Positions 1 to 64,000 of a DNA stretch of 64,000 nucleotides are shown piece after piece (the first letter of the stretch is position 1; every line of letters starts with the position of its first letter). This DNA comes from Thomasclavelia cocleata. Its GTDB lineage: Bacteria > Bacillota_I > Bacilli_A > Erysipelotrichales > Coprobacillaceae. The stretch lies in assembly GCF_900102365.1 (NCBI RefSeq), contig NZ_FOIN01000001.1:40064-104063 (forward strand), written 5' to 3'. Below the pieces are notes generated by a model, which was not told where the DNA came from, made no database searches, and saw only the letters and a list, made by a program, of their open reading frames with translations. The position numbers were made by a program, and so were the translations under genes.

Positions 1-2
1 TA

Positions 3-488
3 AAAGAAAAAGAAGTTAAAGAACTAAGTGATTTGGAAAGGTTATGTTATCTGTTTATAAAGAATGAATATACTGGTATAATAAAAGAGAAAGAAGAAGA
101 CATAATCGGGATGGTGATAAAGATGTATGACAAGTTTAGAAATAATGAGCCAATGTGGTCAATAGCGAATCAGTTAGCATTAGCGAGAATAAGAACAGAA
201 TCATTTAAAGATGAATATCACAGTAAAGGATTAGAAGAGGGAATTGAAATTGGAATAAAACAGGGGGAAAAACAAGGGATTGAAAAAGGAAAAAAAGAAG
301 GATTAGAACAGGGGATAGCGATAGGAAAAAAAGAGATATTTATTGAAATGATTAAAGGAAGATACCATCAGGAATGCAGTAGATGGATAGAAGGATTAAG
401 TGAAAAACAGTTAAAACTAATAAACAAATATATATTTGAAGAAGATGAATTTGAAGTGTTTAAAGAAAGAATAGATAATAGTAATTAG
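3..488 (+). CDS. Rpn-family nuclease/transposase, 3' part (truncated by window edge)
   Basis: The frame is open from the first bases of the window, so the gene starts upstream; about 161 codons are visible. The visible part is the C-terminal region of PD-(D/E)XK nuclease family transposases / Rpn recombination-promoting nucleases. It has an ERLCYLFIKNE segment, then a Gly-rich amphipathic stretch repeating G-x3-G (GLEEGIEIGIKQG...) and a charged helical tail. The catalytic PD-(D/E)XK core lies off the window. Family members are often multicopy and are thought to promote RecA-independent DNA transfer. Assignment rests on the tail pattern only. Confidence 0.6.
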   Translation, partial: KEKEVKELSDLERLCYLFIKNEYTGIIKEKEEDIIGMVIKMYDKFRNNEPMWSIANQLALARIRTESFKDEYHSKGLEEGIEIGIKQGEKQGIEKGKKEGLEQGIAIGKKEIFIEMIKGRYHQECSRWIEGLSEKQLKLINKYIFEEDEFEVFKERIDNSN

Positions 489-809
489 CAAAAAAAGACA
501 ATCAAGTGAAGCTTCTTTACATAATTGAGCAACTCTTTTGGCACAGCTAGGCATAATATGTAAATTAATAAAACACTTGTTGTGTAATACTGTTGAGTTA
601 TATGATTTATTTGTTGCTGAAAATGGCAAAATAGTTTATAAAATCTGTCTTAATATGGTACTTTTTTCATATTTTGTGATATTTTCTTGATTTTTTTAAG
701 GCTGTGAATAATAAATACAATATATTTTTACAAAAAATTTATTGTATTTTGCTCTTTTTTGTTGTATACAATTATGCTATAATAACCTAAATAATTAGGA
801 GGTTATTGT
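489..809. other. Intergenic stretch after the Rpn gene
   Basis: No convincing gene on either strand. The minus strand has a short frame (417-629) encoding a Cys-containing peptide (MPSCAKRVAQLCKEASLDC). It overlaps the end of the Rpn gene antisense, has no good ribosome-binding site, and is probably not a gene. The last 60 bases carry the promoter and Shine-Dalgarno of the next gene. Confidence 0.4.
756..802 (+). promoter_or_regulatory. Putative sigma-A promoter and RBS for the ACT/UPF0210 pair
   Basis: A perfect TATAAT lies at 778-783, with a weak -35 (TTTTTG, 756-761) 16 bp upstream. A strong AGGAGG Shine-Dalgarno at 797-802 sits 7 bases before the ATG at 810. Inferred from the sequence alone. 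Confidence 0.5.
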
Positions 810-1082
810 ATGCAAAAGGGGATTATTACAGTAGTAGGTAAAGATCAGGTTGGAATTATTGCTAAAGTATGTACATATTTAGCAGCTAAACAAGTTAATA
901 TCTTAGATATTTCACAAACTATTATTCAAGAATATTTTAATATGATGATGATTGTAGAATTAAGTTCAATTACTGATGAATTTGGTACTATCTGTGAAGA
1001 GTTAGATAAGTTAGGTGCAGAAATTGGTGTAAACATCAAATTACAACACGAAAACATTTTTAATAAAATGCATCGTATTTAA
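810..1082 (+). CDS. ACT domain-containing protein (UPF0237 family)
   Basis: A 90-residue stand-alone ACT domain: the opening [21 protein letters not shown] and the LDISQTI segment match the beta-alpha-beta ligand-binding core of the UPF0237 family. ACT domains usually bind small molecules such as amino acids and act as sensors. The start is fixed by AGGAGG 7 bases upstream. The gene is followed after 14 bp by the UPF0210 gene, the usual partner of UPF0237 proteins, so the two likely form one operon and perhaps a regulator/enzyme pair. The ligand is unknown. Confidence 0.9.
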
Positions 1083-1096
1083 GGAGAATTTGTAAA

Positions 1097-2461
1097 ATGA
1101 TTAATTTATTTGAAGTTGCAGAAACAAATAAAATGATTGAACAAGAAAATCTTGATGTAAGAACGATTACATTAGGTATCAGTTTATTAGATTGTATGGA
1201 TCATGATGTTGATGTTTTATGCAAAAATATTTATAAAAAGATTACAACTTTAGCAAAAGATTTAGTATCAACAGGTAATCAGATTGAAATGAAGTATGGG
1301 ATACCAATTGTTAATAAACGTATCTCAGTAACACCAATTGGTTTTGTTGGTTCTAACGCTTGTAAAACAACAAGTGATTTTGTTAAAATTGCTAAAGTTT
1401 TAGACAAATGCGCACATGAAACTGGTGTTAATTTCATTGGTGGATATAGTGCAATTGTATCAAAAGGAATGACAAAAGCAGAAGAATTATTAATAAGATC
1501 TATTCCAGAGGCTATGAAGGTGACTAGCAACGTATGTAGTTCTGTTAATGTTGGTTCAACCAAAACTGGTATTAATATGGACGCTGTTAAATTGATGGGA
1601 GAAATAATCAAAGAAACAGCAACTTTAACCAAAGATAATGATTCAATTGGGTGTGCTAAACTAGTTGTTTTATGTAATGCACCTGATGATAATCCATTTA
1701 TGGCTGGAGCTTTCCATGGAGTTAGTGAGGCAGATGCAGTTATTAATGTTGGGGTTAGTGGTCCTGGTGTAGTTAAAAATGCTATTGAAAAAGCAAAGGG
1801 TAAAAATTTTGGCGAATTATGTGAAATTATTAAAAAAACGGCATTTAAGATAACTCGGGTTGGTCAGTTAGTTGCTTTAGAAGCATCAGAAAAATTAGGA
1901 ATCCCATTTGGAATTATTGATTTATCATTAGCACCAACTCCTGCAATTGGCGATAGTATTGCTGATTGTCTTGAAGGAATGGGACTAGACAGTGTAGGGG
2001 CTCCTGGTACAACTGCAGCTCTTGCAATATTAAATGATCAAGTAAAAAAAGGAGGCGTTATGGCTTCTTCATATGTTGGAGGATTAAGCGGAGCATTTAT
2101 TCCAGTTAGTGAAGACCAAGGAATGATTGATGCTGTTAATAGAGGTGCATTAACACTTGAAAAGTTAGAAGCTATGACATGTGTCTGTTCAGTTGGACTT
2201 GATATGATTGCTATTCCAGGAAGTGTGAAAACTAGTACTATTTCTGGCATAATAGCTGATGAAATGGCTATTGGTATGATTAATCAAAAAACTACTGCAG
2301 TTAGAATTATTCCAGTAATTGGTAAAGAAGTAGGAGAGGTTGTTGAATTTGGTGGATTATTAGGTTATGCACCAATTATGCCAGTAAATGAGTTTGGATG
2401 TGCTGAATTTATTAATCGTGGTGGACGAATTCCAGCGCCTATACATAGTTTTAAAAATTAA
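1097..2461 (+). CDS. PFL-like UPF0210 (DUF711) family protein
   Basis: A 454-residue protein of the UPF0210/DUF711 family, which has a pyruvate-formate-lyase-like fold; no reaction is established. Family hallmarks include [12 protein letters not shown] near residue 22, the [12 protein letters not shown] segment, a GVSGPGVV stretch and the Gly-rich C-terminal [22 protein letters not shown]. Length is normal for the family. AAGGAG precedes the ATG. It is cotranscribed with the ACT-domain gene and the pair ends at a hairpin terminator. Confidence 0.92.
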
Positions 2462-2483
2462 AAGACGAATTTTCGTCTTTTTA
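2459..2483 (+). terminator. Rho-independent terminator after UPF0210 gene
   Basis: A 9-bp stem (AAAGACGAA / TTCGTCTTT, 2461-2480) with a short loop, followed by T residues. It overlaps the stop codon of the upstream gene. Confidence 0.8.
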
Positions 2484-2506
2484 ATTATTTAGAAAGGAAT
2501 ATAATT

Positions 2507-3736
2507 ATGAATGATTTAATTGTTTTCAGTCCATTATATAAAAATGAGGATGTTAAAATATGTTTTGAATTATATAATGAGATTATTAAAAATAATAATT
2601 TGGACTATGCTAACAGTTTTGTTTCTTTATTAATAAGATTAGCTGAAAAATATAATTTATACGGTAATCTGTTTAATAGTTTACTAACAAATCTATTAAT
2701 AAATAATGAAAATTCATTTTCACTAGCATTAGAGAGAAAACATGATATTGCAATAAATTTAAAGGATATTGTTATAAATGATTTTAAAATAATTTTTAAA
2801 ATGTTTAATACTGATTTTAGTTGTTTAACACTATTACAACAAAATTTAATTAATAATTTTGTTCCATCAAAACCTGTTATTAATCAGGAATTATTTGATA
2901 TTTCGAGATCCCTACAAAATAGTTTAACTAATTGTAAAGATGTTAATGAATTTTATGATACTTTAGAAAAATTCTTTGTAACTTATGGAGTAGGAAAATT
3001 TGGATTAAATAAAGCATTTCGTTATGAAAATAATGAAATTTGTCCTATAATACATATAGGCAACGGGCGATTAGATCAGTTAATTGGATACGAAAGTCAA
3101 AAGAAAATACTTACCAAAAATACTGAAGCATTTTTATCTGGAAAAAAAGCTAATAATGTACTTCTTTATGGTGATAGTGGAACTGGTAAATCAAGCAGTA
3201 TAAAAGCGTTATTAAATGAATATTACAAAGATGGATTACGAATGATAGAAATTTATAAACATCAGTTTAAATATTTACCTAGTATAATTCAGGAACTACA
3301 ATCACGGAATTATAAATTCATTTTATTTATGGATGATTTATCATTTGAAGAATTTGAAATAGAATATAAGTATTTAAAAGCTGTAATTGAAGGTGGACTA
3401 GAAAAGAAACCTGATAACATTTTAATTTACGCAACTAGCAATCGTCGCCATTTAGTCAAACAAACCTGGAGTGATCGTCAAGATCAAGATGAAGTTAATA
3501 TAAATGATGCAAAACAAGAAAAAATTTCATTAAGCTCTAGATTTGGGGTAAAAATATTATATACACATCCAAATCGCCAAAACTATCTTGAAATTGTAGA
3601 TGGCTTAGCTAAACAATATAATCTTCAAATCCCTCAAGAAGAATTACATCAAAAAGCTTTAACTTGGGAGATTCGTTATGGCGGTTTTTCTGGAAGAACA
3701 GCTAAACAATTTATTAATGCAATGTTAGGAAGATAA
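2507..3736 (+). CDS. DUF815 family AAA+ ATPase
   Basis: A 409-residue AAA+ ATPase of the DUF815 family. About 190 residues of helical N-terminal region precede the ATPase core, which has Walker A LLYGDSGTGKSS, Walker B FILFMDDLSFE and a sensor-1-like IYATSNRRH; the C-terminal SSRFGVKILYTHP matches the family. The cellular role is not established. GAAAGGAAT precedes the ATG. It is 11 bp from the following acyltransferase gene, so the two probably form an operon. Confidence 0.9.
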   Translation: MNDLIVFSPLYKNEDVKICFELYNEIIKNNNLDYANSFVSLLIRLAEKYNLYGNLFNSLLTNLLINNENSFSLALERKHDIAINLKDIVINDFKIIFKMFNTDFSCLTLLQQNLINNFVPSKPVINQELFDISRSLQNSLTNCKDVNEFYDTLEKFFVTYGVGKFGLNKAFRYENNEICPIIHIGNGRLDQLIGYESQKKILTKNTEAFLSGKKANNVLLYGDSGTGKSSSIKALLNEYYKDGLRMIEIYKHQFKYLPSIIQELQSRNYKFILFMDDLSFEEFEIEYKYLKAVIEGGLEKKPDNILIYATSNRRHLVKQTWSDRQDQDEVNINDAKQEKISLSSRFGVKILYTHPNRQNYLEIVDGLAKQYNLQIPQEELHQKALTWEIRYGGFSGRTAKQFINAMLGR

Positions 3737-3747
3737 ATAGGAGTTAT

Positions 3748-5475
3748 ATGCAAAAATTATTATTAAAAGACTATGATAAAATCAAACCATATCTAGATGA
3801 TGCTGATTATGAGGGTTATAATTCTAATTTTGTAACAATGATGATGTGGGATCATGAATATGAGATATTTTATGAAATTAAAGAAAATTATTTAATTATG
3901 TTACATACTTATATGAATGAAAAGTTTTTTGCTATGCCATTTTGTAAACCAGAGTATTATCAAGAGGCATTAGAATATATGCTTGAATACGCTAATAAAC
4001 ATAATTTTATTTTTCGAATTGATTTGGCAGTAGAGAAATTTAAAATACTAATTGAAGAATTATATGGTAATAAATTTTTATATTTACATGATGAAGATTT
4101 TGATGATTATATATATAGTAAAGTTTCTTTAGAAACTTTATCTGGTAAAAAAATGCAAAAAAGACGTAATCATTTTAATGCTTTTCTTAAAGAACATCCT
4201 GATTATATATACAAAGAAATTGAAGATGAAGATATTGATAATGTTTTACAATGTCTAAAAAAATGGGATTTTTCCAGAAGAATTGAAGAAAGTGTAGTTT
4301 CTGAATATATTGGTATAGTTTATTTATTAGTACATCGTCATGAACTAAATATTAAAACTGGATGTATTTATATTGATAATAAACTAGAAGCTTTTATAAT
4401 TGGTTCTCCCTTAAAACATAGTACAATTCAGATACATGTTGAAAAAGCTAATAAGGATATTAGGGGATTATATGTTGCAATTGGAAAATTATTTTTAGAA
4501 CAAAATTATGAAAATTATGAATTTGTAAATCGTGAAGAAGATATGGGATTAGAATCTTTGCGTAAAGCAAAAAGAGCACTGCATCCAGTAAAATTGTTAA
4601 AAAAATATACTATTATTTTAAACAACCAAACTATCAATCAAGCTAGTGATAAAGATTTATATAATATTATAGATTTATGGCGTAGTAGTTTTGAAGATGA
4701 AGATGAAAAATCAACTAATTTCTATTTTATGAATCGTTATCAAAAAGAAAATACTTATGTATTAAAGAATAATGATTTAGTAGTATCAATGCTTCAAATT
4801 ATTCCTTATACACTTATTTTTAATGAAAAAGAAGAAGATGTATACTTTATTTTAGGAGTGGCTACTAACAAGACATATCGAAAACAAGGATTAATGAAAA
4901 AATTAATGAATTATGTATTATCCTTATCAAAGTATCAAAACGCTAAAATAATCTTACAAGCATATAATCCCGAATTATATTATCAATTTGGTTTTTCTCA
5001 AGATTATTATCACAAAGTAACAGAAGTTGATAATAATTTATATGAAGATAATTTTCTAATTAAAACAGCAAATAATAATGATTATATTAAATTATTAAAT
5101 CTTTATAATCAATTCTGTAAAAAGTATACAGGTTATCGAAAAAGAAATATTGAATATTACCAAAATTATTTAGCATTAAGATGTGAAGCTTTTGATGAAA
5201 AAATCAAAGTATTTGATTTAAACAACAAATCAATTGGTTATGTAATATATAGCGAAGAAGATGTAGTAATAAAAATATCAGAAATCATATATTTAGAGCA
5301 AGCTTATTTAGATATGATAATTGGGCACTTTATGATTTTTGATAAAAAAGTAATTATTGAAAGTGATTTAAAAGCTATAATTAAAGGTGATTATAAATAT
5401 GTATGTACGATGATGTCTAACTTCTTAGAAAATAATTTTCAAGATAATAATTTTTATATAAATGAATGTTTATAA
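3748..5475 (+). CDS. Two-domain protein: DUF2156 acyltransferase plus GNAT acetyltransferase
   Basis: A 575-residue fusion. Residues ~1-285 match DUF2156, the GNAT-like fold shared with the C-terminal catalytic part of phosphatidylglycerol lysyltransferases (opening LLLKDYDKIKPYLDDADYEG; KKMQKRRNHFNAFLK). Residues ~295-575 are an Eis-like GNAT domain with the acetyl-CoA motif ILGVATNKTYRKQGLMKKLM. No membrane segments are seen, so it is not a complete lipid flippase/synthase. Substrates are unknown. It follows the DUF815 ATPase with an AGGAG site and is closed by a long hairpin. Confidence 0.82.
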   Translation: MQKLLLKDYDKIKPYLDDADYEGYNSNFVTMMMWDHEYEIFYEIKENYLIMLHTYMNEKFFAMPFCKPEYYQEALEYMLEYANKHNFIFRIDLAVEKFKILIEELYGNKFLYLHDEDFDDYIYSKVSLETLSGKKMQKRRNHFNAFLKEHPDYIYKEIEDEDIDNVLQCLKKWDFSRRIEESVVSEYIGIVYLLVHRHELNIKTGCIYIDNKLEAFIIGSPLKHSTIQIHVEKANKDIRGLYVAIGKLFLEQNYENYEFVNREEDMGLESLRKAKRALHPVKLLKKYTIILNNQTINQASDKDLYNIIDLWRSSFEDEDEKSTNFYFMNRYQKENTYVLKNNDLVVSMLQIIPYTLIFNEKEEDVYFILGVATNKTYRKQGLMKKLMNYVLSLSKYQNAKIILQAYNPELYYQFGFSQDYYHKVTEVDNNLYEDNFLIKTANNNDYIKLLNLYNQFCKKYTGYRKRNIEYYQNYLALRCEAFDEKIKVFDLNNKSIGYVIYSEEDVVIKISEIIYLEQAYLDMIIGHFMIFDKKVIIESDLKAIIKGDYKYVCTMMSNFLENNFQDNNFYINECL

Positions 5476-5476
5476 A

Positions 5477-5528
5477 CAATGATATTAAAGAGCGATATCC
5501 ACTAAAATATCGCTCTTTAATATCATTG
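5477..5528 (+). terminator. 22-bp perfect inverted repeat (hairpin) after the GNAT gene
   Basis: Arms 5477-5498 and 5507-5528 are perfectly complementary over 22 bp with an 8-base loop (CCACTAAA). The stem core reads AAGAGCGATAT. It lies just after the stop codon and is likely the operon terminator, although no clear T run follows the 3' arm, which is unusual. Confidence 0.6.
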
Positions 5529-5767
5529 TACAACTTCGCATAATGAATATTATGTAATTTATTTGTGAATATTTTACACGCAATACAAAAACTTCTTTTT
5601 TTACTATCTACAAAATTCCCTTAATAAATTCGCCATTATTCGCTATTAAACGCTATCTAATGACTATAAATAACGAATTGTTTTAGATAATCAGTAAATC
5701 AGTTTTCTAATTTTATAAATATAATATTAATTAAAAAAACTTTCTTTTATTTCTACTTTTGTATCTT

Positions 5768-5796
5768 TATAATAGATTTTGTCAATGTTTGGAGGG
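5768..5796 (+). promoter_or_regulatory. spo0A upstream region: TATAAT, 0A-box-like site and RBS
   Basis: A TATAAT hexamer is at 5768-5773. TTTTGTCAAT at 5777-5786 resembles the Spo0A-binding consensus TTTGTCRAA with one change, which would fit autoregulation. GGAGGG at 5791-5796 is the ribosome-binding site. The -35 is not obvious. The rest of the 5529-5767 gap is AT-rich with no gene seen. Confidence 0.4.
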
Positions 5797-5802
5797 ATAA
5801 AG

Positions 5803-6615
5803 ATGACTAAAACAAACTGTTATACAGTATATATATTAGAGGAAAATAAAGAACTAGCTAATTTGATTAGTAAACATTTAGGATTGTTAAAGAATTATAA
5901 AATTCTAGGGATAAGTGATAATGCAAAAAACTGCATAGATTTTTTATCATATAATAAATGTAATCTTTTTATAATTGATTTAATGCTTTCTAAAGTTGAT
6001 GGTATCGGTGTATTACAGAAATTAAAAGAAATAAATAATAATGCATATGAAAAAGTTATTTGTATATCACATTTTAATAATCCTGTTATATATGAATTAC
6101 TAGATAGTTTAGATGTTACATATTGCATTAAAGCACCAATTAGTATACAATCTTTTATTTATACAATTAATTCCATCATGAATATAAATATTGAAGAAAT
6201 TGATATAAGACAAACTTCTGAAAAATATAAAAAAGTAAAGTTAGAAAATGAAATAACTACTATATTAAAAGATGTGGGAATCCCTGCACATATCAAAGGC
6301 TATTTATATCTTAGAACAGCTATTATGCTGGTATATTATGATATTGAATTATTAGGTCAAATAACCAAAAGATTATATCCTGAAATTGCTTGTCAGTATA
6401 GTACTACTGCTTCGAGAGTTGAAAAAGCTATTCGTCATGCAATAGGAATTGCATGGAATCAAGATGGAGGTATTGAAATAAATAAAATTATTAGAACTAC
6501 TTCAAATAAAAAGAAATCTAAACCTACTAATTCAGAATTTATTGCTTTAGTGGCTGATAATCTTAGAATTCAAGAACGATTAAAACTCGATTATACAATA
6601 AAAAAAGGAGTTTAA
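5803..6615 (+). CDS. spo0A: Sporulation transcription factor Spo0A
   Basis: The master response regulator of sporulation, 270 residues from the ATG at 5803, chosen because GGAGGG sits 6 bases upstream; an ATG at 5779 would add 8 unlikely residues. The N-terminal receiver domain has the phosphoacceptor Asp59 (FIIDLML), Ser89 at the Thr/Ser switch position and Lys110. The acidic pair is Glu13-Glu14 (LEEN) rather than the usual Asp-Asp. The C-terminal DNA-binding effector is well conserved (GIPAHIKGYLYLR; ITKRLYP; STTASRVEKAIRHAI). It stands alone between two convergent hairpins. Confidence 0.95.
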   Translation: MTKTNCYTVYILEENKELANLISKHLGLLKNYKILGISDNAKNCIDFLSYNKCNLFIIDLMLSKVDGIGVLQKLKEINNNAYEKVICISHFNNPVIYELLDSLDVTYCIKAPISIQSFIYTINSIMNINIEEIDIRQTSEKYKKVKLENEITTILKDVGIPAHIKGYLYLRTAIMLVYYDIELLGQITKRLYPEIACQYSTTASRVEKAIRHAIGIAWNQDGGIEINKIIRTTSNKKKSKPTNSEFIALVADNLRIQERLKLDYTIKKGV

Positions 6616-6625
6616 AACTCCTTTT
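6603..6625 (+). terminator. Bidirectional terminator between spo0A and the convergent operon
   Basis: An 11-bp perfect repeat (AAAAGGAGTTT / AAACTCCTTTT) overlaps the spo0A stop codon. A T run on one side and an A run on the other let it act for both spo0A and the converging minus-strand membrane-protein gene. Confidence 0.8.
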
Positions 6626-6908
6626 ATAGAAATAAATTATTAATAAAAGCAGCAGTATTTATAATAATAAAAACAATACCAACTATTAATAAATAAAGAT
6701 ATAATTTAATATGTTTATCTTTTTTATAATTATTGAATAAAGCTAACATCGCACATATAATTAATACCATTGTAATAATATAAAATACTGTTATACTTAA
6801 AGATGATTTTGTCAGCAAACCTGCAGCGAGAATAAAAGTTCCCACTGCATATGCTAAAATTGACATGACTATTAATCGTTTACTATTTTCTTCCATAAAA
6901 TTCTCCAT
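6624..6908 (-). CDS. Small membrane protein of unknown function
   Basis: A 94-residue protein with three predicted membrane helices (about residues 10-32, 37-58 and 67-91) separated by a basic loop NNYKKDKHIK. No family recognised. Its ATG overlaps the deoB stop codon (TAATG), so it is translationally coupled to deoB and is the last gene of that operon. Confidence 0.7.
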   Translation of the reverse strand: MENFMEENSKRLIVMSILAYAVGTFILAAGLLTKSSLSITVFYIITMVLIICAMLALFNNYKKDKHIKLYLYLLIVGIVFIIINTAAFINNLFL

Positions 6909-8089
6909 TAAATTATTTTATTTAAAATTGAACATCCAACTAATGGTAAAGAGACTCCAAAGTTATCTGCGATAGTTGCTCCAATAACTGCAAAAGAATC
7001 CATTTGCTCTAAGTGATGTGGTTTTATAAGTTCTTTTGAATAAATTAGCAAAGGTACTTGTTCACGAGTATGATCTGTACCTTTATATGTAGGGTCATTA
7101 CCATGATCACTAGTGATCATCAATAGATCATCATGATTTAAATATTTCATTAATTCTTCTAATTGGTTATCAAATTCCTTAATTGCTTTACCATACCCCT
7201 TAGGATCTCGTCGATGTCCGTAAACAGCATCAAAATCAACTAGATTAACAAAACACAACCCAGTAAAATCAGTTTTTGATAATTCAATAGTCCTATTCAT
7301 ACCATTTTGGTTATTAATAGTTTTTACTTTTTTTGTAATACCTTGATTAACAAAAATATCAGGAATCTTACCAACTCCAATCACATCATATTCAGCTGTT
7401 TTTAAAGCTTCAAGAACAGTTGGTGCAAAAGGCGGTAAAGCTAAATCATGACAATTAGCTGTTCGTTTAAATTCCCCTGCTTTTTTTCCAATATATGGTC
7501 GAGCAATTATTCTCCCCACTTTCCAACGTTCATCCATAGCTAATTCACGAGCTATTTTACATGCATCATATAACTCTTGAAGTGGAATAACTTCTTCGTT
7601 AGCAGCAATTTGAAAGACTGAATCGGCTGAAGTGTATACAATCCAATCACCTGTTTTTATTTGATGTTCACCGTATTCATCAAGAATTTCGGTACCACTA
7701 GCGGCTTTGTTACCAACACACTTTCGCCCTGTTTTTTCTTCAAATAATTTGATGAATTGATCAGGAAAACCCGTTTCTGTAAATGTCACAAATGGCTTTT
7801 CTGTTTTTAATCCCATCATTTCCCAATGACCAGTTATTGTATCTTTTCCTTTAGAAATTTCATTTAATGCCAAAGTATAACCTAATTGTGATTTTAATGG
7901 ATAAATACCTTTAAAATTTCCTAAATTACCTAGACCTAACCCTTCTAAATTTGGTAAGTCTAAACCATCACAATAATCGCATATATGTTGCAAAGTGTTA
8001 GCCCCTTCATCATTATACGATTTAGCATCTTTAGCATTACCAATTCCTAAAGAATCACATACAATTAAAAAAATACGTTTATATTTCAT
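6908..8089 (-). CDS. deoB: Phosphopentomutase
   Basis: Interconverts ribose/deoxyribose 1- and 5-phosphates in nucleoside salvage; cytosolic, Mn-dependent, alkaline-phosphatase superfamily. 393 residues, normal for the family. The metal site is visible in RIFLIVCDSLGIGNAKDA at the N-terminus and TSDHGNDPTYKGTDHTREQ near the C-terminus; GHWEMMGL is the family signature region. AAAAGGAGG precedes the ATG. It lies 18 bp downstream of xerD, an arrangement known from other Firmicutes. Confidence 0.96.
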   Translation of the reverse strand: MKYKRIFLIVCDSLGIGNAKDAKSYNDEGANTLQHICDYCDGLDLPNLEGLGLGNLGNFKGIYPLKSQLGYTLALNEISKGKDTITGHWEMMGLKTEKPFVTFTETGFPDQFIKLFEEKTGRKCVGNKAASGTEILDEYGEHQIKTGDWIVYTSADSVFQIAANEEVIPLQELYDACKIARELAMDERWKVGRIIARPYIGKKAGEFKRTANCHDLALPPFAPTVLEALKTAEYDVIGVGKIPDIFVNQGITKKVKTINNQNGMNRTIELSKTDFTGLCFVNLVDFDAVYGHRRDPKGYGKAIKEFDNQLEELMKYLNHDDLLMITSDHGNDPTYKGTDHTREQVPLLIYSKELIKPHHLEQMDSFAVIGATIADNFGVSLPLVGCSILNKII

Positions 8090-8107
8090 TTTTTCCTCCT
8101 TTTAGAT

Positions 8108-9022
8108 TTATTCTATACTATCATCTTTTTTCTTCATTCGTGGATGAAACTGCTGATATTCGTTTTTAATTTTTTGATTAGATATATGTGTATAAATAGT
8201 TGTTGTACTTATATCACTATGCCCCAATAATTCTTGAATTGAACGTAAATCTGCTCCATTTTCTAAAAGATGTGTCGCAAAACTATGACGTATAGTATGA
8301 GGTGAAATTTTTTTGTTGATAGAAGTTTTATTAATAACTTGCTTTAAGATAATATAAAATTCCTCTCTACTTAATTTATTACCATGATTATTAAAAAATA
8401 GTAAAGAAGATTCTTTTTTTATAAATTTATCACGATACTGATTCAAATATACATCTAAAATTATTTTAGCAATTTCACCAATTGGTACAATCCGCTCTTT
8501 ATCCCCTTTTCCAACGACTTTTATATATCCCATATATAGATTTATAGAACTTACATTTAAGTTTATTAATTCCGATACTCGTAATCCTGTAGCATACATC
8601 AATTCCAACATGCAACGATTACGACAACTGATGTGATCGTTTATCTTAATAGTTTCTAGAATTTCTTGCATTTCTGTAGTACTTAATATTACAGGTAATT
8701 TTTTGTTTATCTTAGGTAAATCAAAGTTACTTATAATATTAACATCAATAATTTTTTCTTTTATTAAAAAATTAAAAAACATTCTTAATGAAACCAATTT
8801 TCTTGTTATAGAAGCAGAAGTGTTTGTTTTTCCTAATTCTTTTAAATATAAACGAATATGTTCTTTTGAAAGCTCCTCTATTTTATTAATCTGAAAACTA
8901 TCATTTAAATAAATAGAAAACTTTTTTAAATCACTAATATAAGCAATAACTGTATTCTTACTAAGCCCTTTTTCAACAATTAAATATTGTCGATATTCAT
9001 TTATAGCTTCAATTATTACCAT
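8108..9022 (-). CDS. xerD: Site-specific tyrosine recombinase XerD
   Basis: Resolves chromosome dimers at dif together with XerC. 304 residues: SAM-like core-binding domain at ~1-95, catalytic domain after 110. Catalytic residues seen: Arg148 (ATGLRVSEL), Lys172 (GKGDKER), His242 and Arg245 (HTIRHSFATH), His268 (LGHSDIS) and Tyr277 (TTIYTH). AGGTGA lies upstream of the ATG. It is the first gene of the xerD-deoB-membrane protein run. Confidence 0.93.
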   Translation of the reverse strand: MVIIEAINEYRQYLIVEKGLSKNTVIAYISDLKKFSIYLNDSFQINKIEELSKEHIRLYLKELGKTNTSASITRKLVSLRMFFNFLIKEKIIDVNIISNFDLPKINKKLPVILSTTEMQEILETIKINDHISCRNRCMLELMYATGLRVSELINLNVSSINLYMGYIKVVGKGDKERIVPIGEIAKIILDVYLNQYRDKFIKKESSLLFFNNHGNKLSREEFYIILKQVINKTSINKKISPHTIRHSFATHLLENGADLRSIQELLGHSDISTTTIYTHISNQKIKNEYQQFHPRMKKKDDSIE

Positions 9023-9073
9023 GTTTAACTATCACCTCATTTACCTGCTATTATATCACGATTAACTAGGTAA

Positions 9074-9637
9074 CTAAAGTGCATAGACCTTAAAAGCCAT
9101 TGAAATGGTTACAATTATTAAAATTATAATAACATAATCTAAAATATAATTAATAATTTTACGACTATTAAAAACTTCTCTAGTAATAAATGATATCGTA
9201 AGACAATTTAAAGACAGCCTAAGAGATATAATAGAAATTACATAAACTAGAATTAATTCAATTAACATTTGTGGTATATATCCTAAAAAAAACATACCCA
9301 TACTAAACTCATTTAATGTAAAATAAAAAATAGTTGCTAAAGTTAACTGTATTCCTTTTGAAAAAATAATAAAACTATTAAAAAAGATTCCCAAAAAACT
9401 AGTAGAGATAAACAATGATAAGAATATGTATACACCTGTAATTGTCATATATAAATTATAATTATTTGTTATTTCATTATCTTTATAAAAAAATATATAC
9501 TTGCAAAGATTAATCAGATTTTCACTGCCATAAAAATAATAAATAATTCCAAAGATGATTCCACATCCTAATAAAACAAAAGAAAAAATATTTATTAGTA
9601 ATTTTTCATTTTTAAAAATTTTATTTAAAATGCCCAT
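9074..9637 (-). CDS. spoIIM: Stage II sporulation protein M
   Basis: A polytopic membrane protein, 187 residues, with an N-terminal helix (INIFSFVLLGCGIIFGIIYYF) and later hydrophobic segments typical of SpoIIM. SpoIIM works with SpoIID and SpoIIP in septal peptidoglycan hydrolysis and engulfment of the forespore. The ATG at 9637 is chosen because GGAGG lies 8 bases upstream; 11 further residues upstream are open but lack a site. SpoIIM is poorly conserved in sequence, so the call rests partly on topology and on its place beside xerD, as in other spore formers. Confidence 0.7.
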   Translation of the reverse strand: MGILNKIFKNEKLLINIFSFVLLGCGIIFGIIYYFYGSENLINLCKYIFFYKDNEITNNYNLYMTITGVYIFLSLFISTSFLGIFFNSFIIFSKGIQLTLATIFYFTLNEFSMGMFFLGYIPQMLIELILVYVISIISLRLSLNCLTISFITREVFNSRKIINYILDYVIIILIIVTISMAFKVYAL

Positions 9638-9687
9638 AAGTAGACCTCCGTTTATACAACTTATGAGCAAGAAATTATTTTATTCAT

Positions 9688-10887
9688 TTATTTTAAATAT
9701 TTTTTTTGAATATTTTTTTTAGAGATATCTGAAGCCTTAGTAACTATTGTTTTTTCAAACTTATTATTAATATTTTCTATAATTATTTGTATATCTTCAT
9801 CTTTTTCAATATCATTAGTAGAATTAAAGATGTTTAATTGTTCTTTATAATTTTTTTTATTAATTGTATTGTTTAAACTAATTCCTAAAAGACGTACTGG
9901 GCGCCCATCATAATGAGCATCGAAAAGCATTTTTGCTGTAGAAAGAATATATTCATAATCATTAATATAAGAATTAATCGTTGTTTGTCGATTAACACTT
10001 TCAAAACGAGTATATTTAATAGTAATAGATATAGAATTGGAGATAAGATTTCTTTTTGCTGCACGCATAGAAACTTGTCTAGCCAATTGTTTTAACGTAT
10101 CTAGTAAAATTATTTCATCTAATGTATCATGTGGCAAGGTTATTGAGTTCCCAACAGACTTTAATTCATTTTGTTTGGTATCAACAACTCTATTATCAAT
10201 ACCATTAGCCCTACGATATAACAATAATGCATTTTTTCCAATAATCTGCCTTAATTTATTATAATTATTATAATTTGCAATATCACCAATTGTCATAATT
10301 CCAACTTCTCTTAATCGTGGCTGAGTCTTTTTACCAATTCCAAACATATTTTTTATATCTAAAGGCCACATCAGCTCTTTTAAGTTTGAACGAGTCAATA
10401 TAGTAATCCCCATTGGTTTTTTCATATCACTAGCCATTTTTGCTAAAAATTTATTTGGTGAAATTCCAATTGAACATTTTAAATTTAATTGTTCATAAAC
10501 ATCATTTTGTATTCTTCTTGCTAATTCAACAGGATGATAATTTTTATCTTGTATTACTTTCGTAACATCAACATAACATTCATCAATACTAGCAACTTCT
10601 AAAATTTCACTATATGAAGAAAGAATGCTAAAAAATTCATTTGATAAACGATGATATAATTCAAAATCAGCAGGTAATACAATCAAATTTTTACATTTTT
10701 TGTATGCCTGAAATAAAGGCATTGCAGAATGAATTCCAAATTTTCGTGCTTCATAAGAGGCAGTAGTTATAATACTTCGTTTGGATTTTCCAGAAATAAC
10801 AAGTGGTTTTCCCTCTAAATTAGGATTACGTGAAATTTCAGCACTAGCGTAAAAAGCATTTAAATCTATATGAAAGATTATCTGCAT
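9688..10887 (-). CDS. dinB: DNA polymerase IV (Y-family)
   Basis: Error-prone translesion polymerase, 399 residues. Catalytic carboxylates are Asp8 in FHIDLNAFYASAE and Asp102-Glu103 in SIDECYVD. The helix-hairpin-helix thumb (MFGIGKKTQPRLREVGI) and little-finger domain follow. Near residue 345 QLNIF fits the beta-clamp binding motif. TAGGAGG precedes the ATG. It is flanked by its own upstream region and by spoIIM downstream. Confidence 0.94.
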   Translation of the reverse strand: MQIIFHIDLNAFYASAEISRNPNLEGKPLVISGKSKRSIITTASYEARKFGIHSAMPLFQAYKKCKNLIVLPADFELYHRLSNEFFSILSSYSEILEVASIDECYVDVTKVIQDKNYHPVELARRIQNDVYEQLNLKCSIGISPNKFLAKMASDMKKPMGITILTRSNLKELMWPLDIKNMFGIGKKTQPRLREVGIMTIGDIANYNNYNKLRQIIGKNALLLYRRANGIDNRVVDTKQNELKSVGNSITLPHDTLDEIILLDTLKQLARQVSMRAAKRNLISNSISITIKYTRFESVNRQTTINSYINDYEYILSTAKMLFDAHYDGRPVRLLGISLNNTINKKNYKEQLNIFNSTNDIEKDEDIQIIIENINNKFEKTIVTKASDISKKNIQKKYLK

Positions 10888-11049
10888 TATTTAATCCTCC
10901 TAAATAAAAATCATATAACTTATCGTCTCATTAATAGTGTATTTACTTTTACTAAATAATTAATTATAGTTATAAATAGAACAATTATTTTTGATAAGCT
11001 AAATTCCTCCAATACACTTATTATACTAAAAAAAACATTACATGAAAAT
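10888..11049 (-). promoter_or_regulatory. dinB upstream region
   Basis: AT-rich, no gene seen. On the minus strand a TATAAT (11020-11025) is followed by a free GGAGGAATT (11005-11012 region) with no start codon in register, then by the real dinB Shine-Dalgarno. No recognisable LexA box was found. Confidence 0.3.
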
Positions 11050-11052
11050 ATG

Positions 11053-11074
11053 AAAGGTGCCTTTTGGCACCTTT
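11053..11074 (-). terminator. Terminator of the spoIVB operon
   Basis: A perfect 9-bp stem (AAAGGTGCC / GGCACCTTT) with a TTTT loop lies 2 bp after the spoIVB stop codon. The T run in the minus direction is short and interrupted. Confidence 0.7.
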
Positions 11075-11075
11075 G

Positions 11076-12074
11076 TTATCCTTGTTTATCCATTTCTAGC
11101 ATCCACTCTATATACAATCCAAAACCTATCATGGGATTATTTCCAGATACATGAGTGACACAGCCAATAATTTTATCATCTTGAATAATTGGTGATCCAC
11201 TCATTCCTTGAACAATACCATTTGCCTTATTTATAACATTCTGATCAGTTACTTTAAATTCAATACCCTTTTCTTTAATTGTATACTGGTCGTTTAACTT
11301 TGTGATTTCAATTTCACATTTTTGAATTTCATGCCCATTTAATACTGTTAAAAAATATGCTTTTCCTAATTTGATTTCATCAATACTTGCTGTTTCAAGT
11401 GCCTTTCTTTTAGAAATATCATAATTATAAGTTCCATAAATACCAAATTGATTATGGCTGTTTATACTACCTATTTCAACATTAGAAATATCTGCAATTT
11501 TATTACCAGAACTATTAGAAGTAGCTTTTTTTATACTAGTAACATTACTTTCAAAAATAGTACCAGATTGAATTAATTCACTACTACTAAGTTTAGTATC
11601 ACTCATTGCATGTCCTAAAGCACCAAATGTATTATTAGTAGGGTTATAGAATGTCAAAGTTCCGACACCACTAATAGCATCTTTTACATATAAACCAGTA
11701 GAAAATTCTTGATTTTCATAAATAACTTGTAAATTACGATGCAGTTTTTCGTTATTTCTGATTATTGTTACATCATAATCACTTTTTTCACTGCCACCAT
11801 CTTTAATAATCTTGGTTAATTCTTCAATACTAGTAACTTTTTGATTATCTATTTCAACGATCATGTCACCAGTTTTAAAATCTTTTGCAAATGGATCATA
11901 AGTTGTATTTTTTGATTTAATCTTATATCCACCTGTTATTACTACACCCTGATAATTTAAGTCAATTCCAATTGAATCACCACCAGGTACTAAAGATATT
12001 GCATAAAGAGCGATTGGATTGATGATAATGGCTAAAACAATAATTAAGGAAAGAATTAGCTTTTTAAAAAGCAT
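11076..12074 (-). CDS. spoIVB: SpoIVB signal peptidase (S55 family)
   Basis: A serine peptidase secreted by the forespore that triggers SpoIVFA/BofA cleavage and so activates pro-sigma-K. 332 residues from the ATG at 12074, preceded by AAGGAGG. An N-terminal membrane anchor (residues ~3-26) is followed by a PDZ domain (IDLNYQGVVITGGYKI...FKTGDMIVEIDNQKV), then the S55 domain with His155 (FGALGHAMSD) and the nucleophile in GMSGSP at 290-295. It follows recN, the order seen in Bacillus. Confidence 0.93.
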   Translation of the reverse strand: MLFKKLILSLIIVLAIIINPIALYAISLVPGGDSIGIDLNYQGVVITGGYKIKSKNTTYDPFAKDFKTGDMIVEIDNQKVTSIEELTKIIKDGGSEKSDYDVTIIRNNEKLHRNLQVIYENQEFSTGLYVKDAISGVGTLTFYNPTNNTFGALGHAMSDTKLSSSELIQSGTIFESNVTSIKKATSNSSGNKIADISNVEIGSINSHNQFGIYGTYNYDISKRKALETASIDEIKLGKAYFLTVLNGHEIQKCEIEITKLNDQYTIKEKGIEFKVTDQNVINKANGIVQGMSGSPIIQDDKIIGCVTHVSGNNPMIGFGLYIEWMLEMDKQG

Positions 12075-12127
12075 AGAAACCTCCTTGTAACATTTGTTAC
12101 AGTATAGTTTGGTCACTATGCTTATAA

Positions 12128-13783
12128 TTATTCACAACTTATTTTCAATTTTTTAGCATGCTCAATTGATTCATTAGAAATATCTTTTCCAGAAATTAAT
12201 TTTGCAATTTCCATAATACTATCATTTTTATTTAATTCTCGAATCTGTACATTAATGTTATTTTCATTATTTGTTTTTTCAATTAAATAATGATTTTTAG
12301 CAAATGCTGCAACTTGTGCTAAGTGAGTAATACATAAGACTTGCCTATTTTTTGCAATCATTTTCATTTTAGCACCAATTGCTTCAGCTACTTTACCACT
12401 CACTCCAGTATCAGCTTCATCAAAAACGATTGTTTCAATTGAGCTAGAAGATAAAGATAGTGTTTTAATTGCCAACATAATTCTTGACATTTCACCACCA
12501 GAAGCAACTTTATTTAATGGTTTTAAAGTTTGTCCAAGATTAGTTGCTATTAAAAATGTGACTATATCTTGCCCATTTTTTTGTAAGTCTTTAGTTTTAA
12601 AATCAATTTTAAAACATACCTTGTCAAGATATAATGATTTTAATTGTTTCATTACATTATCAGTAAACTCAATAGCTTTTTGTTTACGTAAATCTGTTAT
12701 CTTATTAGCAAGAACACTCGCTTTATCTAAAGCTTCATCTAATTGTTTTTTTAAATCATCAATATATGATTCGCGGTTAGTAAAAGTTAAAATCTTATTT
12801 TCTAAATCATTTTTAGCATCTATAATAGCATTAATAGATTGACCATGTTTACGTTTCAAACGATTTATTTTAAATAAAATATCTTGAATTTCATTTAAGC
12901 GATATTCATCAAAATCACTATTATTAAATTCACTAATTACTTCATTATCTAAATCGATCAAATTATAATAAAGATCATAAATCTTTTCATAAATATGCTG
13001 ATAAGTTGGTTGTTTGTTAAGGTTTTCTAATTCATTTATAGCATTGTTTAACAGAGTTAATGCACCATGTTCACCATTCATATATTGACGATAATTATTA
13101 ATTGTTTCAGCAGTTTTTTCATAATCTAATAATTGTTTTTTCTCTTGTTCAAGCTGATCTTCATCAATAGAAGCAAAATCAATACTATTAATTTCATCTA
13201 ATTGTCCTTGATAATATTCAAGTTGTTCATCGCTTAATTCTTCACTAATTGTCTTTTGATAAGTTTGTAATACCTCTTTGTATTCATAATAAATTGAAAT
13301 ATATTTTTGTTTTAAAGTATTAACTGGTGCTCCAATATAATTATCTAAAATATTGATATGATTATTACAATCAAATAAACTATGAGTTTCAAATTGAGAA
13401 TGAATATCGATTAATTCACTCATAATAGACGTTAGAGCTTGTTTAGATACATTACGATAATTTATCTTTATAGTAGTTTTATTATCACGATTAAAAGATT
13501 TAGATACTACTAGTTTATCATCATATTCAATCCGATATTCATTTAATTTATTTAAAACTTCAGAATTAGCATTAATTGTGAAAACACCCTCAATAAAAAA
13601 TTCATTACAACCACTTTTAATTAGAGTAGTTTGACTTCTATTACCCATTAACTGACCTATAGCATCAATAATAATAGACTTTCCAGCACCTGTTTCTCCA
13701 GTTAATACTGTCATATGGTCTTGAAAATTCACTTCTAAACGATCTATAATTGCAAAATTTTCAATATAAATACTCTCTAACAT
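12128..13783 (-). CDS. recN: DNA repair protein RecN
   Basis: An SMC-like ATPase in double-strand break repair, 551 residues. Walker A TGETGAGKSIIIDAIG is near residue 27; long coiled coils run through ~150-370; the ABC signature ASGGEMSRIMLAIK and Walker B TIVFDEADTGVSG are in the C-terminal part. Length is normal. It starts 8 bp after tlyA. Confidence 0.95.
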   Translation of the reverse strand: MLESIYIENFAIIDRLEVNFQDHMTVLTGETGAGKSIIIDAIGQLMGNRSQTTLIKSGCNEFFIEGVFTINANSEVLNKLNEYRIEYDDKLVVSKSFNRDNKTTIKINYRNVSKQALTSIMSELIDIHSQFETHSLFDCNNHINILDNYIGAPVNTLKQKYISIYYEYKEVLQTYQKTISEELSDEQLEYYQGQLDEINSIDFASIDEDQLEQEKKQLLDYEKTAETINNYRQYMNGEHGALTLLNNAINELENLNKQPTYQHIYEKIYDLYYNLIDLDNEVISEFNNSDFDEYRLNEIQDILFKINRLKRKHGQSINAIIDAKNDLENKILTFTNRESYIDDLKKQLDEALDKASVLANKITDLRKQKAIEFTDNVMKQLKSLYLDKVCFKIDFKTKDLQKNGQDIVTFLIATNLGQTLKPLNKVASGGEMSRIMLAIKTLSLSSSSIETIVFDEADTGVSGKVAEAIGAKMKMIAKNRQVLCITHLAQVAAFAKNHYLIEKTNNENNINVQIRELNKNDSIMEIAKLISGKDISNESIEHAKKLKISCE

Positions 13784-13791
13784 ATTTTCAC

Positions 13792-14592
13792 CTATCCTTT
13801 AAAACAATTATGTGCAGCTTCAACAATATCAAAAATATCTATCATATTTTCTTTGCCATTTTTAACAAATAATCCTAAAAACTCAATATTACCCTCTCCA
13901 CCTGTAATTGGTGAGTATGTAAGTTTTTCTAAAATGAATCCATCTTCTTTAGCAAATTCTATAACATTACAAATTACTTGATGATGAATATTTTTATCTT
14001 TTATAATTCCATTTTTTCCAACATCCTCACGACCAGCTTCAAACTGTGGTTTTATTAGAGCAACAACTTGATCATTATCACTCAAAATATCTTTTAAAGC
14101 ATTAAAAATATGTTTTAAAGAAATAAATGAAACATCTATAGAAGCAAAGGAAGGTAACCCATATTCAAATAATTCTTTTGTTGCATAACGAAAATTTGTT
14201 TGTTCTTTTACAATAACACGTGGGTCATTGCGAAGCTTCCAAACTAACTGATTAGTTCCTACATCAACAGCATATACAAGTTTAGCTCCATTTTGTAAAG
14301 CACAATCTGTAAAACCGCCTGTTGAACTTCCAATATCAACCATTATTTTATCATGCAATTCTAAAGAAAATTCATTTAGTGCCCGCTCCAACTTTAATCC
14401 ACCACGTGATACATAAGGCATGACATTTCCTTTAACATATAAATTAGAATCAATTGGAATTTTAGTTCCTGGCTTATCAATTCGATCATAGTCATCATGA
14501 ACTATCCCTGCCATTATAGCCCGTTTAGCTTTTTCACGGGAATCAAAAAAACCTTGCTCAACTAATAAAACATCAATTCTTTCTTTTTTCAT
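13792..14592 (-). CDS. tlyA: TlyA-family rRNA 2'-O-methyltransferase / hemolysin-like protein
   Basis: N-terminal S4 RNA-binding domain (RIDVLLVEQGFFDSREKAKRA) followed by an FtsJ/RrmJ-like SAM methyltransferase with motif I DIGSSTGGFTDCALQNGA and KPQFEAGREDVGKNG. TlyA methylates rRNA in characterised species; here this is by family. The ATG at 14592 is taken because GGAGAT lies 7 bases upstream; a TTG just before it is ignored. The 5' end overlaps dxs by 20 bp. Confidence 0.92.
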   Translation of the reverse strand: MKKERIDVLLVEQGFFDSREKAKRAIMAGIVHDDYDRIDKPGTKIPIDSNLYVKGNVMPYVSRGGLKLERALNEFSLELHDKIMVDIGSSTGGFTDCALQNGAKLVYAVDVGTNQLVWKLRNDPRVIVKEQTNFRYATKELFEYGLPSFASIDVSFISLKHIFNALKDILSDNDQVVALIKPQFEAGREDVGKNGIIKDKNIHHQVICNVIEFAKEDGFILEKLTYSPITGGEGNIEFLGLFVKNGKENMIDIFDIVEAAHNCFKG

Positions 14593-16447
14593 CAATTATC
14601 TCCTTAATATTTTGATAAAATGATTCCATATCCAAACCTTCATCCTTTAAAATTTCATTAATGCTCCCTTGAACTGAGAAATGATCATCTACTCCAAAAC
14701 TATAAATTTGTTTCAATATCCCTTTTTGACTATAATAATAAGCGATATTACTTGCTAAAGAATTTATTTTTAATTCAGTTTCATAAATAATTAGAGGTTT
14801 ATCATCAACTAATTGTTCAAGCATTTCAAGATCCATTGGTTTTATAAACAAAGCATCTACTAATCTAACTTTAATATCTTTGTCAGTAAAATAATCTCTG
14901 ATCATATTTACATTTTGACCATAACAAATAATTGTTACATCATAGTTATCATTATTTTCGATTTTCCATTTACCAATTGGTATAAGCTCATTACATTTAA
15001 CAACTTCGTCCTTGATATAACCACGAGGAATTCTTAAAATGTAAGGATGATCATTATTCACTAAATATGTATTTATAAATCTTTTAGCATCTTTTGCATT
15101 ACTTGGAGTACAAATAATAACATTAGGCAAAGGATTTAAAAATCCTATGTCAAATACGCCATGATGTGTAGGGCCATCAGCACCTACAAATCCACAACGA
15201 TCTACACTAATTAAACAACCAAGATCCATTCTTGCAATATCATGATTAACTTGATCGTAGGCACGTTGTAAAAATGATGAGTAAATAGAAATAAATGGCT
15301 TTTTATTTGCAACAGCTAAACCAGCTGTAAAAGTAAGGGCGTGTTCTTCAGCAATTCCTACATCAAAACTGCGATTAGGATAGTGTTTAAAAATATTATC
15401 CATTGCAGAGCCATGTATCATTGCAGGAGTGATTGCAATAATATCTTCATCTTCAGCCATATTTTTTTCAATATGATTAGCAACTAGTTTAGACCAGCTG
15501 ATTTTATCTTTTGGTTCAGGGTGTTTTATTGTTCCATCATTTACATTAAATGGTGCTATCCCATGCCACTTACCAGCATAATCATTTTCAGCATATCGAT
15601 AACCTCGTCCTTTTTTTGTGACCACATGGACAACAACACTTGTTTTAGATATCTTAGCTAAATTTAAAACTCTAATTAAATCATCTAAATCATGGCCATT
15701 AACAGGACCTAGATAATCAACACCAAAATCCTCAAAAATCGTATCATCGATTAAACCATGTTTAACAAAATCTTTAACTCGTTTAGATACATTAAATACC
15801 ATTTTACCTATTTTATTTTTTGAAGTAATATTTCGATAATCCTGCTTTAAATTATTATATGTTCCACTAAGTCTAATTGAAGATAAAAAATCACCAAATC
15901 CACCAACACTTTTGCCAATAGCCATTTGATTATCATTTAAAATAATGATTACTTTATTATTAATTGAACCTAAGTGATTTAATGCCTCTAGGGATTCTCC
16001 ACCAACCATTGCAGCATCTCCAACCACAGGAATCACACTAAAATCTTGATTGTTTAAATCACGAGCAATTGCCATTGCTACAGCTCCGCTTAACGCAGTT
16101 GAAGAGTGCCCTGCTTCCCACACATCATGTGAACTTTCACAACGTTTTTGAAACCCAGATAATCCTTGGTATTTACGGAGTGTTTTAAATTGATTTGCTC
16201 TTCCAGTAAGAATCTTATGAACATAAGATTGATGACCAACATCAAATAATATTTTATCTTTAGGAGAATTAAAAACATAATGTAATGCAATTGTCAGTTC
16301 AACAATACCAAGATTACTTGAAAGATGTCCACCTGTTTTTGAAATGTTATTAATTAAAAAATAACGGATATCTTGGGCTAATTGATTTAATTGTCTAATA
16401 TCCAACTCTTTTAAAAAAGAGGGATCTTTAATTTCATTTAGATCCAT
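14573..16447 (-). CDS. dxs: 1-deoxy-D-xylulose-5-phosphate synthase
   Basis: First enzyme of the MEP isoprenoid pathway; condenses pyruvate and glyceraldehyde 3-phosphate using thiamine diphosphate. 624 residues. Visible motifs: GHQSYVHKILTGR, the ThDP-binding GDAAMVGGESLEALN...NDNQMAI, the catalytic EEHALTFTAGLA and DRCGFVGADGPTHHGVFD. It overlaps ispA by one base and tlyA by 20, making a compact operon with its downstream prenyl synthase. Confidence 0.97.
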   Translation of the reverse strand: MDLNEIKDPSFLKELDIRQLNQLAQDIRYFLINNISKTGGHLSSNLGIVELTIALHYVFNSPKDKILFDVGHQSYVHKILTGRANQFKTLRKYQGLSGFQKRCESSHDVWEAGHSSTALSGAVAMAIARDLNNQDFSVIPVVGDAAMVGGESLEALNHLGSINNKVIIILNDNQMAIGKSVGGFGDFLSSIRLSGTYNNLKQDYRNITSKNKIGKMVFNVSKRVKDFVKHGLIDDTIFEDFGVDYLGPVNGHDLDDLIRVLNLAKISKTSVVVHVVTKKGRGYRYAENDYAGKWHGIAPFNVNDGTIKHPEPKDKISWSKLVANHIEKNMAEDEDIIAITPAMIHGSAMDNIFKHYPNRSFDVGIAEEHALTFTAGLAVANKKPFISIYSSFLQRAYDQVNHDIARMDLGCLISVDRCGFVGADGPTHHGVFDIGFLNPLPNVIICTPSNAKDAKRFINTYLVNNDHPYILRIPRGYIKDEVVKCNELIPIGKWKIENNDNYDVTIICYGQNVNMIRDYFTDKDIKVRLVDALFIKPMDLEMLEQLVDDKPLIIYETELKINSLASNIAYYYSQKGILKQIYSFGVDDHFSVQGSINEILKDEGLDMESFYQNIKEIIDEKRKN

Positions 16448-17295
16448 TATTTCACTCTTTTCTTTAATTTTTCCATTATCTCTAAAATTAATTCATATTT
16501 AACATTCAATTTATATAAAAGTTCTGTTGCTTCTTTAAAATATTGGTTCACTATTGTTTGAGATTTATCAATTCCCATTAAAGAAACATATGTAGATTTA
16601 TGATTTTGTAAATCACTACCCACTTTTTTTCCTAAAATTTCACTATTACCAGTAACATCAAGAATATCATCTTGAATTTGAAAAGCTAAACCAATCTTAT
16701 ATCCAATCTCTTGCCAAATCAGCATGTCTTTATAATCACAAACCAAGGCTCCCATCTTCATTGCTGCACTAATTAAATCTCCGGTTTTATGATGATGAAT
16801 TAAATCCAACTCTTGATGATTAGCTTTTTTATTTTCAAACTCCATATCTAAAACTTGTCCTAAAATCATGCCATTAATCCCACTCGCTTGATATAAGATT
16901 TGTAATAAAGATATTTTTAAATCATTACTATAACACGCTTTTAAAATAACATTAACAGCTTCATTTAAAAGACCATCACCAGCTAAAATAGCAGTTGCTT
17001 CATCAAATTGTCTGTGGCAGGTAGGTTTACCACGCCTTAAATCATCATTATCCATACCTGGTAAATCATCATGAATTAATGAATATGTATGAATCATTTC
17101 AATAGCACAAGCAGCATCTAAATAGTCATGATAATCAATTCCGTAACTATTTATAACTTGCAACATCATTATAGGTCGAATTCTTTTTCCACCAGCCATT
17201 AATGAATATTTAATAGCTTCTTTAACAACGGAATCTTGATAATTATCGACTATTTCTAATAATCTGCTATTTATCTCTTTAATCAATTTTTCCAT
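16447..17295 (-). CDS. ispA: Farnesyl diphosphate synthase family polyprenyl synthetase
   Basis: Trans-prenyltransferase making C15 (or similar) diphosphates; 282 residues. First Asp-rich motif DDLPGMDNDDLRRGKPTCH and second DDILDVTG are intact, as is GGKRIRPIM. ATG at 17295 chosen because TGAGGAA lies just upstream; a TTG four codons earlier overlaps the xseB stop and is less likely. Chain length of the product cannot be read with certainty. Confidence 0.94.
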   Translation of the reverse strand: MEKLIKEINSRLLEIVDNYQDSVVKEAIKYSLMAGGKRIRPIMMLQVINSYGIDYHDYLDAACAIEMIHTYSLIHDDLPGMDNDDLRRGKPTCHRQFDEATAILAGDGLLNEAVNVILKACYSNDLKISLLQILYQASGINGMILGQVLDMEFENKKANHQELDLIHHHKTGDLISAAMKMGALVCDYKDMLIWQEIGYKIGLAFQIQDDILDVTGNSEILGKKVGSDLQNHKSTYVSLMGIDKSQTIVNQYFKEATELLYKLNVKYELILEIMEKLKKRVK

Positions 17296-17296
17296 A

Positions 17297-17512
17297 TTAT
17301 TCCTCAATCTTTAAATCTTCAAGTTTTCCATCTACTAATATTTTTGCTACTTTATTTTCAATTCCTGCTAATTTATCACTACATATTTTAGATAATTTAA
17401 TTCCTTCTTGAAAAAGATCAACACTTTTTTCTAAAGAAGTTTGATTATCTTCCAATATTCTAATAATTTCTTCAAGTCGATTCATTGCTTCTTCAAATGT
17501 AACATTGTCCAT
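17297..17512 (-). CDS. xseB: Exodeoxyribonuclease VII small subunit
   Basis: 71 residues with the XseB signature TFEEAMNRLEEIIRILEDN...SLEKSVDLFQEGIKLSKIC. It forms exonuclease VII with XseA encoded 9 bp upstream. GGGGAAT precedes the ATG. Confidence 0.95.
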   Translation of the reverse strand: MDNVTFEEAMNRLEEIIRILEDNQTSLEKSVDLFQEGIKLSKICSDKLAGIENKVAKILVDGKLEDLKIEE

Positions 17513-17521
17513 AATATTCCC

Positions 17522-18838
17522 CTATTCAATAATAGCTTTTTGGCTACCGCCTTTCATTTTAATTTCAACTTTATCACCTGATTTAAGATCATCAGCCTTA
17601 GATATAACTTTTTCATCTTTCAATATAATCGCATATCCTCTTTCAAGTGTTGTTAATGGAGATAAAGTATTAAGTTTTGATACTAAATAATAAAATCTTT
17701 CTTGCTCATATTTCATTTTTTGTTTCATTAACTGTTCCATTGACTTATTAATCAAATTTAAATGATTATTTTGATTTATTGTAAAAAGATTTGCTTGATG
17801 ATTAAATATTTGCATTAAATGCTTTGCTTTATTACATTGATTACTTAAATTATATGTGAAAATATCATTTAATCGATCATATAAATAATCGACTTTAGCT
17901 TTCTTATCTTCAAATAATTTATCAGGATTTTTAAATAAATAAAATGATTTGATTCTTCTAAGTAACTGTTCATTTAAAGTTATTTTTTGTTTCATTAAAG
18001 TATTTAATTTATATTGAAGGTTGTTTACACTTTGTTTTAATTCAATTAAATCTGGTGTAGCTTTAATTGCTGCAGCAGTTGGTGTTGCAGCTCGATAATC
18101 AGCAACAAAATCACAAATTGTAAAATCAACTTCATGACCAACACCACTAATAATAGGTGTTTTACAATTGCATATTGCTCTAGCTAGTCCTTCTTCATTA
18201 AAGTTCCATAAATCCTCTAAAGATCCGCCACCACGAGCAATAATTATAGTACTAAATTTTAATGTATCAACATAGTTTAAAGTTCTAATTATATGAATAT
18301 ATGCATCTTTTCCTTGAACAGGAATAGGGAAAACAATTACTCGAACTACTGGAAATCTTAAATTGATCGTTCTTACAATATCAGCAAGTGCTGCACTAGG
18401 ATAAGCTGATAATACAGCAATTTTACTAGGAAACTTAGGAATTGTAATCTTTTTATCTAAATCAAATAACCCCTCCAAAGAAAGCTGTTTTTTTAATTGT
18501 TCATATCGTAAAAATAAATTTCCCAAACCATCTTGTTCAATACTATCGACATACAATTGGTATGTTCCTGCTACATCATATACTGAAACACTAGCCTGAA
18601 TTAAAACTTTCATACCATTTTCTAATTCAAATAACATTTTATTTGCCTTTGAAGAAAACATAACAGCATTAATTCTTGATTTCTCATCTTTTAACGTAAA
18701 ATAAAGATGCCCAGAAGTATGATGTTTAAAATTAGAAATCTCACCTTTAATTAAGATTTTTTGTAGCTGTGTATCTGCATCAATTTTTGCTTTTAAATAA
18801 CGATTTAATGCACTTACTGTTAAATATCTTTTTTCCAT
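17522..18838 (-). CDS. xseA: Exodeoxyribonuclease VII large subunit
   Basis: 438 residues: N-terminal OB fold (YLTVSALNRYLKAKIDAD; LYFTLKDEKSRINAVMF), catalytic centre with SYPSAA-like LSAYPSAALADIV, RGGGSLEDLWNFNEE and GVGHEVDFTICDFVADYRAATPTAAA, then a long coiled-coil arm. The ATG at 18838 overlaps the nusB stop (TGATG); a GTG one codon earlier is also open. Confidence 0.96.
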   Translation of the reverse strand: MEKRYLTVSALNRYLKAKIDADTQLQKILIKGEISNFKHHTSGHLYFTLKDEKSRINAVMFSSKANKMLFELENGMKVLIQASVSVYDVAGTYQLYVDSIEQDGLGNLFLRYEQLKKQLSLEGLFDLDKKITIPKFPSKIAVLSAYPSAALADIVRTINLRFPVVRVIVFPIPVQGKDAYIHIIRTLNYVDTLKFSTIIIARGGGSLEDLWNFNEEGLARAICNCKTPIISGVGHEVDFTICDFVADYRAATPTAAAIKATPDLIELKQSVNNLQYKLNTLMKQKITLNEQLLRRIKSFYLFKNPDKLFEDKKAKVDYLYDRLNDIFTYNLSNQCNKAKHLMQIFNHQANLFTINQNNHLNLINKSMEQLMKQKMKYEQERFYYLVSKLNTLSPLTTLERGYAIILKDEKVISKADDLKSGDKVEIKMKGGSQKAIIE

Positions 18839-19242
18839 CACTTTATCTTATTTAACAATCCATTAATAAACTTATAAGCATCTTCATCACAATATTTTTT
18901 AGAAAGTTCTACTGCTTCATTAATAATAACTTCCTTACCTTGCTCAGTTTCTAATAATTCATAACAACCTACCAAAAGAATTGCTAATTCCATTTTTGAT
19001 AATCTATCAATCGTCCAACCAGCTTTTAAATATTTTGCTACTTCTGCTTTATATTTTTCTATTTCACCAGCAATACTTGTAATTAACATAAAACAATATT
19101 CATAATCTTCTTGATTACTAGCAATTTCTTTATCACTATTTAAATACTCACGTACTTCTTCTTCATTTATATCTACAAGTAGTTTTTGATAAATCGCAAT
19201 AACCGCTTTTTCTCTAATTAATTTTTTTCTATATTTTTTCAT
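18838..19242 (-). CDS. nusB: Transcription antitermination factor NusB
   Basis: 134-residue helical NusB fold: C-terminal MELAILLVGCYELL and VIINEAVELSKKYCDEDAYKFINGLLNKI are typical. Functions with NusE/S10 in rRNA antitermination. First gene of the nusB-xseA-xseB-ispA-dxs-tlyA-recN-spoIVB run. Confidence 0.93.
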   Translation of the reverse strand: MKKYRKKLIREKAVIAIYQKLLVDINEEEVREYLNSDKEIASNQEDYEYCFMLITSIAGEIEKYKAEVAKYLKAGWTIDRLSKMELAILLVGCYELLETEQGKEVIINEAVELSKKYCDEDAYKFINGLLNKIK

Positions 19243-19316
19243 TTAAACCGTCCTTCCAAAATATCTAATCTGATTTTACCATATTTGACCTTTAAAATAA
19301 ATGAATTAGAAAATAA

Positions 19317-19340
19317 AAAGATTATCTTTTGATAATCTTT
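19317..19340 (-). terminator. Terminator after the Asp23 gene
   Basis: 10-bp perfect stem AAAGATTATC / GATAATCTTT with a 4-base loop, followed by T residues on the minus strand. Confidence 0.8.
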
Positions 19341-19677
19341 AAAAATTAATACCTTTTACTTCAATATTGACTTTAATGTTTTTAATACCTGTCATTTCAA
19401 AACAACTTTGTGCAATTTTATTTTGTAATGTATTTGTTATTGTCGTAACATTTAATCCATAATCAATTAAAATAGCGATATCAACAATAACTTGATTATT
19501 CTTATTAAGGCGAATAGTTACAGGACCATTCCCAGGCATAGGTAACATATTTCCTTCAAACTGCACCCCATCAATCGACTCAATTGTTTTGACAGCAATT
19601 GATTGAAAAACATTTAATCCAATATTTAAAGCACCTAAATTTGTTTCTTTTTCTACTGCATAATATTCCTGACTCAT
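19339..19677 (-). CDS. Asp23/Gls24 family envelope-stress protein
   Basis: 112 residues from the ATG at 19677, where AAAGGAG lies 9 bases upstream; 18 upstream residues are open but have no site. The body (VFQSIAVKTIESIDGVQF... VTIRLNKNNQVIVDIAILIDYG) matches the Asp23/DUF322 fold. Such a gene next to nusB is common in Firmicutes. Exact role unknown. Confidence 0.9.
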   Translation of the reverse strand: MSQEYYAVEKETNLGALNIGLNVFQSIAVKTIESIDGVQFEGNMLPMPGNGPVTIRLNKNNQVIVDIAILIDYGLNVTTITNTLQNKIAQSCFEMTGIKNIKVNIEVKGINF

Positions 19678-19727
19678 ATCAAATACTCCTTTATATACAC
19701 TTATTGTATATAAAATCAAGATAAAAT

Positions 19728-20198
19728 TCAAGCCTCACTAATAAACTTAACCTCAACTTGATATTCATTCTTAGTTTTTTCCATAATTACTTTAATTATA
19801 CTATTTGCATCATTACCATTAGCATTTTTTTTATCAACGATTACTTTAATAGTTTTATTTTCAACCTCCACAAAAGCATTCTTAAAACCTGCTTCATTAA
19901 CAATTTTGGTAATTTTCGCTTCTAACGCTGCTGTTTCTTTAGCTTCACTGATAGTAGCTAAGGCAGATGCTATTTTATCACTATCACTTTCACTAGAAGC
20001 AATAATTGCGTTATTTTCGCTTATTAAGTCTTCTCTTTCTTTATCTAAATTCTTTTGTAATGCTTCAATTTGTGATATCTCTTGATTATTTACTGCTACT
20101 TCATTAACAGTATTTTCAGGAGGTAAAAGAATATAGTAAATTGAAAGTACTAAAATTAGACTAAATAAGGTTAAAAAAGTAATTGCTTGTCTATTCAT
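19728..20198 (-). CDS. spoIIIAH: Stage III sporulation protein AH-like (SpoIIIAH)
   Basis: 156 residues: an N-terminal membrane helix (ITFLTLFSLILVLSIYYILL), a Glu/Asn-rich helical linker, then a YscJ/FliF-like ring-building motif domain with KITKIVNEAGFKNAFVEVENKTIKVIV. In Bacillus SpoIIIAH binds SpoIIQ to form the mother cell-forespore channel. The spoIIIAA-AG genes that normally precede it are not present; efp is directly upstream. Length is shorter than the Bacillus protein (218). Confidence 0.82.
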   Translation of the reverse strand: MNRQAITFLTLFSLILVLSIYYILLPPENTVNEVAVNNQEISQIEALQKNLDKEREDLISENNAIIASSESDSDKIASALATISEAKETAALEAKITKIVNEAGFKNAFVEVENKTIKVIVDKKNANGNDANSIIKVIMEKTKNEYQVEVKFISEA

Positions 20199-20256
20199 AT
20201 TTTTTCTCCTTTATCAACTACTTTATTATATGCAGTAAGAAAAAAAGTATGAAAAA

Positions 20257-20279
20257 AACACTAGTTTAAAACTAGTGTT
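20257..20279 (-). terminator. efp terminator
   Basis: 11-bp inverted repeat (AACACTAGTTT / AAACTAGTGTT) followed on the minus strand by seven T residues. It separates efp from spoIIIAH. Confidence 0.88.
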
Positions 20280-20835
20280 AAGCTCTACCTTGATATTTAC
20301 CATCAACAGTATTTACTATTACCATTTCTCCTTCTGAGATAAATAATGGTACTTTGATTTGGAACCCAGTTTCAATAACTGCATTTTTAGTAGCTCCAGT
20401 TGCAGTATCACCTTTAACAGCTGGTTCTGTTTCAATAACTTTAAAAGGAACATTAATAGGTAATGAAACCCCTAAAACTTCTCCTTCGTAACTAGTTACT
20501 TCAACTTCATCACTTTCTTTTAAGAAATTAATTTCCCATTCAAGATTATCAGCAGGAATTTCAATTTGCTCATAAGTTTCATTGTCCATAAAAACCAATG
20601 CTTCTCCAGAATTATAAAGGTACTGCATTTTATTTTTATCGATATGAGCTTTTTTAACTTTATCATTTCCACCAAAAGTAACTTCAGTAGTTGCTCCAGT
20701 TCTCATGTTTTTCATTTTAATTCTAATATTAGCAGCAGCACGTGCTGTTTTATTATGTGAGTAATCTAATACAACATATAGGTTACCTTCATATTCAAAA
20801 GTAATCCCTGGTCTTAAGTCTCCAACACTAATCAT
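20278..20835 (-). CDS. efp: Translation elongation factor P
   Basis: 185 residues, the standard length. Three OB-like domains; the modifiable tip is in SHNKTARAAANIRIKMKNM near residue 32, where position 29 region carries Lys. Promotes peptide bonds at polyproline stretches. GGAGAT precedes the ATG. Confidence 0.97.
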   Translation of the reverse strand: MISVGDLRPGITFEYEGNLYVVLDYSHNKTARAAANIRIKMKNMRTGATTEVTFGGNDKVKKAHIDKNKMQYLYNSGEALVFMDNETYEQIEIPADNLEWEINFLKESDEVEVTSYEGEVLGVSLPINVPFKVIETEPAVKGDTATGATKNAVIETGFQIKVPLFISEGEMVIVNTVDGKYQGRA

Positions 20836-20910
20836 TTTAAAATCTCCTTATTTGTAATTTACGCTGTGATTATATCAAAAATCATTGATAAAGTGAAGTA
20901 GTTTTACTAA

Positions 20911-21306
20911 TTATTGATACTCAAATGAAGATATGACTAAAGTTTCAATATTTATTTTTAGATTAAAACTATATTCCTGTTCTTTTTTTCTAACAGTTGT
21001 TAAAATATAGTAAAAATTACCTAAATCATCAACTGTATATTCGATTACATAGTTCTGAATATTAATAATGTCACTAATTAAAACTTCATTTAAAATCATT
21101 TCCTTATAATATCTTAAAATAGTTAATTCAATTAATCGACTCTCATTTATTTCTTTTACTCTATTTATTGCTTTACTATTATTAATGATCCCTGAAAAGA
21201 ACACTCCAATATTTAATACTAACACTAAAAAAATAATTAATACTAGCTGTAAAATTGAACCTTGGGTTTTATTGAATTTGTTCATCGTTTTCATATATCT
21301 TTTCAT
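20911..21306 (-). CDS. ComGG-like competence membrane protein
   Basis: About 131 residues. After KTQGS a single hydrophobic helix (ILQLVLIIFLVLVLNIGVFF) is followed by a periplasmic-type domain. No pilin GFTLIE box. Position as last gene of the comG operon and the TQGS-helix layout fit ComGG. It overlaps the preceding gene. The start is uncertain: ATGs at 21306, 21294 and 21285 are all possible and none has a clear Shine-Dalgarno. Confidence 0.6.
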   Translation of the reverse strand: MKRYMKTMNKFNKTQGSILQLVLIIFLVLVLNIGVFFSGIINNSKAINRVKEINESRLIELTILRYYKEMILNEVLISDIINIQNYVIEYTVDDLGNFYYILTTVRKKEQEYSFNLKINIETLVISSFEYQ

Positions 21307-21721
21307 AATTTGTAGCAATTAAATAGTAAAAATCCTTTTTACCATTATTTAGTTGCATATATATTTTTTTATTATCTAAATAAAAATCTAAACTCTTGAC
21401 ATCCCTGATAATAATATCAAATCCTGGCTCTTTAACAACTCTATTATTATGTAATGAAATAGTATATAACTGTTCTTTTTCATCTTTAAATGACAAAACA
21501 TTACTAACAACAATATTTTTTGAAGTGTATAATATTTTAGCTAACTGTTTGGCACCAATTGCATAATTACTAGAATTAGTAGATATTTTATCTTTATAGG
21601 CAATTGTTTTAATAATTGGTAGTGCATTTAAAATAATTAATAAACATATAGATAGTGAAAATAAAACTTCAATCAGTGTAAAACCTCGTTTATTGATGTT
21701 GATAAATCGTTTGTTTGCCAT
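21269..21721 (-). CDS. ComGF-like competence pseudopilin
   Basis: 150 residues with a type IV prepilin box KRGFTLIEVLFSLSICLLI at the N-terminus and, in the body, VVKEPGFDIIIRDVKSLDFYL, which resembles ComGF. Part of the DNA-uptake pilus. It overlaps neighbours on both sides. Confidence 0.7.
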   Translation of the reverse strand: MANKRFININKRGFTLIEVLFSLSICLLIILNALPIIKTIAYKDKISTNSSNYAIGAKQLAKILYTSKNIVVSNVLSFKDEKEQLYTISLHNNRVVKEPGFDIIIRDVKSLDFYLDNKKIYMQLNNGKKDFYYLIATNYEKIYENDEQIQ

Positions 21722-21894
21722 AAATTTAGCTCCTTATCATTTTGAAATTCAATATATCTTTCATAACTTTCATTGTCTTTTTGATAATATTTTAACCCAC
21801 TAGTATAACTACTAAAAATCACTACTATAATAGTAATAAAAATACTAAATGCCAATAAACTTTCTATAAGTGTCATCCCTTTATTCTTTAACAT
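21673..21894 (-). CDS. ComGE-like prepilin
   Basis: 73 residues from the ATG at 21894, preceded by GGAAGTGGGG. Prepilin cleavage box KNKGMTLIESLLAFSIF and a single helix. A short minor pseudopilin by position and motif. Confidence 0.6.
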   Translation of the reverse strand: MLKNKGMTLIESLLAFSIFITIIVVIFSSYTSGLKYYQKDNESYERYIEFQNDKELNLWQTNDLSTSINEVLH

Positions 21895-22288
21895 AAAAAA
21901 CCCCACTTCCAACATTAAATATAATACTTCGACATTCTTTTTGATTGCAAATATTCAAATGATTTCCACTATTAACATTACCGTTTTTATTAAAATAAAG
22001 TTCAAAACTATCTTGAAAATAATAATTTTCATCAAGCTTAACAATAAATTCTTTTTGATAATTATAACTAATTTGATTAATATCAATTAAAACATTAATT
22101 TGTTTATGATTTATCAATGCTTTTGCTTTTACCTCTTCCAATAAATCAATAACTTTACTGCATTGCTGATCAATTGATAATTGTGGTGGTGATGAGATAG
22201 CAAAACTGAGTGTAAATAAGCTAAGAATTATAATAATACTAATTGTAAAAATAACTTCAACTAAAGTAAATCCCTGATTATCTCGCAT
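21881..22288 (-). CDS. ComGD-like prepilin
   Basis: 135 residues with the prepilin box DNQGFTLVEVIFTISIIIILS. The body ends in a Cys-containing segment NICNQKECRSIIFNVGSG. ATG at 22288 is preferred (GGCAGG upstream), but 22300 is possible. It overlaps comGC. Confidence 0.7.
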   Translation of the reverse strand: MRDNQGFTLVEVIFTISIIIILSLFTLSFAISSPPQLSIDQQCSKVIDLLEEVKAKALINHKQINVLIDINQISYNYQKEFIVKLDENYYFQDSFELYFNKNGNVNSGNHLNICNQKECRSIIFNVGSGVFYVKE

Positions 22289-22580
22289 AAGCCTGCCCAT
22301 CACTAATTGAAATTGTTAATCCACTTGGACATGTAACCTGTTTTTCAGTTAAATATGGATGCTCACCAGAAGTTAAATCATGAATGCTAGTTGGTAAATA
22401 TCCATTTTCGATCTCATACAAAATAATTTGGGAATTAACTACTTCAACTTGAGCATCACAGCTCTTTTCTTTAACAACCCTATTTTTACTGGTAACATTT
22501 GGTATTACTAATAATAAAATAATTAAGATAACAGAAATACAAAATATCATTTCAATAAGCGTGAATCCTCTTCTTTTCAT
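22278..22580 (-). CDS. comGC: Major competence pseudopilin ComGC
   Basis: 100 residues: cleavage box KRRGFTLIEMIFCISVILI, then AQVEVVNSQIILYEIENGYLP...SIHDLTSGEHPYLTEKQVTCPSG, the typical ComGC body with two cysteines. AAGGAGG precedes the ATG. Confidence 0.88.
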   Translation of the reverse strand: MKRRGFTLIEMIFCISVILIILLLVIPNVTSKNRVVKEKSCDAQVEVVNSQIILYEIENGYLPTSIHDLTSGEHPYLTEKQVTCPSGLTISISDGQAYAR

Positions 22581-22592
22581 TTTTTCTCCTCC

Positions 22593-23594
22593 TTATAGAT
22601 TACTAATCACTGACATCATTGGAATAACAATAGAAATATAAACTAAAATAACAAATCCTGCAGTAAAACAATAAACAAACGGAACAGTAAATTTAATTAC
22701 CTGAGTTACCTTAAAATGCAAAGTATCTAGAGATATTTTTAAATAATTATCAAGTGATTTATTGCTACGATTATCATGTAATAATATCTTAAAACAAGTG
22801 ATAAATAGTGGTTCAAAATAATCAAACTGAGAAATTATATATTCTAATGATTCCCCTAATAAAATTTTTCTATATATTTCATATATTAACATTTTAATGT
22901 CACTATCATCGATTTGTTGATAGAGCATAATAATTATATCTGTAGAATCATAGCCATTAATTAATAGTTCATTATAATATAAGGCAAATTTAATAGAATA
23001 ATATTTTTTTATCATTCTTTGAATTATCCAGGCATGTTTTATTAAAAAATCAATTAATTGAAAATATTGTTTTTTTATCGCATATAAAGAGACAAAACAA
23101 ATTGTTCCAAAACAAAAAAGTATAATAATTATTATAATTGGAATAATTGTAAATAGTTTAAACATGATTTTTGTGAATAAATCTGGTTCAATAGCAAATT
23201 CTATAAATAGCTGCATTATTGATGGCAAAAGTGCATAAACAATAAACAGTGAAAACATCATTAAAAAAATCACTAATAAAACAGGATAAGTTAATTCTTT
23301 TTTTAATTTCTTTAAAGTATTATCTTTTGTTTTACAAATTTCTAAGCTTTGAATAATTGCTTTAGAAAGATTATTTTTAATTCTAAAAAACTTAAAGTAT
23401 TCAATAAATGTATGATTAAAATCTTCTTCTATAATTGCCTCATCTAATGTTAAACCATTATTTAATTTTCTTTTAATATCTTTTACCTTATTAGTATTAA
23501 AAATAAATTCACAGATTTCTAAAACATCTTGTATTAAATAACCTTGTTGTAAAAAATAAGCTAAATTTTCTAAAAAACGATAATCATCACTCAT
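22593..23594 (-). CDS. comGB: Competence pilus assembly membrane protein ComGB
   Basis: 333 residues of the GspF/PilC family: cytosolic T2SSF domains separated by hydrophobic segments (~110-135, 150-175 and a C-terminal helix at ~305-325). It overlaps comGA by 8 bp. Confidence 0.88.
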   Translation of the reverse strand: MSDDYRFLENLAYFLQQGYLIQDVLEICEFIFNTNKVKDIKRKLNNGLTLDEAIIEEDFNHTFIEYFKFFRIKNNLSKAIIQSLEICKTKDNTLKKLKKELTYPVLLVIFLMMFSLFIVYALLPSIMQLFIEFAIEPDLFTKIMFKLFTIIPIIIIIILFCFGTICFVSLYAIKKQYFQLIDFLIKHAWIIQRMIKKYYSIKFALYYNELLINGYDSTDIIIMLYQQIDDSDIKMLIYEIYRKILLGESLEYIISQFDYFEPLFITCFKILLHDNRSNKSLDNYLKISLDTLHFKVTQVIKFTVPFVYCFTAGFVILVYISIVIPMMSVISNL

Positions 23595-24573
23595 AAAAAA
23601 TTCCTGCTACTTGCTGATAATTAATTAGATTATTCTCTAATAAATATCGTGCATTATCTCTAAATGTTGTATAATTAACAACTTGTTTATTAAAAAAAGT
23701 ACTTATCTTATTTTTATCTAAATATTCGGATAAAATTAGTGGAGTATGCTTATCTTTATGATAAAGCATTTTTTGTGATAAGACCCCGATCAAAACATCT
23801 TCAACATCAATTTTTAAAACACCCAGATTCAAAAGTCTTCTAATTGTCGTTAAACAATTACTTGAATGAATAGTAGTTAAAACAAGATGACCAGTCAAAG
23901 CACATGTGATTGCTAATTTTGCAGTTTGTTCATCTCGAATTTCGCCAATCATAATTATATCTGGATCATGACGCAGGATTTGCTTTAAAGAATTACTATA
24001 TGTTATTCCTAATTTTTCGTTAATCTGAATCTGAAGACAATAAGATTTCTTAATCTCAATTGGATCTTCTAAAGTTACAATATTTTTTTGACATCGTTGA
24101 TGAATTGTATCTAATAAAGTATAGAGTGTTGTAGATTTACCAGATCCTGTTGCCCCACTAACAATAAATAATCCCGAATCAAATTTAACAATCTGTTCTA
24201 AAAATTTTTTTGTATCTTTAAAAATAGTAAGTTCATCTATTGATAACTGATGATGATTATTTAGTATTCGCACAACTATACTATCAACATCTTTACCAGG
24301 CAAACTAGAAATACGGAGATAATAAATCTTATTTTCATATGTATAATTAATATGTCCTGTTTGAGGTTTTAATTGAAAGTTAATATCAATATTTGATTTG
24401 AAACGAATATAATTCATCAATTTAATACCTATTTTGTATTCTAAAGTATCATAAAGCACTAAATCACCATGTTGACGAAATGAAATAGTACACTGCTGTT
24501 TTAACAATAAATGAATATCTGATGTTTTATAATCTATAGCATGGTTAATTATCTTTTCAAATAAGTCATTCAT
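23587..24573 (-). CDS. comGA: Competence pilus assembly ATPase ComGA
   Basis: 328 residues of the GspE/PilB secretion ATPase family. Walker A IVSGATGSGKSTTLYTL, Asp box TLEDPIEI, Walker B MIGEIRDEQTAKLAI and His box GHLVLTTIHSSN are all intact. Powers assembly of the transformation pilus. GGAGG precedes the ATG; the region upstream carries palindromes. Confidence 0.92.
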   Translation of the reverse strand: MNDLFEKIINHAIDYKTSDIHLLLKQQCTISFRQHGDLVLYDTLEYKIGIKLMNYIRFKSNIDINFQLKPQTGHINYTYENKIYYLRISSLPGKDVDSIVVRILNNHHQLSIDELTIFKDTKKFLEQIVKFDSGLFIVSGATGSGKSTTLYTLLDTIHQRCQKNIVTLEDPIEIKKSYCLQIQINEKLGITYSNSLKQILRHDPDIIMIGEIRDEQTAKLAITCALTGHLVLTTIHSSNCLTTIRRLLNLGVLKIDVEDVLIGVLSQKMLYHKDKHTPLILSEYLDKNKISTFFNKQVVNYTTFRDNARYLLENNLINYQQVAGIFYE

Positions 24574-24599
24574 AAAATATCCTCCTATTATCTCTTACG

Positions 24600-24627
24600 A
24601 TATTAAAAGTAAAATTACTTTTAATAT
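24600..24627 (-). promoter_or_regulatory. 28-bp perfect palindrome in the comGA leader
   Basis: Arms 24600-24612 and 24615-24627 (TATTAAAAGTAA core) pair perfectly around AA. It lies 27 bases upstream of the comGA ATG. It could be an operator or an RNA hairpin; it has no T run suitable for termination. Confidence 0.5.
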
Positions 24628-24711
24628 TTACAAATAAATTAATTATCAGCTTCTTACGAAATAGGATTTTCACATTTTCTATGATAAGTTTTAAATTAAA
24701 AATAGAAAACA

Positions 24712-24731
24712 ACATGTTAGCACGAACATGT
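24712..24731. repeat. Short inverted repeat ACATGTT/AACATGT
   Basis: 7-bp arms with a 6-base spacer (AGCACG), about 140 bp upstream of comGA and just beyond the terminator of the metallo-hydrolase gene. Possible operator; function unknown. Confidence 0.35.
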
Positions 24732-24735
24732 CATA

Positions 24736-24767
24736 TAAAAAGGTTAAGACATAATTTGTCTTAACCT
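24736..24767 (-). terminator. Terminator of the MBL-fold hydrolase operon
   Basis: 11-bp perfect stem (AGGTTAAGACA / TGTCTTAACCT, 24741-24767), followed on the minus strand by TTTTTATAT. The 140 bases between it and the upstream stop codon are AT-rich and hold no visible gene. Confidence 0.82.
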
Positions 24768-24906
24768 AACCTATAACTGCCATATTGGTAAACTCTAAAA
24801 ATAAAGTCACTAACAATAAATCGCATCATTTAATTGAGTAATTATTACATACTATTTATTTTCATTAAAATAACTTTTAACAATTACATTTTCAATTAAA
24901 TAATCT

Positions 24907-25515
24907 TTATAAATAAGGATTATTTAATAATTCATATTGTAAAGTTGTACTAGCTCCATGACCTGGATAAACTATAGCATCAAAATCAAATTCTTTAATT
25001 TTACCTAATGATATATTAGTATCATGTTTAGATGAATTAGGAAAATCAAATCTACCAATTGATCCCTTAAATAATACATCACCAGAAAAAATAATATTCT
25101 CTTTAGGTAAATATATCATTGATGAACCAGGACAATGTCCTGGCATATGCAACCAAACTATCTCAAAATTATTAATTTGCATCTTTTCTTCACTAACAGT
25201 TACTGGTGCTTTAACAACAAAAGGTTTTTCATAAACTGACAGATTAGCTTTAACATCCTGTAATAAAAACAAATCGTCGTGATGAATATAGATTGGACAA
25301 TGAAAATGCTCATATAAATAATCTACTGCTCCAATATGATCGAAATGTCCATGTGTTAATAAAATAGCATCTAAAACAAATTCATTTTCATTTAAATAAT
25401 TAAGTACTTTTTTACCATTAGCTCCTGGATCAACTATAAAACAATGTTTGTCATCACTACTAACAACATAACAATTAGTTTGTATATTTCCTAATATTAA
25501 TGTTTTTACTTTCAT
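24907..25515 (-). CDS. MBL-fold metallo-hydrolase (YqgX/GloB-like)
   Basis: 202 residues. The zinc site HGHFDH is present, plus GHCPGSS, SGDVLFKGSIGRFD and YPGHGAST, as in glyoxalase II-like hydrolases. The neighbour order hydrolase-comGA matches B. subtilis yqgX-comGA. AAGGAGG precedes the ATG. Substrate not established. Confidence 0.9.
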   Translation of the reverse strand: MKVKTLILGNIQTNCYVVSSDDKHCFIVDPGANGKKVLNYLNENEFVLDAILLTHGHFDHIGAVDYLYEHFHCPIYIHHDDLFLLQDVKANLSVYEKPFVVKAPVTVSEEKMQINNFEIVWLHMPGHCPGSSMIYLPKENIIFSGDVLFKGSIGRFDFPNSSKHDTNISLGKIKEFDFDAIVYPGHGASTTLQYELLNNPYL

Positions 25516-25541
25516 TTACACTACCTCCTTATAAAGAAAAA

Positions 25542-25557
25542 AAGCCGTTAGGCTTAT
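25542..25557 (-). terminator. rpmG terminator
   Basis: Short hairpin AAGCC-TAAC-GGCTT on the minus strand followed by a T run. Overlaps the rpmG stop codon. Confidence 0.75.
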
Positions 25558-25703
25558 TTTTTTTCTTTATGTACAGTTTTTTTATTACATCTTGGACAGT
25601 ATTTATTTACTTCCATTCTATCTGGATGATTTCTTTTATTTTTTGTATTAATGTAATTTTCTTCACCACATTCAGTACATTTAAGAATGATATTTTCTCT
25701 CAT
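25554..25703 (-). CDS. rpmG: 50S ribosomal protein L33
   Basis: 49 residues read directly from the minus strand. It starts [17 protein letters not shown] and ends [17 protein letters not shown], with both CxxC zinc knuckles kept (zinc-binding L33 paralogue). GGAGGTG lies 8 bases upstream of the ATG at 25703. Confidence 0.95.
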
Positions 25704-25773
25704 TACTTACACCTCCATTTGTAAACTTCCGTTAAATATATTAACACAGTATCCTTACAATTACTAGTATTTT

Positions 25774-27867
25774 TTAATTTAAACCATACTTTTCTACATA
25801 TTTATCAACAATTTGGTGTGAGATATATGGTGCAGAGCTTGTTCCAGTTGTTGCCTTTGTCTGTCTAATCGCTACACATGCAAATGCAATCGCTGGCTTG
25901 CTATTTTCATCTGCTTGTATATACCCTATCTGTAAATGATTAGGATAATCAGTATCTCCTGTTCCAGTATAATCTTCGGCTGTTCCAGTCTTGGCATATG
26001 TTATATATGATTTGCCACTCCAAAAAGCATTACATGTTCCATTACTTCTTGTTACACAGGCTCTCATTCCTTGTTTGATCTGACTAAATGCTGTTGCCTG
26101 GTTTGATACATCATCTAGTACCTCTGGTTTAGCTGTATAATTTGCATTTGCTGTTCCATCCTGATCATCTACATATGAATCCATCATCAGCCTAGGTTTA
26201 ATTCTTTTTCCCCCATTAGCCAATGTACATGCATATTGCGCTAATTGGATATTTGTATAAGTATCATACTGTCCTATTGAAGCATCAAGCAAAAGTCCCC
26301 CAGTTCTATTTCTATCTCTATGAACTCCTAATTCTTCATAAGGAACATCTATTCCAGTTTTGACTCCCAATCCAAGTTCTCCCAAGTCTCTTCTTAGTGT
26401 TTCAAATGCTGCATCGTTTATCTTCAATGGTCCATCATAAACATAATTTGCTCCCCCTAGCAACATCGCTATCCTAAACATATATACATTTGATGAATAT
26501 GCTAGTGCATCTATCTCATTAATTAGTCCCATATCTCGATGCGATTTCTTTTCTTTAGTTCCCTTTATCTTGATAGGTTCATCCATAAATGTAGTTCCTG
26601 CTTGAATTAATCCTTCTTTAAATCCAGTATAGACAGTTCCTCCCTTGATTGTTGAACCTATAAGATTAGCATCTAAATAATTACCAGCTGCATAGTCTGT
26701 TACTTCGCCAGTTTCTTTATTGATAATCTTTCCTGACATTACAATTATCTCACCTGTATAAGGATCCATCATTGTAAAAAACATCTTATTAAAAAAGCGG
26801 TTTTGACTATTCATTGCCTTTAGTTCATCTTCAATTAGTTTGTCAGCTAACTGCTGCAGTTCCCAATCAATTGTTAATCGAATATTTGACCCTGCTGTTC
26901 CTGTCTTCGCATTTGTTATGATCGGATTTCCTTTACTATCATAGTTAAGTGTATAGCTACTGTCATTTCCACGCAATATCTCTTCATATTGTTTTTCCAA
27001 TCCTGATACTCCTACACGTGAATCATTTTGGTAACCTAAAGCTAACAACTGATTCTTCAACTCTACTGGTAATCCTTGTTTTTTGGTTGTAACTTTTCCT
27101 AGCACCTGCTTAAACTCATTATCATAGACATACTGTCTCGACCAATCTGTGGTTACATTGATTCCTGGTAAAATATCAGCATTTTCACCAATAATACTAG
27201 CTTCCTGCTCAGTTATTCCCTCAGCTAAAATTGATGAACCACTAGTACAACTTTTCATCAAATAATAAAAATGAGTATAGATCAAAGTAGCTTCATCCAA
27301 ATGTTCGTTAAGCATTTCATCACTAATACGATCAATCTGCAAACTCAACAAAGCCTTTTCATAATTTGCCTGCTTTTTAAGTTCTACTTTTTCCTCATCA
27401 CTAACTAGATTCTTAGCTAAATCAGGAAAAGCAATAATAAAATAATCCTTCTTATTTCGTTTAGAAATCAAAGAAGTATCAAGATTGATAGTTTTAGCTA
27501 AAAATTTAGCTGAAGACTGAAGTTGTTTATCAGTGATCTTCTTTGGTGCATAATATGTAGCACAAATAACATTGGTATTTTGAACTAATTTTGTATATTC
27601 ACGATCGACGATTTCACCTCTTGGTGCATCAGTTGAATAAGTAGCAATACCATATTTTTCAAGCTTTATAGCCAATTCATCAGCTTCATTAAATTGGATA
27701 AAAGCCAACCTAGCAGCCATAACTGAAGTAATAGCAATAATAAAACATAGCAAAACGATCAAACGTCTACTAATAATATTATCTTGCTGACTCTTTTGTT
27801 CACGTTCTTGTTCTAAGGCACCATAAAAACGAATTTTATGCATCTTATTTCGAAAGTTAAATGACAT
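25774..27867 (-). CDS. Class B penicillin-binding protein (PBP2/MrdA-like transpeptidase)
   Basis: 697 residues: cytosolic tail, one membrane helix at ~35-55, the dimerisation domain opening APRGEIVDREYTKLV at ~81, and a transpeptidase domain from ~335. Catalytic motifs are Ser405-T-I-Lys408, SSN (458-460) and KTG (626-628). No PASTA domain. Cross-links peptidoglycan during elongation or spore cortex synthesis; which one cannot be told. Its base use is visibly richer in G+C than its neighbours, which hints at transfer. Confidence 0.9.
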   Translation of the reverse strand: MSFNFRNKMHKIRFYGALEQEREQKSQQDNIISRRLIVLLCFIIAITSVMAARLAFIQFNEADELAIKLEKYGIATYSTDAPRGEIVDREYTKLVQNTNVICATYYAPKKITDKQLQSSAKFLAKTINLDTSLISKRNKKDYFIIAFPDLAKNLVSDEEKVELKKQANYEKALLSLQIDRISDEMLNEHLDEATLIYTHFYYLMKSCTSGSSILAEGITEQEASIIGENADILPGINVTTDWSRQYVYDNEFKQVLGKVTTKKQGLPVELKNQLLALGYQNDSRVGVSGLEKQYEEILRGNDSSYTLNYDSKGNPIITNAKTGTAGSNIRLTIDWELQQLADKLIEDELKAMNSQNRFFNKMFFTMMDPYTGEIIVMSGKIINKETGEVTDYAAGNYLDANLIGSTIKGGTVYTGFKEGLIQAGTTFMDEPIKIKGTKEKKSHRDMGLINEIDALAYSSNVYMFRIAMLLGGANYVYDGPLKINDAAFETLRRDLGELGLGVKTGIDVPYEELGVHRDRNRTGGLLLDASIGQYDTYTNIQLAQYACTLANGGKRIKPRLMMDSYVDDQDGTANANYTAKPEVLDDVSNQATAFSQIKQGMRACVTRSNGTCNAFWSGKSYITYAKTGTAEDYTGTGDTDYPNHLQIGYIQADENSKPAIAFACVAIRQTKATTGTSSAPYISHQIVDKYVEKYGLN

Positions 27868-27892
27868 TTCTTTGCCTCCTTATTACTTAATT

Positions 27893-27921
27893 ATTATAGA
27901 CTAAATACTCTTTTAAGTAAA
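27893..27921 (-). promoter_or_regulatory. Putative promoter for the PBP-rpmG-hydrolase run
   Basis: On the minus strand TTTACT (27916-27921), a 17-bp spacer and TATAAT (27893-27898), about 26 bases before the PBP start and its GGAGG. Confidence 0.5.
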
Positions 27922-28022
27922 TCAAAACAGAAATTTACCATAAAATAAAGAAAGTGACCAAAATCATTTACTACTTAAATTCATTACTTCTTGCTACTTC
28001 ACTAATACAGTTAACACTTTTC

Positions 28023-28154
28023 TTAATTACTATTTAAAGTAACCCAATAATGATAACCTAAACAATTAGTCCCATTTTCAACTGCTTGAACAATCCAACC
28101 CAAATGCTCACAAATAAATTCAATACTAAACCATTTAAAAAGCAACTTTATCAA
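28023..28154 (-). pseudogene. Remnant of a glycoside hydrolase family 1 (beta-glucosidase) C-terminus
   Basis: A 43-codon frame reads FICEHLGWIVQAVENG then TNCLGYHYWVTLNSN. This resembles the C-terminal helix and GYHYW-x-DN segment of GH1 6-phospho-beta-glucosidases (EHL-W-x-x-A-I-E-x-G). The rest of such a gene is absent. A GGAGGA precedes a TTG at 28154, so a short peptide could still be made. The remainder of the 27868-28318 gap holds the PBP promoter and the lepA terminator; nothing else seen. Confidence 0.4.
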
Positions 28155-28261
28155 TAAATCCTCCTCCAAACCTTAGTCCCTTTGCAAAAATATTAAATTA
28201 TCATAATTTTCCTTGATAGTATCTATTATTTTAAAGTCTTATTTAAATATATTCAATAAAA

Positions 28262-28312
28262 AAGACAATGCTTAATTCAGTTAAATACAACTGAAAAGCA
28301 TTGTCCTCTTTG
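28262..28312 (-). terminator. lepA terminator
   Basis: Stacked hairpin: outer 10-bp arms GACAATGCTT (28264-28273) / AAGCATTGTC (28296-28305) and inner TTCAGTT / AACTGAA. On the minus strand six T residues follow. Confidence 0.88.
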
Positions 28313-28318
28313 ATAATG

Positions 28319-30130
28319 CTACTTATCTTCATCAACTGATAATATAGCCATAAATGCTTCTTGAGGAATTTCAACATTCCCAACTGCTTTCATTCGCTTT
28401 TTACCTTCTTTTTGTTTCTCTAATAATTTCTTCTTACGAGTTATATCGCCACCATAACATTTAGCAAGAACATTTTTCCGCATTGCTTTAATTGTTGTTC
28501 TAGCAATTATCTTCCCTTGTAATGCTGCTTGAATAGGTACCTCAAACATTTGTTTAGGAATAATTTCTTTAAGTTTTTCACATATAATTTTACCCCTATT
28601 ATAAGCAAAATCTTTATGAACAATTGTTGATAATGCATCAACTATCTCGCCATTTAATAATATATCCATTTTTTGAAGTTTACTTGTACGATATCCAATC
28701 AATTCATAATCAAGCGATGCATAACCTTTTGTACTTGATTTTAATTTATCAAAAAAATCGTAAACAATTTCTGATAAAGGAACTTCATAAATAACATTTC
28801 TTCTTGTATCATCAATATACTCAATATCAATATATTCACCACGTTTATTTTGACAAAGTTCCATAATCACACCAACAAATTCATTTGGTGTCATAATTGA
28901 GGCTTTTACATATGGCTCTTCAATATGCTCAATAACTTGAGGATTAGGCATCATTGCTGGATTATCAACAATCACTTTACTACGATCAGTTAAATAACAA
29001 TGATAAATAACAGAAGGTGCTGTAGCAATTAAATCCAAATCAAATTCTCTTTCTAATCTTTCCTGAATTACATCCATATGTAGTAATCCTAAAAAACCAC
29101 ATCTAAATCCAAATCCTAGAGCTTGAGATGTCTCAGGTTCAAACATGAGTGAAGAATCACTTAACTTCATTTTTTCTAAAGCCTCACGTAAATCTTTATA
29201 TCGAGCATTATCAACTGGATAAAGTCCACAATATACCATTGGATTCATTTGCCGATACCCTGGTAACTGCTCGCTTGATTCTTTTTCAAGTGTTGTAACA
29301 GTATCTCCAACATGTATATCTTGAATTGATTTAATTGAAGCACAAAACCAACCTACTTCACCAACAACTAGTTCTTCTTTCTTTACTTCTCTTGGTGTTC
29401 TAACTCCTAATTCAGTAACCTCATAAGTTGCATCTGTTGCTAAAAACTTAACAGTATCTCCAACCTTGATCTTACCTTCTTTGATTCGAACAAAAACAAT
29501 TACTCCACGATAGCTATCATAATATGAATCAAAAATCAATGCCTGAGTTGGATTATTAATATTTCCAGCTGGTGCAGGAAATTCTTTAACAATCTTTTCA
29601 AGAACATCATCAATATTTAAACCTGTCTTTGCAGAAATCAGCGGAGCATGATCAGCAGGTAATCCAATAACATCTTCAACCTCTTTAATTACTCGCTGAG
29701 GATCGGCACTTGGTAAATCTATTTTATTGATTACTGGAAGTATTTCTAAATTATTATCTAACGCTAAATAAACATTTGCTAATGTTTGCGCTTCCACCCC
29801 TTGAACAGCATCAACCACTAGTATTGCACCTTCACAAGCAGCTAATGAACGAGATACCTCATATGTAAAATCGACATGTCCTGGTGTATCGATTAAATGT
29901 AATAAATATGTTTGTCCATCTTTAGCAGTATAATTTAATTGAACTGCATTCAACTTTATTGTTATACCTCTTTCACGCTCTAAATCCATACTATCAAGTA
30001 ACTGAGCCTTCATTTCCCGATCAGCAACAGCTCCAGTCATCTGAAGAATACGATCTGCCAGGGTGCTTTTACCATGATCGATATGTGCGATAATAGAAAA
30101 ATTTCTTATTTTATTTTGATCAATAGTCAT
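28319..30130 (-). CDS. lepA: Elongation factor 4 (LepA)
   Basis: Ribosome-associated GTPase, 603 residues. G1 [11 protein letters not shown]2 RERGITI, G3 DTPGHVDF and G4 [10 protein letters not shown] are intact; the C-terminal LepA-specific domain is present ([22 protein letters not shown]). ATG at 30130 preferred over a GTG three codons upstream. Confidence 0.97.
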
Positions 30131-30191
30131 CTTTATCACCCACTTTCGTTATGATATTATAACAAATTAGCAGGATAAACTCAAATAGTAT

Positions 30192-30389
30192 TTATTTATC
30201 TTGATTAAAATATTTATCTAATAATGAAACATGTTCAGCTATAACCTCAATTGAAGTAATTACTTTAGCATCACCACATTCAAAAGTTCGTGAATGCAAG
30301 CGTCCTTTTACTGCCATCATACTACCAGGTGTAGCTGTTTCGATAATCATTTCAGCAATACCACTACTAAGTACTAAGATGAATATCAC
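30192..30389 (-). pseudogene. ssb: 3' remnant of a short single-stranded DNA-binding protein gene
   Basis: From about codon 10 the frame reads GIAEMIIETATPGSMMAVKG then RLHSRTF...ITSIEVIAEHVSLLD. This is the last third of an SSB OB fold (compare GSLxxVxGRIQTRSYE...VTEVxAExVxFL). It ends 8 residues after the last strand with no acidic DDDIPF tail, like the short competence SSB of Bacillus (SsbB). The N-terminal two thirds are missing: the frame runs back into prophage DNA and the integrase end. The 5' part should lie at the other, unseen prophage end. Confidence 0.7.
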
Positions 30390-30426
30390 GTATTTATAGG
30401 CGTTTTCAGCGCCAGATACAAGCTTT
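30350..30426. other. Prophage attachment junction (att region)
   Basis: Here SSB homology (on the left) stops and phage DNA begins, immediately after the integrase stop codon. The core cannot be fixed without the other end or an uninterrupted relative. The junction region contains TTAGTACTTAGTAG-type short repeats (minus strand, ~30362-30378). Confidence 0.55.
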
Positions 30427-31620
30427 TTAACCGCCTTGTACCAGGTCTGTACCAGTTGATATTATATTAATCTTTTCAAGATCGTCTTTTGCTCGAAGCT
30501 TGACATATATCCCCATAGTGGTAGTAATTTTAGAATGACCTAACCATTTTTGAATAAGCTTCATATCTATTCCAGATTCATAACACTTTGATGCAAACGT
30601 TACCCTAAGAACGTGCATTGTAAACTTTCTGAATTCGTTTTGCGGACTTCTTTTAAGATTAATATTTCGAATAATTTTCTTAATTGCATCATTACATAAT
30701 CTTTCATAGACAGGTGTTCCATTACTGTTCAAAAACATTAGCTCCTCATATTTGTTTCCGACTGTTTTTGCTACTCGTGCTTTGTTTAATATAAGTTTAT
30801 TTAACGCCAGTTGATTTTTAAGCGCCTTTAAAGCTGCATCATTTATTGGAATATAACGATTTGATGTTTTAGTTTTTGGACTGTCAACTAAGTACCGATC
30901 TTCCCTGATTTCGTTTTTGTCATGAAGATAGTGCAGTTGACGGTGAATATAAATTGTTTTGTTTTCAAAATCCACATCTGTAATTTTTAGACCAGAAATT
31001 TCACCAACCCTCAAACCTGTATTTAATGCAACTATAAATACATTAAAATAGATTGATGGTACAGCATTCGTTAAAAATATGCTAATTTCATCTTCAGTAA
31101 GAGGTATTTTTTCTTTTGACAATCTTTCTGGTGCCTTGAGTGACACTGAAGGGTTTCTTCCAATAAATTCTTCTTCATATGCCATTGAAAACATTCCCTT
31201 TACTAAATATACCCAGGTTTCTAAAGAGCCTTTAGCGGCAATTTTAGATATTTCACTATATTCAGTTTTTAAAAAAACTGTATCAATCGACTTTATTGAA
31301 TTGTTTGCCCATCTTCCTTTTATAAGCTGATTGTATACTCCTCTATACTTTCTCCTAGTTGTACTTTTAACTATATCAACCCTGTAAATATCATTCCAAT
31401 ATTCAAATAATTTTTTAACAGTCATGTTTTTAGTTGCGTTTTTCTTTTGAGCATCCTCCTTTAATGCTTTTCTAGCTAAAGTTTGGATTTCTCTGTAGCT
31501 ATCTGCCAGCAGAGTTTCTCTGGCTCCAAACCTATTGTTAAATCTAAAATAATACTTATTGTTATCTTTGCGTTGACCATAACCAACGCCAAGCTCTTCA
31601 CCTTTGAGATTCTTTCCCAT
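30427..31620 (-). CDS. int: Phage tyrosine integrase
   Basis: 397 residues: N-terminal AP2-like DNA-binding domain (~10-60), SAM-like core-binding domain (~65-165) and catalytic domain. Catalytic residues are Arg204 (NTGLRVGEI), Lys249/251, His336 and Arg339 (HVLRVTFAS), His362 (LGHSKITTT) and Tyr372. Catalyses prophage integration and excision. It directly abuts the att junction, as expected. Confidence 0.94.
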   Translation of the reverse strand: MGKNLKGEELGVGYGQRKDNNKYYFRFNNRFGARETLLADSYREIQTLARKALKEDAQKKNATKNMTVKKLFEYWNDIYRVDIVKSTTRRKYRGVYNQLIKGRWANNSIKSIDTVFLKTEYSEISKIAAKGSLETWVYLVKGMFSMAYEEEFIGRNPSVSLKAPERLSKEKIPLTEDEISIFLTNAVPSIYFNVFIVALNTGLRVGEISGLKITDVDFENKTIYIHRQLHYLHDKNEIREDRYLVDSPKTKTSNRYIPINDAALKALKNQLALNKLILNKARVAKTVGNKYEELMFLNSNGTPVYERLCNDAIKKIIRNINLKRSPQNEFRKFTMHVLRVTFASKCYESGIDMKLIQKWLGHSKITTTMGIYVKLRAKDDLEKINIISTGTDLVQGG

Positions 31621-31643
31621 CTTTTCTCCTTTCTTAAAAAGTA

Positions 31644-31690
31644 AAGAACTTCTTCTACAGTATAATTATAACACTGGAAAAGAAGTTCTT
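31644..31690 (-). repeat. Long hairpin between xis and int
   Basis: 11-bp perfect arms (AAGAACTTCTT 31644-31654; AAGAAGTTCTT 31680-31690) with inner CAGT/ACTG pairing around TATAATTATA. On the minus strand it is followed by TTTACTTTTT. Could terminate or attenuate transcription into int, or present a promoter (TATAAT in the loop). Confidence 0.55.
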
Positions 31691-31699
31691 CTATATAAG

Positions 31700-31909
31700 T
31701 TATACAATTTCACTCATAGATTGACACCACAACTCAAATTCTTTACGTTTCACTAGCTTTTTACTTTTCCCAACCTTTAAACAAAAAGTACAATGTTCAC
31801 TTGACAATTCTTCACGAATTCTATTTTCCCCTAAGTGAGAATAAACAGCCGCTTCTTCTACACTTAGATTTATTTTTTTCCATATTGGAACGCTATATTT
31901 TTTACTCAT
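31700..31909 (-). CDS. xis: Excisionase
   Basis: 69 residues: winged-helix excisionase pattern WKKINLSVEEAAVYSHLGEN and RIREEL, then KSKKLVKRKEFELWCQSM, as in Tn916-type Xis proteins. Directs the integrase to excision. Located next to int. Confidence 0.85.
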   Translation of the reverse strand: MSKKYSVPIWKKINLSVEEAAVYSHLGENRIREELSSEHCTFCLKVGKSKKLVKRKEFELWCQSMSEIV

Positions 31910-31910
31910 A

Positions 31911-32351
31911 TTAACTTAAATAAAACTCTCCTATGTACATTACTGCATCATCAATTGAATTAAATATTCGCTCACACATTTCAATCTGCCAAGGGTGTAA
32001 TACATTTTCTCGGTCATTTATCCCAATAATAGGTATTCTATGTTCATGTGCAACAGTCAGTTCAGTCATGGTACCTAACGAATATGATTCATAAAAATCA
32101 ACAACAATCAAATTGCTGTGTCTCACTCTGTTTAGCTCAAAATTCATCACTTCTTTCTCTGATTTATGCACTTGGTTATCATAGTTATAATAATCACTTG
32201 GATCAGTTACATATAGTATATAAGGATAAGAGTTAGAATTGTTGTTATAATAGTTTTCCAGTTTATTTTTTATATTATTGCGTCTAGGTTTATATGTTGT
32301 ATGTGGAATACCACTCATTGCACCAGCAATATATAAATTAAATACTTCCAT
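31911..32351 (-). CDS. Nucleoside 2-deoxyribosyltransferase-like protein (DUF4406-like)
   Basis: 146 residues: opening NLYIAGAMSGIPHTTY and SYSLGTMTELTVAHEHRIPI match the Rossmann-like NDT/DUF4406 fold (IAGxMSG; S-x-GTxxEL-x-x-A). Probably acts on nucleosides or nucleotides in the phage nucleotide pool; activity not proven. GGAGAT precedes the ATG. It overlaps the kinase-like gene by 14 bp. Confidence 0.72.
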   Translation of the reverse strand: MEVFNLYIAGAMSGIPHTTYKPRRNNIKNKLENYYNNNSNSYPYILYVTDPSDYYNYDNQVHKSEKEVMNFELNRVRHSNLIVVDFYESYSLGTMTELTVAHEHRIPIIGINDRENVLHPWQIEMCERIFNSIDDAVMYIGEFYLS

Positions 32352-32952
32352 TTATTTTATCTCCATAAATTTGATGAATTAAGTGTAAGTGATAATCAGA
32401 CAGAACCTGTTCGACCATTGTGAACACCTGTTCAACACTAAATCTAAACTCAAAATTTTTTATAACATACATCACTTCATTTTCAACCCCATCCAGTAAA
32501 CCAAGATCAGAAGTATTTCTACGACAGGCTTCGTTAATATCGTCGCCACGTTCCAATAATTTAATTAGTCTTGAACGTTGGTCGACATCTAAATAGACGC
32601 TAATAATTTCAAATGGATTATCTAATGATTCATTGTATTCTTTTAACTGTCTAAATCCCGATGGTGTTATTACCAGCACTGAATTATCTTTTAAATCTTC
32701 TTTGGCAGTTGCATAATGCCAGTTATTATATTCACCAGTTTCAGCAAAGAAACCGCTGTCTTTCAATTTATTAAATTCTTCTACATCAATAAAATGATAA
32801 TCAACACCATCTATTTCATTGTCATTTTCTCTAATAGGTCTAGTAGTATATGAAATAATTTTATCCATTTCATATTCTTTTTGTATTTTCTTTTCTAAAG
32901 TGGATTTTCCGCTTCCACTACCTCCAATAATTGTAATAATTATATTAATCAC
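32338..32952 (-). CDS. Guanylate kinase-like P-loop protein
   Basis: About 204 residues. P-loop IIGGSGSGKSTLEKKI at the very N-terminus, then the GMP-binding SYTTRPIRENDNEIDGVDYHF and YATAKEDL, matching guanylate kinases. Phosphorylates (d)GMP if active. The start is unclear: no ATG suits. AAGGAGA is directly followed by GTG (32952), ATT and ATA; the frame is open further upstream but only inside the preceding gene and without homology. Confidence 0.75.
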   Translation of the reverse strand: MINIIITIIGGSGSGKSTLEKKIQKEYEMDKIISYTTRPIRENDNEIDGVDYHFIDVEEFNKLKDSGFFAETGEYNNWHYATAKEDLKDNSVLVITPSGFRQLKEYNESLDNPFEIISVYLDVDQRSRLIKLLERGDDINEACRRNTSDLGLLDGVENEVMYVIKNFEFRFSVEQVFTMVEQVLSDYHLHLIHQIYGDKINGSI

Positions 32953-33352
32953 TCTCCTTTTTATCTTTGTCAAAAATAATTGTATAGATACTATCATCTT
33001 TTTTTGGTATATATTTAAAATTAATAAAATATTTATCAAAATATTCATCTGGAAAGATTTTATCAAAACCAATTTCTTCAATTTTATTCTTTAATATTTT
33101 TTCAAAATATCTATTAAAATAACAATTTATTAGGATCTTTTTATTGTTTGAACAAAATCCAATATATTTATTTAATTCATCAAATCTTATACAATCTAAA
33201 TATTCATTATTTAGTGTGTTTATAAAAACTTCCCACATGCCACGCTCTTTACATTTCTCACATTTACAAATGTGGTCGACATAACCCAAGTTACCATCTG
33301 TCATGATTACATACAGTTTTGTTTTAGCTTTTTTATTTTTCTTCATTTTCAT
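32945..33352 (-). CDS. Hypothetical phage protein with CxC-x2-C motif
   Basis: 135 residues, Lys-rich. One possible metal site CKCEKC near residue 30; otherwise unrecognised. Start taken at ATG 33352 (33346 also possible), overlapping the previous gene by 20 bp. Confidence 0.6.
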   Translation of the reverse strand: MKMKKNKKAKTKLYVIMTDGNLGYVDHICKCEKCKERGMWEVFINTLNNEYLDCIRFDELNKYIGFCSNNKKILINCYFNRYFEKILKNKIEEIGFDKIFPDEYFDKYFINFKYIPKKDDSIYTIIFDKDKKESD

Positions 33353-33563
33353 CTGACCAATTCTGTAATATCTCAACATCTTCGATACTTAATTCATCAT
33401 TGTTACATATGCTTGAGTTGCACATTGGACAATTTTTACACTTTGATTCATACTCACCGCTCAAATCATCATTAAGCGTATTTAAACTATTGTGCAACTG
33501 ATTTGAACACAAACGATTAAATTCATGTTCAAAATTAATTTTTAATCTACAGTCAATTTTCAT
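33333..33563 (-). CDS. Hypothetical protein, Cys-rich
   Basis: 76 residues with CKNCPMCNSSIC in the middle and an acidic C-terminus. Possible zinc binding. The ATG overlaps the stop of the small zinc-ribbon gene upstream (11 bp). No family recognised. Confidence 0.6.
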   Translation of the reverse strand: MKIDCRLKINFEHEFNRLCSNQLHNSLNTLNDDLSGEYESKCKNCPMCNSSICNNDELSIEDVEILQNWSDENEEK

Positions 33564-33693
33564 CAGTTATTTTACCTTTTATATTTTTACATTCTTTACA
33601 AATGATTTTATCTTCTTTGGTTCCTTCATATTCAAATGAAAACTTACCACAAAAATCACATTTCTCTTTAAAATCATGTTTCTTCACAGGCAT
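33553..33693 (-). CDS. Small zinc-ribbon protein
   Basis: 46 residues read by eye: MPVKKHDFKEKCDFCGKFSF to KIICKECKNIKGKITDEN. Two CxxC knuckles form a zinc ribbon. GGAGGATT lies just before the ATG at 33693, supporting expression. Function unknown. Confidence 0.72.
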   Translation of the reverse strand: MPVKKHDFKEKCDFCGKFSFEYEGTKEDKIICKECKNIKGKITDEN

Positions 33694-33883
33694 AATCCTC
33701 CACATTTTTAACATAGATACATTTGGTACAACCGATTATATTATCGCTAAATTCTTCAAAAAATAATTCGTCTCCATTTATCAACTCTTCCCCACACTTA
33801 GGGCAAGTTATTGGTTTAATATTATTACATAAACCACAGCTATCACATTCTTTGAAAAAATTTTCTATACACGGATAGGACAT
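33674..33883 (-). CDS. Hypothetical zinc-ribbon protein
   Basis: 69 residues from ATG 33883, which overlaps the stop of the upstream gene (TAATG) and has GGAGATTG before it. Three CxxC motifs (CDSCGLC, CPKC, CTKC). No family recognised. Confidence 0.65.
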   Translation of the reverse strand: MSYPCIENFFKECDSCGLCNNIKPITCPKCGEELINGDELFFEEFSDNIIGCTKCIYVKNVEDYACEET

Positions 33884-34506
33884 TAACAATCTCCTAAAAT
33901 TAGTTCTTTGGCCATTGGCAATTGTTCTATTTCTTCGCAGAAGTCTTGCCATACCTCCAGCCTATGATTGCTGCGTTGTCCATAAATGTTTCTTAAACAT
34001 CTGTAATTAGTTGTCATTCTGGCAGTTAAAATTAAACCACTAGGCAAGTTGTCAAGTAAGTCTCTATAATCATCCTGAGATTTGGTTTGATTGTGTTTAT
34101 CTATTTTTTCATTTACTATATCAATAATTCGTTCATCAACATTTTTGCTACAACATTCTTTAATGTTCATTTTTGTTATACGATGCATGGTACTTTGGGA
34201 GCTGACAAAATTCAAGAAGGCATAACGTTCCGCTTCAATCCATCCTTTATTTGTAAATGACATATCAAACGAAACTAAAATTCCTGTTAAATATTGATCG
34301 TGTCCTTTACCTTTAGCATTAGCTAATTTAATAGCTCTTTTAATATGCCTATTATCATAATTGCCATTTACTATATCAATTTGAATATCCAAAACATTTC
34401 TAATAAATTCTTCTTCGCCTGGCGCAGATGTTCTCATTGGGTATCCTGATGCATAAATGCTTTCAGCTAATTCATATACTCGAACATTATTCAATATCTT
34501 GACCAT
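33883..34506 (-). CDS. ThyX-like phage protein (thymidylate synthase-related, activity doubtful)
   Basis: 207 residues. The C-terminal part LILTARMTTNYRCLRNIYGQ then RSNHRLEVWQDFCEE resembles the ThyX segment N-x-R-x-LRN-x-x-x-x-R. The middle GHDQYLTGILVSFDMSF and FVSSQSTMHRI recalls a phage family often annotated as ThyX-related. The canonical RHRxxSxNxxSxRY signature is not seen, so flavin-dependent thymidylate synthesis is uncertain. It sits between dUTPase and small zinc proteins. Confidence 0.45.
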   Translation of the reverse strand: MVKILNNVRVYELAESIYASGYPMRTSAPGEEEFIRNVLDIQIDIVNGNYDNRHIKRAIKLANAKGKGHDQYLTGILVSFDMSFTNKGWIEAERYAFLNFVSSQSTMHRITKMNIKECCSKNVDERIIDIVNEKIDKHNQTKSQDDYRDLLDNLPSGLILTARMTTNYRCLRNIYGQRSNHRLEVWQDFCEEIEQLPMAKELILGDC

Positions 34507-35026
34507 TATTCATATATTCCTTTACATTTATTTGTCTGTCATAATTAATTTTATTTTTCTTTATATACGTCTTATATATTTCTTCCCAAGTAAATCCAAG
34601 ACAATTTCCTAATAATAAAATACCCTCTAATAATGATGTATAAATGTTGCAATAAGGATCAATATGAAACAAGGAGTCCATAATATTAGAAATGTTTTCA
34701 TATAGGTTTGTATTATTGTGCTCGAACATTTTTAAATTATCTGTTACAATTTCATCATCTTTATAATAATGTAAGCTCATTGCAAAGTGTAAACAATCAA
34801 CATATTCGACTAACGCCTTATCTCTATTGTCAACTGCGTTAGGTTTCCAATACTTGAAGCCGCTAGGTAATTCGTTAAACAATTCTCCTAATTCTACAAA
34901 TAAAGCTAAGCTAATCTTTTCAGCTATATGGGTATCATATTCAACACCTTGCTTATCCATAATATACTCATCTAGTTGACGCTGCATTTCAATCATTTCA
35001 TTTAACTGTTCTAAATTGATTTTCAA
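34487..35026 (-). CDS. Dimeric dUTP diphosphatase
   Basis: 179 residues of the all-alpha dUTPase/MazG superfamily: LALFVELGELFNELPSGFKYWK and KALVEYVDCLHFAMSLHYYK carry the ExxE...ExxD metal-binding pattern. Hydrolyses dUTP to dUMP, keeping uracil out of phage DNA and feeding thymidylate synthesis. Starts with TTG (GGAAAA upstream). Confidence 0.85.
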   Translation of the reverse strand: MKINLEQLNEMIEMQRQLDEYIMDKQGVEYDTHIAEKISLALFVELGELFNELPSGFKYWKPNAVDNRDKALVEYVDCLHFAMSLHYYKDDEIVTDNLKMFEHNNTNLYENISNIMDSLFHIDPYCNIYTSLLEGILLLGNCLGFTWEEIYKTYIKKNKINYDRQINVKEYMNNGQDIE

Positions 35027-35047
35027 TATAACTATTTTCCTTTCTAA

Positions 35048-35680
35048 TTAAATTACCTTTTTTCCCGTCATTGAATCTACCAAATTGTAAATATCAGCTT
35101 CTGCTTTTCTTATGTCGCTATCAGCATTATCAACAATAGTTTGATAACCTTTATTTTGTTCAACCAGTTCATTAATTATTTTTTTATATTCATTTATTTT
35201 AGTGTTATTATTTTTTATAATTTCTAAGTAGTTATTTTTAAAGGCGTTTACTTCATTTTCAACTTCAGTCTTTTTTAAGACTAGTTTATTCAATTTATCG
35301 GTTAAACGGTTACTATATTCGATATCAAAATCTTCGCCTACTCCAAATAACAATGGATAACAAGTAACCACCTTGTTATTACTTGGATCAACAACTATTA
35401 TCCAATTTTTATTTTTGTAAATTTTTGTATGGTTATGATTTCTAATTTTACCTTCAAAAACACATTCACCATAACTACAAAGTTTATTTATAAATTCTCT
35501 AATTTCATTGCTTCTTAAATTGGCATGTTTAACTTGATCTGTTTTTGTAGTATAACCCCAAGCTCTTTCAACATATCTTTCTGCTGCATGTTGACTAATT
35601 ATATAATTAGTCATTTTTGTTGTTTGTTCATTATTGTTATTCTTGTAAATAATGTCACCATCTTTTTCTATATATTCCAT
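35048..35680 (-). CDS. Hypothetical protein with HxxxR motif and coiled coil
   Basis: 210 residues. The first ~95 have SQHAAERYVERAWGY and IIVVDPSNNKVVTCYPL, a pattern shared with small RNase/toxin-like folds (DUF4258/BrnT-like), which is only suggestive. Residues ~125-200 form a coiled coil. AAAAGGAG precedes the ATG. Confidence 0.6.
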   Translation of the reverse strand: MEYIEKDGDIIYKNNNNEQTTKMTNYIISQHAAERYVERAWGYTTKTDQVKHANLRSNEIREFINKLCSYGECVFEGKIRNHNHTKIYKNKNWIIVVDPSNNKVVTCYPLLFGVGEDFDIEYSNRLTDKLNKLVLKKTEVENEVNAFKNNYLEIIKNNNTKINEYKKIINELVEQNKGYQTIVDNADSDIRKAEADIYNLVDSMTGKKVI

Positions 35681-35733
35681 TTTTTCTCCTTTTATATTAA
35701 ATTTAGTAAAACTACGATTTTATTCAAAAATAT

Positions 35734-35790
35734 TTAGGATTTAACTAAGTTGAATGGTAAAAAATTGACGTTATTTTAGATAAATCCTAA
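35734..35790. repeat. Inverted repeat in phage intergenic region
   Basis: TTAGGATTTA (35734-35743) and TAAATCCTAA (35781-35790) are perfect 10-bp arms 37 bases apart, in the only sizable gap (35681-35809) of this part. Possible repressor-binding pair flanking a promoter. Confidence 0.4.
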
Positions 35791-35809
35791 CAATATTTGA
35801 AACTTTTTC

Positions 35810-36232
35810 TTAAATTACAAACCATATAACGATATAACCATTGTTGATTAATTTTAAGGCTTCGGCTCTCGGAATATCGTCAACTAATATAATTTTTCCT
35901 TTTTCAATTATAGGTGGTTCCTTATTCCATTGACTCAATGCGATTGATATACTATTTTCATTTTTATTCTTTATTTCTTTAGAATGTTTATCTGAGAAAG
36001 TTAACACAAGTAATTGGTAAGCTTCACTCAAATCAGTTAATGTTTGACTTTTCCCCATACCTCTAATTAAACTTCCGTCTAGTAAAATGTGTTTTTTAAA
36101 GTAAATTGCATTTGCAATTATACTTTTTAAACTATTAAATTGCGCTAATAAGTAATCTGTTGAATTACTATTATCTTGTAACCAAAAATTTTCCTTACAT
36201 ATAGTACGTTCCAAAGATAATTCTTTTTCCAT
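35810..36232 (-). CDS. Hypothetical P-loop-like small protein
   Basis: 140 residues. GSLIRGMGKSQTLTDLSEAY resembles a Walker A loop (GxxxxGKS) and GKIILVDDIP a Walker B strand, but the protein is short for an NTPase. AAAGGAG precedes the ATG. Function unknown. Confidence 0.55.
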   Translation of the reverse strand: MEKELSLERTICKENFWLQDNSNSTDYLLAQFNSLKSIIANAIYFKKHILLDGSLIRGMGKSQTLTDLSEAYQLLVLTFSDKHSKEIKNKNENSISIALSQWNKEPPIIEKGKIILVDDIPRAEALKLINNGYIVIWFVI

Positions 36233-36248
36233 TTTTCACTTTTCTCCT

Positions 36249-36437
36249 TTAACATTCATATATAACTTTTAGTGGGACAGCAATTAAATTAGAATTAATA
36301 TTATTGTTTGTTTCATCATACTCTTTTCTTAAATATCTAATTGCACTTTTATTTCCACATTTAACAGTTTCTGTTATATCGCCTGTAAAATTATTGTCTT
36401 CAGTTAAAAAATTCAGTAAGTTTATTGCTATTTCCAA
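36249..36437 (-). CDS. Hypothetical small protein, non-AUG start
   Basis: 62 codons, no family recognised. No ATG exists: the frame opens at TTG 36437, but GAAGG lies directly against it, so initiation at the ATA two codons later (6 bases after the Shine-Dalgarno) is as likely. Coding status moderately supported by tight packing only. Confidence 0.4.
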   Translation of the reverse strand: MEIAINLLNFLTEDNNFTGDITETVKCGNKSAIRYLRKEYDETNNNINSNLIAVPLKVIYEC

Positions 36438-36476
36438 CCTTCATTAATACATATAAATTTTCTCTAATTTCATTTT

Positions 36477-36680
36477 CTATTCCTTTCCAAATCCTTCATC
36501 AACTATAAAGCCTGCTATCATACCACAATCGTTAAAACACATTGAAATAATCTCATACCCATAATCGTTAATTAAATCCAAGGCGCTACAAATATTAGGA
36601 AAATATCTTCTATTAATAAAAGTATCACACCGATTCCAAGTTGGACTAATTCTGTATTCTACATATTTATGTTTTCCCAT
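36477..36680 (-). CDS. Hypothetical small protein
   Basis: 67 residues, with aromatic and cysteine residues (PTWNRCDTFINRRYFPNICS; MCFNDCGMIAGFIVDEGF). Starts with ATG immediately after the upstream gene's end, coupled. Unrecognised. Confidence 0.6.
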   Translation of the reverse strand: MGKHKYVEYRISPTWNRCDTFINRRYFPNICSALDLINDYGYEIISMCFNDCGMIAGFIVDEGFGKE

Positions 36681-36682
36681 AT

Positions 36683-37735
36683 TTAAGTCACCGTAATATC
36701 ATCAATATTTTTAATAATAATTTGTTTTTTACCGTTAGTATCAGGGATTGTCTTAATGTCAATACCTTCAACATAATCTTCTAAATCTAATTCAACTATA
36801 CGATCATCGTTTAATTTTAATTTACAACGTGACATTTTATCTAATGATTTAATATTACAAATAACATCGCCATCTAAAATGCCCATATCAGTTAGTAGTA
36901 ATTCTGCTTCATTGTTCGCTTCATAATCATTATTAAACAAGCTTGATGTGGCTTTATAAATATTTAAAATACCATCATCCATTGTTAGTTCTAAAATTGT
37001 TTTATGTAGAGCTGCCAAAATATCTTCATCAACGACTCCATAATCTCTATTAATTTTTTTAACAACTGAAATTAATATTTTTAGTTTTTGTTTATCTGTT
37101 AGTTTTGGTTCTCCTTTAATATATTGTTCATTTAGATAATATCCAGGCTTGCCATCTATTTTAAATTTCTTTTCAATAATTGAAAGCTTATCTTCTTCAA
37201 TGTTAATGATAACAGCTTCATCTACTTGTCCACCTTTTGTAGGAACAACTTGTCTGGTTACAATCTTGTATATATCATCTTCAACAATACATACTGGTTG
37301 TGTTTTATAGTTAAGTTTCAATATTAATAAATGTTTAATACCATTGATATTACATTGAGCAAACATCAAATCAAAATTTGGCATTTCTTCAATTTGTTTA
37401 CATAAATAAAACCAGTCATTTGCAATCCTTTGTGATTCTTGAATGAATGCCAGATCACTTTCTGACATTACTTTAGCTGAATTTAGTAAATGATGTTCTT
37501 CGCTTATTATAATTTCTTTTATTTGATCACTATCTAAGCATTTGCTAACTTTTGTGTCATAATAATCTGTATTATTTTGAGACAAATCGATTAAACCCTT
37601 AGAATAATTTGTTTGACCTTCCTCCATATTTAAGTTATGGATTGTTATTTTTTCAATAATTACAGTTCTATTCAATATTTTTATTTTCTCCATTTCTTCT
37701 TTGTTTTTAAATACAATATCCACTTCAAATGCCAT
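36683..37735 (-). CDS. Hypothetical phage protein
   Basis: 350 residues from ATG 37735 (GGGAT upstream; overlaps the preceding stop region closely). Acidic, beta-rich N- and C-terminal parts with a helical middle (DKQKLKILISVVKKINRDYG). No motif recognised. Single copy between the Tad2-like gene and small genes. Confidence 0.6.
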   Translation of the reverse strand: MAFEVDIVFKNKEEMEKIKILNRTVIIEKITIHNLNMEEGQTNYSKGLIDLSQNNTDYYDTKVSKCLDSDQIKEIIISEEHHLLNSAKVMSESDLAFIQESQRIANDWFYLCKQIEEMPNFDLMFAQCNINGIKHLLILKLNYKTQPVCIVEDDIYKIVTRQVVPTKGGQVDEAVIINIEEDKLSIIEKKFKIDGKPGYYLNEQYIKGEPKLTDKQKLKILISVVKKINRDYGVVDEDILAALHKTILELTMDDGILNIYKATSSLFNNDYEANNEAELLLTDMGILDGDVICNIKSLDKMSRCKLKLNDDRIVELDLEDYVEGIDIKTIPDTNGKKQIIIKNIDDITVT

Positions 37736-37739
37736 ATTG

Positions 37740-38231
37740 TTATCCCAAATCAATCCCTTCAATTTCAGCACGAGTCTTTAGAATTCGTAAATAACTATCC
37801 ATGCAATATCTTTGATCTTCTAACATAGAAATCGGACAAGTTGGAGTAAATTCTAAAACTTCCGCCTCATGCTTTGTTAACATAATATCTAACTCATCTA
37901 GTCTTTGTTTAAGTTGTTGATATTCAACTTTAAATCTTTCTTTATAGGATTTTTCTGTTATTATTTTGTTGTCAGATCCTGTCACTGCTTGTTTTATAGC
38001 CTCCATAATAGCTTTGTCAACAGCGTAAAAGTCTTGAACCACTTCAAATTTATCACTTGCAATATTATCTAAAGTAAATTCTTTGTTATTAGTATTAAAT
38101 AAATCAAAGGTTTCGCTAGTACGAGAGTGGATCATAACCGTACCATTATCCCAACACCAATAACCTTGCCAATGTGGAAGTTTTACTTTCTTCCCTTGTT
38201 TCATTAACTTTAATGCTTCATCAAATTTCAT
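37740..38231 (-). CDS. Tad2-like (DUF2829) putative anti-Thoeris protein fused to a crAss001_48-type domain
   Basis: 163 residues. Residues 1-68 (FDEALKLMKQGKKVKLPHWQ, GTVMIHSRTSETFDL, FTLDNIASDKFEVV) follow the DUF2829/Tad2 pattern; Tad2 proteins bind and sequester the gcADPR signal of Thoeris defence. Residues ~95-163 (YKERFKVEYQQLKQRLDELD; FTPTCPISMLEDQ; YLRILKTRAEIEGI) match a small phage domain annotated as crAss001_48-related. Ligand binding is inferred from family only. ACGGAG precedes the ATG. Confidence 0.65.
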   Translation of the reverse strand: MKFDEALKLMKQGKKVKLPHWQGYWCWDNGTVMIHSRTSETFDLFNTNNKEFTLDNIASDKFEVVQDFYAVDKAIMEAIKQAVTGSDNKIITEKSYKERFKVEYQQLKQRLDELDIMLTKHEAEVLEFTPTCPISMLEDQRYCMDSYLRILKTRAEIEGIDLG

Positions 38232-38272
38232 TTTTCTATTTCTCCGTTTTTAAATTATTTTTATCTACAATC

Positions 38273-38800
38273 TCATTCATGTAATACAATCTCTCTCTTC
38301 TTTAAAGACTCTTGTACCGATATTACACGTTGCTTAATTGAACCTCGCCACTTTAGATTTAAATCACGCTGCTCTAATATGAATCTTCCATCGACTAAAA
38401 CATCTATCATCTTAAGTGTTGCAAATGTTATATCATTCAAATATTCATTTTTGCACTCAGTTTTTTCCAATAGTTCTTCCCAAGTATATCCAGACCAAAT
38501 CCAAATTGTTTTGTCAGGAAAATCTCTTTTAAAAAGGGTTACAAGTGTATAAACATCATCAATATTTTTAGCGTCAAATGGTTCTCCGCCAAGAATAGAT
38601 ATTCCAGCGATATGCCCATTCATAGAGTCATAGATTTCTTTATATACTTCATCACCACAAGGAGTTCCATAATCATAATCCCATAACTTTTGATTAAAAC
38701 ACCCCTTACAATGATGGGAGCACCCAGAGAAGAAAATAGATGTTCTAATTCCTTCGCCATTAGCTATATCAAAGTTTTTTATTTTTGCTATGTTTGACAT
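38273..38800 (-). CDS. nrdG: Anaerobic ribonucleoside-triphosphate reductase activating protein
   Basis: 175-residue radical-SAM activase that installs the glycyl radical on NrdD. The [4Fe-4S] motif CSHHCKGC lies in SIFFSGCSHHCKGCFNQKLW, with ISILGGEPFDAKN and the C-terminal KWRGSIKQRVI. Its ATG abuts the nrdD stop codon, so the pair is coupled. Confidence 0.94.
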   Translation of the reverse strand: MSNIAKIKNFDIANGEGIRTSIFFSGCSHHCKGCFNQKLWDYDYGTPCGDEVYKEIYDSMNGHIAGISILGGEPFDAKNIDDVYTLVTLFKRDFPDKTIWIWSGYTWEELLEKTECKNEYLNDITFATLKMIDVLVDGRFILEQRDLNLKWRGSIKQRVISVQESLKKREIVLHE

Positions 38801-39762
38801 TACTCTGCTCCCAAGTGATATACCCTATCATGTATATCTTGCGCTCTGCCATCATTAAAGGGGTTAGTTGAAATATAACCACAAATTCTTAAAGCAATAT
38901 TCATTTTATTAAAATTATCATTGCCACATTGAGGACAATGGAATCTTAAGTCATCACCCATAGAGATATCTGTGCAGCCACATTCATGACAATATGAAGT
39001 AGTTGTGTTAATCTCAGCATACATATTTGTATTATAGATATGTTTAATGACTTCTAATAGCGCCTCAATATTCTTAGTCATATTTGGAGTTTCAATGTAA
39101 GATATTGCACCTCCTAAACTTAACTTTTGGAATTCACTTTCCAAACTTAATTTGGAAAAGGCATCAATTTGTTGAGATGGAGTAATGTGATAAGAATTAG
39201 TAATATAATCTTTATCAGTTATTCCTTCGACCAGTCCGAATCGTTCTCTAAGACATTTTGCAAATTTATATGTAGTAGATTCGATTGGACTGCCATAAAT
39301 ACTGAATCCAATATTTGTCTCCTTTTTCCATTTACTGCAAGCATCGTTTAATTTTTTTAATATATTTTCTCCAAATATACGTCCTTTTTCTTTGGTGTGT
39401 GATTCGCCTGTCATATATTTAACACACTCATAAAGACCAGCATATCCTAACGAAATTGAGGAATAGTCATTGAATAATAATTTATTAATTATTTCGCCTT
39501 TATTTAATCTCGCATATGCGCCATGTTGCCATAAAATTGGAGCTACATCGGATTTAGTACCTTTCAACGAATTATGTCTAACCATTAATGCTTTAAAGCA
39601 TAAATCTAATCTTTCATTAAATATTTGCCAAAATTTATCAAAATTTTTATTGCTTGACAATGCTATATCAGGTAATGATAAAGTTACAACACCTTGATTG
39701 AAACGTCCATAAAATTTTGGCTCATTGTTTTTATCATAATATGGTTGTAGAAACGATCTACA
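38800..39762 (-). CDS. nrdD: Anaerobic ribonucleotide reductase NrdD, 3' exon
   Basis: 320 residues beginning CRSFLQPYYD...GRFNQGVVTLSLPDIALSS, the continuation of the NrdD active-site region. It carries the zinc site CHECGC...CPQCGN and the glycyl-radical motif RICGYIS near the C-terminus. Alone it would lack the first 400 residues; it is joined to the 5' exon by removal of the intron at 39763-40056. An ATG formed by the intron's last bases would give a spurious separate start (MIFSKVM...). Confidence 0.92.
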   Translation of the reverse strand, partial: CRSFLQPYYDKNNEPKFYGRFNQGVVTLSLPDIALSSNKNFDKFWQIFNERLDLCFKALMVRHNSLKGTKSDVAPILWQHGAYARLNKGEIINKLLFNDYSSISLGYAGLYECVKYMTGESHTKEKGRIFGENILKKLNDACSKWKKETNIGFSIYGSPIESTTYKFAKCLRERFGLVEGITDKDYITNSYHITPSQQIDAFSKLSLESEFQKLSLGGAISYIETPNMTKNIEALLEVIKHIYNTNMYAEINTTTSYCHECGCTDISMGDDLRFHCPQCGNDNFNKMNIALRICGYISTNPFNDGRAQDIHDRVYHLGAE

Positions 39763-40056
39763 CATTACTTTGCTGAATATCACTATTCAAACTGACTAGA
39801 TGTTCTCTCCGAGTCCGTTAGTCTCATCGTCGAGCCGACCGCTTGGAGTTGGTGCTTATCTCCAACCCTACATGGTTACACTCATCACCATTAGTCGATA
39901 CACATTTACAACTGCAAAATAGCAATTGATTTAGCACGGTACTCATCTTAGATCATAATCGTTAGACTCCCTAAGACCTATCCGTTAGCAGTATTTGATA
40001 CTACACCCATTAAGCAAATGGTTCGATCGGTTTATCCTGGGCTATAGTTTACGCTT
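39763..40056 (-). ncRNA. Group I intron in nrdD (no internal ORF)
   Basis: 294 nt between exons ending ATGGGT and beginning TGTAGATCG. It follows group I rules: 5' exon ends in T (U-G pair at the splice site), intron ends in G. On the minus strand the R-like element GAGACTAACGG (GACTA at 39819-39823) pairs with TAGTC in the S-like element ACATCTAGTC (39794-39798) to make P7. A TTGGAG/CTCCAA hairpin (39843-39865) is nearby. Joining restores Gly-Cys-Arg-Ser-Phe in frame. No group II GUGYG start. It encodes no endonuclease. Confidence 0.85.
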
Positions 40057-41256
40057 ACCCATACACGGAAAACAGTTGTTTTGTTTTAATTCTCTCATTT
40101 TCTTTTCAGAAATATAATCTGGCACAAGTCTTTTAGAGCTACACTCAGCAGCTAGTTTAGTCAAATACCAATATTTGCTATTTTCATGAACATTGTCTTC
40201 TTCCAAAACATAAAGTAACTTCGGAAATGCTATTGTAATAGGTGCTCCTTTTTCATTTTTAACCCCTTTAATTCTTTGACGTAGTACCTCTTCAATAATC
40301 ATCGCTAAATCATTTTTGGTTTGTTTATCGCTAACTTCACCCAAATACATGAATATACTTGTAAACGGACTCTGCCCATTAGTACTCGAAATTGTAATTA
40401 ATTGATATTGAATAGTTTGAACGCCATCCGCAATTTCTTCCTTTAGTCTTTTTTCGGTTAATTCATCAATCAATTCTGGATTGCCACTTGCTATACCAAT
40501 TTCGTATTTAACTTTTTTCTTGATTTTTTTCCTACTAATATCAACAAAGGGTGCCAAATGTGATAGTGAAATTGTATTACCACCATATTGCGAGCTAGCA
40601 ACTTGTGCGATAATTTGAGTAGCTATAGTACAAGCGGTTCTGAATGAATGTGGTTTTTCAATCATAGTTCCACTAATAACTGTGCCATTTTGCAACATAT
40701 CTTCAAGATTAATTAAACTACAATTCGTCATTGGCATTCCTGGACTATAGTCCATATCATGGAAATGAATAATCCCTTTATTATGAGCATCAATTATTTC
40801 TTTAGGTACTAATAATTTTTCTGCCATCTCTTTACATGTAAATCCAGCTAAATAATCTCTCATTGTTGGTATAATACGAGTATCTTTGTTACTGTTTTCT
40901 TTTATAACTTCTTCATTATTACCTTTTACTAAGCTTATATAGTTATCGTACCTCTTACTTAAATCTTTTGATATTTCTCTATTAACATTTCTTTTACATC
41001 TATATCTAATATAAGCTTTGGCAACATCTCTTCTATCTGTATCTAACAATTTATCTTCTACCATATCCTGAATAGCCTCTACTGACAGATATTCAGTGTA
41101 GGTGTTAGATATTTCCTTTGCAATTAATCCAGCTTTTAATTTTGCTGATTCTGTGATTTTTTTATCTACTTCTTTAAATGCTTTGATTATAGCATTTTTA
41201 ATTTTGCTTGAATCAAAATCAACCTTATTCCCATTTCTTTTAATAACTTTTAACAC
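40057..41256 (-). CDS. nrdD: Anaerobic ribonucleotide reductase NrdD, 5' exon
   Basis: 400 residues: N-terminal ATP-cone (VIKRNGNKVDFDSSKIKNAI...YRCKRNVNR), FHDMDYSPGMPMTNCSLINL with a conserved cysteine, and a 3' end NCFPCMG directly before the active-site Cys encoded by the next exon. Together the exons give about 720 residues, usual for class III RNR. GTG at 41256 is the start because GAGGAG lies 6 bases upstream. Unspliced reading stops at TAG (40042-40044) inside the intron. Confidence 0.92.
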
Positions 41257-41266
41257 TAAATTCTCC

Positions 41267-41602
41267 TCATCTTGCAAGTTTTATTTTCTCTAACTCCATT
41301 TTGGCACCAATAAATCTTTCTTGTAATATTCTTGATAAAATATCAAATGGTACAGTATAACAATAAACATTGTTTAAATTATATATTTCAATATGGACTA
41401 TCACATTATTCTTCTTGTTGACAAATATTTGACCTCTAGTTGCGCCGAATCGTCTAATAACGTAAATAGAAATATTGTTATTATCAGTTGCATTTCCATA
41501 AAATAAAATGTGATTTTTTAAAATGTAATATTCGTCCTCACAACTGTCATTAAGATAATTGTCTAAAAATTTTGTGATATTATTTTTATATACTTTGTTC
41601 AT
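41267..41602 (-). CDS. Hypothetical phage protein
   Basis: 111 residues, mixed alpha/beta, no motif recognised. Its end overlaps the nrdD leader closely and it begins with ATG 41602. Confidence 0.6.
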   Translation of the reverse strand: MNKVYKNNITKFLDNYLNDSCEDEYYILKNHILFYGNATDNNNISIYVIRRFGATRGQIFVNKKNNVIVHIEIYNLNNVYCYTVPFDILSRILQERFIGAKMELEKIKLAR

Positions 41603-41616
41603 TTTATTACCAAACG

Positions 41617-42123
41617 TTATCCGCCTACTGCTCCCTTCCTATAAAATTTTTTAAATCTAATTAATTCTTCTTCATTTAAATAAATATCAACTCTATGTCC
41701 ACATCCATCATATCCAGTTACTTTGACTTCGGTAATATCTAGATTGTTTATACAACAAAACTGTTCTTCTGTTTCTTCAATTTGCTTGCGCATCCAACTT
41801 GAGTTTAGATCTTTAAGTTTATCAACTGGCAGTTTGTCTGTGTTACATTCAAAGCTATCTTTAGAGTCTAATAAATCCAATTTATTAATTGTCACATAGT
41901 AAGAATTTGTACAGCTGCCATAACCAATTCTAATATAATTATTTGCATAGCATATATCTAAATAGGGAACAGGAGCGCCACGAAGCTCCCAAAAATCTTT
42001 GATAAACGAGCAAATTTCCTTCTCCGATTTGAATTCGCCAATATATTTCAATTTACCGACATCAAGTTTGTTTTTAATAATATAGTTTTGAGCATACTCG
42101 TCCTTGTAATATAGTTTTAACAT
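41617..42123 (-). CDS. Hypothetical phage protein
   Basis: 168 residues from ATG 42123 with CGGAGAT 7 bases upstream. Contains FIKDFWELRGAPVPYLDICY and several cysteines. Unrecognised. Confidence 0.6.
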   Translation of the reverse strand: MLKLYYKDEYAQNYIIKNKLDVGKLKYIGEFKSEKEICSFIKDFWELRGAPVPYLDICYANNYIRIGYGSCTNSYYVTINKLDLLDSKDSFECNTDKLPVDKLKDLNSSWMRKQIEETEEQFCCINNLDITEVKVTGYDGCGHRVDIYLNEEELIRFKKFYRKGAVGG

Positions 42124-42377
42124 CGTTTTATCTCCGTACAATATTTTAATATACTTATTGTTGAGTCAGATATTTCGTTAAGAGCTAATTGAACATTGTT
42201 TTTATTACAAATAAAATATTTTAACTCTTGGTTAAACATGCTTCTAAAAATTAAAAACCTAAAGTCTTTGCTTAAATCTTTATACGTTCCTTCCTTACAT
42301 TTATATGATGTAATCGTGTCATCAAATTTATTCACTTCACGACAAATAATTACACAATCGTTTTCTAGTTCATTCAT
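42117..42377 (-). CDS. Hypothetical small phage protein
   Basis: 86 residues from ATG 42377 (AAGGAGAAG upstream); the frame continues open before it without a site. Overlaps the next gene by 7 bp. Unrecognised. Confidence 0.6.
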   Translation of the reverse strand: MNELENDCVIICREVNKFDDTITSYKCKEGTYKDLSKDFRFLIFRSMFNQELKYFICNKNNVQLALNEISDSTISILKYCTEIKRC

Positions 42378-42387
42378 TATCTTCTCC

Positions 42388-42831
42388 TTAATTGTATTTA
42401 TTTCTCGTTGTTTCAACCCAAACCACAATTTTATAAACAGCCCATTGTGGGATATCTTTGTTTATTTTATCTTTATCTGGGTTGACATTTTTTACTTCCC
42501 AACAACCAAAATCACTCTTAGATGGATTTAGTGACAGACTTGCTTCATACTTTCTTATGAATTCATCATTAATATATAAATCGAATGAGATGTCGAACCA
42601 TTGTCTATAGTCACTTCCTAAACCCGCTAAAGTTTTGGCATGTATGTTACACAATTTAATGTTATTATTTATTTTAATACAATCATTCCAATGCCATGAA
42701 CAATCATAATAGAAGTCATAATATCCATTATATCGTTGCCATAAATATATGTGATAATCTCTTTTATGTAACAAATAAATTGTTACTGCACTAGCCAATC
42801 TTTTTCTATTTAACCACATTTTCATATTCAT
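42388..42831 (-). CDS. Hypothetical phage protein, Trp-rich
   Basis: 147 residues with many Trp and Tyr (DYHIYLWQRYNGYYDFYYDC; WHWNDCIK). ATG 42831 or the second ATG (42825) may be the start. Unrecognised. Confidence 0.55.
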   Translation of the reverse strand: MNMKMWLNRKRLASAVTIYLLHKRDYHIYLWQRYNGYYDFYYDCSWHWNDCIKINNNIKLCNIHAKTLAGLGSDYRQWFDISFDLYINDEFIRKYEASLSLNPSKSDFGCWEVKNVNPDKDKINKDIPQWAVYKIVVWVETTRNKYN

Positions 42832-42837
42832 ACTTCT

Positions 42838-43353
42838 TTATTTGTATTGGTATCTTCTATAACGTTTCCAAGAACGCTGCATTTTAGTTTGGTATTCCAT
42901 CGCCAAACCATCTAATTTTCTTTTAACTTTAATCTGCTTTAAATGGATACCATATTCATCACTAATTTCTTTTATTTCTTGAGGAGTAATAGAGTGTATC
43001 TGTTCGCTATGATTATTTGGATACCGCCATCTGTGCCCAGAGTGTTTGCGATTTTGTCTGCACCCGAATTTCCTTTTAACATTTTTATATAATTCATCCT
43101 TGGTGCGAATCCGACCTTTTTTATCAGTTACAATGTATCTGCAAGAAACTAAAAACCGCCATGTTCGAATTTTTGTATTTACTCGCTCATAATCAAAGCA
43201 TTTTGCTAATTTTATTTCACCAAGATAATCATACACACCTTGAGCGCCTTCAACATATCCAAGATACGTCCAACCACTTAAGTGATACACACTTCCATCT
43301 TTATTGCTGTCCACCCATTTAATTTCTTGTTTGTAAACATAGTATCTTTGCAT
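42838..43353 (-). CDS. Hypothetical basic phage protein
   Basis: 171 residues, strongly basic, with a C-terminal Arg/Lys-rich tail (MQRSWKRYRRYQYK). A helix-turn-helix-like SITPQEIKEISDEYGIHLKQ is only suggestive. ATG 43353 follows GGAGGG by 4 bases. Confidence 0.58.
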   Translation of the reverse strand: MQRYYVYKQEIKWVDSNKDGSVYHLSGWTYLGYVEGAQGVYDYLGEIKLAKCFDYERVNTKIRTWRFLVSCRYIVTDKKGRIRTKDELYKNVKRKFGCRQNRKHSGHRWRYPNNHSEQIHSITPQEIKEISDEYGIHLKQIKVKRKLDGLAMEYQTKMQRSWKRYRRYQYK

Positions 43354-43389
43354 CCAACCCTCCACTTGAATAAAATCTACATTTTATCC

Positions 43390-43444
43390 AAAAATCCCCC
43401 TTTGGAAAACACGTGATTTTACGATGTTTTCTAAGGATATTTTT
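43390..43444 (-). terminator. Bulged long hairpin between phage genes
   Basis: On the minus strand AAAAAT-TCCTT-GAAAACA pairs, with small bulges, to TGTTTTC-AAGGG-ATTTTT around a 13-base loop. It lies just after the gene ending at 43465 and before the gene starting at 43353, so it may terminate or attenuate transcription. Confidence 0.45.
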
Positions 43445-43464
43445 GAGCAATTATGTAAAAATAT

Positions 43465-44700
43465 CTAGGTATTGTTATCTTTTTCTATTTCTACAACTTT
43501 CAAAGTATCAGAAATATTATCAACAGAGATTTCATCATTCAAATTAAACTCACTATATTTTGTATTTAAAACAAACCATCTTCCATCACTGTTCGTTCCA
43601 TTTGCACTAAACAAAATACTATTATTAATATTGTTTCCAAATCCAGAATAAGCTGAACAAGTTACTATTGCATATTGTTTAAAATTATTATACTTATCAA
43701 ATACCTTGACTATATCACCTATATGCAATCTACTGCCTTTAACATCTTTCGATAGTACTGGTGTTCCCAATATGTTTTTCTGAGGATATATTTTATCCAA
43801 AATACCTTTTAAAGCTAATACTTTTGCTTTAGCAGATTCATAACCTTCTAAAACAATATAGTTGTTTTTATTGAGAGAGAGTAATTTATTATCAACTAAT
43901 ATATTACAAAGTTCGTTTTGAATCTTTTTAATACTTCCAATTTTAAGAGATGGGCAAAAACGATTATTTGTAATCATTACATATTCTCCCATTTTTGCAG
44001 GGCGTTTATTTTTTTTTTTGACCTGCTTAACTTTAATAGTTTTTTCTTTGTGACAAGCAATGCTATATCGCCTCAAATAATTTTCTAAATCTTCAAAAAA
44101 TTTAAGTGGTGCTATATATTTTGGATACTTTGCGTTATTATCAGCAGTAAAATATCCATCTACTACATCATAAATTTTTCCTTTAGTAAGAATGGAACTG
44201 TCGGTTAATACCTCAAAACTACAATTAAGAAAATTTGCATCTTTGGTTTCACTTACATCTATTTTTTCATCTTTGTCAAATAGTCTGTTGAAAGTCATAG
44301 TAGCTCCAATAGTAAAATCAAACTTGTCATCATGATGACATTTACTTACCTCACGTTTTACAACTTTCCCATTTTCTTTTAATATTGCATGAGTTTCATT
44401 ATTTTTAACTGTTATATGAATTTCGCAACTACTTTTTTTAAATGTAATGTTTTTGAAAGCAACTTTTTCAAATAAGAGGTTTTCTAATCTAGCTGCTTTT
44501 AACTTATGTGATTTTTTGTCAACAAATAATCCAAGTTTAAAATTTGAATTTTTTATCCATTCCAGACATGCACTTTTAAACTTAGAGTTTAGTAAATTAT
44601 TTTTAATACATTTGTCTAAAAATGTTTTAACTTCTTCAATATTTTCAAATGTTACTGCTATATTTCCCTTAACAAAATCTTCAAATGTATATTTTTTCAA
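43465..44700 (-). CDS. Hypothetical phage protein
   Basis: 411 residues, TTG start with GGAGGACG 6 bases upstream. N-terminal helices, then beta-rich segments with SH3-like patterns (KMGEYVMITNNRFCPSLKIG; RLHIGDIVKVFDKYNNFKQY), suggesting two small barrels. Function unknown. Confidence 0.6.
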   Translation of the reverse strand: MKKYTFEDFVKGNIAVTFENIEEVKTFLDKCIKNNLLNSKFKSACLEWIKNSNFKLGLFVDKKSHKLKAARLENLLFEKVAFKNITFKKSSCEIHITVKNNETHAILKENGKVVKREVSKCHHDDKFDFTIGATMTFNRLFDKDEKIDVSETKDANFLNCSFEVLTDSSILTKGKIYDVVDGYFTADNNAKYPKYIAPLKFFEDLENYLRRYSIACHKEKTIKVKQVKKKNKRPAKMGEYVMITNNRFCPSLKIGSIKKIQNELCNILVDNKLLSLNKNNYIVLEGYESAKAKVLALKGILDKIYPQKNILGTPVLSKDVKGSRLHIGDIVKVFDKYNNFKQYAIVTCSAYSGFGNNINNSILFSANGTNSDGRWFVLNTKYSEFNLNDEISVDNISDTLKVVEIEKDNNT

Positions 44701-44781
44701 AATCGTCCTCCTTTGTTTTTTTTATATTTATCCTAAAAATATTTTTCAAAAAATTATAATAACTATACAGTTTTAAGGTAT

Positions 44782-44868
44782 TTAAGAAAATATATTTCCT
44801 ATTAAATAACATATAGCTGTAGTTATCATAAACAACCAGAACCATTTGTCATCGTTACTGTTTTTCAA
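44782..44868 (-). CDS. 28-residue membrane microprotein
   Basis: TTG start (44868) with GGAGGTG 7 bases upstream. Sequence: a polar NSNDDK head then WFWLFMITTAICYLIGNIF, a single membrane helix. Too short for family calls; the strong ribosome site is the main evidence. Confidence 0.5.
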   Translation of the reverse strand: MKNSNDDKWFWLFMITTAICYLIGNIFS

Positions 44869-44932
44869 TATATTTCACCTCCATTATTTATTTTTTTTAA
44901 AGAATATTTGTTATTGAGATATGCAAATGTTT

Positions 44933-45034
44933 TTAATTATGATTGTTTTTATTAGACATTTGAACTGGATATAATTTTTTGTTGTCACAAGCCTTTTTTG
45001 TATCATCTTTAAACATTGTCAATTTGTCAGTCAT
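44933..45034 (-). CDS. 33-residue microprotein
   Basis: ATG 45034 with AAGGTAG upstream; reads MTDKLTMFKDDTKKACDNKK then LYPVQMSNKNNHN. Hydrophilic, no family. Lies in the 44869-45065 gap that otherwise shows nothing. Confidence 0.5.
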   Translation of the reverse strand: MTDKLTMFKDDTKKACDNKKLYPVQMSNKNNHN

Positions 45035-45065
45035 ATTTTACTACCTTCTTATAAACTAATATATT

Positions 45066-45689
45066 TTAATCAAGCCCATCATATAAAGATTTCGACAAAT
45101 CGTCATTACTAAATTTGTTGGAATTTCTTATTGCATTAATTAGATTAATTTTACTATCTCTGCACAGTGAGTAACCATATTTACAATATCTATAACTGCG
45201 TTCTAATGTATTAAATGGGTAAAGCAGTTTGTCGTTTTGTAAAACAAGTTTTCTTTCATGTAGGTGCTCAAAAAATTTTGGATGATGTAATATACAATAA
45301 TTAAACATACACAAATCTTCATCATCATAATCAACTTCGTAATAATAACAAAATTTAGTAATTGTAAAATCAAAATGATCTAATATAGCTTCAGGTTCAC
45401 CAAATGTTTTTTTTATCAGTTCAACAACTATCCCTGTTTTTACTTCCTCATACGCCACAGCGTTTTTATTTTCATAATAAAATTTAAATTCTTTATTTTT
45501 TCCATATTTGTTATTTGCTTCATTAAAATCATTTTTATTTCTAAAAAACATATCTATATCTTTTATATGTTCGCCATTAAAGATATTTTTAAAACAACCA
45601 CCTGCTATAATCCCACTTGTTCCAATTAAATATTTTTTTAAAAACAATAGTTTGAAAAACTCTTCTTCTTCTCTCTCAATATACTCCAT
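45066..45689 (-). CDS. Nucleotidyltransferase-like phage protein
   Basis: 207 residues from ATG 45689 (AAGGAGGAG upstream). GGCFKNIFNGEHIKDIDMFF fits the GG-x-x-x...DxD core of DNA polymerase beta-like nucleotidyltransferases. The later part is unrecognised. Substrate unknown. Confidence 0.6.
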   Translation of the reverse strand: MEYIEREEEEFFKLLFLKKYLIGTSGIIAGGCFKNIFNGEHIKDIDMFFRNKNDFNEANNKYGKNKEFKFYYENKNAVAYEEVKTGIVVELIKKTFGEPEAILDHFDFTITKFCYYYEVDYDDEDLCMFNYCILHHPKFFEHLHERKLVLQNDKLLYPFNTLERSYRYCKYGYSLCRDSKINLINAIRNSNKFSNDDLSKSLYDGLD

Positions 45690-45702
45690 TATATCTCCTC
45701 CT

Positions 45703-45960
45703 TTATTTTCCATCGCAACCATCCAAATCTATTGCTTGACCGCATTTAGGACAATATTCAAATTCAGCATATACTATTTCATACCATAGCACTTTTCCAT
45801 TAGGACAGATGATTTCTATATCAGGTTCTCCTTCTGTCCCAATGTGAATGGGTATCATGTTTTGAGTATAAAACAATCCAACATTTCTACGCATTGGTAT
45901 GCATCCTAACTCACTCATTTTAACCATGATTTCATTTTGTAGTTTTGTTTCAGGATTCAT
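45703..45960 (-). CDS. VRR-NUC-like fragment with C-terminal zinc knuckle
   Basis: 85 residues. The N-terminal half resembles VRR-NUC nucleases (ETKLQNEIMVKMSELGCIPM, GTEGEPDIEIICPNGKVLWY) with the Pro-Asp, but the following ExK is not intact (YEIVYAEF). The end CPKCGQAIDLDGC looks like half a zinc ribbon. Probably shortened or remodelled. Confidence 0.5.
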   Translation of the reverse strand: MNPETKLQNEIMVKMSELGCIPMRRNVGLFYTQNMIPIHIGTEGEPDIEIICPNGKVLWYEIVYAEFEYCPKCGQAIDLDGCDGK

Positions 45961-45964
45961 GGGT

Positions 45965-46477
45965 TTACCTCATTGCACATTGTACAGGATAGAAACGGTT
46001 TTCTTCAAATTTAATAGTTTCATATCTTTTTGTGTTTATGTTATTATTATGTATAAGAATATCGATTTCATTTTTCTTTTTATACAATTCACCTATTTCA
46101 AAACATTCTTCCCAATAGCTATCCCATACCCACATATCAGGCTTTAAATCTTCAAGTTTGTATGGTTTTATTGTATTATCAGCCAATTTAATATTCTCAT
46201 TGTTATTTAATAGAATTGCCTTGGCAGTTGCTAAACCGTTATACAATCCAATCATGTAGCTATCTGTTAAGTTATTCTTTTGTGCTTCGATAACTTTATT
46301 TAAATAATCAATACCATTAAAATAATCTGTTATTAAATCGTATAAGAAACCTTTTAAATCATTTACATTGTCATCATCATTGAGCATAAAATTATCGTTT
46401 AAGGCATTAACACAATAAATTAAAAATTCCTTTTCACTAACATTATGCTTTTTTATATATTCTTCTTTACTCGACAT
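45965..46477 (-). CDS. Hypothetical phage protein
   Basis: 170 residues; the C-terminal part (LEDLKPDMWVWDSYWEECFE) resembles small phage proteins with an SH3-like barrel. GAGGTAG precedes the ATG. Confidence 0.58.
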   Translation of the reverse strand: MSSKEEYIKKHNVSEKEFLIYCVNALNDNFMLNDDDNVNDLKGFLYDLITDYFNGIDYLNKVIEAQKNNLTDSYMIGLYNGLATAKAILLNNNENIKLADNTIKPYKLEDLKPDMWVWDSYWEECFEIGELYKKKNEIDILIHNNNINTKRYETIKFEENRFYPVQCAMR

Positions 46478-46856
46478 CTTCTTCTACCTCTTTGTTATCT
46501 CTTTCGATACACTTATCTATCATATTTTTTATTTCTTCTTTAGTGAAGTTACATAAACTTACGCAACCGTTTATACTCCAATTCTTATATGCACCAATAC
46601 CCTTGCCCTGATAACTAAATCCATGTTGTTTAAAACCATATTTGCCATTATCTAATGGTTTAAATTCTTCATATTGTAATTCTATATAATAATCATATCT
46701 TTTAGATGATTTATAATACTCTAATGGTACTTCGTTTTGAGTTTGTGAATATGTAACCACTTCATGTAATGCTTTTTTATATTCTTTAACAACGTCTAAC
46801 TGCTCCAAGCTATGTAATGTGTCAGCATACTCTAATATTTCTTCTCTAGTTGGCAT
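46467..46856 (-). CDS. Hypothetical phage protein
   Basis: 129 residues, acidic C-terminus. Unrecognised. Starts ATG after AAAGGGTGG and overlaps both neighbours by about 10 bp, a coupled run. Confidence 0.58.
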   Translation of the reverse strand: MPTREEILEYADTLHSLEQLDVVKEYKKALHEVVTYSQTQNEVPLEYYKSSKRYDYYIELQYEEFKPLDNGKYGFKQHGFSYQGKGIGAYKNWSINGCVSLCNFTKEEIKNMIDKCIERDNKEVEEDVE

Positions 46857-47109
46857 CTTCTAACCACCCTTTACCTACAAATTTTTTAAATACTTCTTTA
46901 GGTGATAAACAATTTTTCCCGCTTTCTTTAATAACTTGGTGGATATGGTTACAATCAACAATACTACTTAATCCAAATTTCCCTTTAAATAATACGCTTG
47001 CAATTACATATTTTTCTTCAACACCCCTATGCAATGTACAATCGGGACATAATTCGTTTAATAATAAGACTAATTTTACTTCCATTCTAAGTTGCTTTTT
47101 TTCATTCAT
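46846..47109 (-). CDS. Hypothetical phage protein
   Basis: 87 residues with CPDCTLH motif; unrecognised. AAAAGGAGTG precedes the ATG. Confidence 0.58.
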   Translation of the reverse strand: MNEKKQLRMEVKLVLLLNELCPDCTLHRGVEEKYVIASVLFKGKFGLSSIVDCNHIHQVIKESGKNCLSPKEVFKKFVGKGWLEDAN

Positions 47110-47449
47110 TCTTCATCACTCCTTTTAATTCTCCTTTTTCTATATAATTTGTTATATTTTCTGGGCTTTTTATATACCCTAGCTGATTAGTTGATAATTT
47201 TCCCTGTTTTGTATAGCTATGAAACTCATATTGATAAGAAGCAATAAGAGTATATCCATCTTTACGTATTAATATTTTTCCTTTTTTCCATTCCCTCTTA
47301 TTTCTAGTCCACACATAAAATTCAACATCTTTATCTAATCCATTTTTTTCTAAAAATTCTTCATATACCTTATATTGAATTTTATTAAAATCCTCTATGT
47401 GTTGCTGTAATTCTTTTTCTTTAATTCTCAATTTCTGTAATTTTTCCAT
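47102..47449 (-). CDS. Hypothetical phage protein
   Basis: 115 residues: N-terminal coiled coil then WTRNKREWKKGKILIRKDGY. First gene downstream of the strong promoter at 47603-47631. GGAAGTG precedes the ATG. Confidence 0.6.
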   Translation of the reverse strand: MEKLQKLRIKEKELQQHIEDFNKIQYKVYEEFLEKNGLDKDVEFYVWTRNKREWKKGKILIRKDGYTLIASYQYEFHSYTKQGKLSTNQLGYIKSPENITNYIEKGELKGVMKNE

Positions 47450-47539
47450 TTTCTTTCACTTCCATTTTTAACAATTCTTTTTGCTTATGCCTATAATCTA
47501 TCCCTAACAATTTCTTTTTTCATATTCCTTATATAACAT

Positions 47540-47641
47540 ACTTTGCTAAGTGACATCATAAATAATTTTTTTAGGAAGAACTTAGTTTTCTTCCACGTGT
47601 ATACTATACACCAAACACAAGTTGATGTCAACTAGCAAAGT
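47540..47641 (-). promoter_or_regulatory. Strong phage promoter embedded in nested palindromes
   Basis: Minus strand: -35 TTGACA (47626-47631), 17-bp spacer, -10 TATAGT (47603-47608). Palindrome GTGTATACTATACAC (47597-47611) covers the -10 and AGTTGATGTCAACT (47620-47633) covers the -35. GGAAGAA/TTCTTCC (47574-47594) lies in the leader, and an 18-bp imperfect inverted repeat (47540-47557 versus 47624-47641, 16 of 18) encloses the whole. Best candidate for an early promoter with operator sites. Confidence 0.75.
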
Positions 47642-47647
47642 AAAATT

Positions 47648-49876
47648 TTATATATTTAACCATGTATTTCTACTTAAGTTTTCTTTTTTTAGTATTGCTC
47701 TATTGACCGTATCTAAATCTCCTATATGGAAACACTTTTCTTTCATTCTTGTAAGCCCAACATAAATCAAATTGCTATTGAGCATATAAGTGTGACTTGA
47801 TGGTGTAAATAAAATTACCACCTTGGCAGCGGAACCTTGAAATTTATGCAGCGTACAAGAATATGCTAATTCGACATTTTGCATATCCGTCTTTTCATAT
47901 CCAACAAGCAAACCATTGAAATCTATTACAATCAAGCCTCTTTTTGTAATATCAACTATTACCCCTGATTCACCGTTTGCAATAAACGTTTGTTCGTTGA
48001 TAAAGTCATAACAATCTTCGCCCCACATTGTTCCCTTTGAAACAAGAAAAGCTTTTCGATTATTTTTTGTTTGCATTACAATATCGTTAACATAAAAATT
48101 TGTGTTATGCGCTTCGATATGAATATCTGACACCTTACGTTCTTTGTTAGCTATTGGTTGTAACAATCTGTTAATATTTATACACCCATAATCACCTTTG
48201 CGATATGATGACAATACAACCACATCTGAGGTAGAATATCTTTCCAATGTTTTCGCATAAACTTTTTTTATACAGTCTAATCCAGCCTCCTTGTCATAGT
48301 TCATAAATAAATAATCTTTGTTTTCTCCAAATGCAGTAACTTTATTATCATATTTTGTTAGATACAGTTTACAATTTCTTACATCAGTAGCTACTTTCAT
48401 CAATCCACCCTCGCCATATCTAAATACCTTTGTCAGCATGGTTTTAGGTATTTTTTTTGATGTCAGTAAGTCATGCATTACGTTTCCACAACCTACTGAT
48501 GGTAACTGGGCAGGGTCACCTATTACTAGTAGTTTGGTTATATTAAAGTCGATTGCTTCCAATACAGTTTTGAACAAGAATACATCTGCCATCGAAAACT
48601 CATCGATTATAAGCACATCGCAATTCAATTTATTAAACGAGTTATATCTCCATGTAGGCGGTTGATACCCCAATCCAGTATGAATTGTTTCGGCTTTTGA
48701 TCCAGTATATTCCGATAAAACTTTGGCAGCTTTTCCAGTTGGTGCAAACAAAGCAAACCACTTACTCTTATCTGTTAACATATTAATAATAGCTTTTGCT
48801 GAAAACGACTTTCCCGTTCCTGAATATCCGACTAAAATACTAAATTGAGATTTACATAAATTATGAATGCTAGACAACTGATCATCAGTCAATTCGTATT
48901 CATCAATAGTTCTGTAATTTTCAGGATTAACTTCGTATATATCATTGATTTCTAACGCCTCATTTATTCTGTATTTTATATACATTTCGGCTTCGTATGT
49001 AACTTTTCTCGATACAAAAACATCATTATTTTTATCCTTATTGTAATAAATATCATCATCTTTGATTGCTTCAAAGAAATGTTGTGAACATTCAGGGGTT
49101 ACACTTTTAACGATTGATAACAATTTTAGAATATTTATTCTAGTACTTCCGTTATTTTCAGTTTCGGTAAGATTATATAAAATGCACTCTCTACACCTTT
49201 GTAAAGAGGTTCTTAAATTATAACCGAACTCAACAATTCTGTTTTTTTGAAGTTTTAAAAGTAATTCATCTGCACTTTTAAAACCAATTCCACTCAAAGA
49301 ACACATACATTTATATGGTTCTTGAATAATTTTTTTACGTACAATTTCGATTGAAGTATACTTGCTGTACATTTTTCTTAATACATTTAATGAAATATAT
49401 CCTTTAAATTCATTAATAAGGTCAATTAACATAAAATTATCAATTATTTTATTCTTGATTTTTTCAAATGTAACATCTTTAATACCTTTAACTAATGACA
49501 AATCAACATCTTCATTATCCAGAACCATTTGGATAATATTCGGATAATGAAGATACAATTCTGAGGCTTGCCTTTCTGTACATATAGTTCTAAGAAATTG
49601 ATATGTTTCTTGCTGATTCACTGGTTTATCTCTTGATATCGAAACTACTTTATATGTTGTTCCATATTTGTTTTTAGTTGGTATTCCAGTAATTTTATAG
49701 TCAGTATTTAAATCCAATTCAGATATTTCTCCCATAATAGACACATTTCCGTAATTATTTGCAATTACCCTAGGATTTGATTTAAAATCAACATTCATAG
49801 CATATATCCTAAAATTTTCTTTAGAGAAGGTACATCTATTTACTTGCCCTGTAAATACCGTTTCTTTTTCTTCTAT
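47648..49876 (-). CDS. RecD2-like ATP-dependent DNA helicase
   Basis: SF1B helicase, about 742 residues. Walker A LVGYSGTGKSFSAKAI, Walker B VLIIDEFSMAD, motif GDPAQLPSVG and C-terminal LAYSCTLHKFQGS and VGLTRMK are present. The first ATG is at 49798, but 26 in-frame codons before it read ETVFTGQVNRCTFSKENFRI, fitting the RecD2 N-terminal OB fold. GAGGTGA is placed for an ATA start at 49876, which I prefer with caution. It is the gene just downstream of polymerase III alpha. Confidence 0.85.
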   Translation of the reverse strand: MEEKETVFTGQVNRCTFSKENFRIYAMNVDFKSNPRVIANNYGNVSIMGEISELDLNTDYKITGIPTKNKYGTTYKVVSISRDKPVNQQETYQFLRTICTERQASELYLHYPNIIQMVLDNEDVDLSLVKGIKDVTFEKIKNKIIDNFMLIDLINEFKGYISLNVLRKMYSKYTSIEIVRKKIIQEPYKCMCSLSGIGFKSADELLLKLQKNRIVEFGYNLRTSLQRCRECILYNLTETENNGSTRINILKLLSIVKSVTPECSQHFFEAIKDDDIYYNKDKNNDVFVSRKVTYEAEMYIKYRINEALEINDIYEVNPENYRTIDEYELTDDQLSSIHNLCKSQFSILVGYSGTGKSFSAKAIINMLTDKSKWFALFAPTGKAAKVLSEYTGSKAETIHTGLGYQPPTWRYNSFNKLNCDVLIIDEFSMADVFLFKTVLEAIDFNITKLLVIGDPAQLPSVGCGNVMHDLLTSKKIPKTMLTKVFRYGEGGLMKVATDVRNCKLYLTKYDNKVTAFGENKDYLFMNYDKEAGLDCIKKVYAKTLERYSTSDVVVLSSYRKGDYGCININRLLQPIANKERKVSDIHIEAHNTNFYVNDIVMQTKNNRKAFLVSKGTMWGEDCYDFINEQTFIANGESGVIVDITKRGLIVIDFNGLLVGYEKTDMQNVELAYSCTLHKFQGSAAKVVILFTPSSHTYMLNSNLIYVGLTRMKEKCFHIGDLDTVNRAILKKENLSRNTWLNI

Positions 49877-52800
49877 AGTTTTATCACCTCATAATCATTT
49901 AATATTTCTTCTACTTCATCAGTTGCTATCCATTTCCCTTCAGCATCAGGTCGCTTTTTAAATTCTTTATCTAACTCCTTTATGCTTAAAACCGAAAACT
50001 GGTCAAATGGGTTGTCTCTGAATTTTTTTCCTCTTTTAATTCTTGTTTTTATCTCTTGTCCATTGTTTAAGTTTCTTATAATTAATCTTGGGGTTGTTGG
50101 ATTATTTCCTATAACAAAATCTATAACTATATAATACATATTGTTTATTTCAGAGTTTGAATAATCAGTATATCCTAAATTTTCAATTTCAAATTTTATC
50201 TGCTTTACTACTGGCATTGGTTTTGGGCAAACTTTCTCTAAAGTTATTGATAGTTCTTTCAAAAGGCTCAAATTATCAATATCTCTATATTGTTTTGGAG
50301 TAATTTTTTTTGAATACTTCTCTAAATAATATTCCGATATTCCTATTTTTTCTAATTTAGATTTTGAAATAATTTTAGCGTTTCTTAATTGAATGTATTT
50401 ATTATAAACTTCTTCCAAATAAACGTTATTGCCAAAATCCGAAAAATAATTAAGACCAATCAAAATCCTTGTTTGTCTTTCATCTAATGATGTTTTACTC
50501 ATATCATCTAATAATTCTATAAAAGAACTATAGTTATTTTTTGCTAATTCAAACAACTCTTCTGCGATCTGACCATTACAATATTTTATACTCTCAATGC
50601 CTTGATAGATTGAATTTGTTTTCTTATCCATATAAAATTCAGCCTTAGAATATCCAAATCTTATTCCATTAACATAACAACCTTTTTGGTTTATATAATT
50701 TTTAATATTTTTCATTTTATCAGCATCGCTTTTGTAAATATTTAGTGCAGCAGTAAACGTCTCTAATGGATAATAATGTCGCAAATATCCACAAGCAAAT
50801 CCTAAGAATGAATATGGATCAGAATGATTCTTACTAAATAAATACGAACTTGCATCTTCTATTACTTTTAAAAAATTGACAATTAATTCTTCTGATTCAT
50901 TCTCTTTCACCCCATAATTTTCTTTCATAGTTTTAAAAAAGCCCTTTTTTATATCAGGAATATATTTTTCAGTACCAGTTTTTTTAGCAAAACCACGTCT
51001 TATTACATCTGCTTGACCCATCGAATATCCACAAAATATATGCAAGAATTCTATAACTTGTTCTTGATATACGAGATACCCTAATGTTGGCGCCAGGAAT
51101 TCATTTAATGCATAATGTCCATTATCTCTATATAATCCTTTAGCTAAACTATCACGATAAGATGCGCCCGCAGGCCTTATTGCCCCATTTGCCATAGACA
51201 TTAAGTCTATATATGAAAAATCTGGATTTTTTTCTCTTATTTTTTCAATTACTTCTGGCTTTAATATATCTTTTAAATAATTACCTGCAAAATCTGATTC
51301 AAATTGAAAAATCAATGTGGTATCTTTAGCTAAATCTTCCCAAACATTCATATCAGTAAAATCCATATTTTCAGGTAATAAAAAGTCTATTTTTGCAAGC
51401 TTGCAGGTTTTATAAATTAGTCCAACACAGTCTAATCCAAGTACATCCAGTTTTACATAATTTAAAGAATCAATTTCTTTCATGTTGATTTGTGAAATTG
51501 GGTTTTTGTTTGTTTTACTTCTAAACGTTCCAAATTTTCCTTCAATCGGGTAAGGCGAAACTACTAGTCCAGCAGGATGAGAACCTACAGAAACTATAGT
51601 GCCTGATACCAAATCAACATATTTAAATAATTTTGGATATCGTTTTCGGTATAATTCATCAATTTCAAACTTTTTGTTATCATTTAAGAATACTGCATTG
51701 CTAATTTCTTGAGTTTCATTTAGCGACATTCCCAAAGCACGACCGATATCCTTAATTGCACCTTTCATTTTGATAGTGTTAAATGTAATAATATCGCAAC
51801 AATAAAGACCATCTCTTTTAAACAGATAATCTCTTACCATACCTCTGTCTTCATTAAACCAATCTGTGTCAATATCTGCTAAGGTAATTCTTTCGGTATT
51901 CATAAATCTTTCAAAATTCAAATTATATTTAATACTATCTATTTCAGTAATTCCCAACAGATATGCAATTACACTTCCAGAAACCGACCCTCGTGAGTAT
52001 CCAAAATTCACTCCTTGTTTTTTTAGATATGACTTGTAATCTTCTTCAAGCAACAAAAAATCAATTGCCTCATTATGCTTATAAGTTTGCAACTCATAAT
52101 TAATCCTTTGAATATAGTCTTTGTAATTTGGAAATTTGTTAATCCCCCTATTTTTTACACCTTCAACAATTTTTTTCAGTAATACACCTTCAGAATCGTC
52201 ATACAATTTCGGATATTTTTTTGAATAATCTAATCTGAATTCTTCAACCATATCACTCATTATGTTTGTATTCTCAATTGCTTGAAGATACACTTCTTCT
52301 GGTAATGCATTTTGAATTTTATATGCCTCAACTAACTCATCATATGTTTTGAAAGACATATCCCAATTATTTTCATCATTTCCAAAGTTCACCCTTTTAC
52401 CAATCTGCAAAACTCTTCGCCCCTCTAAATCCTCTTTTGTTAAAGCGTGAGTGTCAGTTCCAGCGATTAACGGTATTCCAGTTGTATCACTTATATTCTT
52501 TAAATATTGATTATATTTTTTTTGAAAAGCATCATTATGATGTTGCACCTCTAAAAAACATCTATGCTTGTTTTTTATTAATAAATTTAAAAATCTTTTT
52601 TGAATCGCTTTATCTCCCTTTGCAAGAATGCCACCTACGCAAGCTGTAGTAATGATAATATTGTCGCTGGTTTCTTCCAATTCTTTTAAGCTAATTCTAG
52701 GGTGATAATATTTATGATCTTCTTCAAACGCAATTGAAGATAGTTTATTTAGCTCTTCAACCCCATTGCCATTTTTTGCTATTAAAACACAATGATAATT

Positions 52801-53055
52801 ATCTCGAATCTTCTCAGATAATTCTTCGGTAACATAAAATTCTTCAGCATGAATATACTTCATTCCAGCTTTTTCAATTTCATCTTTTTTATGTTTCCAT
52901 TCATATATGCATCCATGTTCTGCAAAGCCAAACGACTTCATACCAAGCGATTTAGCATAATCAATATATTGATAGTATTTGTTAATACTATCAATATTTG
53001 TTACACCATTCGATAAATCTGAATGAACATGATAAAGAACATAATTTTTAGACAT
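49873..53055 (-). CDS. dnaE: DNA polymerase III alpha subunit (DnaE-type)
   Basis: 1060 residues from ATG 53055 (GAGGAG upstream). N-terminal PHP domain YHVHSD (residues 8-13) and TDTHALTKED. Then GYSRGSVSGSVIAYLLGIT (~352-370) and the catalytic ADIDTDW (393-399), and GSHPAGLVVSP. The finger/beta-binding part is shorter than chromosomal DnaE and no N-terminal exonuclease is seen. Replicates the phage genome. Its 5' end overlaps the nuclease gene by 8 bp. Confidence 0.92.
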   Translation of the reverse strand: MSKNYVLYHVHSDLSNGVTNIDSINKYYQYIDYAKSLGMKSFGFAEHGCIYEWKHKKDEIEKAGMKYIHAEEFYVTEELSEKIRDNYHCVLIAKNGNGVEELNKLSSIAFEEDHKYYHPRISLKELEETSDNIIITTACVGGILAKGDKAIQKRFLNLLIKNKHRCFLEVQHHNDAFQKKYNQYLKNISDTTGIPLIAGTDTHALTKEDLEGRRVLQIGKRVNFGNDENNWDMSFKTYDELVEAYKIQNALPEEVYLQAIENTNIMSDMVEEFRLDYSKKYPKLYDDSEGVLLKKIVEGVKNRGINKFPNYKDYIQRINYELQTYKHNEAIDFLLLEEDYKSYLKKQGVNFGYSRGSVSGSVIAYLLGITEIDSIKYNLNFERFMNTERITLADIDTDWFNEDRGMVRDYLFKRDGLYCCDIITFNTIKMKGAIKDIGRALGMSLNETQEISNAVFLNDNKKFEIDELYRKRYPKLFKYVDLVSGTIVSVGSHPAGLVVSPYPIEGKFGTFRSKTNKNPISQINMKEIDSLNYVKLDVLGLDCVGLIYKTCKLAKIDFLLPENMDFTDMNVWEDLAKDTTLIFQFESDFAGNYLKDILKPEVIEKIREKNPDFSYIDLMSMANGAIRPAGASYRDSLAKGLYRDNGHYALNEFLAPTLGYLVYQEQVIEFLHIFCGYSMGQADVIRRGFAKKTGTEKYIPDIKKGFFKTMKENYGVKENESEELIVNFLKVIEDASSYLFSKNHSDPYSFLGFACGYLRHYYPLETFTAALNIYKSDADKMKNIKNYINQKGCYVNGIRFGYSKAEFYMDKKTNSIYQGIESIKYCNGQIAEELFELAKNNYSSFIELLDDMSKTSLDERQTRILIGLNYFSDFGNNVYLEEVYNKYIQLRNAKIISKSKLEKIGISEYYLEKYSKKITPKQYRDIDNLSLLKELSITLEKVCPKPMPVVKQIKFEIENLGYTDYSNSEINNMYYIVIDFVIGNNPTTPRLIIRNLNNGQEIKTRIKRGKKFRDNPFDQFSVLSIKELDKEFKKRPDAEGKWIATDEVEEILNDYEVIKL

Positions 53056-54238
53056 CTGATAATAACTCCTCAAGCATATTATCAAAATCAATGTCAATTT
53101 CATTAGAAGTATTGTTATCACCATTACTAATAGATAGCAAATCAATACCTCCCTTTTCATTTTCTAATTGTTTTAAATATTCTTTATAAGGCAACAATAA
53201 ATTAGCACTATAACCACACAACGTTGAGTAATAATAGCTTTGAGTTTTTACACTATCCTTATCATCCCAAAACAATTTAGAATCATGACTAAGTTTATAC
53301 ATATCAGTTTTTTCATTGATTTCATCAATTGTATTGATTAATAAATCTTTCCACTGTTGTAATAATTCTTGTGTTACTTCAACATACACCCAACAGTCTT
53401 CAAATATAAATTTTTCTTTTATGTCATCAGGCAAACAGTCTATTGAGTTATCTTGCATTACTTTCATTATATATTCATCGACTTGTTCACTATCGTATTT
53501 AAAATGTTTTAACCAAACCATTATATTAGACACCAGTGATTCGCCAAGTTTACATCTTTCGATTTCTCTAACTTTTTTCTTGCCATTTTTTTGTTCTATA
53601 GTAACATTTTGATACTTTAGAAAATTCCAGCCAATCTTAATTTTATTTAATGGAATACCCAACTGATGAATTCCAATTGCATACAGTGCCAGCTGACCAC
53701 ATTCTTCCAATGCTTTTTTACCTTTATAGATAGTGCTTGTTTTAAAATCCCCAATTATACAATTACCATCTTTTGTTGTAATCAATATATCAATATATCC
53801 TTGCAATACAATATCATGTCTTAACTTTATCAAAATAAATTGCTCAATCATTTTTTTATCAACTATTGATTTATGATTTTTAAAAAAATGTGTTAAATCT
53901 TCGTTATATTTAATTTTTATATTATTGTTTTTTTCGGAATTATTACGGTCAAATTTCAAATCAGCCAAATCAATATTTAACATCCAGCCATCTCGAAAAC
54001 GCTCTATCATATCATTATATTGAATTTTCCCCTCATAATACTCCTCTAAAACACCGTGTGCTACCCCGCCTAGGGGTGCATACGCACAATTATTATTATC
54101 TTCAGGAATATGTTTAACGTATCTTAAAAAATATTCATAATGTGATGTCATATAGGAATGCACCCTAGACCAACTCCACAGAAAATCAACAGAGTATTTT
54201 TTACATATTCCTGAAAGTTCTTCTTTTGTCTTTCTCAA
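53048..54238 (-). CDS. PD-(D/E)XK nuclease (RecB/Cas4-like)
   Basis: 396 residues. NCIIGDFKTSTIYKGKK then ALEECGQLALYAIGI is the RecB-family D-x-K core with the Q-x-x-x-Y motif; HGVLEEYYEGK matches the preceding helix. Starts with TTG overlapping the upstream stop codon and without a clear Shine-Dalgarno. Likely processes ends in phage recombination or replication. Confidence 0.82.
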   Translation of the reverse strand: MRKTKEELSGICKKYSVDFLWSWSRVHSYMTSHYEYFLRYVKHIPEDNNNCAYAPLGGVAHGVLEEYYEGKIQYNDMIERFRDGWMLNIDLADLKFDRNNSEKNNNIKIKYNEDLTHFFKNHKSIVDKKMIEQFILIKLRHDIVLQGYIDILITTKDGNCIIGDFKTSTIYKGKKALEECGQLALYAIGIHQLGIPLNKIKIGWNFLKYQNVTIEQKNGKKKVREIERCKLGESLVSNIMVWLKHFKYDSEQVDEYIMKVMQDNSIDCLPDDIKEKFIFEDCWVYVEVTQELLQQWKDLLINTIDEINEKTDMYKLSHDSKLFWDDKDSVKTQSYYYSTLCGYSANLLLPYKEYLKQLENEKGGIDLLSISNGDNNTSNEIDIDFDNMLEELLSDV

Positions 54239-55329
54239 TTTTTATTTTTTAAACTATCTAAGTATTTTTTATGTTCTTTTTCGTCATATTTTATTTTATA
54301 CTTCATTAAAAATTCGAATATATTACTGCTCTTATCTGCAATAGAATCTTTGGGATTTAATAAATTATATTTATCATATGTGTAATAAACATTTCTGATA
54401 CCATAAAATTTTTCGCACATATGACGTATTTCATTAATACTTATATCTTTATCCAAACTAATGATAATATCTACATTTAAACCAATTAAAATCCTTGCCT
54501 GTTCCGAACTTAATGTGTGTCCACTTAAAGCTACTCCAGTTGGATCTTTTCTAGAATGTCTTTTTAATACACTTTTTTCCGATTCATATACAACTACATA
54601 ACCATATTTTGTTATATCTTCTTTATTTTCCCATAATCCATATAGGTTATGACTTTTTGGGTAAGTAGGAGTAATAAAATATTTTTTTATTCCCAATTCT
54701 TCATAATTATCAATAACTGTTCTCTGATTATATCCTAGCAATTTACCATCAAGCCAGTATCTTAAGGGAATTATATTTCTCTTATATAAGTGACTATATG
54801 CTAACCCGAATTTTTTTATGGTTTGTGGAACAATGCCTTCACGAAACCAATCAATATGGATATACGGTATATAATCAATATTCTCCATTTCATCCAAATC
54901 TATGTCTTGTACATAAACAGTGCTTCGTTTGATTTTTTTAAACACTTCTAATGGATCATTAACTTGTTTTTTTACTTTAACATCTTTATTGTATGTTAAT
55001 GGTATATCAAACAATTTGTGTACATATTTAATTGCTTCTCGAAAATCAAAATTTTGATTAGTTCTAGAAAAATTATACTGTATCAGTGTAAATATATCTG
55101 ATTTGATCTCATCATTACTTTTAAAGTATTCTTCTCTTGTATAGTTACGAACATTAATATATTTATTATTATTAACAACTATACAAGAAGGATTATCTCC
55201 ATCAATGTTCCCACAAGTAAAATATTCTTTATTTTTATTATATTTAATATGATGACATCCAATTTCATTTAGAACATATTCGATCTTACAATTATTAAAA
55301 ATGTATTCTTTTAGTTCTAATCCTGTCAT
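54235..55329 (-). CDS. DNA primase (zinc-binding + TOPRIM)
   Basis: 364 residues from ATG 55329 (GAGGG upstream). N-terminal CHC2-like zinc finger (IGCHHIKYNKNKEYFTCG; DNPSC) and a TOPRIM domain with VVVYESEKS (Glu) and IISLDKDIS (DxD). No helicase domain; it is coded next to the DnaB-like helicase. Makes primers for the phage polymerase. Confidence 0.85.
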   Translation of the reverse strand: MTGLELKEYIFNNCKIEYVLNEIGCHHIKYNKNKEYFTCGNIDGDNPSCIVVNNNKYINVRNYTREEYFKSNDEIKSDIFTLIQYNFSRTNQNFDFREAIKYVHKLFDIPLTYNKDVKVKKQVNDPLEVFKKIKRSTVYVQDIDLDEMENIDYIPYIHIDWFREGIVPQTIKKFGLAYSHLYKRNIIPLRYWLDGKLLGYNQRTVIDNYEELGIKKYFITPTYPKSHNLYGLWENKEDITKYGYVVVYESEKSVLKRHSRKDPTGVALSGHTLSSEQARILIGLNVDIIISLDKDISINEIRHMCEKFYGIRNVYYTYDKYNLLNPKDSIADKSSNIFEFLMKYKIKYDEKEHKKYLDSLKNKN

Positions 55330-55339
55330 CTTTAACCCT

Positions 55340-56791
55340 CTAATAATCCATTGGAACGTTTGTGAATCCAACTTCTTTCAAAATATTTCTACTTAAATCA
55401 TGTTCAACTACTATCTGATATGTATTGGCTGCACCCTCTCTGTTTTTAACAATAAATATTATTTGATAATGCTTATTATCAGCCAATCTTACTGGCACCT
55501 TTGACAATCCATTTTTACCAGCATACGTATAGATATTTAACGCCCGTTTACCGCCTGGTCTTTCATCGTCAAATAATGTTCTTATCATCAAACAGGTACT
55601 TGCAGGATCAACAATATTTTTTGCCATACCAATATTGTCTTGAGTATAATATCTTTGCATTACACTTCCTTTTGATAATTGAAATGTGATAAGTATATGT
55701 ACATTTTTACTCTCTGGTTTTACAATATCGTTAATTTCAACCATGTTTTGTTGCATTTGCAACCATGCATGACTCTCAACCTTTCCTGCATCCATTTTAT
55801 AAGTGTCTAGTGCAAAATATCTAATACCAAGACTTATGTATTTATTCATAATTTTAATAACATTTTTAGTTTTATACTTTTTAAAAGGAATTATAGTAAT
55901 AACATTATCTTTGTCTTTATTTTCTATCCATTTTGCTGCTTCAAGTAATAATTCTTTGGTCTCATTTTTGAAAGAGCCATCTCTAACTGTTTGTTTTTGA
56001 AGATCTTTTTTTATAACATTATTGGCCACATATACCAAAAATTCACGTTGCCATTTTTTTAGTCCATCCTCATTAAGCATAATGACTATTTTCTCATTAT
56101 TTTCAATAATGCTTGGTATCGTAGAACTTCTTAAAAAAGCAGATTTTCCAACATTAGAGAGCCCACCAATTAAAGTAATTGAACCCATATATTGTCCGCC
56201 AGTTTCATTAGTTAACATCCTCATGTTGTGATATGGTAAACCAACTGCCAACCCTTCATCTAATTCATCAATTAAATCTCTAATTTTGTAAGATATACTG
56301 TATGACTTCATATCTGTATCAGCATTGATGAATATATCATTAAACATACATTCATATTCTTCATAGATTTCTTCAGTTGTACAATCTATAAATTCTTTTA
56401 ACTTGTTGTCATCAACAATAATTCCCATTTTACAGAGTTTTATTACTATGTTCCATTTTTTCAATTCACTAATATATCCATTAAAATTATCTTCAGAAAT
56501 ATATTCGATAGCATTTTTTATAGTATTATAACCGCCAAAATTTTCATAAACTGTTTTTAATTTTGGATGTTTTTCTAAATATAAACCAACAGTAATAACA
56601 TCTAATACATTCTTTTTTTCAATATTATATAAGTCATTCACTATTGCAAAATATACCTTCCAAGCATTATTGGTAAAATCATTAATGCTTAATTCAACGT
56701 TGGATAATAATTCAGGTTTTTTAAATAATATTGAAACTATATTTGCTTCACAAGGCAACTTGATTTCAGCAACCTTTTTAATAGTACTCAA
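55340..56791 (-). CDS. DnaB-like replicative helicase
   Basis: 483 residues. N-terminal DnaB helical domain (EANIVSILFKKPELLSNVEL) and a RecA-type core with Walker A IGGLSNVGKSAFLRS, MLNEDG and LITFQLSKGS. Length and order with primase fit. The TTG at 56791 lies directly against AAAGG, so initiation at an ATT three codons in is possible. Unwinds phage DNA. Confidence 0.85.
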   Translation of the reverse strand: MSTIKKVAEIKLPCEANIVSILFKKPELLSNVELSINDFTNNAWKVYFAIVNDLYNIEKKNVLDVITVGLYLEKHPKLKTVYENFGGYNTIKNAIEYISEDNFNGYISELKKWNIVIKLCKMGIIVDDNKLKEFIDCTTEEIYEEYECMFNDIFINADTDMKSYSISYKIRDLIDELDEGLAVGLPYHNMRMLTNETGGQYMGSITLIGGLSNVGKSAFLRSSTIPSIIENNEKIVIMLNEDGLKKWQREFLVYVANNVIKKDLQKQTVRDGSFKNETKELLLEAAKWIENKDKDNVITIIPFKKYKTKNVIKIMNKYISLGIRYFALDTYKMDAGKVESHAWLQMQQNMVEINDIVKPESKNVHILITFQLSKGSVMQRYYTQDNIGMAKNIVDPASTCLMIRTLFDDERPGGKRALNIYTYAGKNGLSKVPVRLADNKHYQIIFIVKNREGAANTYQIVVEHDLSRNILKEVGFTNVPMDY

Positions 56792-56841
56792 CCTTTCTTT
56801 TTCATATCCATTTAATATATTTTTTTCTATAATACAACCTC

Positions 56842-57288
56842 TTACCAGTATCCTTTTAATTTTTTATTTGTCTTTTTAGTTTTTGGTTTATATTTTGCTT
56901 TAAAATTATTTTCCAAATTAGTTAAATCGATTCCTTCTATTTTGCTTTTGGCTTTTTCAGATTCTTTAATTTTTGTATATAAATTGTTTAAATCACTCTC
57001 GACAATCTTTTTAATATATACAAATTTTGAATGTTCATTTTTAAAATTCTTTGTTTTAATTGCATAATCAATTTTATTTTTATTTAATTTAAACGACAAT
57101 AAAATGATTTTAAACGGATAATGAGCATTATCCTTAATCTTTCGATTTTCAATTGCCTTACCCGTTTGCAATCCTTTTAAACCTAAAACAATATTAGAAG
57201 GAAGCGACTGATTCTGATCATAATTAAACACATTAAGTTTTACATATTGATATAATTCATCCCAATCTTGTTTTTCTTGTTTAGTCAT
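56842..57288 (-). CDS. Hypothetical phage replication-region protein
   Basis: 148 residues, helical, Lys-rich C-terminus (KAKYKPKTKKTNKK). AAAGGAGG precedes the ATG. Between the Sak4-like ATPase and the DnaB-like helicase, so a replication role is possible; no family recognised. Confidence 0.62.
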   Translation of the reverse strand: MTKQEKQDWDELYQYVKLNVFNYDQNQSLPSNIVLGLKGLQTGKAIENRKIKDNAHYPFKIILLSFKLNKNKIDYAIKTKNFKNEHSKFVYIKKIVESDLNNLYTKIKESEKAKSKIEGIDLTNLENNFKAKYKPKTKKTNKKLKGYW

Positions 57289-57305
57289 CGCTTCCTCCTT
57301 TAATT

Positions 57306-59498
57306 TTATTTAGTCAACTTTAATATCTCTTTAGATAAGTTCAAATCAGTAATTTCTTGTAAATTAGTAAGTCCATATTTTTTTAGAATTAATAATATTG
57401 GAGTAACAACTTCTTTGTTTGTTTTATTTTTTACAATAAATGCTTGAATGGTTTCAATATTTTCTTTTAATTCTTTTTCTTCTTTGATAATTTTTTGTTG
57501 AACTTCGATTTCTTTCATTCTTTTCTTAATTTCTTCATCTTGCTCCATTTTTGTTTCATCAAATGATTTATTTGATTTAGCCTGTTCTGCCTTAATTGCA
57601 TCTGTTAAAGCTTTAATGAATTCAACAGAATCAAACTCTATTTCAGGTACAATTTCCGCAAATCTTGAACCAGAGTCGATTACATATGCATCATCTCTAA
57701 ATTTAATTTTTCGAGATTGCGATTTTAAAGTCTTTTTAATTACTTCGTTTCCTTTGAAATCTTTTTTTCCTGTTTTTTCTGATGAGATAGTTCTGTCAAA
57801 GTATGCCAATGCTAAGAAATGAACTTTCTTTTTTAAACCATTGAAATAAACTTTTTCAACATCATTTGTCAATGTCGTATATGTTTCACCACTAACAGTG
57901 TCAGTGATTTCTTTTGGTTTCACGTGACCAATTACAATAAAGTTAATACCAACTTCTTTAAATTCCCACAAAGCATCAAGCATTAGTTCCAACGCTTTCT
58001 TTTGTCCTCTTTGATATCCCTTCCAAGCTGCATCGATTGATTTGACTTTAGCATCTGGATATTCTTTATTACTTTGACGAATAGATTCAGCTTCTGCTAA
58101 TTCAATAAAACCATCATATGTATCTATAACAACTACTTTTAAGTCTTTATAATCAGTGGTTCTATTTTCAATAATGTCATCTTTAATATCTTCAAAAGTA
58201 TCCCAATCTGATACGTCTTCAGCAATAATTCCCTCAATGGCATCTGCACCACTTTCTTTTCCCATTTCTAAGAATAAATAGCCATCTTCGCCAACTAATT
58301 CTTCACAAACCTCTTTAATTAATGTTGTATTGTGAGTAACAATATAGTCTTTTGTAATATATGTATGATCGGGGTTATCAACCATAATACATTGTGATTC
58401 TTCTTTTCCAACCAATTTAATATCTCTAATGATTTTAGAATATTCAAAACTTCTCTCTTTATTTAACTTGTTTTTATGTTTTGTGGATAAATGCAATTTT
58501 TCATAATCACCATAAATTGACATAGAATATTCAATTTCATTGCTACACTTTTTTGTACTGTTCTCATCTGTATGGTTATATTCGGTAATCTTAACAATAT
58601 AACCCAACGATCTTGCTAAACTAGAAATATCATTGGCAAGATGCTTAGAATAAATACTAATGCAAATATTATTCCCTCTTGCTATATGCCCCGTATTAAT
58701 GATTCCACTTAATAAAGCAAGCCTATTTTCAATAGATGAATAAATATAAATTTCAGGAACAAACTTCTCTTTTGACCCACGATTATTTAATCCTAATTTC
58801 TTAATTACTTCTTTGAAAGTATTCGATTTATCTGTTTCACATACAATACTTGCTTGTTTATAATTATCAAAACATCTTGTATGAAGTTTAACATTTAAGG
58901 ATGAAATCTCATTAGCTAACTCTTCAAATAGCTCATTCTCTGAGTTTGTAAAAGTATATACATCACCAGTGAACCCACCATTACCCAGCATTAATCCTAG
59001 AGCATAGGGCGATAATGGTAATTTATTTTGATTATCAAATTCAATAGGTAAGTTTATAGGGACACTATATTTATAGTTAAATTTACTTTTTTTATTAATG
59101 TTGTTAACGGGAGTTTTATAATCTTTTAAAATTTCCTCCAATGTTACTACTTTATAACGATAGTCATTATATTTTCCCATATTTGAACGTTGCTTTGCTG
59201 TTTGCACTGTCCATAAATGTTTTAGTCCACATCGTGTAGAAGTACCATCTTCAAATGTTACTTCATAAACATCTTTTACACCTTGTGGGAAAACTCCAGT
59301 TACGGGATATGTTTTACCATCTCTACCATAAACCAAGTCTCCAATTTGAATCTCTCCCATTGGTTTCCAACCTGCGCTTGTAAGCACTGGTTCTGAGATA
59401 GGTTGTTCTTTACCAATCTTAGGTTCTCCTAATAAGATTGTATTATATGATAAAGGATCAACTTTTACGTGATTCTTTTTACCAAATCTTCTAACCAT
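57306..59498 (-). CDS. Sak4/RecA-like AAA ATPase interrupted by an intein
   Basis: 730 codons; mature extein about 370 residues. Extein N-part: NTILLGEPKIGK (P-loop, residues 19-30), then the intein (31-390), then TTLIKEV completing the Walker A. The C-part has Walker B VVVIDTYDGF and NFIVIGHVKP, typical of phage Sak4-type single-strand annealing ATPases, and a coiled-coil C-terminus. Inactive until splicing. It follows the SSB-like gene by one base. Confidence 0.88.
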   Translation of the reverse strand: MVRRFGKKNHVKVDPLSYNTILLGEPKIGKEQPISEPVLTSAGWKPMGEIQIGDLVYGRDGKTYPVTGVFPQGVKDVYEVTFEDGTSTRCGLKHLWTVQTAKQRSNMGKYNDYRYKVVTLEEILKDYKTPVNNINKKSKFNYKYSVPINLPIEFDNQNKLPLSPYALGLMLGNGGFTGDVYTFTNSENELFEELANEISSLNVKLHTRCFDNYKQASIVCETDKSNTFKEVIKKLGLNNRGSKEKFVPEIYIYSSIENRLALLSGIINTGHIARGNNICISIYSKHLANDISSLARSLGYIVKITEYNHTDENSTKKCSNEIEYSMSIYGDYEKLHLSTKHKNKLNKERSFEYSKIIRDIKLVGKEESQCIMVDNPDHTYITKDYIVTHNTTLIKEVCEELVGEDGYLFLEMGKESGADAIEGIIAEDVSDWDTFEDIKDDIIENRTTDYKDLKVVVIDTYDGFIELAEAESIRQSNKEYPDAKVKSIDAAWKGYQRGQKKALELMLDALWEFKEVGINFIVIGHVKPKEITDTVSGETYTTLTNDVEKVYFNGLKKKVHFLALAYFDRTISSEKTGKKDFKGNEVIKKTLKSQSRKIKFRDDAYVIDSGSRFAEIVPEIEFDSVEFIKALTDAIKAEQAKSNKSFDETKMEQDEEIKKRMKEIEVQQKIIKEEKELKENIETIQAFIVKNKTNKEVVTPILLILKKYGLTNLQEITDLNLSKEILKLTK
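58329..59408 (-). other. Class 3 intein with degenerate LAGLIDADG endonuclease
   Basis: 360 residues. Begins with Glu, not Cys/Ser; opening EPVLTSAGWKPMGEIQIGD is a Hint block A. Block B has Trp (GLKHLWTV, residue 96), block F Cys (SQCIMVDNPDHTY, residue 370), block G Thr-His-Asn (388-390) followed by Thr +1. This is the W-C-T set of class 3 inteins. The endonuclease motifs ALGLMLGNGGF (166-176) and ALLSGIINTGHI (261-272) have lost the catalytic Asp residues. Confidence 0.9.
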
Positions 59499-60682
59499 TA
59501 GTCACCTAATTCTTTCAATAATTTTTCTAAATCTGCCGCTTCTTCATCATCCAATTTTGGATCAACTACTTTCATTTCTGTATCTTGTTTTTTATTTGTT
59601 GCTTTAGGCAAGATAAATTCTAAATCAGATTCTTCATATTTTTTTCTATCAATTTGAAGTTTTGGAGTTTTTGTTCCATCTTCATTAATAATCATTTTGA
59701 TGTCAGGTTTGATTAACATCATTCTTCGTTCTCTATTTGAACTTACTGAACATTTATCCAATGCTTCGTCAAGTTCATATATTCCCATATCAACCATTTG
59801 TTTAATATCATCATCCAAATCGTCATATGTAGCTGTTACAATGGTTCCACCTTCAATAAATCTTCCTACAAAAGTAATTGCTGTAACGCCCTCTTTAACT
59901 TTGAATAATAATCGTATTAATTTTAAATATTTTTCATTATCTGAATTATCTATTTTATATTCAAAGTTCACTTTAAATGGATAAGTTTGTTTTACATCAA
60001 CGCCTTTATAATCTTTAAGGTAATCCGCCACATAACCATCTATTAATAAACATCCTTTATCTTTGTCATATTTTTTAACATCTAGGCAGTCCTTATCGAA
60101 TAATACTGTTTGAGTAAATTTGGCATCATATTCTTCTGGTTTTTTATTTGAAAGATAGATTGCTTTAATTTCTTTATTTACCACTACATTATCATCATTA
60201 TTAAATGAATATTTTAAATTTCCTTTGACATTAACAATCATACCTTCTTCAAGGTTTTCTTTAATATAATTTATAAAATCATAAGAACTCAAAAATTCTT
60301 CAATAACTAAATTATCATTAACATCCTTTTTTAAGCCTGCTTTATAGAAACAATTTTTACCAATAGTCATTAAAATATCTTTATTGTCTCTATCTTCCCA
60401 AGCAATATCAAATCTGTTATCAAAATCATCATATCCATTTTCATCTTTACCATGAACATATACTAAATTTTTACGATCTTTTCCATAACCACCCATTGCT
60501 TTCCCGTATATCACACCACATTCTTCTCCGCAGTTGATTCCAAGATTTAGGCTGTTATAAATCCAATCACTCTTTTTTGACTTTTCATCTATTTGGAAAG
60601 TAAATTTATTAAATTTAGCAACTTTCCCCACCAAACTAAAGCTTGATGCACCTCTTTTTAATCCATTTTGTTTTTCTGCCAT
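59498..60682 (-). CDS. SSB-like phage protein with acidic tail
   Basis: 394 residues from ATG 60682 (GGAGG upstream). Beta-rich, with an OB-like N-terminal region (FSLVGKVAKFNKFTF; GMIVNVKGNLKY) and a C-terminal acidic tail DDEEAADLEKLLKELGD. Its direct neighbour is the Sak4-like ATPase, whose relatives need an SSB partner. Family not firmly recognised. Confidence 0.55.
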   Translation of the reverse strand: MAEKQNGLKRGASSFSLVGKVAKFNKFTFQIDEKSKKSDWIYNSLNLGINCGEECGVIYGKAMGGYGKDRKNLVYVHGKDENGYDDFDNRFDIAWEDRDNKDILMTIGKNCFYKAGLKKDVNDNLVIEEFLSSYDFINYIKENLEEGMIVNVKGNLKYSFNNDDNVVVNKEIKAIYLSNKKPEEYDAKFTQTVLFDKDCLDVKKYDKDKGCLLIDGYVADYLKDYKGVDVKQTYPFKVNFEYKIDNSDNEKYLKLIRLLFKVKEGVTAITFVGRFIEGGTIVTATYDDLDDDIKQMVDMGIYELDEALDKCSVSSNRERRMMLIKPDIKMIINEDGTKTPKLQIDRKKYEESDLEFILPKATNKKQDTEMKVVDPKLDDEEAADLEKLLKELGD

Positions 60683-60729
60683 TAAATCCTCCATTTTCTT
60701 TTTTTATTTTAAATTTATTTTCAACGTTA

Positions 60730-61278
60730 CTATCGGACTACTTTTTCTTCGTCATCTTTCACGTTTGAAACTTTTTTGTCATACTCAGCCATAATTGCCA
60801 TGTATTTATTTTCTGAAATTTCTTCTAAACAATCATGGTCATGCCATTCGCCACAATTTGTTTGTGTATAATAAATCACACCTTCCTGATCAAAATACCT
60901 ATATTCATATTTACCGACATTTTTCAAATATGGCTCTAATGATGGTTTTACAACATTCTTTTTTATACTATTTTCTAATAGTAGCTTATGCCACTCTTCC
61001 ATCAATTTAGATTTTTGTTTCAATTTATAAAACCAAGTGCCATCAACAATTGTTTTATTTTTATCTAGTTGTTTTTTGACGCTAAAATTTAACTGTCCTT
61101 TTCTCAAATAAAATGAGTCAAACAAAGGTATAAATGCGCTTGTATCTATGTTATTTTCTTTAAGAAATTCATTAGCCAATTCGACCATTTTCTTTTTATG
61201 TTCTTTCCAAGTAAAATATTTTTTGTGTAAGGGCGAATCTCTAACAACTTTAAAGAAACGTTCTTTTCTTTCTTCCAT
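60730..61278 (-). CDS. Hypothetical phage protein
   Basis: 182 residues; ATG 61278 overlaps the RNA ligase stop (TGATG). Contains YTQTNCGEWHDHDCLEE with clustered Cys/His that could bind a metal. Unrecognised. Confidence 0.6.
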   Translation of the reverse strand: MEERKERFFKVVRDSPLHKKYFTWKEHKKKMVELANEFLKENNIDTSAFIPLFDSFYLRKGQLNFSVKKQLDKNKTIVDGTWFYKLKQKSKLMEEWHKLLLENSIKKNVVKPSLEPYLKNVGKYEYRYFDQEGVIYYTQTNCGEWHDHDCLEEISENKYMAIMAEYDKKVSNVKDDEEKVVR

Positions 61279-62207
61279 CAATCTGCTACTTTCACGAATA
61301 GACTAGGCTTAATTAATTTAATTTGATTTGTAATCTCAGCTTGCAAAACTTTAAAATTTATAGTTGGTTTTTTATAGTCTTGAACAATATTCCAAATTTC
61401 TTCATCAATTATAGTGTGATATAGTACACTTAATAAACATGGAATTAATCTTTTTCTATCATTTATAGGATCAAAATTATCACCATTTATAATTTTTTGA
61501 TATTCTTTTTCAACTAATGCCTCTGTTACATATTTTTTAGATATTTTTGTTTCAATAGAAGTTGTATCTTCGTTTAGTTGAGCTTTGGATTTTTTACCAG
61601 AGTTATTGAGATACTCACTATGAATTGCTTTTGCCCATGTTTTTCTACCATACTTGTTAACATATTGATAATTTTTAATTACAATTCCTTCACCATACCC
61701 CATACCTTCTTTAATAAGGTAGGTATTAGAGTTTAATTCTTTAACAATTTGATCAATTGTAGGATTCTCTAATATATTAATAACTGGAATATAATCAATC
61801 TTATATTTATCTAGTAGTGGACTATATTCTTCAAAACTTAAATATCTTATATCTTCGCCTAAATCTTCGCAAACGTCAAATACATAAAATTTATCCCATG
61901 CATCATCATTGTAAGTTTTTAGCGAATGGGGTTTTAAAAACTCTCCAAACAACCTGTGGTTAGGATGTTCTCTTAAATAATTTGTTATATTTTCATTTTT
62001 ATTATAATGATTATAAAACCCTTGATTATCTTGAAATAATGTCAGCTCTCTTCGTCTACTTCCACAACCTAGTGTTCCATCGTCATTTAACCAAATTGAA
62101 GCATTAGTTCCATCAATTTTAGGTTGGATAAATACCTTTCCATTTAAAATACCCTCGGTTTCAGAAGTTCCGAGTCTTGCAATATGTTGATACTTTTTAA
62201 ACTCCAT
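61278..62207 (-). CDS. RNA ligase (Rnl2-like)
   Basis: 309 residues of the nucleotidyltransferase ligase family. Motif I PKIDGTNASIW carries the adenylated Lys; RRREL, FGEFLKPH, EGIVIKNY (IV) and KTWAKA (V) follow. Seals RNA nicks or breaks; in phages often counters host tRNA cleavage. No polynucleotide kinase partner is seen in the window. AAGGAGAAGG precedes the ATG. Confidence 0.88.
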   Translation of the reverse strand: MEFKKYQHIARLGTSETEGILNGKVFIQPKIDGTNASIWLNDDGTLGCGSRRRELTLFQDNQGFYNHYNKNENITNYLREHPNHRLFGEFLKPHSLKTYNDDAWDKFYVFDVCEDLGEDIRYLSFEEYSPLLDKYKIDYIPVINILENPTIDQIVKELNSNTYLIKEGMGYGEGIVIKNYQYVNKYGRKTWAKAIHSEYLNNSGKKSKAQLNEDTTSIETKISKKYVTEALVEKEYQKIINGDNFDPINDRKRLIPCLLSVLYHTIIDEEIWNIVQDYKKPTINFKVLQAEITNQIKLIKPSLFVKVAD

Positions 62208-62223
62208 TTACTATTCCTTCTCC

Positions 62224-62472
62224 TTATCTTAATACCAAACTAAATTGTTCTTTTTTAGATGCTCCAGGCGTAATCCAAATAGGCTGATGGTTATCATCTT
62301 CTATTCTAATATCGTGAGTACTGTTCTTAAGCCTTAAAATTTTATAAATCTTACCTACTGTCAAACTTGGTCTATTTGTTTTCACACATTTCATATATTG
62401 ATATTTTTTTCTTTTTTTGTTTCTCTTGTTAACATCATTTAACTCATTCTCATTCATATTAATATTTTCCAT
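62224..62472 (-). CDS. Small phage protein, SH3-like
   Basis: 82 residues; basic linker NKRNKKRKKYQY then a beta barrel-like CVKTNRPSLTVGKIYKILRL and IRIEDDNHQPIWI, as in many small phage proteins of unknown role. Confidence 0.6.
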   Translation of the reverse strand: MENINMNENELNDVNKRNKKRKKYQYMKCVKTNRPSLTVGKIYKILRLKNSTHDIRIEDDNHQPIWITPGASKKEQFSLVLR

Positions 62473-62556
62473 TTTTCTACCTCATTCTTTCTATTTATTT
62501 CTATTCATCAATTTTCTTTTTTTTACATATTTTTCCCATTTATACAATTTACAAAC

Positions 62557-62585
62557 TGTATATTTGTTTATTTCCTAAACATCAA
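62557..62585 (-). promoter_or_regulatory. Putative phage promoter
   Basis: Minus strand TTGATG (62580-62585), 17-bp spacer, TATACA (62557-62562), in the gap before the 82-residue gene and the RNA ligase operon. Nothing else seen in 62473-62634. Confidence 0.45.
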
Positions 62586-62634
62586 GATACAATAAAACCA
62601 TTCTGATATCTTTAACATATACCAGTACTTGCAC

Positions 62635-63465
62635 TTATTCTTCTACGACACCAATAATTTCAACTTTCTCACATCTGATTTTACCATCTGTTTGATAAGG
62701 TACGCACACACCCATTAGCCATTCGTTTCTAATAAGAACTTTATATATTGTTCGACCTGAAGTTGTTATGTCTCCTTTAACCCAATCTAAAGTTGCTACA
62801 TTTATACCGCACCCACAGCCACTTGTTCTATTGAAATTGACATTTTCTTCTATTACTTCTCCTATTTCAATTTTCCAATTAGGATTTGGTTTATAGCATA
62901 GACCAAATGTTTTATAGGCAATATATCCCTCATCAGTTTTTTCGAAATATTTATTCATAATTTCGATTGCTGATGGTAAGCCTTTTGCATTACTTAAATT
63001 TGCATATCTTAAATTTGCACCACTTAATTTTGCACCACTTAAATTTGCATCAGTTAAATTTGCACCACTTAAATTTGCATCAGTTAAATTTGCATATCTT
63101 AAATTTGCATATCTTAAATTTGCATATCTTAAATTTGCACCACTTAATTTTGCACCACTTAAATTTGCATCAGTTAAATTTGCACCACTTAAATTTGCAT
63201 CAGTTAAATTTGCATATCTTAAATTTGCATATCTTAAATTTGCATATCTTAAATTTGCACCACTTAATTTTGCATCAGTTAAATTTGCACCTCTTAAATC
63301 TGCATTACTTAAATTTGCATTAATTAAATTTGCGTCAATTAAATCAGTATAACTCAAATCAGCTTTTACACTTTCTTTTTCCCCTTTTAACCACTTTTTA
63401 TGAAGTTCTAATATTTTATCTAAATCTTCTCTTGTAATTTTTCTTAATTCACTGTTATCTAACAT
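62635..63465 (-). CDS. Pentapeptide-repeat protein
   Basis: 276 residues: helical head (~1-40), about 25 A(N/D)LXX pentapeptides from ~43 to 170 making a right-handed quadrilateral beta-helix, and a C-terminal domain with SGCGCGINVATLDWVKGDIT and RNEWLMGVCVP (DUF5758-like). Such helices can mimic DNA; role here unknown. AAGGAAGG precedes the ATG. Confidence 0.85.
   Translation of the reverse strand: MLDNSELRKITREDLDKILELHKKWLKGEKESVKADLSYTDLIDANLINANLSNADLRGANLTDAKLSGANLRYANLRYANLRYANLTDANLSGANLTDANLSGAKLSGANLRYANLRYANLRYANLTDANLSGANLTDANLSGAKLSGANLRYANLSNAKGLPSAIEIMNKYFEKTDEGYIAYKTFGLCYKPNPNWKIEIGEVIEENVNFNRTSGCGCGINVATLDWVKGDITTSGRTIYKVLIRNEWLMGVCVPYQTDGKIRCEKVEIIGVVEE
63001..63274. repeat. 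120-bp tandem duplication inside the pentapeptide gene
   Basis: 63001-63120 is repeated identically at 63121-63240, with a third partial copy to about 63274. The unit is itself eight 15-bp pentapeptide codon sets. Confidence 0.9.
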
Positions 63466-63498
63466 AATTTATCCTTCCTTTTCGTTAAAATCTCTCTT

Positions 63499-63657
63499 TT
63501 AATCAAACAATATTTGTTCTAAAACTTTAGCATAAACTGTAATTAATGCGTCGCTAAATTCATCAAATTCTTCTAAACTTTCACTTTCAATTTCTAAATT
63601 ATATTTTTCAATTTCTTTATGCAAATCATCTTCAAAGTTATTATTTTTTTTTAACAA
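63499..63657 (-). CDS. Probable frameshifted C-terminus of the gene at the right edge
   Basis: 52 codons opening with TTG and lacking a ribosome site, but overlapping the end of the upstream gene at a run of nine A. Joining at the run gives ELVKKNNNFEDDLHKEIEKY and a plausible acidic helical tail ending VYAKVLEQILFD. Confidence 0.45.
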   Translation of the reverse strand: MLKKNNNFEDDLHKEIEKYNLEIESESLEEFDEFSDALITVYAKVLEQILFD

Positions 63658-64000
63658 GTTCTAAATATTCTTTATCGTCTCGCTCAACATAATATATGTA
63701 ATTGCTACTTAGCTCCAAACATTTTATTAACATTTGCAAATAAATACTCAGTTGTTTGATATTAACTTTGTTCATGTTCATCTTATAATTTGCAATATAA
63801 TCAAGTTTGTTGTAATAATGATTTAATTTTTCTATGTTATGATTAGGCAAAGTATCCTCAATATAATATCCAAAATTTCCACTATCATTTTGATAATGAA
63901 TTAGGTAAACTTTGTTTTCATTATCAAGATCAGTCTTTTCAAAACTTATAATTATTACTTTTTTCATCATATAATTTACATCATTGTCTACCAAGTTCAA
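63641..64000 (-). CDS. Hypothetical phage protein, 5' end off the window
   Basis: 119 residues visible; the start is off the window or near its edge. Beta-strand N-part (KVIIISFEKTDLDNENKVYL) and helical C-part ending DKEYLELVKKK at a nine-A run, after which a different frame continues. Unrecognised. Confidence 0.55.
   Translation of the reverse strand: MNLVDNDVNYMMKKVIIISFEKTDLDNENKVYLIHYQNDSGNFGYYIEDTLPNHNIEKLNHYYNKLDYIANYKMNMNKVNIKQLSIYLQMLIKCLELSSNYIYYVERDDKEYLELVKKK

Follow-up and report, generated by a model that had tools for sequence, protein, structure and literature searches.

The Sak4-like gene of a prophage in Thomasclavelia cocleata very probably carries, within its P-loop, a class 3 intein that was acquired by homing, whose endonuclease has since died and which should still splice. 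Five lines of evidence support this reading: the architecture of the gene, its junctions, the Trp-Cys-Thr (WCT) set of class 3 residues, the loss of catalytic aspartates relative to close relatives, and discordant intein and extein trees. From these we infer that the intein splices and that its predicted endonuclease does not cut DNA, as well as the order of events. Within the 64,000-nucleotide stretch of DNA analysed here (the window), the gene is an ORF on the reverse strand at 57306-59498, whose frame is open across all 730 codons. The intein comprises 360 residues, from E31 (codon GAA, ending at 59408) to N390 (codon AAT, starting at 58329), and thus covers 58329-59408 on the reverse strand. 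It splits the Walker A motif as GEPKIGK|TT, with GEPKIGK at residues 24-30 (59409-59429, reverse strand) and TT at residues 391-392. The N-extein (residues 1-30, MVRRFGKKNHVKVDPLSYNTILLGEPKIGK; 59409-59498, reverse strand) includes the first half of the motif and is covered by the alignment of empty-site relatives, while the C-extein (57306-58328, reverse strand) runs from T391 to the stop. The IMG/VR contig 2634166354_000003 contains an ORF identical at every base. In the ORF of a second assembly (L007) there are two single-A indels, both in A-runs, which are most likely sequencing errors because the neighbouring sequence shows similar single-base indels; a reading of these frameshifts as a sign of decay was rejected on the same grounds.

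An uninterrupted Walker A was found at the exact position of the intein junction in about 80 homologous loci. The nearest intein-free homologues (L174 and L175) show GEPKIGKTTLIKEVCE across the site, with GEPKIGKTT uninterrupted, and other intein-free versions read GESGIGKTTLAKEVCE in L092 and others and GEGGIGKTTVIKQVCE in L005 and MT835556. Because these homologues have an uninterrupted motif, the insert can be placed exactly between Lys30 and Thr391, and its exact removal restores GEPKIGKTT. The insert also ends in His-Asn, is followed by Thr at +1 (HN|T391) and has a HINT fold. The coordinates and junction proposed in a preliminary description of this DNA proved exact when checked against codon positions and the uninterrupted homologues. 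That description had named a junction elsewhere or a nucleophile at residue 1 as contrary evidence; neither was found, since the empty-site alignment confirms the junction and residue 1 is Glu. An alternative in which the insert is no intein but a large domain inserted into the ATPase has nothing in its favour except the long single ORF, and the match to the HINT and HEN folds, the splice-junction motifs and the uninterrupted homologues refute it in practice, leaving it a negligible probability.

Every sequence feature of class 3 is present in the insert, and at this level its assignment as a class 3 intein is confirmed. No Cys, Ser or Thr occupies residue 1, and the class-defining Trp at B:12, Cys at F:4 and Thr at G:5 correspond to Trp96 (59211-59213), the predicted nucleophile Cys370 (58389-58391) and Thr388 (58335-58337), all on the reverse strand and accompanied by His94, His389 and Asn390 and then Thr391. 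All six of these intein residues have aligned counterparts in the class 3 DnaB intein 6rix and in 6riz, a gp41-1 intein with a grafted WCT set (PMC7664689), and phmmer gave E-values of 5e-10 to the class 3-mutant gp41-1 intein and 7e-8 to class 3 DnaB inteins. The N-terminal HINT part (about residues 31-105; 59184-59408, reverse strand), with E31, His94 and Trp96, was delimited by alignment to 6riz and 6rix and by structural match to class 3 DnaB inteins. Alignment to 6rix and invariant alignment columns define the C-terminal part (about residues 349-390; 58329-58454, reverse strand), with Cys370, Thr388, His389 and Asn390. Across 61 aligned inteins, H72, W74, C348, T366, H367 and N368 (numbering of the A4 alignment) are invariant. 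An AF2 model (pLDDT 90.2, pTM 0.90) matches PI-SceI with Z 27.9 over 334 residues, spanning the full intein; the splicing part of the model matches the class 3 DnaB inteins 6bs8, 6riy and 6rix with Z 17-18 (VIA-align) over 123-128 residues at 1.6-1.9 Å. The earlier claim of a class 3 intein is therefore borne out by the WCT set, the Glu at residue 1, the terminal THN and the HINT fold of the model. In the proposed mechanism, Cys370 would attack the Lys30-Glu31 peptide bond directly to give a branched thioester, the N-extein would be transferred to Thr391, and Asn390 would cyclise as the exteins are joined and GEPKIGKTT is restored. Thr391 would act both as splicing nucleophile and as Walker A threonine.

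Between blocks B and F, profile and fold searches identified a two-repeat LAGLIDADG fold (Pfam Hom_end, 1e-5; PI-SceI in both kinds of search), and this domain, about residues 156-348 (58455-59033, reverse strand), is predicted to be dead. An active LAGLIDADG enzyme is expected to have a catalytic Asp in blocks C and E. Here, the block C motif ALGLMLGNGG (58974-59003, reverse strand) has Asn173 (58980-58982) in place of this Asp, where L091 and L012, two IMG/VR sequences carrying the closest inteins, have GDGG and phage 949 has GDG. In the block E motif LLSGIINTGH (58686-58715, reverse strand), the Asp codon is deleted between T269 and G270, where L091 has INTDGH and L012 has INTDGT. Because these closest inteins keep both aspartates, one Asp gave way to Asn in the lineage of the window and the other was lost with its codon, which strengthens the initial observation that both motifs (GNGG; INTGH) had lost their catalytic Asp. 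Both catalytic acids are kept in 110 of the 124 retrieved inteins; 12 have lost one, and two (the window intein and L079) have lost both. Seven other inteins in the retrieved set combine Asn at the first motif with an intact second motif. Asn at the first motif alone need not prove a dead endonuclease, and the deleted second Asp is the stronger lesion.

The endonuclease domain contains 26 private changes in the window intein, compared with 20 in L091 and 18 in L012, which is not a significant excess (p 0.23), and faster decay of the domain on the window branch was rejected on this basis. As the rest of the domain shows no excess change, the loss of the catalytic aspartates is probably recent, or else the domain is probably retained for structural reasons; residual constraint or function in the domain is possible. 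The PhoVMA intein has likewise lost both catalytic aspartates, including by a deletion in block E, with the domain otherwise retained, although it is archaeal, resides in VMA and does not belong to class 3 (PMC8966425). A lost endonuclease would also fit a class 3 intein that is dying and no longer splices efficiently, in a prophage recombination gene that is inactive; the host prophage may be decaying, and PMC3196547 gives Arthrobacter Arth_1007 as a case of a class 3 intein in a pseudogene. We consider this unlikely, however, in view of the open 730-codon frame, the intactness of all splicing residues and both junctions, and a lineage-specific change in the splicing domain (6+3) that is no higher than in the two relatives (9+4 and 6+2). 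We retain the reading in which the window lineage, after the arrival of the intein, lost both catalytic aspartates (D173N and the deleted codon), so that homing would have ended and splicing would have been kept.

The inteins of the window, L091 and L012 group in a single clade (support 100) and share the insertion site, Glu at residue 1 and the WCT set, with 58% identity between the window intein and its two relatives in this clade; L091 also shares the gene order. The two relatives differ from the window intein in their intact catalytic aspartates, and in L012 the codon corresponding to Ser105 is an in-frame TAA (L012 1029-1031), which may be either a sequencing error or the mark of a broken copy. 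The exteins of the three, by contrast, lie apart in the tree, each beside intein-free relatives: L091 with L183 and L167 (74-77% identity), L012 with L177 (67-68%), and the window with L174/L175 (56%). The AU test rejected a single extein clade (p 3e-101), and with it vertical inheritance of the intein together with the host gene, repeated loss aside. Because the intein and extein trees disagree, the intein probably moved between phage lineages, and its arrival in the Sak4 gene by homing between related phages explains the data best. Repeated loss of an ancestral intein is a possible rival explanation of the discordant trees, but the inteins are more alike (58-60% identical) than the exteins (49-53%), which speaks against it and for movement by homing. 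A further class 3-type intein (Gly1, HLW, THN) is located at the Sak4 P-loop site in L173 (from 2971), and its intein and extein are 26% and 47% identical to those of the window, respectively. It is probably an independent invasion, in which case the site has been invaded more than once. Neither a second copy of the intein nor an empty Sak4 allele was found in the genome containing the window, and a Sak4-intein protein was absent from the 59 related genomes other than its own.

More distant relatives were detected in the Lactococcus phages 949, LW81, AM4 and AM5 (phrog_19299), where the Sak4 site is occupied. They resemble the window intein in the Sak4-like host family, the GK|T junction, gene order, the block F Cys and the terminal THN, but differ in having 34% intein identity, Ile for Trp at B:12 and both catalytic aspartates; residue 1 is Ala in 949 and Cys in LW81/AM4, as against Glu in the window. 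The proteins carrying them are annotated as hypothetical, PhoH or terminase, the intein of 949 is unannotated, and no paper describing these Sak4 P-loop inteins was found. The site is empty in Lactococcus phage WRP3 (GRPKSGKTSLFYE), and also in L47 and AM1, as judged by a two-piece match restricted to the extein half of the query. The label 'terminase large subunit' is attached in RefSeq and PHROGs to Sak4-like proteins of the 949 group (NC_015263.1, NC_049855.1, NC_049856.1 and NC_027341.1), including intein-free members. We reject this label, which probably follows the intein and not the host protein.

These Lactococcus inteins belong to a clade, nested in the class 3 inteins with support of 100, that has Ile for the class-defining Trp and comprises phages 949 (L002 2980-5073), LW81 (L003 2980-5088) and AM5/AM4 (L006/L102), Staphylococcus phage Alsa_1 (L009), and L125. 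Alsa_1 has Ala1, like 949. The Cys1 of LW81/AM4 may reflect a natural return towards class 1 splicing, in near-identical phage genes for which the intein-free WRP3 offers a control. In the Staphylococcus phages Alsa_3 (L004 2986-4798) and Alsa_1 (L009 1486-3297), the Trp-less intein interrupts the P-loop (GVPGAGK|TT) of a protein whose annotation is RNA ligase, and in Alsa_3 a frameshift within the intein splits the ORF.

The host protein of the window intein (residues 1-30 plus 391-730) matches phrog_124 at 7e-17, as did 14 of 14 extein-family relatives tested, and Pfam places an AAA_24 domain over the C-extein (57663-58271, reverse strand; 7e-16). For the intein-free relative L174, an AF2 model (pLDDT 87) gave matches to proteins of the RecA/RAD51 type and to a Sak4 structure (8rc5; Foldseek E 1e-6, TM by target 0.60). 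The combination of a family match with a RecA-like core and Walker A upholds the Sak4-like ATPase identity first suggested for this protein. ATP binding should need splicing because Lys30 and Thr391 stand 360 residues apart in the precursor, and a precursor without a working ATP site until spliced is expected.

The preliminary description had gone further and proposed that splicing gates recombination. Sak4-like proteins of Staphylococcus aureus phages anneal single-stranded DNA and are required for phage replication, and in PA73 Sak4 recombination activity survived mutation of Walker A (PMC5499656); a RadA precursor with a P-loop intein lost ATPase activity and still bound single-stranded DNA (PMC6195587). 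In light of the PA73 mutant and the RadA precursor, we treat gating as a hypothesis. A rival reading would be a domesticated regulatory intein, with redox- or induction-responsive splicing as a switch on phage recombination. Such a conditional switch would delay the recombination protein in the lysogen until induction, and the phage would keep the intein for regulation. Although the class 3 P-loop intein of Mycobacterium smegmatis DnaB is redox-controlled (PMC6195587) and the splicing residues of the window intein are kept despite the loss of homing, we regard this as very unlikely: an intein can be retained without conferring any benefit, since a gene interrupted in a conserved motif is lost unless the intein splices, and Walker A was dispensable for recombination in PA73 Sak4.

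The window contains host chromosomal genes up to lepA (28319-30139), followed by a tyrosine integrase (30427-31620, reverse strand) that adjoins lepA and is the probable left prophage edge. Because phage genes run from this integrase to the window end, the Sak4-intein gene is placed in a large prophage of a temperate phage, which is represented in IMG/VR by contigs 96 and 130 kb long. On the reverse strand, the gene is flanked by a 398-aa protein of phrog_2367 (59498-60694) and a 148-aa protein of phrog_25520 (56842-57288), both conserved neighbours, and then by a DnaB-like replicative helicase (55340-56791; phrog_19 at 1e-29) and a DnaG-like primase (54235-55371; NCBIfam). This order matches that of Lactococcus phages 949 and LW81, in which an ORF of similar size to the phrog_2367 gene precedes the Sak4 gene. 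Elsewhere in the window, nrdD (anaerobic ribonucleotide reductase; 38800-41277, reverse strand) consists of two ORFs, one with the ATP-cone and NRDD 1-265 and the other with NRDD 263-562 and the glycine radical domain. They are separated by a 258-base non-coding gap that looks like an intron and matched no Rfam family even at E 1. A pentapeptide-repeat ORF (62635-63465, reverse strand) has a repeat region that is very different between the otherwise near-identical assemblies L007 and L008.

The rarity implied by the preliminary description proved wrong. Scanning of viral contigs gave at least 561 intein matches, and class 3 inteins at GK|T sites, as judged from sequence, are abundant there. 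Among 125 aligned inteins (two of them the window protein), Cys is found at F:4 in all and Trp at B:12 in 120, and residue 1 is Ala in most cases, with Glu, Ser, Leu, Met and Asp following in that order; these frequencies are biased, as the patterns used for scanning were weighted towards class 3 C-termini. The mycobacterial DnaB-b inteins (MsmDnaBi1, 6bs8; MchDnaB1, 6rix/6riy) share with the window intein class 3 membership, the WCT set, the P-loop site and a +1 hydroxyl residue that doubles as the Walker A Ser/Thr (PMC6195587), but their host is the replicative helicase DnaB, their residue 1 is Ala, and they are mini-inteins with the endonuclease deleted, unlike the window intein, which keeps a predicted dead one. 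The TerL1-a inteins of mycobacteriophages also separate the Lys from the Thr of Walker A in a phage protein, which in their case is a terminase (PMC5050341). The window intein is thus a further example of a well-known type of genetic parasite and no new system. No description of a Sak4 intein was found among the papers searched, and what this Sak4 P-loop intein and its relatives offer is a natural comparison set for one gene, made up of intein-free, live-endonuclease and dead-endonuclease alleles.
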